From: Rhodocyclaceae bacterium
GTDB taxonomy: Bacteria; Pseudomonadota; Gammaproteobacteria; Burkholderiales; Rhodocyclaceae
Direction of reading: 5' to 3'
Assembly (NCBI GenBank): GCA_020445765.1
Contig: JAGRFY010000036.1
Location: forward strand, 1 to 35,537
Length of the DNA: 35,537 bases
The notes beneath the pieces were generated by a model, which saw only the letters and a list, made by a program, of their open reading frames with translations, did no database searches and had not been told where the DNA came from. Shown one piece after another: positions 1 through 35,537 of this stretch. A program made the translations under genes and the position numbers. The number at the start of each line of letters is the position of its first letter. Positions within the stretch are counted from its first letter, which is position 1.

Positions 1-410
1 CCGGCCTTGCCGACGTCGCCGACGACGCGCGGGTTGTCGGAATCGTAGCCGCGGTGGGTGGCGAGATCGAATGCCACCGACACGCCCTGGCCGCCGGCCG
101 CCAGAGCCTTGCGATAGAAGGCATTGGACTCTTCCGCGGTCGAGAATCCGGCGTACTGGCGGATCGTCCATGGCCGACCGGCATACATCGTCGCCTGCGG
201 ACCGCGCACGAAGGGTTCGAAGCCGGGCAAGGTGTCGGCATAGGGCAGCCCGGCCGTGTCGGCCGCCGTATACAGCGGCTTGACGGCGATACCCTCGGGC
301 GTCACCCAGGTCAGCGAATCGAGTCCACGACCCTTGGTGGACTTCTCTGCAGCGGCCTTCCACGCGTCCAGATCCACCTGCGGCAGGTCCGGCGCCTCGT
401 TGCTCGACAT
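1..410 (-). CDS. scpA: Methylmalonyl-CoA mutase, N-terminal part (runs off the window)
   Basis: The minus strand from the ATG at 410 reads about 136 residues, continuing past the left edge. The protein opens with a short polar arm, then WVTPEGI, the PLY motif, [11 protein letters not shown], and [16 protein letters not shown], followed by [18 protein letters not shown] and GDVGKAG. These are signature blocks of the substrate-binding TIM barrel of the large, catalytic subunit of adenosylcobalamin-dependent methylmalonyl-CoA mutase, which interconverts (R)-methylmalonyl-CoA and succinyl-CoA in propionate and branched-chain acid breakdown. The C-terminal B12-binding domain lies outside. It is divergent from a FadR/GntR-type regulator, a likely local controller. 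The window also carries cobQ and btuF, which would supply its cofactor. Family assignment is firm; the gene symbol follows common usage. Confidence 0.93.
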
Positions 411-473
411 AATGATCACCTCGACATGCGGGTGGCTTTCCGCCACCTCGAAAATTATCGTTCTACAGCGTAG

Positions 474-500
474 CAGCCGGGCGAAGAAATCGCCCGGCTG
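474..500. repeat. 11-bp perfect inverted repeat in the scpA/gntR divergent region
   Basis: Positions 474-484 (CAGCCGGGCGA) are the exact reverse complement of 490-500, with an AGAAA loop. It lies about 64 bp before the scpA start and would form a strong hairpin in the scpA 5' untranslated RNA. No T-run follows on either strand, so a classical terminator is unlikely. The remaining 411-638 interval contains an AT-rich stretch (about 570-600) just before the regulator gene, the natural place for its promoter and operator. Confidence 0.6.
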
Positions 501-638
501 CCAATGAAACACTGCCCGAAACGGGAACTGACCCCTCCCTTTATATCCGCAGTCGCTCGACCGTCCGGACAGTGGTAAAATAATACTTTATCCATAATTA
601 TGAATGCAAGACCTGTTCTTGGCCTTACAATAGCGAGC

Positions 639-1310
639 ATGAACGCAAACCGAATCGCCCCTCTTGCGCTGTACCAGGAGGTCGCCGAGCGCCTGCGCGA
701 GCGCATTTTCGCCCACGAGCTGCGCCCGGGCACGTGGATCGACGAGCAGGCCGTCGCCGACCAGTACGGCATCTCCCGCACGCCGCTGCGCGAGGCGCTC
801 AAGGTGCTGGCCGCCGAGGGCCTGGTAACGCTGAAGCCACGCCGCGGCTGCTACGTCACCGAGATCTCCGAAAAGGACCTGGACGAGATCTTCTCCGTGC
901 TGGCCCTGCTCGAGGGTCAGTGCGCGGCGACCACCGCCGAAACCGCGAGCGATCGGGAAATCAACGAACTGGTCGAGATGCACCGGGCGCTCGAGCAGGC
1001 CGCCGCCGGCGGTGACATCGATCACTTCTTCGAAGGCAATCAGGCCTTTCACGCGCGGCTTCAGCAGATCACCGGCAACCACTGGCTGCAGCACTGCATC
1101 GAGGACCTGCGCAAGGTGGTCAAGCTCTCGCGCCATCACTCGCTGTTCAGCGAAGGCCGTCTGGAACAGTCGCTCGGCGAGCACCAGCGCATCCTCGAAG
1201 CCTTCGTCGCGCGTGATCCGGCCCAGGCCGAGGCCCGCATGCGCGAGCACATCCTCGGCGGGCGCAGCGCGCTGGCCCGCATCGCCCGGGCGCGCGAGCA
1301 GGCGGCCTGA
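639..1310 (+). CDS. FadR-subfamily GntR-type transcriptional regulator (HTH + FCD domain)
   Basis: A 223-residue protein. Residues about 8-70 form a winged helix-turn-helix (ALYQEVAERLRERI, then QYGISRTPLREALKVLAAEGLV and KPRRGCYVTEI), typical of GntR proteins. The rest is an all-helical FCD ligand-binding domain with the metal-type pattern of a conserved acidic residue and several histidines (QAFHARL, LGEHQRI, MREHIL). An in-frame ATG at 600 would add 13 residues; the ATG at 639 is preferred because homologous proteins begin close to the LYQEV helix, although neither start has a strong ribosome binding site. Divergent placement against methylmalonyl-CoA mutase suggests that it senses an acyl-CoA or organic acid and controls that gene; this is inference. 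Confidence 0.9.
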   Translation: MNANRIAPLALYQEVAERLRERIFAHELRPGTWIDEQAVADQYGISRTPLREALKVLAAEGLVTLKPRRGCYVTEISEKDLDEIFSVLALLEGQCAATTAETASDREINELVEMHRALEQAAAGGDIDHFFEGNQAFHARLQQITGNHWLQHCIEDLRKVVKLSRHHSLFSEGRLEQSLGEHQRILEAFVARDPAQAEARMREHILGGRSALARIARAREQAA

Positions 1311-1412
1311 ACGACTCGAAGCCGGGGCGCACCGCCATCGCGCTTCCGCATGTCGCACCAGTAGGCGGATTCGATACCATGGGCGCCGTCTGCCATTCGT
1401 GTCGGAGCCGCC

Positions 1413-2195
1413 ATGCCCGGACAGGTCACCCTGCAGCTCGCTGCGAACGTCGCCACCTTGACGCTCGCCAATGAAGGCAAACTCAACGCCATCGATTCCG
1501 CCATGTGGCAGTCGCTGCGGGCCCATATGGCTTCGCTCAATGGCGATCCGTCGCTGCGCTGCGTCATCGTGCGCGGTGCGGGCGACAAGGCGTTCGCGGC
1601 CGGCGGCGACATCGAGGAGTTTCCCGCGGTCCGCGGCACCGTCGAGCAGGCGCTGACCTATCACGACGAATGGGTCGCGGCTGCACTCGACGGCATCCGG
1701 GCCTGCCCGGTGCCGACCATCGCGGCGATCGAAGGTGCGTGCATCGGTGGTGGCCTCGAGATCGCCGGCTGCTGCGACCTGCGCATCGCCGGACGTTCGG
1801 CGCGCTTCGGCGCACCGATCAACCGCCTCGGCTTCTCGATGTATCCCGGCGAGATGGCCGGCCTGCTCGAACTGGTGGGGCCGGCAGTGCTGCTCGAGAT
1901 CCTGCTCGAAGGGCGCATCCTCGGGGCCACCGAAGCGCAGGCCAAGGGCTTGCTGACGCGGGTCGTCGACGACGGCCATGCGATCGCCGAGGCCGATGCC
2001 AGCGCCCGGCGCATCGTCGCCGGCGCGCCGCTGGTGGCGCGCTGGCACAAGCACTGGGTTCATCGCCTGAGCCGCGGTGCAGCGCTGACCGACGACGAGA
2101 AGCGCGCGGCTTTCGCGTTCCTCGACACCGAGGACTACCGCGAAGGCATGGCCGCTTTCCTCGCCAAGCGCACGCCGGAATTCAAGGGTCGATGA
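1413..2195 (+). CDS. Enoyl-CoA hydratase/isomerase family protein (crotonase fold)
   Basis: A 260-residue crotonase. The CoA/oxyanion-hole segments are visible: AFAAGGDIEEF near residue 55 and IEGACIGGGLEIAGCCDLRIA near 105-125, with the first catalytic-type Glu in GGGLE. The second Glu used by true hydratases is not evident (the segment reads FGAPINRLGF), so the protein may act as an isomerase or on a different CoA ester rather than as a standard beta-oxidation hydratase. GGAG lies 7-8 bp upstream of the ATG. It follows the GntR regulator by about 100 bp on the same strand, and its stop overlaps the start of the MscS-like gene (ATGA-type overlap), so these genes may be co-transcribed. Confidence 0.9.
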   Translation: MPGQVTLQLAANVATLTLANEGKLNAIDSAMWQSLRAHMASLNGDPSLRCVIVRGAGDKAFAAGGDIEEFPAVRGTVEQALTYHDEWVAAALDGIRACPVPTIAAIEGACIGGGLEIAGCCDLRIAGRSARFGAPINRLGFSMYPGEMAGLLELVGPAVLLEILLEGRILGATEAQAKGLLTRVVDDGHAIAEADASARRIVAGAPLVARWHKHWVHRLSRGAALTDDEKRAAFAFLDTEDYREGMAAFLAKRTPEFKGR

Positions 2196-3278
2196 CGGCA
2201 CTCCGGCACATCCTCGAAAACAACGACACCGCTGCATTCCTGCTCGCGATCACGGTCGCGGTTGCCGGCTTCCTCGCCCTTTCGCTGCTGCGCCGGCTGG
2301 TACGCTCACGCCTCGGCGCGCTGGTCGCCGGCACGGCCTTCAAATGGGACGATATGGTGGTCGACGTGCTCGGCAGCACCCGCAACTGGGCGCTGGCGGG
2401 CCTTTCGCTGCTGCTCGCGCTCGCCTACCTGGACCTGCCCGAGGGATTCGCCAGGCGCACGACGCAGGCGCTGATGGCCCTGGTGTTCCTGCAGGCTGGC
2501 CTGTGGGCGAGCCAGGCGGTGCGATTCTGGCTCGCGCGGCGGGCCGCCGCGCGAGCCGGACGACGACGGCGCCAGTACCACCGCGCTGGCGGTCGCCGGA
2601 TTCACGGTCCGGCTGGCCTTGTGGGCGATCGTGCTGATCCTGATCCTCGACCAGTTCGGATTCGACGTCACCACCCTGATTGCGTCGCTGGGGGTCGGCG
2701 GCGTCGCGGTCGCACTGGCGGTGCAGAACATCCTCGGCGATCTGTTCGCGTCGCTGTCGATCGCCCTCGACAAGCCCTTCGTGATCGGCGATTTCATCGT
2801 CGTCGGCGACATCGCCGGCACGGTCGAGCACGTCGGCGTGAAGACCACGCGCATCCGCAACCTGTCCGGCGAGCAGGTGGTGATGGCCAACGGCGACCTG
2901 CTGGCCAGCCGCATCCGCAACTTCAAGCGGCTGCAGGAGCGCCGCATCGCATTCCGCTTCGGCGTCCTCTACGACACGCCACCCGAACTGCTCGAGGTGA
3001 TTCCGGCGCTGGTGCGCGAGGCCATCGACGGCATTGACGACGCCCGCTTCGACCGCGCCCACCTGCATGCCTTCGGCGCGTCGTCGCTGGACTTCGAGGT
3101 CGTCTATTTCGTCACCACGGCCGACTACGCCCGCTTCATGGACGTTCAGCAAGCCATCAATCTGGCACTGCTGAGAGGCTTCGCCGCGCGCGGCATCGCG
3201 TTCGCGTTCGAGACACGCACCGTTCATGTCGCGAGCATGCCCGGCCCAGCGGTCGCGACCGGGCAGAGCCCGGCTTGA
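2192..3278 (+). pseudogene. MscS-family mechanosensitive ion channel, frameshifted
   Basis: Two adjacent frames together encode one MscS protein of about 361 residues. From the ATG at 2192, frame 2 encodes membrane helices (FLLAITVAVAGFLAL; NWALAGLSLLLALAYL; ALMALVFLQAGLWAS). From about 2543 the homology continues in frame 3: LWAIVLILILDQFGFDV, the pore-lining GVGGVAVALAVQNILGDL, then LDKPFVIGDFIVVGDIAGTVEHVGVKTTRIR, the beta domain of MscS. The break falls inside a 14-bp perfect inverted repeat (2529-2542 and 2544-2557, one-base loop). Deleting one G from the GGG at 2541-2543 restores a single frame reading FWLARRPPREPDDDGAS. MscS channels release solutes during hypo-osmotic shock from the inner membrane. 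This is either a genuine disabling frameshift or a sequencing/assembly error at a hairpin. Confidence 0.85.
2529..2557. repeat. 14-bp perfect inverted repeat with 1-base loop at the mscS frameshift
   Basis: GGCTCGCGCGGCGG at 2529-2542 is the exact reverse complement of 2544-2557. The central G at 2543 is the only unpaired base; removing it gives a 28-bp perfect palindrome and restores the mscS reading frame. Such GC hairpins cause polymerase slippage and sequencing compression. Confidence 0.9.
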
Positions 3279-3300
3279 CGGACCTGCCGGCAGGTCCGTC
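3277..3300. terminator. 24-bp perfect palindrome between convergent mscS and tauE-type genes
   Basis: GACGGACCTGCC (3277-3288) is followed directly by its reverse complement GGCAGGTCCGTC (3289-3300), starting within the mscS stop codon. It sits between convergent genes, where a bidirectional terminator is expected. No T-run follows on either strand, so intrinsic termination is only a suggestion. Confidence 0.5.
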
Positions 3301-3352
3301 GGCGCAAGCCCTGTGGCGCGCAGCATCTTGGCCCCGATGGCGGTAGCCTGCG

Positions 3353-4159
3353 TCAGCCGAACACGCTGTGCAGCATCTTCGCGCACAACAGCACCAGCAG
3401 GCCGGCGAAGATCTTCTTCAGGGTGGCGACCGGGAGGCGGTGCGCCAGCCGGGCGCCGAGCGGCGCAGTCAGCATGCTCACCCCTGCCACCAGCACCAGT
3501 GCCGGCAGGTGCACGAAGCCGAGGGTCAGCGCCGGCATGCCCTGCTCCCCCCAGCCATTGACCAGATAGCCGAAGGTGCCGGACAGTGCGATCGGCAGCC
3601 CGATTGCCGCCGAGGTGCCGATCGCGTTCTGCACCTTGACGTTGCACCAGGTCATGAACGGCACCGACAGCGAACCGCCGCCGATCGCCACCAGCGCCGA
3701 GATGCCACCGATGCCCAGTCCGACACCCGACAGACCGAGCATGCCCGGCAACTCGCGTGACGGCTTGGGCTTGATGTTGAGCAGCATCTGCACCGCCACG
3801 TAGAAGGTGAAGCAGGCGAAGAAGATCGCCAGCGGCTCGGAATCGACCCGCGAGGCGATGAAGGTCGCGCCGAAGGTGCCGAGCAGGATGCCCGGCGTGA
3901 TGCCGCGCACGATGTCCCAGCGCACCGCGCCGTGGCGATGGTGGGCACGCAGGCTCGACAGCGAGGTCAGCACGATCGCCGCCATCGAGGTGCCGAGCGC
4001 GAGGTGCACGAGCTTGTCTTCGGGAAAGCCCTGGGCGACGAACAGGGTGGTCAGCATCGGCACCATGATCGCGCCGCCGCCGACGCCGAGCAGGCCGGCG
4101 AAGAAGCCGACGAACGCGCCCAGCGGAAGATAGGCCAGCCACCATTCATTGAAAGTCAT
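3353..4159 (-). CDS. TauE/SafE family sulfite/organosulfonate exporter-type permease
   Basis: A 268-residue, strongly hydrophobic membrane protein with about eight predicted helices. The two internal-repeat signatures of the TauE/SafE family are clear: FFAGLLGVGGGAIMVPML near the N terminus and SALVAIGGGSLSVPFM in the second half. Family members move sulfite, sulfoacetate, taurine-derived anions or other small anions across the inner membrane; the substrate here cannot be read from the sequence. The ATG at 4159 lies inside the end of the EVE-domain gene (14-bp overlap), so translation is probably coupled to it. Confidence 0.92.
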   Translation of the reverse strand: MTFNEWWLAYLPLGAFVGFFAGLLGVGGGAIMVPMLTTLFVAQGFPEDKLVHLALGTSMAAIVLTSLSSLRAHHRHGAVRWDIVRGITPGILLGTFGATFIASRVDSEPLAIFFACFTFYVAVQMLLNIKPKPSRELPGMLGLSGVGLGIGGISALVAIGGGSLSVPFMTWCNVKVQNAIGTSAAIGLPIALSGTFGYLVNGWGEQGMPALTLGFVHLPALVLVAGVSMLTAPLGARLAHRLPVATLKKIFAGLLVLLCAKMLHSVFG

Positions 4160-4628
4160 CGGGATCGGTATCCAGCAGGACGGAAAGGATGAAGCGCCAT
4201 TCGTCGTCGGTCACCGGCGTGATCGACAGCCGGTTGCCGCGGGCCAGCACGCGCATGCCGGCGAGCTCGGGCCGGGCGCGCAGTGCCGCCAGGTCCACCA
4301 GCGGGGTCTTGGCGACGAAGGCGACATCGACGTTGTACCAGCGCGGCTTCTGGCGGCTGGCCTTGGAATCGAAATACGGGCTTTGCGGATCGAACTGGGT
4401 CTCGTCCGGGTGGGCCGCACTCGCCACCCGGGCCAACCCGGCGATGCCAGGATGCGGACAGCTCGAATGGTAGAACAGCACGCCGTCGCCGACCGCCATG
4501 TCGCGGGTCATGAAATTGCGGGCCTGGTAGTTGCGCACGCCGAACCACGGCACACGCCGCTCCGGCATCTTCTCGAGGTCGTCGATCGAGCACTCCGCGG
4601 GCTCGGACTTCATCAACCAGTAGCGCAT
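4146..4628 (-). CDS. EVE (PUA-like) domain protein
   Basis: A 160-residue single-domain protein beginning MRYWLMKSEPAECSIDDLE and continuing with VPWFGVRNYQARNFM, VGDGVLFYHSSCPHPGIAGLARV and RWYNVDV. This is the complete EVE fold, a PUA-like beta-barrel whose pocket is known in other members to bind modified bases in nucleic acids. The size is normal for the stand-alone bacterial EVE (thymocyte nuclear protein 1-like) family. The ATG at 4628 was chosen because the family always starts at this MxYWLMKSEP block. It overlaps the downstream permease start by 14 bp. Its role in the cell is not established. Confidence 0.93.
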   Translation of the reverse strand: MRYWLMKSEPAECSIDDLEKMPERRVPWFGVRNYQARNFMTRDMAVGDGVLFYHSSCPHPGIAGLARVASAAHPDETQFDPQSPYFDSKASRQKPRWYNVDVAFVAKTPLVDLAALRARPELAGMRVLARGNRLSITPVTDDEWRFILSVLLDTDPDDFQ

Positions 4629-4727
4629 GCTAGGCTCTCGTACGGGCGTCGATCGGAGGTTGTCGGTGGGTGTGATTGTCGCGCAGTCGAGCGATGCAGC
4701 GAAATCGCGTTTGCCGGCGGGGGTCTC

Positions 4728-5129
4728 GTGAGTGCGTTGTGTCTGGCCGGTGGCGGGCTGCTGTCGACGCTGTCGGCGACGCTGTTCACGCTGCAATGGA
4801 CCCATTCGGTCGAACGGATCGTCTGGCAGGAGGACTGGCGGGTGGACGCCGACGCGCTAGTGCTGGTCGAAGCCAGGATTCGCGGCAGCGGCGCCGGCAT
4901 GGACCCACCGGACGGCGCGGTATTGCGCGACGGCGTCTGGCACTACCGGGTGGCTCGACGCCTGCCGAGACTGTTGCTGTCCTCCGGCGGCAGTCAGCCC
5001 GAATACCTGCTGTGCGCGGCCGGTGAATGCCGCCCGATCACCGACTGGCTCGGCGGCACCGCGGCCGACGGACGGATCGCGCTTTACCCGTGCGTGCCAC
5101 CGGGCGTTACCGACGCACCGTCGCGTTGA
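4728..5129 (+). CDS. DUF1850 domain-containing protein
   Basis: A 133-residue protein starting at a GTG preceded by the purine-rich GGCGGGGG. A hydrophobic N-terminal segment (LCLAGGGLLSTLSATLFTL) may be a signal peptide or anchor. The conserved core is present: FTLQWTHSVERIVWQEDW, then VEARIRGSGAGMDPPDGAV and GVWHYR, matching DUF1850 with its invariant HS(V)E. In other genomes DUF1850 proteins often lie beside TRAP/TAXI transporters; none is visible here, so this copy is an orphan. Function unknown. It is divergent from the EVE gene and convergent with 6S RNA. Confidence 0.82.
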   Translation: MSALCLAGGGLLSTLSATLFTLQWTHSVERIVWQEDWRVDADALVLVEARIRGSGAGMDPPDGAVLRDGVWHYRVARRLPRLLLSSGGSQPEYLLCAAGECRPITDWLGGTAADGRIALYPCVPPGVTDAPSR

Positions 5130-5148
5130 GGTCCTCCGCGACCGCGAC

Positions 5149-5184
5149 AAAGACAGAAGGGCGCGGCAATCTGCCACGCCCTTC
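5149..5184 (-). terminator. Intrinsic terminator of 6S RNA
   Basis: Read on the minus strand, GAAGGGCGTGGCA, a GAT loop, and TGCCGCGCCCTTC form a 13-bp stem (one G-U pair), 5156-5184. It is followed by TGTCTTTGTC, a moderately U-rich tract. It sits 6 bp past the 6S RNA 3' end. Confidence 0.8.
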
Positions 5185-5189
5185 GTGTA

Positions 5190-5372
5190 TGGCCCCCCGC
5201 GTGTGCCGCCCTGGCCGGGCATCCTGAACCGAGGGTTCAGGGAGGTCGCCTTCCGATCGCCTCAGGCATTCCCGACAGTGGGGACGGCACACTGGCGAAT
5301 CATCAGTCGGCAACCTAGTCTCGAAGACATTGGTTCAAGGAATCTACGGCCAACACAAACACTGCAGGGGAT
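5190..5372 (-). ncRNA. ssrS: 6S RNA (SsrS)
   Basis: About 183 nt on the minus strand downstream of zapA, the usual 6S position. The 5' segment (CCCCTGCAGTGT) pairs with the 3' segment (ACACGCGGGG) to form the closing stem. The 3' half contains CTGAACC-CTCG-GGTTCAG-type pairing followed by GGGCGGCACACGC, the counterpart of the E. coli 3' region ending GGCGGCATC. A TTGAACC block occurs in the 5' half. 6S RNA mimics an open promoter and sequesters sigma-70 RNA polymerase in stationary phase. Ends are approximate (within a few nt); a terminator hairpin follows. Confidence 0.85.
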
Positions 5373-5396
5373 TGACCCCGACGCCCGCAGCGCTCT

Positions 5397-5693
5397 TCAG
5401 AAGAGCTTTTCCTGCTTGCCGAGAGCATGCTCCAGGCGTTCATTCATGGAACTGATTCTACGCTTCAAGGCGGGCATGTCAAACCCGCCGGAGCGCTGGA
5501 ACTGGAGGTATTCGTGGGTGATGTTGAGCGCCGTCATCATCACCAGTTTTTCGCCGGCAGTATTGGTCTTTGCCGCCAGATCATTGAGTTTTTCGTCGAG
5601 GAAGCGGACCGCCGCGAGCAGGCCTTCGCGTTCCTCCTCGGGACATGACACCCGGTATTCCCGGCCGAGCAGAGTGATTTCAAGGGTTTCCAT
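5397..5693 (-). CDS. zapA: Cell division protein ZapA
   Basis: A 98-residue protein: an N-terminal beta part (LEITLLGREYRVSCPEEER), then LLAAVRFLDEKLNDLAAK and a long coiled coil ending EHALGKQEKLF. The LLGREYxVxCPxxE pattern and MMTALNITHEYL helix are typical of ZapA, which bundles FtsZ filaments at midcell. The ATG at 5693 is one base past the stop of the ZapB-like gene, indicating a translationally linked pair. 6S RNA lies just downstream, as in many proteobacteria. Confidence 0.9.
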   Translation of the reverse strand: METLEITLLGREYRVSCPEEEREGLLAAVRFLDEKLNDLAAKTNTAGEKLVMMTALNITHEYLQFQRSGGFDMPALKRRISSMNERLEHALGKQEKLF

Positions 5694-5694
5694 A

Positions 5695-5889
5695 TCAGGC
5701 CTGCGGCAGTTGCTCGAGGACCGCTTCGACGCGCGCCGCGGCGAGCTCGACCTTGTCTCTGAGGCGACGGTTGTCGGCCTCGACAATGTTCAGGCGATCC
5801 CGCAATTCGCGGTTCTCGTTCTTGAGCTGCCGATGGCGCTCCGCGAGCTGGTCGATCTGCTGCTCGAGCAGGGAGAGTTCTGGATCCAT
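5695..5889 (-). CDS. ZapB-like small coiled-coil protein (TIGR02449 type)
   Basis: A 64-residue protein that is almost entirely heptad-repeat coiled coil: LSLLEQQIDQLAERHRQLK, then NRELRDRLNIVEADNRRLR and a helix ending VLEQLPQA. It is the small partner found directly upstream of zapA in beta- and gammaproteobacteria and is commonly annotated as a ZapB-like or TIGR02449 protein. By analogy it should dimerise and act with ZapA at the Z-ring; the similarity to E. coli ZapB is in architecture rather than clear sequence identity. Confidence 0.85.
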   Translation of the reverse strand: MDPELSLLEQQIDQLAERHRQLKNENRELRDRLNIVEADNRRLRDKVELAAARVEAVLEQLPQA

Positions 5890-5909
5890 GGCGCGATGTT
5901 AGAGAGGGG

Positions 5910-7418
5910 TCAACACCCGGTCAAGCCGCCCTCGCAGGCGTCCGTGGCCAGTGTCGCAGCAAGCCACGGGAATAGCATCTCGAGACGCAGGGAAGCCTCG
6001 ACGGCATCGGCCAGCCGGTCGATGTCGGCCTCCCGACGGGCGGCGGCGTCGACCGGCTCGAAGGATACGCCGCCGGACGCCCAGTGCAGCAGCGAGGCTT
6101 GCGCCGCCGGCATCTCGAACAGCCCGTGCAGGTAGGTGCCGGCGATCCGGCCATCCTCGGACACGGCGCCATCGACCCGGCCGTCTTCGAGCCCGACGAG
6201 CGGCCTGGCCAGGCCGGCGCCACAGCTCACCCCCATGTGGATCTCGTAGCCACGCACCGCGCCGCCGTGGCCCAGCCGCAGTTCGCCGGAGACGATGTCG
6301 AGTCGCTTGCCCGGCGCCAGTCGGGTGGTCAGCGCGAGCAGGCCGAAGCCGTCGCTGCTGCCGGCCGGCCCTTCCAGCCCGTCCGGATCGTCGATGCGCT
6401 CGCCGAGCATCTGGTAGCCGCCGCAGATGCCGAGCACCCGTCCGCCATAGCGCAGGTGGCGCAGCAGCGCCTGTTCCCAGCCGTGGACGCGCAACCAGGC
6501 GAGGTCGGCGCGAACGCTCTTGGATCCGGGCAACACCACCAGATCGGCCGGCGGCATCGACTGTCCCGGCCCGATCCACTCGAAATCGACCTCGGGATGC
6601 AGCCGCAGCGGATCGAGGTCGGTATGGTTGGCGATCCGTGGCAGGGCCGGTGCGATCACCCGCAGGCGAGCGCCGCGCTTGCCGCCGGCGCTGTCGGAGA
6701 GGGCGTCCTCGGCGTCGAGGAACAGTCCCTGCAGGTAGGGCAGCACGCCGATCACCGGCTTCCCGGTACGCTGTTCGAGCCAGTCGAGGCCCGGCTCCAG
6801 CAGCGCGATGTCGCCGCGGAAGCGGTTGATGACGAAGCCGATGACGCGGGCCCGCTCGGAGTCGGACAGCAGTTCGAGGGTGCCGACCAGATGGGCGAAC
6901 ACGCCGCCCCGGTCGATATCGGCGATCAGCACCACCGGGCAGTCGACGGCCTCGGCGAAACCCATGTTGGCGATGTCGCGTTCGCGCAGATTGATTTCGG
7001 CCGGGCTGCCGGCGCCCTCGACCACGACGCAGTGGTGCTGCGCCGACAACCTGCGCCAGCTCGCCAGGACCGCGGTCATCGCCCTCGGCTTGTAGGCATC
7101 GTAATCGGCGGCCGACAAGTCGCGGGCGACGCGGCCGTGGATGATCACCTGGGCGGCAGTGTCGCTGTTCGGCTTCAGCAGCACCGGGTTCATGTCGCTG
7201 TGGGGCGCCAGCCGCGCGGCCTGGGCCTGCAATGCCTGCGCGCGCCCGATCTCGCCGCCGTCGATCGTGACCGCCGAATTCAGCGCCATGTTCTGCGGCT
7301 TGAACGGGGCCACCGCCACACCGCGACGTGCCAGCAGGCGACACAGGCCGGCCACCAGCGTGCTCTTGCCGGCGTCCGAGGTGGTGCCCTGCACCATCAG
7401 CGCGCGATTCCGGGCCAT
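5910..7418 (-). CDS. cobQ: Cobyric acid synthase (glutamine-hydrolysing)
   Basis: A full-length 502-residue CobQ/CbiP. It amidates side chains b, d, e and g of adenosylcobyrinic acid a,c-diamide with glutamine and ATP in cobalamin synthesis. The N-terminal synthetase domain has the ATP-binding segment [19 protein letters not shown] (11-29), KPQNMALNS (40-48) and [14 protein letters not shown]. The C-terminal class I glutamine amidotransferase domain has the nucleophile Cys332 in [11 protein letters not shown] and His431 in GTYLHGLFE. No other cobalamin biosynthesis gene is in the window. It is divergent from a btuF-type gene. Confidence 0.96.
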
Positions 7419-7442
7419 GACATCCGAAGACGGTTCGATCGG

Positions 7443-7470
7443 TTACTCGGTCGACGATCCGGGCTAGAAT
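7443..7470 (+). promoter_or_regulatory. Candidate promoter for the btuF-type gene
   Basis: TTACTC (7443-7448), a 16-bp spacer and TAGAAT (7465-7470) face the btuF-like gene. The transcript would begin near 7477, at a hairpin formed by ATCCGCCG (7479-7486) and CGGCGGAT (7491-7498). The -10 match is good, the -35 is modest. The rest of the leader to 7658 is GC-rich and potentially structured, but no cobalamin riboswitch core was found. Confidence 0.4.
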
Positions 7471-7658
7471 GCCCAACGATCCGCCGATGGCGGCGGATTA
7501 TCCCGGAAACCACGCGCTCGTGCCTGCGGGCGTGAGCCCGGCCGGGCCGCCAATGCGGCATCGGCAAGACGATTTCCATGCGCTCATGGCGTCCGGAATG
7601 TCCGCACGTCGATCGCGCCCCCGGGAACGTTCCGCGGCACGATCGTCGAGGCCAATCG

Positions 7659-8549
7659 ATGCGCAATTGCCTGGCATGGCTGCTGATGGTGCTGATCCTG
7701 GCGGCGCCGGCCAGGGCCGTCACCTTGAACGACGCCAACGGTCAGCTGCTGACGCTGGCGGCGCCCGCCCGGCGCATCGTCAGCCTGGCTCCGCACATCA
7801 CCGAGCTGGTCTATGCCGCCGGTGCCGGCGGCCAACTGGTCGGCATCGTCAATTTCAGCGACTACCCGCCGGAGGCCGCTGCTCTGCCGCAGATCGGCAG
7901 CTACAACGCACTGGATCTCGAAGCGATCGCATCGCTGCACCCCGATCTGGCCCTTGCCTGGCGCAGCGGCAACCGGGAGGCCCACCTGACCCGGCTGCGC
8001 GCACTGGGCATTCCGGTGTTCGTCAGCGAGGCGCGCAGTCTCGAGGAAGTCGCCGCGAGCATCGTGCAGATCGGCACGCTGGCCGGCACCGGCGAGGTGG
8101 CGACGGATGCTGCCGAAGCGTTTCGCGGACGCCACGCCTTGCTGCGCGCGCGCTACCAGACCGAGCCGCCGGTGCGGATGTTCTATCAGGTATGGAACGA
8201 TCCGCTGATGACGATCAACGGAGAACACCTGATCAGCGCCGTGATCCGGCTGTGCGGTGGCGTCAATGTGTTCGCCGGCCTCGATCAGCTGGCACCCAAG
8301 ATCAACGAGGAGGCCGTGCTCGCCGCCGACCCCGAAGCGATCGTCGCCAGCGGCATGGACCAGGCCAGGCCCGAGTGGCTCGACGACTGGCGCCGCTGGC
8401 GCGGGATGACCGCGGTCGCGCGCGACAACCTGTTCTTCATCCCGCCCGATCTCCTGCAACGCCACACGCCCCGCGTCCTCGATGGCGCCGAGCAGTTGTG
8501 CCGCCAGCTCGACGCTGCCCGCGGACGGCGACCGCCGCGACGCGATTGA
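7659..8549 (+). CDS. btuF: Cobalamin-binding periplasmic protein, BtuF-like
   Basis: A 296-residue class III periplasmic binding protein. It has a signal peptide (MRNCLAWLLMVLILAAPARA), then RRIVSLAPHITELVYAAGAG, VGIVNFSDYPPEA, IGSYNALDLEAIASLHPDLALAW and, in the second lobe, YQVWNDPLMTINGEHLISAVIRLCGG. The phrase SLAPHxTEL and the WxxPLMT(I/V) block characterise BtuF, which captures vitamin B12 for the BtuCD importer. The ATG at 7659 puts the signal peptide at the terminus; in-frame upstream ATGs would not. No btuC or btuD is adjacent. With scpA and cobQ nearby it supports a B12 theme, though haem or iron-siderophore binding is a weaker alternative. Confidence 0.85.
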   Translation: MRNCLAWLLMVLILAAPARAVTLNDANGQLLTLAAPARRIVSLAPHITELVYAAGAGGQLVGIVNFSDYPPEAAALPQIGSYNALDLEAIASLHPDLALAWRSGNREAHLTRLRALGIPVFVSEARSLEEVAASIVQIGTLAGTGEVATDAAEAFRGRHALLRARYQTEPPVRMFYQVWNDPLMTINGEHLISAVIRLCGGVNVFAGLDQLAPKINEEAVLAADPEAIVASGMDQARPEWLDDWRRWRGMTAVARDNLFFIPPDLLQRHTPRVLDGAEQLCRQLDAARGRRPPRRD

Positions 8550-8580
8550 TGCGGGGCGTTCACTCCGCTAGGGTGTCGCC

Positions 8581-9123
8581 ATGGCGCTCCGCCCCCGATT
8601 GTCGATGCTGATGCCGTTCGCGATCGCAGCCGCGCTGGCCGGGCCGGCCAGCGCGTCACCATCGATCGACGTCTATGCCCTGCCCTACCCGCTGGTCGAC
8701 GAGGCGGGCCGGCAGCGGCGCCTTGCCGACTGGCGCGGGCGTCCGACCATCGTTGCGATGGACCACAGCACCTGGAGCGCCGTGTGCTCGAGCACCGCGC
8801 GCCGACTGCGGGCATTGCAGGTGGCAGCCGAGCGGCTCGGCAAGACGGTCGAATTCGTCGTCATCGGGCTGGAGCCCGACAAGGACACGGCTGAGTCGTG
8901 GGCACGCTATCGCCGGGAGCGGGGCATCGACGGCGACAACTGGCATTTCCTCAGGGCCAGTCCGACCGACACCGCCAACGTCGCCGCCAGCCTGGGCGTC
9001 AATTACCGCTACGAATACGGTGACCTGGTACTCGACCTGCGCATCCTTCGGGTCGCGCCGAACGGGCGTATCGAGCGCACGCTCGAAGGCTACGGCGCCG
9101 ACACCGAAGCCTTCCTGCGCTAG
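8581..9123 (+). CDS. Sco/thioredoxin-fold exported protein lacking the copper ligands
   Basis: A 180-residue protein with a signal peptide (about residues 1-26). The thioredoxin-like Sco topology is recognisable: DEAGRQRRLADWRGRPTIV, then a helix after DHSTWSAVCSSTARRLRAL, VEFVVIGLEPDKDTAESW and LRILRVAPNGRIERTLEGY. In copper-binding Sco proteins the helix starts with CxxxC and a distal His completes the site. Here the first Cys is Trp65, only Cys69 remains, and no His occurs in the distal loop (about 145-155). Copper transfer by the standard mechanism is therefore unlikely. It lies 31 bp after btuF, possibly in its operon, and across a MITE from a true sco1. The TAG stop overlaps the element's boundary. 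Confidence 0.75.
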   Translation: MALRPRLSMLMPFAIAAALAGPASASPSIDVYALPYPLVDEAGRQRRLADWRGRPTIVAMDHSTWSAVCSSTARRLRALQVAAERLGKTVEFVVIGLEPDKDTAESWARYRRERGIDGDNWHFLRASPTDTANVAASLGVNYRYEYGDLVLDLRILRVAPNGRIERTLEGYGADTEAFLR

Positions 9124-9286
9124 TGGTCTGCTTCGCAAATACCGGCACACGAAAGTGCGCCTCGCGTCCCGTGGCGGCGTTGCTCATCCTCACGATAGTC
9201 CCCGCTATCGCTGCGGTTCGCGCCTTGCCACGAGACCCGATCCATCACTTTCGTCAAGTCCCTTGATTTACGAAGCAGACCACTAG
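9120..9286. mobile_element. MITE-like element with terminal inverted repeats and CTAG flanks
   Basis: A 159-bp non-coding block (9124-9282). Its ends, TGGTCTGCTTCG (9124-9135) and CGAAGCAGACCA (9271-9282), are perfect 12-bp inverted repeats. Both are flanked by CTAG (9120-9123 and 9283-9286), which would fit a 4-bp target duplication. Inner inverted blocks ACGAAAGTG (9149-9157) and CACTTTCGT (9246-9254), and a central hairpin CGATAG-CTATCG, mean the whole element can fold on itself. It carries no reading frame. The left CTAG supplies the TAG stop of the Sco-like gene, and precise removal would leave that stop intact. The YTAR-like target suggests mobilisation by an IS5-type transposase; this is inference. 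Confidence 0.7.
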
Positions 9287-9292
9287 CCGACA

Positions 9293-9904
9293 TCATTCGG
9301 CGAGCAAGCTGCGAACGTCGTCGGCGATCTCGCCAGTGCCGAGCGAGCCCGGCATTCGCAGACGCAGGCGCCCCTGCTTGTCGATGGCGTGGATGTAGGC
9401 GGAGTGTTCCAGCGTGTAGCGGTCCGGCGCGCTGCCCTCGACCCGGCGGTAGAACACCCGGAACGCCTCGGCAAGCTCCGCGGTTTCGGCCTCGTTGCCG
9501 CGCAAGGCGATGAAGTCGGGAGAAAACGCCGCAACGTAGCCACGCAACAGCTCGGGCGTATCGCGCGCCGGATCGAGCGTGACGAAGATCACCTGCACCT
9601 GACGGGCCTGTCCGGGGGTCAGGAGCCCGACCACCTCGGCCAGCCGCGCGAGTTCGGTCGGGCACACGTCCGGACAATGGGTGAAGCCGAAAAACATCAG
9701 CACCACTCGGCCCTTGAACTCACTGGACGACCGCAGCACGCCATGCTCATCGGGCAACTGGAACGGGTGCTCGCTGGCATGCACGAGCGTCTTGGCGTGG
9801 AAGCCGCTGTCGCCCGCCGCGACCTCGCCGGAAACGGCAAAGGCGAGAGCCAGCGCGAGCACGCAGCGCGTCGAGAAACGCCGCGGACTCCGCCCCGGCC
9901 TCAT
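9293..9904 (-). CDS. Sco1/SenC family copper chaperone
   Basis: A 203-residue exported protein with a twin-Arg-flavoured N terminus and hydrophobic signal (LALALAFAVSG). The thioredoxin-fold core contains FFGFTHCPDVCPTEL with the copper ligands Cys77 and Cys81, and LEHSAYIHAID with the third ligand His167. Sco proteins deliver copper to, or reduce, the CuA site of cytochrome c oxidase in the periplasm. The start codon overlaps the stop of the PCu(A)C gene by 4 bp (ATGA), so the two are translationally coupled, matching their joint role in CuA assembly. Confidence 0.95.
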   Translation of the reverse strand: MRPGRSPRRFSTRCVLALALAFAVSGEVAAGDSGFHAKTLVHASEHPFQLPDEHGVLRSSSEFKGRVVLMFFGFTHCPDVCPTELARLAEVVGLLTPGQARQVQVIFVTLDPARDTPELLRGYVAAFSPDFIALRGNEAETAELAEAFRVFYRRVEGSAPDRYTLEHSAYIHAIDKQGRLRLRMPGSLGTGEIADDVRSLLAE

Positions 9905-10356
9905 TGCCGATGCCCTCCGACGCGCATGTTGAGGGGCTTCACGGCGGCCGTCACCGGCACCCGGCGAAGCTCACCGTCGGCGCCCTCGAACACCAGCTCG
10001 AGCGACACTTCGGTGCCGACATCGAGTGCTCGATGCAGATCCATCAGCATCACGTGATAGCCCCCGGGTCGCAGTTCGACGGTTGCGCCGGGCGCGATCT
10101 CGACCCCGTCCACCGGCCCCATCCGGGCAATGTCGTTCTCGATCCGCATCTCGTGGATCTCGGAAACGCCAGCGACTGCTGTCGAAGCGCCGACGAGACG
10201 CAGGCGCTCGCCGTCGGAATGAATCTTCATGAAGGCGCCGGTGGCCCGCTGCTGGGGAAGGCTGGCCCGCACCCAGGCATCACTGACCGTCACCTCGGCC
10301 CGGGCGGTACAGCTCAGGACGAGCCCGATCATGACGGCATTGGCATATCTGTACAT
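9901..10356 (-). CDS. Periplasmic copper chaperone PCu(A)C
   Basis: A 151-residue protein with a signal peptide ending near CTARA. The complete copper site H(x)M-x-M-x-HxM is present: His68 and Met70 in EIHEM, Met79 ten residues after His68, and His101/Met103 in YHVM, 21 residues further on, exactly the spacing of the DUF461/PCu(A)C family. The protein binds Cu(I) in the periplasm and passes it to cytochrome oxidase, often together with Sco. Operon: DUF2946 gene upstream, sco downstream with a 4-bp overlap. Confidence 0.95.
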   Translation of the reverse strand: MYRYANAVMIGLVLSCTARAEVTVSDAWVRASLPQQRATGAFMKIHSDGERLRLVGASTAVAGVSEIHEMRIENDIARMGPVDGVEIAPGATVELRPGGYHVMLMDLHRALDVGTEVSLELVFEGADGELRRVPVTAAVKPLNMRVGGHRQ

Positions 10357-10433
10357 ACTGTTGCTCCATTGGTCCGACTATGGCTGGATCCGCAGACGGC
10401 GGCCAGCACGGGGTCAAGCAAGACGGTAGGGTT

Positions 10434-10790
10434 TCAGACCAGGGAGGGCGGTGCGCGGGCCCGATGGTCGGGCAAGCGCACGATCATCGGGCGCAGCGGG
10501 AGCGATGCGTCCGGTCGCGACGTCGCAATCGCGGGCGGCGGTACGCAAGGGCTTTCGACGCAAGCGCCATGCAGAGCGGCGATGCACAGTGCGCACAGCT
10601 TCTGCGCGGTGGCCGGGGCGCCCATCGGCATCCCGAGCGGGCCGGCCGCTGCCGGCGCAGCGAAGCAGACATCGGCCAGACGCGATCCGGCCGGCGCCGA
10701 ATGGACCAGCAGCTGCATCGAGGATGCCAGCACCAGCAGCACCGCAAGCATCGGGGGCAGCCAGCGCCGGCCTTTCTGAAGACTGCGCAT
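10434..10790 (-). CDS. DUF2946 family small exported/membrane protein
   Basis: A 118-residue protein with a hydrophobic N-terminal helix (WLPPMLAVLLVLASSMQLLVH), a middle with CFAAP and CALCIAALHGACVESPC, and a Pro/Arg-rich C-terminal tail. The HSAP after the helix and the CxxC-like cysteines match DUF2946, small proteins regularly encoded with copper import or Cu-chaperone genes. It precedes the PCu(A)C gene by 77 bp on the same strand, so a copper-related role is likely but unproven. The ATG at 10790 is preferred over a TTG one codon upstream. Confidence 0.75.
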   Translation of the reverse strand: MRSLQKGRRWLPPMLAVLLVLASSMQLLVHSAPAGSRLADVCFAAPAAAGPLGMPMGAPATAQKLCALCIAALHGACVESPCVPPPAIATSRPDASLPLRPMIVRLPDHRARAPPSLV

Positions 10791-10867
10791 CAACGGGATT
10801 CTACGCCGCGGGAGACCTCAGGATGCATCGCGAGGCCGCGGTCCGAGGATGGGCAGAAGGTGCCAGG

Positions 10868-11980
10868 CTACCTGCAGCAGGGGGCGAGGGCCATGCACCA
10901 GGCTCGGTCCAGACGGCAGGCAAGGTCGCTGGCAGTCTCGCCGAGGTAACGATCGGCGGCCGAAGGGCCAATCGCGAAGGTCGAATGCGGCGCGACACCA
11001 ATCGCGGCCAGACGGTCGTTCAGGCAGGGATGGAGTTCGAGGCCCGGCGCTGCCTGCAGCAACTCGCCCATGCGTCCCGCCTGCTCGCTGCGCCGGAAGC
11101 CGAGCGCGACACCGACCCCCATCTCGCGGTACGGCAGGATCGGCCCATCCTGTACCGGGTACTCGAACTGGCTCATGACCGCATCCCAGTACTCTTCGCG
11201 CAGATAGCGCTCCTTCATCGCCACTTCGATCAAGGCCTCGCCAAGGCATTCCGCGCCGACGATCTCGGCGGCTGCGTCATCGGCCTCGTATTCCTCGAGA
11301 TGGGCGAGCTCGACGCTGTCGAGCAGGTAATCGTAGGCGTGCCACGCGAGCATCCGGGTCGCCAGCCAGCCGACCACCGTCTCGTCTTCCTCCATCGCCA
11401 TCAAGACCCGGTGCCACCAGGCCCGGAGTTGCGCGGCCCAGGCCGCAAGCGGGCGGCGCTGCAACGCCAGATGCGACAGCTCGTGGGCGAGAATCGCGCG
11501 CAGTTGCTCGGGACTGAGGCTGTGCAGCAGTGGCAGGCCGACCACCAGCGTGGTCTGCAAGCGCCCCCACAGACCGAGTTCGGGGAGCTGGACCACCGTC
11601 GCGTTGATGTCCGAGCCGATCATCACACGGTCGACCGCCGCCAGCCGATAGTGTCGACACAGCCGATCGAGTTCGTCGAACAGGCCGGGCGATTCGTCCC
11701 GCGCCAGCGTGACGCCGGCAATCTCGGACGGCGGCTGCCATAGCCAGGACAGCAGCTGACCGGCGGCAAACACCAGTGCCAGCGCAGCGACGATGCGCAA
11801 CGCGAACTGCTCGCCGTTGCCGGCGAACGCGAACCACAGGCCGAACGCGAGCACAGCGAAGATCAGACCGGCGAGCACGGCCTGGCCAAAGGCAGCCCGC
11901 AGGGTCAACAACACGGTCAGTCGACGCTGACGCCGCTGCCGATTGCCGGCCTCGTCGATCAGTGCACGCTCGGAGTTCAT
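10868..11980 (-). CDS. M48 family metallopeptidase (membrane-anchored, HtpX/Ste24-like)
   Basis: A 370-residue protein. Two N-terminal membrane helices (about 30-52 and 60-80) precede a cytosolic zinc protease domain. The HExxH zinc motif is at 166-170 (LAHELSHLAL) and the third ligand is the Glu of EEYEADDAA at about 232, as in M48 peptidases. Upstream segments RVMIGSDINATVV and LVVGLPLLHSLSPEQL are also family-typical. Related enzymes degrade misfolded membrane proteins or act in periplasmic quality control; the substrate here is unknown. The ATG at 11980 was chosen because further upstream residues fall in the AT-rich spacer before rquA. Confidence 0.9.
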   Translation of the reverse strand: MNSERALIDEAGNRQRRQRRLTVLLTLRAAFGQAVLAGLIFAVLAFGLWFAFAGNGEQFALRIVAALALVFAAGQLLSWLWQPPSEIAGVTLARDESPGLFDELDRLCRHYRLAAVDRVMIGSDINATVVQLPELGLWGRLQTTLVVGLPLLHSLSPEQLRAILAHELSHLALQRRPLAAWAAQLRAWWHRVLMAMEEDETVVGWLATRMLAWHAYDYLLDSVELAHLEEYEADDAAAEIVGAECLGEALIEVAMKERYLREEYWDAVMSQFEYPVQDGPILPYREMGVGVALGFRRSEQAGRMGELLQAAPGLELHPCLNDRLAAIGVAPHSTFAIGPSAADRYLGETASDLACRLDRAWCMALAPCCR

Positions 11981-12097
11981 GCCGACACTGTAACCGCTTA
12001 ATCGAAAAGGGGAAATCGTTCGAAAGTGATAAGCATTCACGAATACTACAAATGGCTATACGTACAGCATCAGCCGCCCTTGCATTGCACCGCACAA

Positions 12098-12916
12098 TCA
12101 AACACTTGCGAAAACCTCCTGGCTGTGCTTGGGCGCATTCGACGCATTGCTGCGAGCGACGACGAGTTGGTACATGCCACCGAAGAACAGTGTCCGCTGC
12201 CACTCGAAGTCCGGCCTCTCGCCGGCCAGAGTCGTCAGATCCTGCCCCAGCAGCGACGCCGCAAAGGGCTCGAACCGGTTGAACACCCACTGCATCGGCC
12301 ATCGCAGCGGGTGCCCCGCACGCGGTCGGTGATAATCGACGAAGACCACTTTGCCGCCGGGCGCGACGACGGCCAGCAAGTTATTGACGATGCACCGCCG
12401 CATCTCTGCCGGCACCTCGTGCAACAGGAAGAAGCAGCAGACGCCGTCGTAGCGACGGGCGAGCGGTCGTCGCAGGTCGTGCACCCGCGCACTGACGTTG
12501 CCATGCCCGCGCAGCTTGCGGCGCAGGTTGGCGACCTGCAGCGGCGCCGCGTCGAGCACCTCGAGCCGACCGTGGCGGCCGAGCCTGCTCGCCAGCCGGA
12601 GGGAGAAGTCACCGTACACCGCGGCCGCCTGCAGCACGTGCTGCCCGCTGTCGAAGCAGGACGCGGCAGCGTCCATCAGTCGACCGGCGTTTCCCCACAG
12701 GATGGCCGAGACCACGGCCGGACGGTCCAGCCAGTAGAGCATGCGCCGGTCGAGATAGGCCCAGCGATAGGTCCGCTGGAGGTAGTCCGGCAGCCCGTGG
12801 GCGGGAACGGCATCGCCCACGGGCTCCGACCCGTCGCCGACCGCCGACGCGAGCGCGGCGGCGGGTCTTTCGGGGTCATGCACTGTGCTGGGCACTGCTG
12901 CCGCAATCGAGGCCAT
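12098..12916 (-). CDS. rquA: Rhodoquinone biosynthesis protein RquA
   Basis: A 272-residue class I methyltransferase-fold protein with the RquA hallmarks: [17 protein letters not shown] (42-58), [15 protein letters not shown] (70-84), and a glycine-motif replacement [18 protein letters not shown] (96-113) where ordinary methyltransferases have GxGxG. Next come [29 protein letters not shown] and [13 protein letters not shown], then [18 protein letters not shown]. RquA converts ubiquinone to rhodoquinone, the low-potential quinone used for fumarate respiration, and has been reported to use SAM as amino donor. The ATG at 12916 overlaps the end of leuA by 41 bp; GTG codons at 12895 or 12883 would reduce the overlap. 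The gene is patchily distributed, so transfer is plausible. Confidence 0.88.
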
Positions 12917-14582
12917 CCGGCCGCCGCCGGGCGACCCTATTGACGGCCGACAGAATTGCCCGGATCGACGCGGTGACGATGTTCCCGTCCATGCCGACGC
13001 CGAAGCAACTGCCGTTCAGGCCGGGCGCGGCAAGTTCGACGAAGGCGACCGCGCGTGCATCCGAGCCATGGCCGATCGCCCGCTCCTCGTAGTCGAGCAC
13101 GTCCACGTCGGCGCCGAGCGCATGCACTGCCGCATCGATCGGACCATTGCCGATGCCGCGCAAGATCCGGCGGGCACCGTCGATGCCGACCGTCAGCGCG
13201 ATCCCCTGCTGGGCGCCCTGCTCGAACAGGTGGTGCTCGAGGTAGTCGATCGGCGCAGCGAGTTCCAGGTATTCGGCGCTGAACAGCCGCCAGATGTCAC
13301 TGGCACGCACTTCCGTCCCGGTACGGTCCGCGAGTTGTTGCACCACCGACGAGAACTCCACCTGCAGGCGGCGCGGCAGCACCATGCCGTACTCGTGCTC
13401 GAGCAGGTAGGCGATGCCCCCTTTGCCGGACTGGCTGTTGACGCGGATGATCGAGTCGTAGGTGCGGCCGATGTCCGCCGGATCCACCGGCAGGTACGGC
13501 ACCTCCCAGGCCGCGCCTTCACGCTGGGCGGTGAAGCCCTTCTTGATCGCATCCTGGTGCGAGCCGGAGAACGCCGTGAATACCAGATCGCCGACATAGG
13601 GATGACGCGGATGGATCGGCAACTGGGTGCAATGTTCGACCGTGCGCGCGACTTCGTTGATCCGCGAAAAATCGAGGCCGGGGTGCACACCCTGGCTGTA
13701 CAGGTTGAGCGCGAGCGTCACCAGGTCGACGTTGCCGGTGCGCTCGCCATGGCCGAACAAGCAGCCTTCGACGCGGTCGGCACCGGCCATCAGCGCGAGT
13801 TCGGCCGCCGCCACGGCCGTGCCGCGGTCGTTGTGGGGATGCACCGAGAGGATGATGCCGTCGCGACGGGCAAGGTTGCGATGCATCCATTCGATCTGGT
13901 CGGCATAGACGTTGGGTGTGCTCATTTCGACCGTCGCCGGCAGATTGATGATGCAGCGTCGATCGGCGGTCGGCTGCCAGACCGCGGTCACCGCATCGAC
14001 GACATCGCGCACGAAGCCGAGTTCGGCACCGGAGAACACCTCCGGGCTGTACTGGAAGACGAACTCGGTATCGGCCTGGCGCGCGGCGCGATCACGGATC
14101 ATCCGCGCCCCATCAACGGCGATCCGCCGCACGCCCGCCTCGTCCTCGTTGAAGACGATGCGGCGGAAATTCTCGGCGCAGGCGTTGTAGAAGTGCACGA
14201 TGACGCGACGGGCACCCCGCACCGCTTCGAACGTGCGGTCGATCAGGTGCTCACGTGCCTGGGTCAGCACCTCGATCGTGACGTCGTCCGGAATGTGCCC
14301 GCCGTCGATCAGCAGGCGCACGAAATCGAAGTCGGTCTGGGATGCCGACGGGAAACCGATCTCGATCTCCTTGAAGCCGATGTCGATGAGCATGCGGAAC
14401 ATGCGCAGCTTGCGTTCGGTGTCCATCGGCTCGAACAGCGCCTGGTTGCCGTCGCGCAGATCGGTGCTCATCCACACCGGCGGGCACTCGATGCGCCGGT
14501 CGGGCCACCGGCGGTCGGTCAATCGGACATCGCCGGCGAAGGGGGCGAAGGGGCGGTACTTGGTCGCGGGTTGCTTCAACAT
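12876..14582 (-). CDS. leuA: 2-isopropylmalate synthase (long form)
   Basis: A 568-residue enzyme of the longer LeuA class. It condenses acetyl-CoA with 2-ketoisovalerate, the committed step of leucine synthesis. The N-terminal TIM barrel shows [13 protein letters not shown] (metal Asp and catalytic Arg near 43-44), [51 protein letters not shown] with the metal His pair, and [23 protein letters not shown]. The C-terminal LeuA dimer/regulatory domain (about 430-560), which senses leucine, is complete. The long leader upstream holds two short Leu-containing reading frames, suggesting attenuation. rquA overlaps its 3' end. Confidence 0.96.
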
Positions 14583-14649
14583 TGTCGACTCTCCAAATCT
14601 GCAAACGGGTAACGGGCGGGCGGCATCGGACTCCCGGACGGCCGCCGTG

Positions 14650-14751
14650 TCACGGGGCCCGGAAGTCGGTCAGCAGTCGCAGCATCTGGCAGTGCATCGT
14701 CATGGCGTTCGGATTGTCGTCGTCGTTGCAATGGGGTCGGCGCGGACGCAT
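14650..14751 (-). CDS. Candidate leader peptide 2 of leuA
   Basis: A 33-codon frame from ATG 14751, or 17 codons from the internal ATG at 14703, which gives [17 protein letters not shown]. Three Leu codons (CTG, CTG, CTG) fall within four positions near the end, with the stop about 67 bp before the leuA ATG. No clear ribosome binding site precedes either start. It could be a leucine-sensing leader peptide or chance. Confidence 0.35.
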
Positions 14752-14798
14752 CGCGGGCGTCTCGGCTCGGGTGAAACTCGACAGGAAGGGGTGAATGG

Positions 14799-14897
14799 TC
14801 AGCTGCGCGGAACGCGCAGCAGCAGGCCCGGTCCGCCGGGGGCGGAGCGCTTGGTCACGGCCGGGGAGGCCGCCATCATGGCCTTGAGGGTATTCAT
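14799..14897 (-). CDS. Candidate leader peptide 1 of leuA
   Basis: A 32-codon frame starting MNTLKAMMAASPAVTKR and ending GPGLLLRVPRS. Three consecutive CTG Leu codons lie inside the hairpin GCTGCGCG-TTC-CGCGCAGC (14802-14820), so ribosome stalling at Leu codons would alter RNA folding. It begins 32 bp after the HD-GYP stop. The ribosome binding site is weak. Confidence 0.4.
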   Translation of the reverse strand: MNTLKAMMAASPAVTKRSAPGGPGLLLRVPRS

Positions 14898-14929
14898 GGC
14901 GAAAACGATAGCTTCGACCGCCGGGATCG

Positions 14930-16334
14930 TCAAGCAGCGATCGCCGCGACGGCCGCGGGGGTTTCCTGCAGGCTCGCCCGCAACGCCTCGAAGCAGCGCG
15001 CGTCGATCGCGGTGCCGACGTTCTCGGCCATGATCTCGAGCGATCGCGGAATCGGGATGGCACCGCGATACGGGCGCTCGGCGGTGATCGCGTCGAAGAT
15101 GTCCGCGGTGGTGATGATGCGCGTCTCGAGCGGAATGCGGTCGGCCCGGAGTCCGCGCGGATAGCCCTTGCCGTCGAGTCGCTCGTGATGGGCGGCTGCG
15201 ACCCTGGCCAGTTCGCCAAAGGCCGGAATTCGGGACAGGATGGCTTCGGACAATTCGGCATGCTGCCTGACCGCCGCCCATTCGTCGTCGTCGAGCTTGC
15301 CCGGCTTGTCGAGGATCGCGTTGGACACCCCGAGCTTGCCGACGTCGTGCAGCAGCGCGCCGCGACGCAGCCAGCGGCATCTGGCCGCGTCCAGCCCCAG
15401 TTCCGCGGCGAGCATGTCGGTATAGAGCGCGACGCGCGTGCTGTGTCCGGCGGTATAGGGGCTCTTGGCGTCGACCACATGTCCGAACGCGGCCGCGATC
15501 TCGTCCATGTAGTCTTCGTCGAGCGCAACCTCGCGGCGCCCCGGCGCCAGCGCGAAGACCGCGCGGTCGACCTCATCGGACGCCAGCATTTCCCAGAAGG
15601 GTCGGTCGTCGGCCAATGTTTCCAGGACCGCGACCAGCGTCGGATCGAACCAGTTGCCGGCGCGCCGGCGCGCTTCGTCCAGGGCCGCATGGGCATCGCC
15701 CGCCGTATGGAAGACGTCGACCACCTGCGACAGCAGCGCGATCCTCGCATAAAGCGGAATCGACTCTCCGGCCAGGCCGTCGGGTTTGCCGCCGCCGTCC
15801 CAGTGCTCGTCGAGGGCGTGGATGCCTTCGGCGACGGCTTCGCTGAAACGCAGGCGGCGGGCAATCTCGGCGCCACGCTGGCAACGGGTCTCGATCAGTT
15901 CCTGGGCGAATGCGTCACCGTGCCGGAGTATGCGGCCGACCGCGCGTATACGTTCGACCAGCCCCAGGCCCGGGCCGGTGTGGCCGACGACGAATTCCAG
16001 CACCCGGCGCAGGCTGCCGTCGACCCGCTTGAAGTCATGCTTGAAGCCGATGTCGTCGGTCAGGTAGAGCTCGCAGATCCTGGCGGCATTGCTGCTGCAG
16101 CCCAAGTCCTTCAGCAACAGCGTGTAGTAGAGCTCCCACAGCTCGGTATCGTCCAGGCCCAGGCGTCGTCCGATATGGGTGCCGATCCAGCAGCTGCGAA
16201 CGCAATGCCCCGCCGGCTGGCCCTCGGTGAGGTCCAGGGCGAAGCTGAGCGAGCCGATCAGCTCGGAAAACTTGATCGAAGAGAACGGAATCGCAGCACC
16301 CCAGGTCGATCGTGCGACGGCGGCACGGACGCAT
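14930..16334 (-). CDS. HD-GYP domain protein (c-di-GMP phosphodiesterase type), start disturbed
   Basis: The open frame encodes two HD-like halves. The C-terminal half has the catalytic HD motif GALLHDVGKLGVSNAILDKPG and the GYP motif HHERLDGKGYPRGL, so c-di-GMP hydrolysis is likely. The N-terminal half retains a degenerate counterpart (LDEHWDGGGKPDGL). Family-like sequence continues upstream of the first standard start in frame (TTG at 16117): IPFSSIKFSELIGSLSFALDL, then TEGQPAGHC and LYYTLLLKDLGCSSNAARI. No ATG, GTG or TTG precedes it before a stop. Dropping one G of the GGGG opposite 16299-16302 joins this to an ATG at 16334. Alternatively an ATT at 16291 with GGGG seven bases before it could start translation. 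Coordinates assume the frameshift model. Confidence 0.8.
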
Positions 16335-16397
16335 GCTCAACGACACGCCGCGGTCTGTCTTGACGTGCAACTTGCGGCGGTCGTGTCGGGCGTCACG

Positions 16398-16423
16398 GCG
16401 CTGGCCGTCCGCGCTGGCCGTCC
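16398..16423. repeat. 13-bp tandem duplication
   Basis: GCGCTGGCCGTCC occurs twice back to back (16398-16410, 16411-16423) in the spacer between the HD-GYP and MFS genes. It lies in non-coding DNA and may be a simple slippage duplication. Confidence 0.6.
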
Positions 16424-16446
16424 GCGACGACCGACGTCACGCCGCG

Positions 16447-17691
16447 TCAGGCGGCGACGCCGGCCAGCCTCGGATGCGGCTCGCGGATGGGCAGATTGCA
16501 CAGCGCGGCCGCCGCCGCGAGCGCCATGTCCGCGTACCACATCCACAGATAGTCGCCGCTGGCGCTGATCGCGATGCCACCGAGCCAGGCGCCGAGAAAG
16601 CCACCGATCTGGTGGGTCAGCAGGGTCAGGCCGAACAGCGTCGCCAGATAACGCGTGCCGAACAGCCGCCCGACCACGCCGGCGGTCGGTGGCACCGTCG
16701 CCAGCCAGGTGAAGCCCAGGCCGGCGGCAAAGATGTAGAAGCTCGTCGCGGTCTTCGGCGCCATCAGGTATATGGCGACCAGCAACGCCCGTGAGGCATA
16801 CATCCAGAACAGCACGTACTTGCTGCGGTAACGCTGCACTGCCCAGCCGGCGCTGAGGCTGCCGACGATGTTGGCCAGCCCGATGATGGCCAGTGACCAG
16901 CTCGCGACATCGGCCGGCAGTCCGCACAGGGCGACCTCGCCCGGCAGGTGGGTGACGAGAAAGGCGATGTGAAAACCGCAGGTGAAGAAACCGGCGTGCA
17001 GCAGCAGGTAGCTGCGGTCCGCCATCGCTTCGCGCAGTGCATGGCGCATCCCCCTGTCCTCGCGCCCGGGATGCTCGGCGCGGGCATGGGCAGCCGCCAG
17101 CTCCGCGTGTTCGCGCCGGCCGCGCAGAATGCCGGCGAGTGGCAGCGCCGCCAGCGTGATCAGCGCCAATGAATACATCGCCCCCATCCAGCCGAAGACC
17201 ACGATCAGTTTCTGCAGCAGCGGTGCGAACACGAACTGCCCGAACGAACCGCCCGCATTGATCACGCCGGAAGCGATGCCGCGGCGGCTCGCCGGAAGGC
17301 GCTGCGCAGCCGCGCCGATCAGCACCGAGAAGCTGCCGGCCCCCGAGCCCGCAGCGATCAGCAGGCCGATGCTGAACACCAGTCCGCTGCCGCTGGTGAA
17401 CAATAGCGGCGTCAGCGCGGCACCGGCGGCCATCAGCACGACGCCGACCGCCAGCACGCGACCGGGTCCGTAACGGTCGGCCACGGCGCCAGCCACCGGC
17501 TGGGCCGCACCCCAGACGAACTGGGCCACCGCCATCGCGAAGCTGATCGTCGTGATGCCGAGGCCGCTGCTGGTGTTGATCGGCGAGACGAACAGGCCGA
17601 GCGACTGGCGGCCGCCCATCGTCACCATCATCAGCGCCGCCGCGGTCAGAATCAGTGGCCAGTGGCTCACCTTGGCGATCTGGCGATCCAT
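16447..17691 (-). CDS. MFS transporter
   Basis: A 414-residue protein with twelve predicted membrane helices. The N-terminal half shows MVTMGGRQSLGLFVSPI, WGAAQPVAGAVADRYGPGRVL (the MFS loop 2-3 motif A, DRYGPGR) and GIASGVINAGGSFGQFVFAP. A central cytosolic linker is Arg/Glu-rich. The second half has GWAVQRYRSKYVL and FGLTLLTHQIGGFLGAWLGG. The style resembles oxalate/formate- or monocarboxylate-type MFS members, but the substrate cannot be assigned. The ATG follows the MarR stop with no gap and uses a GAGGAG site inside the marR end, so the pair is co-translated and the MarR protein is its likely regulator. Confidence 0.9.
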   Translation of the reverse strand: MDRQIAKVSHWPLILTAAALMMVTMGGRQSLGLFVSPINTSSGLGITTISFAMAVAQFVWGAAQPVAGAVADRYGPGRVLAVGVVLMAAGAALTPLLFTSGSGLVFSIGLLIAAGSGAGSFSVLIGAAAQRLPASRRGIASGVINAGGSFGQFVFAPLLQKLIVVFGWMGAMYSLALITLAALPLAGILRGRREHAELAAAHARAEHPGREDRGMRHALREAMADRSYLLLHAGFFTCGFHIAFLVTHLPGEVALCGLPADVASWSLAIIGLANIVGSLSAGWAVQRYRSKYVLFWMYASRALLVAIYLMAPKTATSFYIFAAGLGFTWLATVPPTAGVVGRLFGTRYLATLFGLTLLTHQIGGFLGAWLGGIAISASGDYLWMWYADMALAAAAALCNLPIREPHPRLAGVAA

Positions 17692-18168
17692 CTAGTTCTC
17701 CTCAGGCAGGGCCGGTTTGATGCGCGCCAGCGCTTCTTCCAGGCGCTGGTTGAGCTCGCACGTGAATGCTCGGCCGAGCACCGCTTCCAGCGAGCGCTGG
17801 GCGCGCACCCACTGCCCCCGCGCGCGTTCCCGCAGGGCCAGGCCGTCCGGGGTCAGGCTGAGCAGCCGCAGCCGCGCATCGCTGCCCCGCGAGGCCACGA
17901 CCCAGCCTTGTTCGATCATCGGTCGCAAGCTGCGGGTCAGCGTGGTGCGATCCATTTCGAGACGGTCCGCCAGTTCCAGCAGCGCCTGCGGGGCACTGCC
18001 GAGATGGACCAGCACCGAATATTGGGTGAGCCTGAGGCCGAGCGGGCGCAGGTACTGCTCGTAGAACACCGTGGTACGGCGATTCAGGCGTCGCAGGCGG
18101 GCGCCGGTGCAGGGCAAGGGGTCGAGGCCCGAATTGCCGAGGGGTGAGTCGATCTCATTTACGTGCAT
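17692..18168 (-). CDS. MarR-family transcriptional regulator
   Basis: A 158-residue winged-helix protein: [33 protein letters not shown], then [29 protein letters not shown] with the recognition helix, and the wing [17 protein letters not shown]. The order is the MarR fold, which usually represses adjacent transporter genes and is relieved by small aromatic or acidic ligands. The ATG at 18168 is chosen because it begins the family-sized protein; upstream sequence is promoter DNA. A perfect 12-bp palindrome covers the start codon, probably its own operator. The MFS gene follows immediately. Confidence 0.9.
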
Positions 18169-18174
18169 ATGCAC
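18163..18174. promoter_or_regulatory. Candidate MarR operator
   Basis: GTGCATATGCAC, a perfect 12-bp palindrome, overlaps the marR start codon (CAT 18166-18168 on the plus strand). Its placement at the transporter operon's start suggests autoregulation. It is also about 60-70 bp upstream of the rhlE promoter. Confidence 0.5.
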
Positions 18175-18231
18175 TTTATAGCACGATCGGTACGCCTGTC
18201 GTGGCGATTGGCCCGCCGGCGACGAAATTTC

Positions 18232-18259
18232 TTTACCTCGCCGGACTTTTTTGTACAAT
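18232..18259 (+). promoter_or_regulatory. Candidate promoter of the rhlE-type gene
   Basis: TTTACC (18232-18237), 16 bp, then TACAAT (18254-18259). The surrounding DNA is AT-rich compared with its neighbours. The predicted 5' untranslated region of about 135 nt before the TTG start is long, as is common for cold-inducible DEAD-box helicase genes. Confidence 0.55.
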
Positions 18260-18399
18260 CCGCCCCGTACCGTGCGTTCTACCAATCAGCGCACCGGCCG
18301 CTGTCCTTAACTTCCGCCGCGCCAAGTGCCGGCCGCATCCCGCCCGCCTCGATTGGTGTCGTTCGGCTCGAACGGCAGGCTGCCGCTGGAGCAAGAGAC

Positions 18400-20133
18400 T
18401 TGCAGAACGAAGTAAGCTTTGCCAGCCTGGGGCTGGCCGAACCGCTATTGCGCGCGATTGCCGATACCGGTTACACCGAGCCGACGCCGATCCAGGTGCA
18501 GGCCATCCCGATGGTGATCGAGGGCACCGACCTGCTCGCCGCCGCTCAGACCGGAACCGGCAAGACTGCCGGTTTTGCGCTGCCGATGCTGCATCGCCTC
18601 GCCGCGACGCCGCCGGCAGAGCCGGCCGGCGGCAGACCACGCTGCCTGATTCTGGCGCCGACGCGCGAACTGGCCGCACAGGTCGAACAGGCCGTGCGCG
18701 TCTATGGTCAACATCTGCCGCTGACGTCGATGGTGATGTTCGGCGGCGTCGCGATCAATCCCCAGATCGAACGACTTTCGCAGCCGGTCGACGTGCTGGT
18801 GGCGACACCGGGCCGCCTGCTCGATCACGTCGGCCAGCAGACCATCGATCTGTCCGGTGTCGAGATCCTGGTCCTCGACGAAGCCGACCGGATGCTCGAC
18901 ATGGGCTTTATTCGCGACATTCGCAAGATCCTCGCGCTGCTGCCCACGCAGCGCCAGAACCTGTTGTTTTCGGCGACCTTTTCCGACGAGATCCGCGAGT
19001 TGGCGGATGGCCTGCTGCATAACCCCGGACGCGTCGAAGTCGCCCGTCGCAACACGGCGTCGGAACTGGTGAGCCAGGCCATCTACATGATCGGCCAGAA
19101 GCAGAAGCGCGAACTGCTGTCTCACTTGATCCGGAGTCACCAGTGGTTCCAGGTGCTCGTGTTCACACGAACCAAGCACGGCGCCAACAAGCTAGCCGAA
19201 TACCTCGGCAAGCATGAGGTCACCGCCCTCGCGATCCACGGCAACAAGAGCCAGACCGCGCGCACCCGAGCGCTCGAGCAGTTCAAGAACAGCGAACTGC
19301 AGGTGCTGGTCGCCACCGACATCGCAGCGCGAGGCCTGGACATCGATCAGTTGCCCCATGTCGTCAATTTCGACCTGCCCAACGTCCCCGAGGACTACGT
19401 GCACCGTATCGGACGGACCGGTCGCGCGGGCAGCGAAGGCGAAGCCATCACGCTGGTCGACGGCGAGGAATTGAAGCTGCTTGCGGCGATCGAACGGCTG
19501 ATCAACCGCAGCATCGAGCGACGCGCCCTGCCCGAGGACTTCGTACCGAGTGCGGAAGGCGAAGACCCGGCATCCGAGGCGCGGCCGCCGCGGCAACCGC
19601 GCCGCCAGCGCAGCGGTCGCGACGCCACCGATCAGCCCGCCAACGGCGGCGCACCCCGGCCCGAAGGCGGTGGCAACGGTCGCGCCCAGCGCAAGCGGGG
19701 CGGCCGACGTTCCGAAGGTGGCCAGCCGATCGACCCGCGGGCGACCTACGAGACCCGGGGCAACATGCTGCCACCGGGAATGCTCGACGATGACCGCGAG
19801 GACGAGGTCGACGAGGTCAATTTCAATCGCTGGGACATCGACCCGACCGGGCGCCGGGTCAAGCAGCGGCCGGAAGTGGACGGCAACCGCATGCCGGCGC
19901 CGCGAGACAATCGCGGCAACGCCAACAGCAACGGCAGCGCCAATGGCGGCGACAAGCGCCGCGGCCGCGGTGGCAGAGGCGGCAATGGCCGCAATGCGGA
20001 AGGCAACCGCCCCTCGCCCCAGGGCCAGGCGGGCGCGCAGGGGCAGGGACGCCCTTCGGGTGGCGGCGGCCGTCGCCGCCGCTCGCGTGGCGGGCCGCGC
20101 CAGGGCGGCGAGCCCAACGGCAACCGCGACTGA
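18400..20133 (+). CDS. rhlE: DEAD-box RNA helicase, RhlE type
   Basis: A 577-residue protein from TTG 18400 (GGAG about 10 bp upstream). The complete helicase core is present: Q motif FASLGL...YTEPTPIQ, Walker A AQTGTGKT (49-56), [18 protein letters not shown] (160-163), SAT (191-193), [26 protein letters not shown], and [10 protein letters not shown]. The C-terminal 180 residues or so are disordered, rich in Arg, Gly and Asn, and highly basic with RGGRGG-like repeats, as in RhlE proteins of ribosome assembly and RNA turnover at low temperature. Reading could extend in frame upstream to 18163, but that stretch is Arg/Ser-rich and crosses the promoter. Its stop abuts the convergent gene's stop. 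Confidence 0.95.
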
Positions 20134-21096
20134 TCAGCAGGGCGCCGATTCGAGGCGGTCGATCCAGTCGAGCACTTCGGCGAGCCGCCGCAATCGGGCC
20201 ATCCAGCCCAGGGGCACCTCGTCGATGATCGCCATCGCGGCGCCGAGCACGATGCTGCGACCGCAACTGTCGCCACCGGCCATGATGTTGGCGATCACCG
20301 CCTCGCGATAGCTGCTGGCGTGGGCGACGATGTGACAGATCAGCGGCAGCCCCTGCTCGACATGGCAGGCCGAACCGAAGCGGGCGGCAGCCGACACGAC
20401 GTCCATGCGCGCCCCCTGCGCGGCTTCGCGCATTCTCGACGCCAGATCCTCGCCGGCCCGTGAGGCGGCCGAATCGATCGCGGTCAGCGGCTTGCGACCA
20501 CGCAGCAGTTCGACCAGCAGCATGCCGGCAGCGCGGCCGGCATCGACCGCATATTCATTGTTGTTGGTCACGCGCACCACGTGCTCGATCTCGTCCCACA
20601 GGCTGGCATCGTCCCGACCGCAGCGATAGGCGGCGACCACCACCGGCGGCAGGCAGGCGAGCGCCGGCAACTGATCGTCGTCGACCCCGGAAGGCTGCGG
20701 ATAGGTGGAAGGATCCTCATGCGGGATCAGCCGGATAAGCGTACCGCGGGTCGGCTTGTCGATATAGCCGACGTAGGCCCCGCCGGGCCCGAAGTGCCGG
20801 CGATAGAGGCTCTGGTAGGTCACCCGCTGGAATCGCCCGGAAGCCTCGGCGAGCTGGCGCAGCATCAGCGTGCAGCACTCGCCGTAGGCGGACATGTCTC
20901 CGGCGTGGCGCATGCAATGGACGAAGCTGCCCTTGGCACCCTCGTAGTTTGCCCGGTCCGGCGTGACGAAGACCGGTTCTCCGCGAAGCGCGATATCGGC
21001 CAGGCGGTCGGTATCGTAGAGCCAGTGCAGTCCCAGCGAAGCGGCGTCGGCGACCAGCGCGCCGACGATGGCACGCGCGTTGTTGTCCAGGTTCAT
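20134..21096 (-). CDS. ADP-ribosylglycohydrolase family protein (J1-crystallin/DraG-like)
   Basis: A 320-residue all-helical protein beginning MNLDNNARAIVGALVADAASLGLHWLYD, the N-terminal signature of the family. It continues with GSFVHCMRHAGDMSAYGECC, then NNEYAVDAGRAAGM, and near the end GGDSCGRSIVLGAAM. In classical DraG/ARH enzymes two Mg2+ ions are held by a DDT block and a GGDxD block. Here the second is GGDSCGR and the first is not a clear DDT, a pattern seen in the J1-crystallin-like branch whose activity is poorly known. No nitrogenase or DraT gene is nearby. Its stop codon directly abuts the rhlE stop. Confidence 0.85.
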   Translation of the reverse strand: MNLDNNARAIVGALVADAASLGLHWLYDTDRLADIALRGEPVFVTPDRANYEGAKGSFVHCMRHAGDMSAYGECCTLMLRQLAEASGRFQRVTYQSLYRRHFGPGGAYVGYIDKPTRGTLIRLIPHEDPSTYPQPSGVDDDQLPALACLPPVVVAAYRCGRDDASLWDEIEHVVRVTNNNEYAVDAGRAAGMLLVELLRGRKPLTAIDSAASRAGEDLASRMREAAQGARMDVVSAAARFGSACHVEQGLPLICHIVAHASSYREAVIANIMAGGDSCGRSIVLGAAMAIIDEVPLGWMARLRRLAEVLDWIDRLESAPC

Positions 21097-21193
21097 GCAT
21101 TTCCCGAGAGCAGCCGCATGGCGGCGCAAGGGAGTCATATTGGGGGCATTGCGAGGTCCGCGCAAGCCGGACACATTCCGTTAGACTCTTGCC

Positions 21194-22249
21194 ATGATCG
21201 AAACCGACCGCCTCTCGCCCGAGCCGCAGGCCCGGCTGGTCTCCGCCGGCAGCAGCAACCGCCAGGAAGAGGCCATCGAGCGCGCGCTTCGACCGAAGCG
21301 CCTGGCGGAGTATGTCGGTCAGGCCAAGATTCGCGAGCAGCTGGAGATCTTCATTTCGGCGGCACGCAAGCGTGGCGAAGCCCTCGACCACCTGCTGCTG
21401 TTCGGTCCGCCGGGGCTCGGCAAGACCACCCTCGCCCATATCGTCGCCGCCGAGATGGGTGTCAATCTGCGCCAGACCTCGGGCCCGGTGCTCGAGCGCC
21501 CCGGCGACCTCGCCGCCTTGCTGACCAACCTCGAGCCGCACGACGTGCTGTTCATCGACGAGATCCACCGACTCAGCCCGGTGGTCGAGGAAATTCTCTA
21601 TCCCGCGCTCGAGGACTACCAGATCGACATCATGATCGGCGAGGGCCCGGCGGCGCGTTCGGTCAAGCTCGACCTGCCGCCATTCACGCTGGTCGGCGCC
21701 ACCACCCGCGCGGGCATGTTGACCAACCCGCTGCGCGATCGCTTCGGCATCGTCTCCCGGCTCGAGTTCTACACAGCCGAGGAACTGGCCTGGATCGTCG
21801 ATCGGTCGGCCGACCTGCTGAAGGTCACGATCGACAGCGACGGCGCCCTCGAGATCGCCCGTCGCGCCCGGGGCACGCCACGCATCGCCAATCGGCTGCT
21901 GCGACGGGTCCGCGACTTCGCCGAGGTGCGTGCCGGCGGGCACGTCGATGCGACGGTCGCCGACGCGGCGTTGTCGATGCTCGACGTCGATGCCCTCGGC
22001 CTCGACCTGATGGACCGCAAGCTGCTTGGCGCGGTGCTCGAGAAGTTCGGCGGCGGTCCGGTCGGCCTCGACAACCTGGCCGCTGCGATCGGCGAATCGA
22101 CCGACACCATCGAGGACGTGCTCGAACCCTATCTGATCCAGCAAGGCTACCTGCAGCGCACCCCGCGCGGCCGCATCGCCACCCACGCGATCTGGTCGCA
22201 CTTCGGGCTCGAGCGACCGCGGGATTCCGGCCTGTTCGGCGACGTCTGA
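21194..22249 (+). CDS. ruvB: Holliday junction branch migration helicase RuvB
   Basis: A 351-residue AAA+ ATPase with [18 protein letters not shown], Walker [10 protein letters not shown] (71-79), [20 protein letters not shown], Walker B DEIH (122-125), the sensor-1 region [21 protein letters not shown], the arginine-finger RDRFG, and a C-terminal winged helix ([15 protein letters not shown]). RuvB drives branch migration in complex with RuvA. ruvA and ruvC do not precede it in this window, which departs from the usual ruvCAB order. The ATG at 21194 is divergent from the ADP-ribosylglycohydrolase gene, with about 97 bp between. Confidence 0.97.
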
Positions 22250-22252
22250 GCG

Positions 22253-22915
22253 GTGGACCCGACGACTGCATTCAGCATCTTCGGCGCCCTCGTCGCGGCG
22301 ATGCTGCTGACCATCGCATGGAAGATCGTCAGCCACCTGCGGCGCCGCCGCTTCGTCCGCGAATTCGACTTTGGCCGACTGCTCGACGAGCGCCTGGCCA
22401 AGCGCCGGCCAGAGCTCGACGGGCTCGCCCGCCAGCGGGTCTTCGACGGGCTGCGCGAGTGGTTCGAAGTCTGCCAGGAAGCCGGCCGGCGCCGCGTCTC
22501 GATGCCGTCCCAGGTGGTCGACGATGCCTGGCACGAGTTCATCCTGTTCACACGCAACTATCAGGTCTTCTGCCGGCGGGCGCTGGGCCGCTTCCTGCAT
22601 CACGTCCCGGCCGAGGCCATGCAGACACCGACCCAGGCCGGCACCGGCTTGCGTCGCACCTGGCGCATCTGCTGCCACCGCGCGAAGATCAATCCACGGG
22701 CCCCTGCCGCACTGCCGCTGCTGTTTGCAATGGATGAGGAGCTCGGCATCGCCGACGGCTTCCGCTACCAGCTCGACTGCCTCGCCGCCGGCGGCAGCGG
22801 TCGCGGCGGTCAATGTGCGAGTCACATCGGCTGCGGCGGCGGATGCTCGAGCGGGGGTTCGGACGGCGGTTGCGGCGGCGACAGCGGCTGCGGGGGCGGT
22901 TGCGGCGGCGATTGA
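22253..22915 (+). CDS. GRDP-like protein with Gly/Cys-rich C-terminal tail
   Basis: A 220-residue protein from GTG, three bases after the ruvB stop. One N-terminal membrane helix (FSIFGALVAAMLLTIAW) is followed by a basic stretch and a globular domain with VDDAWHEFILFTRNYQVFC and FLHHVP, the WHxF...YxxFC...HH pattern of the glycine-rich domain-containing protein-like family (PF07173-like). After about residue 180 the protein is low complexity, made of C-GGG-C, GGCGGD and CGGGC units with eight or so cysteines. Such tails occur at the ends of several uncharacterised bacterial proteins and may bind metal or form disulfides. Function unknown. It is followed by an SGNH hydrolase after 12 bp. Confidence 0.8.
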   Translation: MDPTTAFSIFGALVAAMLLTIAWKIVSHLRRRRFVREFDFGRLLDERLAKRRPELDGLARQRVFDGLREWFEVCQEAGRRRVSMPSQVVDDAWHEFILFTRNYQVFCRRALGRFLHHVPAEAMQTPTQAGTGLRRTWRICCHRAKINPRAPAALPLLFAMDEELGIADGFRYQLDCLAAGGSGRGGQCASHIGCGGGCSSGGSDGGCGGDSGCGGGCGGD

Positions 22916-22927
22916 GGAGAGGACACG

Positions 22928-23572
22928 ATGAAGCAGATCCTGGTCTACGGTGATTCCCTGTCCTGGGGGATCGTGCCCGGCAGCCGCGGGCGACATCCGT
23001 TCGCCGTGCGCTGGCCCGGGCGGCTGGAACTGAAGCTCCACGAAGGCGGACACGACGTGCGCGTGATCGAGGACTGCCTGAACGGGCGTCGGACGGTCTG
23101 GGAAGACCCGTTCAAGGCGGGCCGCAGCGGCCTCGACGGCCTCGCCCAGCGCATCGAGGTCAACAGCCCGCTGGCGCTGGTGATCCTGATGCTCGGCAAC
23201 AACGACTTCCAGTCGATGCACCCGCACAACAGTTGGCATGCGGCCCAGGGCGTCGCTGCCCTGGTGGCGGCGATCCGTGAGGCGCCGATCGAGCCGGGCA
23301 TGCCGGTGCCGCCGGTGCTGATCGTCGCCCCGCCGCCGATCGGTACGCCGGCCGGCACCATGGTCGACAAGTTCGGTGGTGGCGATCAAAAGTGCATTGG
23401 CCTCGCCGCCCGCCTGCGGGCGCTCGCCGGCGAACTCGCCTGTCCCTACTTCGACGCCGGCACCGTGATCCACGCCAGCGCCACCGATGGCGTCCATCTC
23501 GATGCCGACCAGCACCTCGCGCTCGGCGACGCGCTGATTCCGGTGGTGGCCGATCTGCTCGGCGAGGCCTGA
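22928..23572 (+). CDS. SGNH/GDSL-family hydrolase (arylesterase-like)
   Basis: A 214-residue enzyme without signal peptide. Block I is ILVYGDSLSWG (nucleophile Ser10), block III is MLGNNDFQSMH, and the catalytic Asp-His pair is in TDGVHLDADQHLAL. The layout matches lysophospholipase/arylesterase-type SGNH hydrolases that cleave esters, here in the cytosol. A strong ribosome site, GGAGAGG, precedes the ATG. It sits between the GRDP-like gene and a small membrane protein gene in a same-strand run, so the genes may be one operon. Confidence 0.92.
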   Translation: MKQILVYGDSLSWGIVPGSRGRHPFAVRWPGRLELKLHEGGHDVRVIEDCLNGRRTVWEDPFKAGRSGLDGLAQRIEVNSPLALVILMLGNNDFQSMHPHNSWHAAQGVAALVAAIREAPIEPGMPVPPVLIVAPPPIGTPAGTMVDKFGGGDQKCIGLAARLRALAGELACPYFDAGTVIHASATDGVHLDADQHLALGDALIPVVADLLGEA

Positions 23573-23583
23573 GCAGGCCGCCG

Positions 23584-23934
23584 TTGCGTTCGCTGCAGGT
23601 CTTCATCATCACGCTGTGCCTGGTGGTCGGCCTCTACCTGACCACCGGTCGCGGCTTCTTCATGCCCGGCCGCTGGGATCCATCGGTCGGCATCCACGTC
23701 ACCGGGTGGTCCGCCCGCATGCTCGGCGCCGGCCTGCTGGTCATCGTCGGTCTCGGTGTCGTCGCCCTGAAAAATTTCGGCGGCGGCATCCGCGAGCACA
23801 AGCCGCTCGCCTGGCATCGGCGCTACTTTGCCGCATTGGTGCTGGCGATCGCACTGATCGGCGGCGCCTTCGTGGCCGGCGAACCAGGACCGACACCAGG
23901 CTGGCGCGTACGAGGTGAACATGGCGGACACTAA
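23584..23934 (+). CDS. Small membrane protein, three predicted helices, family not recognised
   Basis: From a TTG at 23584, 116 residues with three hydrophobic helices: LQVFIITLCLVVGLYLTT, LGAGLLVIVGLGVVALKNF and YFAALVLAIALIGGAFVAG. Between the first two lies GRGFFMPGRWDPSVGIHVTGW. No known family was recognised. The frame is open well upstream inside the SGNH gene, but the TTG begins 11 bp after the SGNH stop and gives a normal membrane topology. Its position in the operon-like run suggests a link to the adjacent hydrolases. Confidence 0.65.
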   Translation: MRSLQVFIITLCLVVGLYLTTGRGFFMPGRWDPSVGIHVTGWSARMLGAGLLVIVGLGVVALKNFGGGIREHKPLAWHRRYFAALVLAIALIGGAFVAGEPGPTPGWRVRGEHGGH

Positions 23935-24178
23935 GGCCGGGAGACGGCTCAGTGACATCACCCGCGGCGACGATCCTGCGGCAATGGCGCTGCTGCCGAA
24001 GACATCGCATGACGCGACGACGGCGCCGACCGCAGTGCGCTGGTGCGGCACCGCACCGGACGGTCAGCGGCGAAGCCATATCACGCGCCGACCACGCTCG
24101 CTGCCCGCCGGGCCTCGACCGCTGGCGCCCGTCGCGCGCGGCGCCGACGCGATCCGGCGCTTCGTCGGCTGCTGCTGA
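23921..24178 (+). CDS. Possible small basic protein (85 residues), doubtful
   Basis: An ATG at 23921 preceded by GAGGTG opens an 85-codon frame that overlaps the previous gene by 14 bp and ends 13 bp before the ceramidase-like gene. The spacing fits an operon member, and without it this 257-bp interval is empty. The product (MADTKAGRRLSDITRGDD... ending RRFVGCC) is Arg/Pro/Ala-rich with no recognisable domain, so it may be spurious. Confidence 0.3.
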   Translation: MADTKAGRRLSDITRGDDPAAMALLPKTSHDATTAPTAVRWCGTAPDGQRRSHITRRPRSLPAGPRPLAPVARGADAIRRFVGCC

Positions 24179-24191
24179 GCAAGGCGCCGCA

Positions 24192-24851
24192 ATGGACTGG
24201 TCCGCACCGATCGACCTCTACTGCGAGCGACTGGCGCCCGGCCTGCTCGCAGAGCCGCTCAATGCGATCAGCAACCTCGCCTTTCTGATCGCGGCCTGGT
24301 CACTTCGCGCCCGGCTCGACCCGCGGCGGGACGCCGACCTGCTGTGGCTGCAATGCCTGCTGGCGCTGGTCGGTTGCGGCAGCCTGATCTTCCATACCGT
24401 CGCGACGCGCTGGGCCAGCGTGCTCGACGTCGCATTCATTGCGATCTTCGTGCTGCTCTACGTGCACCGCGCACTGGTTCGCCTGTTCGGCTGGCCGGCG
24501 TGGCGTGCCGCCGGGGCCCTCGTCGGCGTATTGCTGACGACGGCGGCGCTGGCAGCCGCCCTGCGCCTACCCGCATTGAACGGCTCGGAACTCTACCTCG
24601 GTCCGTGGCTGGCCCTGATCGTCCTCGCCGTCGGCTGTCCACATGCCGCGGCGGGCCGCTGGCTGCGGCTCGCAGCCGGCCTGTTCGCGCTCTCGATGCT
24701 GTTTCGCAGCGTCGACCTGAGGCTGTGCCCGCTATGGCCGATCGGGACACACTTTGGGTGGCATCTCAACAATGCGCTGGTGCTCTGGTGTGCCATGCGG
24801 GCCATGCTCGAAGCGCCGGCGAGCGCGACACCGGCGCGCCGCACCAGCTGA
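24192..24851 (+). CDS. Ceramidase-like (CREST superfamily) integral membrane protein
   Basis: A 219-residue protein with about seven helices. Family-type motifs are LAEPLNAISNLAFLIAAW in the first helix region, GCGSLIFHTVATRWASVLDVAFIAIFVLLYVHR with the Ser/His/Asp metal-site residues, and HFGWHLNNALVLW near the C terminus. Alkaline ceramidases and related CREST hydrolases use such Ser-His-Asp-His sites for zinc-dependent amide hydrolysis. Bacterial homologues are of unproven substrate. The ATG at 24192 (MDWSAPIDLYCERL) follows AAGG. It ends the same-strand run that began at ruvB and converges on rlmI. Confidence 0.82.
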   Translation: MDWSAPIDLYCERLAPGLLAEPLNAISNLAFLIAAWSLRARLDPRRDADLLWLQCLLALVGCGSLIFHTVATRWASVLDVAFIAIFVLLYVHRALVRLFGWPAWRAAGALVGVLLTTAALAAALRLPALNGSELYLGPWLALIVLAVGCPHAAAGRWLRLAAGLFALSMLFRSVDLRLCPLWPIGTHFGWHLNNALVLWCAMRAMLEAPASATPARRTS

Positions 24852-24898
24852 ACCGGCACCACCGCGCCAGTCGAAGCCGCCGGGCGGCGCGCCGACGC

Positions 24899-26086
24899 TC
24901 ATCCCACCCGGCAGACCAGGCCCTTCAGATATTCGCCTTCCGGCACCGCCAGCCCGACCGGGTGATCGGGCGCAGCGGCCAGGCGGTGAAGCATGTACGC
25001 CTCGGCGCCGGCATCGACCGCGGCCGCGGCGACGATCTTCTGGAACAACTCGATGCCGATGCCGCCGGAGCACGAGTAGGTCATCAACAGCCCGCCCGGT
25101 TCCAGCAGCTTGAATGCCTGCAGATTGATGTCCTTGTAGGCGCGTGCCGCGCGTTCGGCGTGGGCAGCCGACGGCGCGAACTTGGGGGGGTCGAGGATGA
25201 TCATGTCGAATCGCCGACCGTCGCTGCGCAGTCGGCGCAATGCCTGGAAGACGTCATCGTCGAGCCACTCGGCGCGTGCCGCGTCGAGTCGCGGGTTGAG
25301 CGCGACGTTGCGCCTTGCGATGTCGAGCGCAGGGGCGGACGAGTCGATCGACAGGACGGCCGCCGCTCCGCCCGCGAGCGCCTGCAACGAGAAGCCACCG
25401 GTATAACAGAAGCAATTGAGCACGCGGCGCCCGCTCGCCAGGCTGCGGGCCAACGCCCGGTTCTCCCGTTGATCGAGGTAGAAGCCGGTCTTGTGGCCGG
25501 CCGCCACGTCCACCGCGAGGCGCACGCCGTACTCGTCGATCGCTAGGTCCGCAGGCAGGTCGCCGGCAAGCACGCCCGACAACGCCTGCAGACCTTCCAG
25601 CGCCCTCAGATCGGAATCGGAACGTTCGAAGACATTGCCGCAGCCGGTCGCCTGCATCACTGCATCGACGATCGCGCCACGCCACTTGTCGGCCCCGGCG
25701 CTGGTCAGCTGGACCACGACGACATCGCCGTAGCGGTCGATGATCACCCCGGGCAGACCGTCGGACTCGCCGTGGACAAGGCGCACGCCCTGCTGTTCGC
25801 GCAGCCACGGATGCTCGGTCCGGCGGCGCACGGCCGCCGCGATCGCGCGCTTGAAGAAGGCGTGATCGATCGTCTGCGACGGATCGAAACTCCATACCCG
25901 CGCCCGGATCTGGGAATGGGGCGACCATGCGGCGCGGGCAAGCGGTCGATGCTCGCGATCGAAGACGGTGACGGTGTCGCCGGGGCGAAGCCGGCCGTCG
26001 GTGCGCGCCACCGAGCCCGCAAAGATCCACGGGTGACGACGCAGCAGCGATCGCTCCTTGCCGGGCTTCAGGATCAGGTCGGCCAT
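24899..26086 (-). CDS. rlmI: 23S rRNA (cytosine-1962-C5)-methyltransferase RlmI
   Basis: A 395-residue protein with an N-terminal PUA domain (LKPGKERSLLRRHPWIFAGSV, GDTVTVFDREHRPLARAAWSPHSQIRARV), a central HGESDGLPGVIIDRYGDVVVVQ region, and a C-terminal Rossmann methyltransferase (GHKTGFYLDQRENR, VLNCFCYTGGFSLQALAGGA, MIILDPPKFAPS, LLMTYSCSG). The CFCYTGG and DPPKF motifs identify RlmI, which methylates C1962 of 23S rRNA using SAM. Length is normal. The 111-bp spacer to xerC holds nothing recognisable. Confidence 0.95.
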   Translation of the reverse strand: MADLILKPGKERSLLRRHPWIFAGSVARTDGRLRPGDTVTVFDREHRPLARAAWSPHSQIRARVWSFDPSQTIDHAFFKRAIAAAVRRRTEHPWLREQQGVRLVHGESDGLPGVIIDRYGDVVVVQLTSAGADKWRGAIVDAVMQATGCGNVFERSDSDLRALEGLQALSGVLAGDLPADLAIDEYGVRLAVDVAAGHKTGFYLDQRENRALARSLASGRRVLNCFCYTGGFSLQALAGGAAAVLSIDSSAPALDIARRNVALNPRLDAARAEWLDDDVFQALRRLRSDGRRFDMIILDPPKFAPSAAHAERAARAYKDINLQAFKLLEPGGLLMTYSCSGGIGIELFQKIVAAAAVDAGAEAYMLHRLAAAPDHPVGLAVPEGEYLKGLVCRVG

Positions 26087-26197
26087 CCGACGAACTCCGG
26101 GGCTCTGCGGGGTCGAGCAGGATAGGGCATTTCGCTGCCATGGACCAGATCCGGCAGCGGCCTGGGGTGCGCTTTCGGCGTCGGTCTCGGCGCCGCC

Positions 26198-27097
26198 TCA
26201 GTCGCGCTTCCGCGCACGCGGGTGGGCCGCGTCGTAGACCCGCGCCAGGTGCTGGAAGTCGAGGTGGGTGTAGATCTGGGTGCTGCGAATGCTGGCATGT
26301 CCGAGCAGTTCCTGCACGGCCCGCAGATCGCCGCTCGACTGCAGCAGGTGGCTGGCGAAGCTGTGGCGCAGCATGTGGGGATGAACGCCGATGCCGACGC
26401 CGCAACGGCGGGCCCACCGTGCCAGCCGGGCTTCGATGCTGCGCACGGACAGCCGGCGCCCGCGCTGCCCGACGAACAGTGCAGGTTCGCCTGCGGCAGC
26501 CAGCGCGGCGCGGTGCGCACGCCAGGCTTCGAGGGCGGCCAAGGCCTTGTCGCCGACCGGCACACAGCGGGTCTTGCCACGCTTGCCGGTGACCGTCACC
26601 TCGCACGCGGCGTGGTCGACGCCCACATCGACGTCGAGCGCGGCGAGTTCGGACAATCTCAGGCCGCTCGAATAGAACAGCTCGAACATCGCCCGGTCGC
26701 GAATCTCCAGCGCATCACCGGGTTCGGCATCGAGCAGCGAAGCAGCCTGGTCCGGGGTCAGCGCCGCCGGCAGTCGCGATGGCGAGCGCGGCGGCCGGAT
26801 ACCGTCGGCCGGATTCGACGCGAGCCCCCGGTAGCGCACCAGCCAGCGGTAGAAACCACGCCAGGCCGAAAGCCGACGCCCGATCGAACGCCCGCCGAGG
26901 CCGGCTCCGTGGAGTTGCGCCACCAGCCGCCGAATGTCGTGCGGTGCGAGTCCGGCCGGATCCGCCGGCGCAGCCAGCCGCGACAGTTCGTCCAGATCGC
27001 GGCGATAGGCGACCAGCGTATGGCGGCTGGCGCGGCGTTCGACCTCTAGCTGTCGCAGATAGGCTTCCATCGATTCGCCGAGTTGCCCGCCGGCCAC
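26198..27097 (-). CDS. xerC: Tyrosine recombinase XerC
   Basis: A 299-residue site-specific recombinase. Its N-terminal core-binding domain (YLRQLEVERRASRHTLVAYRRDL) is followed by the catalytic domain with all active-site residues: Arg147 (SGLRLSEL), Lys172 (GKRGKTR), His241 and Arg244 (HPHMLRHSFASH), His267 (LLGHASI) and Tyr276 (IYTHLD). With XerD it resolves chromosome dimers at dif under FtsK control. It starts at a GTG at 27097; an ATG at 27070 is possible. The order dapF - DUF484 gene - xerC is conserved in proteobacteria and supports XerC over XerD. Confidence 0.95.
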   Translation of the reverse strand: MAGGQLGESMEAYLRQLEVERRASRHTLVAYRRDLDELSRLAAPADPAGLAPHDIRRLVAQLHGAGLGGRSIGRRLSAWRGFYRWLVRYRGLASNPADGIRPPRSPSRLPAALTPDQAASLLDAEPGDALEIRDRAMFELFYSSGLRLSELAALDVDVGVDHAACEVTVTGKRGKTRCVPVGDKALAALEAWRAHRAALAAAGEPALFVGQRGRRLSVRSIEARLARWARRCGVGIGVHPHMLRHSFASHLLQSSGDLRAVQELLGHASIRSTQIYTHLDFQHLARVYDAAHPRARKRD

Positions 27098-27115
27098 GCC
27101 GCGCCCCGCCCGCGA

Positions 27116-27766
27116 TCAGCCGAGTTCGGCGAGCACCGCGGCACCGACCAGGTCGCCGATGCGGCGGACGTACAGCGTCCCCATCTCGGGGTAGAAGCGC
27201 TCCGGCTCCTCGGAACCCATCGCCAGCAGACCGAACGGGGCATTCTCGCGCAACAGGGGCACCAGGCAGATCGATCGAATCGCTTCGGCCGATTCGCCGA
27301 ACCAGCCCATGACTTCGTCGTTGCAGGGCGTGCCGCAATAGGGCCGCTGCAGATCGCCGGCGAGAAAGCTGATGGCCTCGGAAACCGGCGCGAACTCGTC
27401 GCCTTCCTTGGTCAGCACGCTGTTCCAGATCCTGAGCGCGACATGGGGAACCGAGAAGTCGTCGAGCAGGTGCGTCATCGTCAGTTGCAGGATGTCGTCG
27501 AAGTTCTCCGCGCTCATCAGCGCGAGACACATGCGATGGACCTTTTCGCCGATCTCGTCGTTCTCCTCGCCGAAGCGGATCAGTTCGGCGAACTTGTGCT
27601 CGAGCTGGGCGATCTTCGCCCGCAGCGCGTGCATCTGCCGCTCACTGAGCGAAATTGCCCGACCGGTATCCGGATGCGGCACCGTCATATGGGCGAGCAA
27701 CTCGGCGTTGCGGTCGAAGAAATCGGGGTACTGCTGGAGATAGGCTGCGACGTCTTCCGGTTTCAT
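27116..27766 (-). CDS. DUF484 family protein
   Basis: A 216-residue cytosolic protein. It begins [24 protein letters not shown], the invariant DUF484 N terminus, followed by a short coiled coil ([23 protein letters not shown]) and a GAF-like domain with [15 protein letters not shown] and [21 protein letters not shown]. Function is unknown; the gene nearly always lies between dapF and xerC. Its ATG overlaps the dapF stop by 4 bp. Confidence 0.95.
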
Positions 27767-28611
27767 GAAGCTTCCTGTCGGGGTAGTTCGATTTCTGCGT
27801 CGAAGACGCTCACGGCCGGTCCGGTCATCATCACCGCTTCGCCGGGACCCGCCCAGGCGATGGACAGCATGCCGCCGCGGGTGTAGACGTCCACCGGTGA
27901 ATCCAGCAGGCCGCGGCGGATACCGGCCACCACCGCAGCACAGGCGCCGGTGCCGCAGGCCAGGGTCTCGCCTGCTCCGCGCTCATAGACGCGCAGCCGG
28001 ATGCGACCGCGATCGACGATCTGCATGAAGCCCGCATTGACCCGGGCCGGAAAACGCGGATGGGCCTCGATCCGTGGCCCGAGGGAGGCAACCGGTGCCC
28101 GATCCACGTCGGCGACGACCTGGACCGCGTGCGGGTTGCCCATGCTCAGCACGCTGACCTCGACGCATTCGTCACCGAGCGCCAACGGCTCCGACACCTG
28201 CTCGCCCTCGCTCAGGAACGGCACCGCTTCCGGCGCGAAGCGCGGCACGCCCATGTCGACGGTGACCTGCCCGTCGTCCTCGAGCCGCGGCGCAATGACG
28301 CCGGAGCGGGTCTCGACCCGGATCTCGCGCTTGGCGGTCAGGCCCTTGTCGTGCACGAAGCGCACGAAGCAACGCGCGCCATTGCCGCACTGCTCGACCT
28401 CGCCGCCGTCGCTGTTGAAGATCCGGTAGCGGAAATCGATGTCGGCGTGCGTCGACGGCTCGACCACCAGCACCTGATCGCAGCCGACGCCGAAATGGCG
28501 GTCGGCCAGGAAGCGCACCTGGGACACGCTGAGCTCGACCGCCTGGCCGATGGCATCGATGACGACGAAGTCGTTTCCCAGTCCGTGCATCTTGGTGAAG
28601 CGAATACGCAT
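27763..28611 (-). CDS. dapF: Diaminopimelate epimerase
   Basis: A 282-residue PLP-independent epimerase that converts LL- to meso-diaminopimelate for lysine and peptidoglycan synthesis. It starts [19 protein letters not shown]. Both active-site cysteines are present: Cys75 ([10 protein letters not shown]) and Cys219 (ACGTGACAA). Other family blocks are [31 protein letters not shown] and [10 protein letters not shown]. The ATG at 28611 fits the family terminus although the frame is open further upstream. It leads a run with the DUF484 gene and xerC. Confidence 0.97.
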
Positions 28612-28762
28612 TGCCCCGCAGCCCCCGCCCGGAAACCATGACATCGGCACGCCCGGGCAACAGCGCCGCCGTGCGTCGATTCTCGCCGAGGCCAACCATT
28701 GCCGTCTACCCGGACGCGGGTAATCGTGGTTTGATGATCTCCCCACAGCGCGAGCCAGACCC

Positions 28763-29035
28763 ATGGCAGTCGATCACGACCAGGACCCGGGGCGGTCCGC
28801 CCATCGTCCAGCGATTCCGGTCTCCGGCCGCATTCTGCTGGCCCTGGGCATCGTCACGCTGCTTGCCGGCATCGCGGTCATGGCGGGGCCGGGGCGGCAA
28901 TGGCATCCGCTGCTCGCCACGCCGGGCGCCGGGCTCGCGCTGGTCGTGTCGGCGGTCGCACTGTTCGGCTCGGCCGCCTTCCCCATCGTGCTCGCCCGGC
29001 TGGCCGCCGCGGATCGCCCGGACATCCGTCAGTAG
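28763..29035 (+). CDS. Small two-helix membrane protein, function unknown
   Basis: A 90-residue protein with a polar N terminus ([16 protein letters not shown]) and two hydrophobic helices, [18 protein letters not shown] and [23 protein letters not shown]. It is divergent from dapF and overlaps the end of the convergent acyltransferase gene by 7 bp. No family recognised. The clean two-helix topology argues it is real. Confidence 0.6.
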
Positions 29036-29925
29036 ACCGAAGGCTCGCCTTCCGGCCGTGTCTTGAAGCGTCGGTGGACCCAGTAATACTGTTCCGGCAT
29101 CGCACCGACCATCGCCTCGATGGCGGCGTTCTGCCGCCTGACGTCGGCCTCGACGTCGTCGGTCGGAAAGTCGCGCCACGGCTCGCCGAAATCGACGTGA
29201 TAGCCCTCGCCGCCGGGCAGCATGCGCACCGACACCGGCACCACCACCGCGCGCGCCATCTTGGCGAACCGCGGCAGCCCGGTGATGGTCGCCGCAGGGA
29301 CGCCGAAGAACGGCACGAAGATCGATTCCTTGCGACCATGGTCCATGTCGGGCAGGTAGAAGAACGGGCGACCGGCACGCATCGCCTTGATCGTCCCACG
29401 AATGCTTTCGTGGCGCGGCTGCAGCAACTGGTCGCCGAATCGGCTGCGGCCGTGGCGGAGCCAGTGGTCGATCACTGCGTTGCGCTGGCGCGCATAGATG
29501 CTGACGACGTCGAAACCGAGCGCGGTCCGGGTGCCCGCGACGTCGAGTGCGACGAAATGCGGCACCAGCATGATCACCGGCGTGCCGGCATCGACCAGCT
29601 CGCGCAGACGCGATTCGCCGCTGGCCTTGATGATGCGTTCGAGCCGCTCGCGCGGCGCCCACCACAGCAGGCCGCGCTCGAGCAGGCTTCGTCCGAGGCA
29701 GGCGAAGTGATCGCGTGCGACCTGCCGGCGGCGCGCATCGTCCCATTGCGGAAAGCACAGTGCGAGGTTGGTCAGCACCACCTTGCGGCGCCCGCCGACC
29801 AGCAGGTAGAGCAGGCGACCGAGCCCGCGGCCGAGGGCAGCGAGCAGCGGCAGGGGCAGCCAGTGCAGCAACCACAGCAGTGCCACCAGCAGGTGGGCTC
29901 CGATTTCCGGCAAGCCGAGTTTCAT
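29029..29925 (-). CDS. Lipid A biosynthesis acyltransferase (LpxL/HtrB family), HxxxxD form
   Basis: A 298-residue inner-membrane acyltransferase with an N-terminal membrane anchor (LLVALLWLLHWLPLPLLAAL), the catalytic HxxxxD at His123-Asp128 (VPHFVALD), YLPDMDHGRKESIFVPFFGVPAAT and ending with EQYYWVHRRFKTRPEGE. It transfers a secondary acyl chain from acyl-ACP to Kdo2-lipid IVA or a similar precursor. The start overlaps the stop of the second family member by 4 bp (ATGA). Confidence 0.93.
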   Translation of the reverse strand: MKLGLPEIGAHLLVALLWLLHWLPLPLLAALGRGLGRLLYLLVGGRRKVVLTNLALCFPQWDDARRRQVARDHFACLGRSLLERGLLWWAPRERLERIIKASGESRLRELVDAGTPVIMLVPHFVALDVAGTRTALGFDVVSIYARQRNAVIDHWLRHGRSRFGDQLLQPRHESIRGTIKAMRAGRPFFYLPDMDHGRKESIFVPFFGVPAATITGLPRFAKMARAVVVPVSVRMLPGGEGYHVDFGEPWRDFPTDDVEADVRRQNAAIEAMVGAMPEQYYWVHRRFKTRPEGEPSVY

Positions 29926-30788
29926 CGTTCTTCGAGCTCCGCGGCGGGTGCGCCCGCCGGCCTCTTGTATCGGTTGTAGCCCCACAGGTACTGGCCAGGG
30001 CAGCGGCGGATCAGCACTTCCAGTTCGCGGTTGATGGCCGCCGCGCGCGCTTCGGCGTCGCCCGTCAGCGGATGCTGCGGCAGACTCAGGTGCAGATGGT
30101 ACCCGCGGCCGCGGTCGAGTCGCTCGGCCCAGGCCAGGATGGTCTGGCAGCCGGCCACTGACGACAGTCGCGCGGCGAGGGTCATGGTGTAGGCCGGGCG
30201 GCCGAAGAACGGCAGCCATGCCCCCTCCCCGCGCGCGGGCACCTGGTCGGGCAGGATACCGGCCGCATGGCCGCCGCGCAGCGCCCGGATCAGCCGTCGC
30301 ACGCCGCCGGTGTCCGCAGGTGCCAGTTCGATCGCGCCGCCGGCGGCGCGTGCGCGCTCGACCAGGGCTTGCAGCGCCGCGCGCTTGGGCGGCCGGTAGA
30401 GCACGGTGATCGGTCGTCGTGCCGCGTAATACTGGGCGGCAATTTCGAAGCAACCGAGGTGCGGCGTCAGGAACAGGATCGCCCGCTTCTCCCGCCACGC
30501 GTCCTCGACATGCTGCCAGCCGCTGACCGCCGCGACGCGCGACAGCACCTGCTCGCGGGGCCGCAGCCACACCCACGGCAGTTCGAAGGCCTGACGCCCG
30601 GCCCCGGCGACGGCGGCCGCAAGCACACCGGCCGGCAGCGGATCACCGAAGGCCTGGACGAGATTTGCCCGCAGACGACGTCGGTAGGTCGGGGATGCGG
30701 CATAGGTGAACCATCCCGCCAGCCAGCCGACGCGATGCAGCGCCGCCAGTGGCAGCATGGACAGGAAAGAGAAGAGGCGGGCGATCAA
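29922..30788 (-). CDS. Lipid A biosynthesis acyltransferase (LpxL/HtrB family), HxxxxE form
   Basis: A 288-residue homologue of its downstream neighbour. An N-terminal anchor (MIARLFSFLSMLPLAALHRVGWLAGW) precedes the catalytic pair His110/Glu115 (TPHLGCFE), VLYRPPKRAALQ, GILPDQVPARGEGAWLPFFG and CPGQYLWGYNRYKRP. HxxxxE instead of HxxxxD is a known variant in this family. It begins at a TTG (30788); an ATG at 30758 is less likely because it would shorten the anchor. The pair probably adds the two secondary acyl chains of lipid A. It is divergent from metK. Confidence 0.9.
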   Translation of the reverse strand: MIARLFSFLSMLPLAALHRVGWLAGWFTYAASPTYRRRLRANLVQAFGDPLPAGVLAAAVAGAGRQAFELPWVWLRPREQVLSRVAAVSGWQHVEDAWREKRAILFLTPHLGCFEIAAQYYAARRPITVLYRPPKRAALQALVERARAAGGAIELAPADTGGVRRLIRALRGGHAAGILPDQVPARGEGAWLPFFGRPAYTMTLAARLSSVAGCQTILAWAERLDRGRGYHLHLSLPQHPLTGDAEARAAAINRELEVLIRRCPGQYLWGYNRYKRPAGAPAAELEER

Positions 30789-30830
30789 GAGTCCGCAGCC
30801 GAAGATGAATTTCGCATCGGTTGACAGCCA

Positions 30831-30859
30831 GCCTGATGCGGCCGGAGTGTCGCTATAAT
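30831..30859 (+). promoter_or_regulatory. metK promoter
   Basis: A consensus -10 TATAAT lies at 30854-30859. The -35 region at the normal distance (GCCTGA, 30831-30836) is weak; a consensus TTGACA sits at 30821-30826, too far away at 27 bp. The predicted transcription start is about 30866, exactly where the riboswitch P1 stem begins. Confidence 0.65.
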
Positions 30860-30863
30860 AACG

Positions 30864-30930
30864 GCTTCCGCCGAGTTAACCCGACAACTTGCAGGGCGGA
30901 ACGGTCAGCGAAAAAATACTGCTAAAGCGT
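30864..30930 (+). promoter_or_regulatory. SAM-II riboswitch upstream of metK
   Basis: The H-type pseudoknot of the SAM-II aptamer can be drawn. P1 pairs TTCCGCC (30866-30872) with GGCGGAA (30895-30901). The P1 loop is GAGTTAACCCGACAACTTGCAG, whose CTTGCAG (30888-30894) is the conserved SAM-II loop end. Its GCAG (30891-30894) pairs with CTGC (30919-30922) in CTGCTAAAG, the conserved 3' motif. An A-rich linker (CGAAAAAATA) lies between, as in the family. SAM binding should stabilise P2 and lower metK expression, giving feedback on SAM synthesis. SAM-II is best known from alphaproteobacteria, so its occurrence here is less expected. A covariance search would confirm it. Confidence 0.78.
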
Positions 30931-30946
30931 CGTCCGCTCGACAAGG

Positions 30947-30990
30947 TCCCCGGAGCTGGCAGCGCGCAAGCCACCGGGGATTATGTTTTG
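30947..30990 (+). terminator. Candidate attenuator hairpin in the metK leader
   Basis: TCCCCGG (30947-30953) pairs with CCGGGGA (30974-30980), and inside it TGGC (30957-30960) pairs with GCCA (30970-30973). TTATGTTTTG follows, a partial U-tract. It lies 17 bp after the SAM-II aptamer and ends just before the GGAG ribosome site of metK, so it could be the expression platform. Confidence 0.5.
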
Positions 30991-31001
30991 GAGCACTGCC
31001 G

Positions 31002-32168
31002 ATGAGCCATGACTATCTGTTCACGTCCGAATCCGTGTCCGAAGGTCACCCCGACAAGGTCGCCGATCAGATCTCGGATGCGATCCTCGACGCGATCCTC
31101 GCCGATGACCCCCACGCCCGGGTCGCCTGTGAAACCATGGTATCTACCGGTCTGGTGGTGATCTCGGGCGAGATCACCACCAAGGCCCACGTCAATTACC
31201 GTGAGCTGGCGCAGGAGACGGTGCGGCGCATCGGCTACAACGACTCGGACATCGGTTTCGACTACAAGTCCTGCGCGGTGCTGACGGCCATCAATCGCCA
31301 GTCGCCGGACATCGCCCAGGGTGTCAACGAGGGCGAAGGGCTGGACCTCGACCAGGGTGCCGGCGACCAGGGCCTGATGTTCGGCTACGCCTGCGACGAG
31401 ACGCCGCAGTTGATGCCGCTGCCGATCTATTACGCACACCGCGTCATGCAGCGCCAGAGCGAAGTGCGAAAGGACGGCCGCCTGCCGTGGCTGCGGCCGG
31501 ATGCCAAGAGTCAGCTGACCGTGCGCTACGTCGATGGTCGGCCGGTCGAGGTCGACACCGTCGTGGTGTCGACCCAGCACGATCCGGAGGTTTCCCACGC
31601 CCAGTTGTCCGAGGCGGTGATCGAGGAGATCATCAGGCCGGTGCTGCCGCCCGAGCTGCTGACCAGCCGCACCCGATTCCTGATCAACCCGACCGGCCGC
31701 TTCGTCATCGGCGGCCCCCACGGCGACTGCGGTCTGACGGGGCGCAAGATCATCGTCGACACCTACGGCGGCGCGGCCCACCACGGCGGCGGCGCGTTTT
31801 CGGGCAAGGATCCTTCCAAGGTCGACCGCTCGGCCGCCTATGCCGGCCGCCACGTCGCAAAGAACATCGTCGCCGCCGGTCTCGCCGGACGCTGCGAAGT
31901 CCAGGTGGCCTATGCCATCGGCGTCGCCAACCCGGTGTCGCTGATGGTCGACACCTTCGGCACGGCGAGGATTCCGGAGCAACGCATCATCGAACTGATC
32001 CGGGAACACTTCGATCTGCGGCCGAAGGGCATCATCGTCGGCCTCGACCTGTTGCGCCCGATCTACGGCAAGACGGCCGCCTACGGCCACTTCGGACGCG
32101 ACGAGCCGGAATTCACCTGGGAAGTCACCGACAGGGCCGAGGCCTTGCGAGCGGCAGCAGGCATCTGA
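31002..32168 (+). CDS. metK: S-adenosylmethionine synthetase
   Basis: A 388-residue MetK making SAM from methionine and ATP. Signature stretches are [21 protein letters not shown] (His16, Asp18), [58 protein letters not shown] and [21 protein letters not shown]. The length is normal. The ATG at 31002 is preceded by GGAG at 8 bp. It is divergent from the acyltransferase pair and carries a SAM-II-like riboswitch in its leader, implying feedback by its product. Confidence 0.98.
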
Positions 32169-32256
32169 GGCGCCCCGGCACCACTGGGCAAACGGTCGGA
32201 TCCGGCGCGCCAGCGGACGCTCGGCGCGCACGCGCTTCCTGCTAACATTGAACGAT

Positions 32257-33180
32257 ATGCGTGGACCCACCAAAACCAGATCCGCTCGCTCCGGGACGCT
32301 GCGCGGCCTCATCGGATGCTGGCTGCTCGCGGTGGCCGCGGTGGGCGGCGCGGAGCCTCCGGCGCCGCTGCCGAGCGAGCTGATTTCGCTCGACTGGTGC
32401 AAGACCATCGGCGACCGCCTGTTCAGCGTCTCCGCCGGCTTCTGCGAACGCTCGGGTCTGCAGCCGTCGCCCGCGACCTCGATCGAAGGCCGCGCGCTGA
32501 TGCGTCTCGAACAGCCGCCCCGCCCGCCGCGCACCTCGGCCTCGGTCGACTATGGGACGCGGGCGCCCCGCATCATGTTGATCGGCGGCATCCACGGCGA
32601 CGAGTTGACCTCGGTGTCGATCGTCTTCAAGTGGATGGAGCGGCTCGAGGGCGCCGACGCTTCGCAGTTGCACTGGCTGATCATCCCGCTCGCCAATCCT
32701 GACGGCTTGCTGAAGTCGCCGGCCCAGCGCATGAATGCCCGCGGCGTCGATCTCAATCGCAATTTCGACACACCGGACTGGAGCGAGAAGGCGCTGAATT
32801 ACTGGGTCGGCCGCACCCGCAAGGACCCGCGCCGATTCCCCGGCGACTCCCCGGTGTCGGAACCGGAGACGCAATGGCTGCAGACGGAGATCAACCGCTT
32901 CCGGCCCGACGTGATCGTCTCGATCCACGCGCCCTACGGCGTACTCGACTTCGACGGACCGGCGGAGGAGCCGAAGCGCTTCGGCCGCCTCAGATTGAAC
33001 CGTCTCGGCGTCTATCCCGGCTCGCTCGGGAACTATGGTGGTGTCTACAAGGGCGTACCGGTGATCACGATCGAGTTGCCGCACGCGACGCGCATGCCGT
33101 CGGCCAGGGAGCAGGAAGCGATCTGGCAGGACATGATCAAGTGGATCCGGCAGAACTTCGTGCCTGCCAACCTGAGCTGA
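32257..33180 (+). CDS. Exported M14-family zinc carboxypeptidase (murein peptide amidase-like)
   Basis: A 307-residue protein with a hydrophobic N-terminal helix (LRGLIGCWLLAVAAVGGA). The M14 catalytic domain shows MLIGGIHGDELTS with zinc ligands His113 and Glu116, ANPDGLL, RGVDLNRNFDTPDW for substrate binding, the third ligand in VSIHAPYG, and the catalytic Glu in ITIELP near the end. MpaA-like enzymes cut the gamma-D-glutamyl-DAP bond of murein peptides; the signal-type N terminus suggests a periplasmic site of action. The ATG at 32257 is preferred to a TTG at 32248. No strong ribosome site is visible. Confidence 0.88.
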   Translation: MRGPTKTRSARSGTLRGLIGCWLLAVAAVGGAEPPAPLPSELISLDWCKTIGDRLFSVSAGFCERSGLQPSPATSIEGRALMRLEQPPRPPRTSASVDYGTRAPRIMLIGGIHGDELTSVSIVFKWMERLEGADASQLHWLIIPLANPDGLLKSPAQRMNARGVDLNRNFDTPDWSEKALNYWVGRTRKDPRRFPGDSPVSEPETQWLQTEINRFRPDVIVSIHAPYGVLDFDGPAEEPKRFGRLRLNRLGVYPGSLGNYGGVYKGVPVITIELPHATRMPSAREQEAIWQDMIKWIRQNFVPANLS

Positions 33181-33455
33181 CCTGAGACTTGCCCGGCATT
33201 GACGACCGACGCCGCGGGCAGGGCTGCGCCGGTTGAGCGAATCCGTGACGCCCGGACCGTGACGGACATCCCCGATCCGCATCGGCGTCCGAAAATGCAG
33301 CCAGACCTGTGCCCGACGCATCGGTCGATCGATCACGGTGTCGAACTCGCCGGCGCGTTTGCGCTCTCAGTCTCGCGCCGACCCTGTACATTCCCCGCTT
33401 CCGGCGGCCGTGGTCGGATGCCGCCGGCCCTTATTGCCTACTCGACCGACACTCG

Positions 33456-34544
33456 ATGAATTCAGACCTTTTCCTGTTCGCCGGCGGACTGTGCCTGCTG
33501 GCGTTCGGCGCCGAAGCCCTGGTGCGCGGCGCCTCCCGCCTGGCCCTTTCGCTCGGCATCTCACCGCTGGTGGTCGGGCTCACAGTGGTGGCCTTCGGCA
33601 CCAGCGCGCCGGAGATCGCCGTTGCCGTCGACGCCTCGCTGGCGGGCAATCCGTCGCTGGCGATCGGCAACGTGATCGGCAGCAACATCGCCAACATCCT
33701 GCTGATCCTCGGCCTGTCCGCAGTCATTGCGCCATTGCTGGTGGCCGAACAGATCGTCAAGCAGGAGGTGCCGGTGATGATCGCCGCCAGCTTCCTGCTG
33801 GTCGGCATTGCGCTCGACGGCGACATCTCGCGGCTCGAGGCCGGGCTGCTGCTGCTGCTGTCGATCGCCTACACGGCGTTTCTGGCGATCCAGGCGCGCA
33901 AGGCGTCGGCACGGCTGCGCGCCGACATGGAAGCGGACCTGCCGCCGGATTCCGGCTGGGATCGCCACTGGAGCGTGCAGTTGCTGCTGATCGCCGGCGG
34001 CCTCGCGCTGCTGGTGCTCGGCGCCGACTGGCTGGTCGAGTCGGCAGTCAGCTTCGCGCGGGCACTGGGCGTCAGCGATCTGGTGATCGGCCTGACCGTC
34101 GTCGCCGTCGGAACCTCGATGCCCGAAATCGCAACCTCGCTGATGGCGGCTCTGCGCGGGCAACGGGACATCGCGGTGGGCAATGTCGTCGGCAGCAATC
34201 TGTTCAACATCCTCGCCTGCCTCGGTGCTGCCGGACTGGTGTCCCCGGTCGGCCTGCTGGTGCCGGAAGCGGCGCGAAGCTTCGACCTCTGGGTGATGCT
34301 CGCGGTGGCCTTCGTGTGCCTGCCGGTCTTCCTCACCGCTCGCGAGATCCGACGCTGGGAAGGTGCCCTGCTGCTCGGCTACTACGCGGCCTATACCGCC
34401 TACCTGATCCTTTCCGCGCAGCACCACGAGATGCTGCCGATGTTCTCGGGCGTGATGTTGCTGTTCGTGCTGCCGCTGACCGCACTGACGCTGGTCGCGA
34501 GCTTCGTGCGCCACTCGGTGCGCGGAAAGAATTCAGCTCGGTGA
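33456..34544 (+). CDS. Calcium/sodium antiporter (CaCA superfamily, YrbG-like)
   Basis: A 362-residue membrane protein with ten or eleven helices in two inverted repeats. The ion-binding alpha-repeats are both complete: FGTSAPEIAVAVDASLAG with IGNVIGSNIANILLILG, and VGTSMPEIATSLMAALRG with VGNVVGSNLFNILACLG. The GTSxPE and GN(V)xGSN motifs identify K+-independent Na+/Ca2+ exchangers. The ATG at 33456 matches the family start (MNSDLFLFAGGLCLLAFGAEALVRGA); open frame upstream to 33309 is unlike it. The 275-bp spacer before it (33181-33455) holds no recognisable feature. Confidence 0.95.
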   Translation: MNSDLFLFAGGLCLLAFGAEALVRGASRLALSLGISPLVVGLTVVAFGTSAPEIAVAVDASLAGNPSLAIGNVIGSNIANILLILGLSAVIAPLLVAEQIVKQEVPVMIAASFLLVGIALDGDISRLEAGLLLLLSIAYTAFLAIQARKASARLRADMEADLPPDSGWDRHWSVQLLLIAGGLALLVLGADWLVESAVSFARALGVSDLVIGLTVVAVGTSMPEIATSLMAALRGQRDIAVGNVVGSNLFNILACLGAAGLVSPVGLLVPEAARSFDLWVMLAVAFVCLPVFLTAREIRRWEGALLLGYYAAYTAYLILSAQHHEMLPMFSGVMLLFVLPLTALTLVASFVRHSVRGKNSAR

Positions 34545-34638
34545 TGGACCGCCGCTGAATCCTGTAATGCGTCGGCAATGGGGGACGAACGGCCTGCCGA
34601 GCCGGCGAAGCGGGCATTCTCAAATGCCAAGCGTGGGC

Positions 34639-34644
34639 TATACT
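34639..34644 (+). promoter_or_regulatory. ahcY promoter -10 element
   Basis: TATACT at 34639-34644, with TTCTCA 16 bp upstream (34617-34622) as a poor -35. Transcription would begin near 34651, immediately before the SAH aptamer. Confidence 0.55.
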
Positions 34645-34652
34645 GGCGCAGT

Positions 34653-34740
34653 TCCGAGGAGCGCTGCGAGGATGCAAGCTTCGGCTGCCCCCAGGCTCGG
34701 GACCGGTCCGGCGTGCCGGCCAACCATCAACGGCGCTCAC
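34653..34740 (+). promoter_or_regulatory. S-adenosylhomocysteine (SAH) riboswitch
   Basis: All conserved blocks are present: CCGAGGAGCGCTGC (34654-34667), CCAGGCTCGG (34691-34700) and AACGGCGCTCAC (34729-34740). P1 pairs CCGAG with CTCGG. The pseudoknot pairs GAGCGC (34659-34664) with GCGCTC (34733-34738). A GC-rich arm (about 34702-34722) varies between members. SAH riboswitches turn ahcY on when the toxic product SAH accumulates. Downstream, CCCGTG-CACGGG (34748-34764) may be part of the expression platform before the AAGGAG ribosome site. Confidence 0.95.
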
Positions 34741-34825
34741 CTTTAGACCCGTGCCGGGCACGGGGTGCGAGGTGGGCAATGCTGCCGCTACACCCCAACC
34801 CGGCCACATCGTTCAAGGAGTTCGC

Positions 34826-35537
34826 ATGAACACTGTGGCTGACAACTTCACCGATTTCGACGTCGCCGATCTTGCGCTGGCCGACTGGGGCCGACGCGAG
34901 ATCGCCATCGCCGAGACCGAGATGCCGGGCCTGATGGCGATCCGCGAGGAATACGCATCGGCTCAGCCGCTGAAGGGCGCTCGCATCACCGGATCGTTGC
35001 ACATGACGATCCAGACCGCGGTGCTGATCGAGACCCTGACCGCACTCGGGGCCGAGGTGCGCTGGGCCTCGTGCAGCAACATCTTCTCGACCCAGGATCA
35101 TGCCGCGGCCGCAATCGCCGCCGCCGGGGTGCCGGTATTCGCGGTCAAGGGCGAGTCGCTCGCCGAATACTGGGACTACACCCACCGCATCTTCGAATGG
35201 CCGGACGGTGGCTACTCGAACATGATCCTCGACGACGGCGGCGATGCCACCTTGCTGCTGCACCTCGGTGCGCGGGCCGAGCAGGACGCATCGGTGCTTT
35301 CCGATCCCGCCAGCGAGGAGGAAACCGTGCTGTTCGCGGCGATCAAGGCCCGCCTCGCCAGTGAGCCGGGCTGGTATTCGACGCGCCTCGATCGAATCAA
35401 GGGCGTGACCGAAGAGACCACCACCGGCGTCCATCGCCTCTACCAGATGCACGAGCGCGGAGACCTTCGTTTCCCGGCGATCAACGTCAATGATTCGGTA
35501 ACCAAGTCGAAATTCGACAACCTCTACGGCTGCCGCG
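34826..35537 (+). CDS. ahcY: Adenosylhomocysteinase, N-terminal part (runs off the window)
   Basis: From ATG 34826 (AAGGAG 6-7 bp upstream) the frame is open to the window edge, 237 codons. It contains [74 protein letters not shown]-type substrate region, [40 protein letters not shown] and [18 protein letters not shown]. This is AhcY, which hydrolyses SAH to adenosine and homocysteine with bound NAD. The NAD domain lies beyond the window. The SAH riboswitch in its leader controls it. Confidence 0.98.

Follow-up and report, generated by a model that had tools for sequence, protein, structure and literature searches.

The leader of metK in the 35,537-nucleotide stretch of Rhodocyclaceae DNA analysed here (the whole stretch is hereafter the window) is probably a SAM-II-family variant riboswitch shared by many betaproteobacteria, which would lower MetK synthesis when SAM is abundant; we put the probability of this reading at about 0.8. 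The element, as read from the sequence, occupies positions 30866-30931 of the + strand and combines the stem P1 with a pseudoknot P2 in two parts and with the letters of the SAM-II binding pocket. Comparing sequences establishes the pseudoknot of P1 and P2, the letters of the pocket, the homology to RNAs that match the Rfam SAM-II model and the association with metK, and we infer that SAM is the ligand of the leader. An earlier, sequence-only reading of this DNA had proposed a SAM-II-type aptamer on metK, and the architecture, pocket letters, compensatory changes and reciprocal detection by covariance models presented below all argue for that proposal. The features concerned are the following.

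30854-30859, + strand: -10 promoter box TATAAT, ending 6 bases upstream of the element (sequence)
30866-30872, + strand: P1 5' strand TTCCGCC (covarying pairs in 49 and 62 leaders)
30875-30879, + strand: third-strand segment GTTAA, within GAGTTAA (column tallies, 62 metK leaders)
30883-30885, + strand: P2a 5' strand GAC, partner 30929-30931 (covariation)
30888-30894, + strand: CTTGCAG, comprising the pocket uridines T30889-T30890 and the P2b 5' strand GCAG (30891-30894)
30895-30901, + strand: P1 3' strand GGCGGAA (covariation)
30919-30927, + strand: CTGCTAAAG, comprising the P2b 3' strand CTGC (30919-30922) and then the pocket TAAA (covariation, letter tally)
30929-30931, + strand: P2a 3' strand GTC (covariation)
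30927-30934, + strand: 5' strand GCGTCGTC of a proposed competing (ligand-free) helix, putative partner 30958-30965
30958-30965, + strand: 3' strand GGCAGCGC of the same proposed competing helix
30936-30939, + strand: anti-Shine-Dalgarno GCTC, partner 30991-30994 (leader fold)
30946-30981, + strand: terminator-like hairpin, stem 30946-30953/30974-30981, followed by an interrupted T tract up to 30989
30990-30993, + strand: Shine-Dalgarno GGAG (sequence)
31002-32168, + strand: metK, SAM synthetase, 388 aa (open reading frame; NCBIfam metK 613 bits, cut-off 309)
34650-34745, + strand: SAH riboswitch before ahcY (Rfam, 53.8 bits), 3.7 kb from the metK element
5190-5373, - strand: 6S RNA (Rfam, 59.3 bits)

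P1, CTTGCAG, CTGCTAAAG and the GCAG/CTGC pairing lie within 30866-30931 exactly as they had first been read, and P2a (GAC 30883-30885/GTC 30929-30931) extends the pseudoknot beyond that GCAG/CTGC pairing. The MetK protein of the window is 69-86% identical to the 80 relatives kept (the best 80 of at least 590 confirmed); the closest named metK locus among the matches listed, L002, encodes a MetK 86% identical, and the source genome is Accumulibacter-like.

The match to the Rfam SAM-II covariance model that the sequence-only reading had suggested looking for was absent. No SAM family, RF00521, RF01826 and RF01727 included, was placed at the metK leader by the scan of the window at gathering scores or by one of 30800-31010 at E<=10. 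Moreover, RF01726 (SAM-II long-loops) had no match at E<=10 in the genome from which the window comes, and none of the 16 metK leaders of relatives that were scanned, out of 48 pattern-bearing loci, reached any Rfam gathering score. We read this miss as the mark of a diverged variant rather than as a refutation, because models built from relatives that do match RF00521 detect the leader. One such model, R2, was trained on 21 betaproteobacterial RNAs matching RF00521 (20 loci and L001), 17 of which exceed the RF00521 cut-off of 36 bits, with the other four at 34.6-35.8 bits. With filters off, R2 scored the metK leader of the window at 27.7 bits (E=1.5e-6), the next match in the 35.5 kb having E=1.1; when run on the 80 metK loci together with the window, it returned 30 matches with E<0.01, all of them metK leaders, and the first match elsewhere had E=1. 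In the reciprocal direction, a model built from metK leaders (R1), to which P1 was supplied and the P2 pairs were not, detected all 21 of the RF00521-matching RNAs of the R2 set and nothing else at E<=10. As the RF00521 gathering score is a detection rule and not a biological feature, we speak of a variant and not of a curated RF00521 member. In the source genome, RF00521 matches at one place (L001, 34.6 bits against the cut-off of 36), where the element is followed by a T-tailed hairpin and then by a metX frame; so, judging from these matches, metX in this genome would have a SAM-II close to the canonical form, and metK a diverged relative of it.

Compensatory changes in related metK leaders had also been put forward as a check, and both P1 and P2 do covary, far above shuffled alignments and slid partners. 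A pattern search of metK loci, taken as those of the 80 closest MetK relatives (the best 80 of at least 590 confirmed), yielded 48 leaders, which together with the window form an alignment of 49 (A1). In A1, 92.9% of the cells of P1, P2a and P2b are paired and nine pairs change on both sides; cells with double changes number 91, versus 32.4 in shuffles, and sliding the partners leaves 29-45% paired. The number of further pair types in A1 was not above shuffles (229/500). Since the search pattern fixes core letters, conservation counts on these 49 leaders are partly by construction, and the tally was therefore repeated on 62 leaders found by R1, 61 of them absent from A1, from sources chosen with metK downstream and with non-metK matches excluded (in L160 the contig ends just inside metK, and the metK start is seen by motif only). 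This second set gave 93.2% of cells paired, 11 pairs changing on both sides and 129 double-change cells, versus 49.9 in shuffles. P1 is open at its outermost pair in 26/49 and 26/60 leaders of the two sets, and P2a in 17/45 leaders of A1. In addition, P2b occurs among the leaders as GCGG/CCGC, GCAG/CTGC and GCGA/TCGC, and matched insertions in relatives turn P2a from GAC/GUC into GAAC/GUUC.

Regarding transcription, TATAAT at 30854-30859 predicts a start near 30866, the first base of P1, as the sequence-only reading had it. The box is well placed, and a -10 match of at least 5/6 is found at this position in 41 of the 49 leaders, against 3.6 expected from shuffles, but the promoter scan of 30700-31100 gave no full sigma-70 site and no -35 element at normal spacing; a TTGACA lies at 30821-30826, 27 bases from TATAAT.

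We then consider how ligand binding could be passed on to metK. After P2, the 49 leaders carry GCGUCGCC or a variant of it, the best downstream partners of which are GGCUACG, GGCAACG, CUGCGAC, GGUGCAACGC and similar segments. In 18 of the 49 leaders the resulting competing helix ranks with the top 5% of its shuffles, and in 28 the anti-Shine-Dalgarno pairing does so, with 2.5 expected in either case; as the leaders are related, these shuffle results are not independent. For the window leader alone, the competing helix (116/200 shuffles as good) and the anti-Shine-Dalgarno pairing (81/200) were no better than shuffles. RNAalifold returned the competing hairpin as the consensus fold of 16 Burkholderiaceae-type leaders, with 2 of 12 pairs covarying, little covariation being seen because this clade is conserved. 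P2a and the competing hairpin both require the GUC and are thus mutually exclusive, and in the predicted fold the hairpin moreover sequesters the strand whose alternative partner is the ribosome site. In the mechanism that we propose, SAM binding would stabilise P2a, into which the GUC of GCGUCGCC would be drawn. In the ligand-free state, the GCGUCGCC strand would pair with the downstream GGCNACGC segment, a pairing that would also tie up the anti-Shine-Dalgarno strand and disrupt the terminator stem, leaving the ribosome site free (ON); with SAM, the anti-Shine-Dalgarno strand would pair with the ribosome site and the start region (OFF), and in some Rhodocyclaceae the terminator may form as well.

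It is possible, if on the doubtful side, that the leader is instead a transcription attenuator, in which SAM drives formation of the 30946-30981 hairpin and terminates transcription before metK. T-tailed hairpins do follow the canonical betaproteobacterial SAM-II leaders inspected, and among the seven Accumulibacter leaders (the window, L002 and L156-L160) a run of at least four T begins directly or one base after the matching stem in five, namely in L002 and in four of the five others of the genus; the window and L157 are without such a run. The hairpin itself, which the sequence-only reading had noted between aptamer and start codon, exists, but it was not listed by a terminator scan of 30700-31100 with loops of 3-8. 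The loop limit of 8 excludes it, and a looser rule, with loops of up to 30, was therefore applied; by this rule the window hairpin qualifies (stem of 9 pairs, 5 T in 8). T-tailed stems were then seen in 4/7 Rhodocyclaceae-type leaders (window included) and in 6/42 others, to be set against the 28/49 leaders in which the anti-Shine-Dalgarno pairing stands out. As the T tract of the window is interrupted, translational control is the likelier main effect, and hiding of the ribosome site is, on the leaders compared, the more widely shared predicted platform.

Arrangements in which a canonical SAM-II and its terminator are followed by a metK-type variant and then by a small uncharacterised ORF were observed in L146, L147, L149, L192, L210-L213 and L215-L221. 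The ORF after these tandem arrays has about 85-112 aa and starts with M[YF]DC in all but L146, and the arrangement suggests that one mRNA is controlled first at transcription and then at translation. Twelve loci with neighbouring RF00521 and R1 matches all precede a small MYDC/MFDC ORF (85-112 aa), and their retrieved stretches contain no MetK. Both aptamers are found by pattern in 11 of these 12 loci, L214 showing one, though RF00521 lists a neighbour. Three M[YF]DC proteins had no Pfam or NCBIfam match above cut-off. Multiple elements were also seen in L161 (G492; an 80% complete assembly), where four SAM-II-like elements lie within about 1.7 kb: a tandem pair is followed by two short elements whose aptamer tail, through GCTAAAGAGGAG, itself contains the ribosome site. 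We consider it improbable, while granting it some weight, that the variant forms a functionally distinct SAM-II subclass, with another ligand or concentration range, specialised for translation and serving as a two-stage or two-input gate behind canonical SAM-II and its terminator.

Further small ORFs stand behind SAM-II-like elements in 13 gammaproteobacterial loci (L176-L188), all of one family of the same class. These elements read GATTTA...TTGCGGGGCGC...CGCTAAAGCGC and precede a different small ORF, which in most of the loci has an RNPKILLGG-like sequence. The family is Pseudomonas-like, L182 also having the Pseudomonas P11 RNA, and none of the nine loci scanned out of the 13 gave an Rfam SAM match at E<=0.05. 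For the small ORFs of the tandem or gammaproteobacterial elements, no Pfam or NCBIfam family scored above its cut-off, and we do not believe two weak matches, one to Methyltransf_11 (E=0.057) and one to PdxA (E=0.062). Moreover, RF02424 (Burkholderia sRNA Bp2_287) matches the strand opposite betaproteobacterial SAM-II leaders in all four loci that report it (L001 at 1482-1563, L133, L139 and L146), below its gathering score in each. RF02424 may be a wrongly stranded record of a SAM-II leader and its terminator, to judge from these positions; the accessible part of its source paper places the RNA upstream of methionine genes.

The letters of the binding pocket bear on the nature of the ligand. 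Position 30875 is G in 56/62 metK leaders and U, the canonical SAM-II letter, in 6/62, and the two following U (T30876, T30877) are unchanged in all 62; the UU of CUUGC is kept in 61 of the 62 (one gap) and UAAA in every one. T30876 and T30877 appear to match the triplex uridines of SAM-II and SAM-V. According to PMC6061858, SAM-V binds SAM in virtually the same manner as SAM-II, and alignment with SAM-V suggests that the sulfonium is faced by the uridines T30876 and T30890, that T30923 reads the adenine and that A30926 would contact the amino-acid end. In the window, the U to G change at 30875 alters the weak partner of T30923. The letter before the UU is C in the window and in 17/21 canonical RNAs, whereas SAM-V has A. 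A SAM-II-like fold that senses SAH, methionine or another SAM relative in place of SAM would accord with the prevalence of that U to G change, and with the position of the variant in other genomes, immediately downstream of a canonical SAM-II, an arrangement that would make a two-input gate if the second aptamer had a ligand of its own. Nevertheless, we hold a changed ligand to be quite unlikely: the leaders that keep U indicate that the change is tolerated both ways, the sulfonium-facing uridines (those of SAM-V, by alignment) and UAAA are unchanged, and metK makes SAM.

As for distribution, R1 finds the full element ahead of metK in 54/81 loci (the window and the best 80 of at least 590), 27 being without a full element; L032 has a truncated element at metK, and L044 a further weak match (E=0.037) away from its metK leader. 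There was no R1 match in loci that include Nitrosomonas, Gallionella, Ferrovum, Chromobacterium and gammaproteobacterial records. A whole-genome search of the order with R1 gave some match at E<=0.01 in 253/399 genomes, a figure that mixes metK elements, canonical SAM-II and other targets and is not a count of metK elements. The best 30 of these whole-genome matches all precede metK, as do 17 of 20 sampled lower matches, and related RNAs are also found ahead of metX, metH and metZ-like genes. With R1 at E<=0.001 and strict filters, 35/299 genomes of the phylum match, 22 of the same order and 13 of one other family of the same class, none being labelled outside the class. Two loci labelled Mycobacteriaceae (L020) and Akkermansia (L040) carry a betaproteobacterial-type MetK (71% and 69%) together with the metK element, and are probably mis-binned contigs.

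That the leader might be a degenerate SAM-II relic, a structured leader that binds no ligand, would fit its escape from Rfam, but we consider this very unlikely, given that many genera conserve both the core letters and the pairing and that the element is retained in 6/6 genomes of the genus searched. Least probable of all is a structured leader bound by a protein, such as MetK itself, rather than by a metabolite, for which this analysis found no supporting point: MetK has been proposed to bind RNA, with no specific interaction with the SAM-II RNAs studied there in the accessible part of PMC9373788, but related RNAs precede metX, metH and metZ-like genes and the reciprocal covariance models tie the leader to SAM-II.

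The SAH riboswitch that the sequence-only reading had seen on ahcY, less than 4 kb from the metK leader, was recovered by Rfam; the ahcY frame runs off the window, and its partial match of 254.7 bits is below the full-length cut-off. An SAH riboswitch was also observed downstream in 3/16 scanned metK loci (L004, L044 and L068). A SAM-II variant on metK would put SAM production (metK) and SAM turnover (ahcY) under two RNA classes 3.7 kb apart.

The sequence-only reading had taken SAM-II to be mainly alphaproteobacterial, but a betaproteobacterial setting is not exceptional, RF00521 matching 110/250 genomes of the order at E<=0.01 and 40/250 over its cut-off; the unusual features are the metK target and the variant. 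Papers of 2005 (PMC1273637) and 2007 had already mentioned SAM-II in Bordetella and beta-Proteobacteria, and the Bordetella SAM-II sequence of 2005 might in principle come from a metK leader. SAM-II in betaproteobacteria is hence not new, whereas its association with metK seems to be new. A metK SAM-II switch in these bacteria was not found in titles and the starts of abstracts of the open-licence literature, the accessible parts of PMC6429828, PMC8632094 and PMC3766115 name no metK SAM-II, and no open-licence paper was found that brings Accumulibacter and riboswitch together. Regarding metK, the central SAM-making gene, a dedicated study reports, in its accessible text, that in beta-proteobacteria it is not regulated by known regulators, and lists its control as unknown after a directed search (PMC4239095). 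A SAM-II variant missed by Rfam 15 would fill this gap in many betaproteobacteria. In addition, mechanistic studies would gain from it a set of translational SAM-II switches and of tandem SAM-II arrays.

Among known systems, the SAM/SAH riboswitch (RF01727), described only from Rhodobacterales according to the accessible part of PMC2864571, is likewise a small pseudoknot before metK. SAM-V (RF01826) shares the triplex pocket and the translational control proposed for the metK variant (PMC6061858), but its ribosome site is occluded in a 2-bp P2a, whereas P2a of the metK variant has 3-4 bp, and direct occlusion in P2a was not found in the window, where GGAG 30990-30993 begins 58 bases after P2a. 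The betaproteobacterial metXZ RNA element of Leyn et al. 2014 (PMC4239095), described as a pseudoknot with an alternative fold and a terminator before metX/metZ, was reported as new, the accessible text stating no ligand. Compared with that text alone, L001, the metX leader of the source genome, looks like this element, and it matches RF00521 at 34.6 bits. The metK variant differs from SAM-II (RF00521, SAM_alpha) in having GAGUUAA for GAUUUGA, a somewhat longer L1 and an often longer L3, in its metK target, in a ribosome site that lies tens of bases downstream of the aptamer, and in going undetected by Rfam. It shares with SAM-II the H-type pseudoknot of P1 and P2, the CUUGC and GCUAAAG core, the association with methionine and SAM genes, and a promoter just before P1, a placement that PMC1273637 describes as well.
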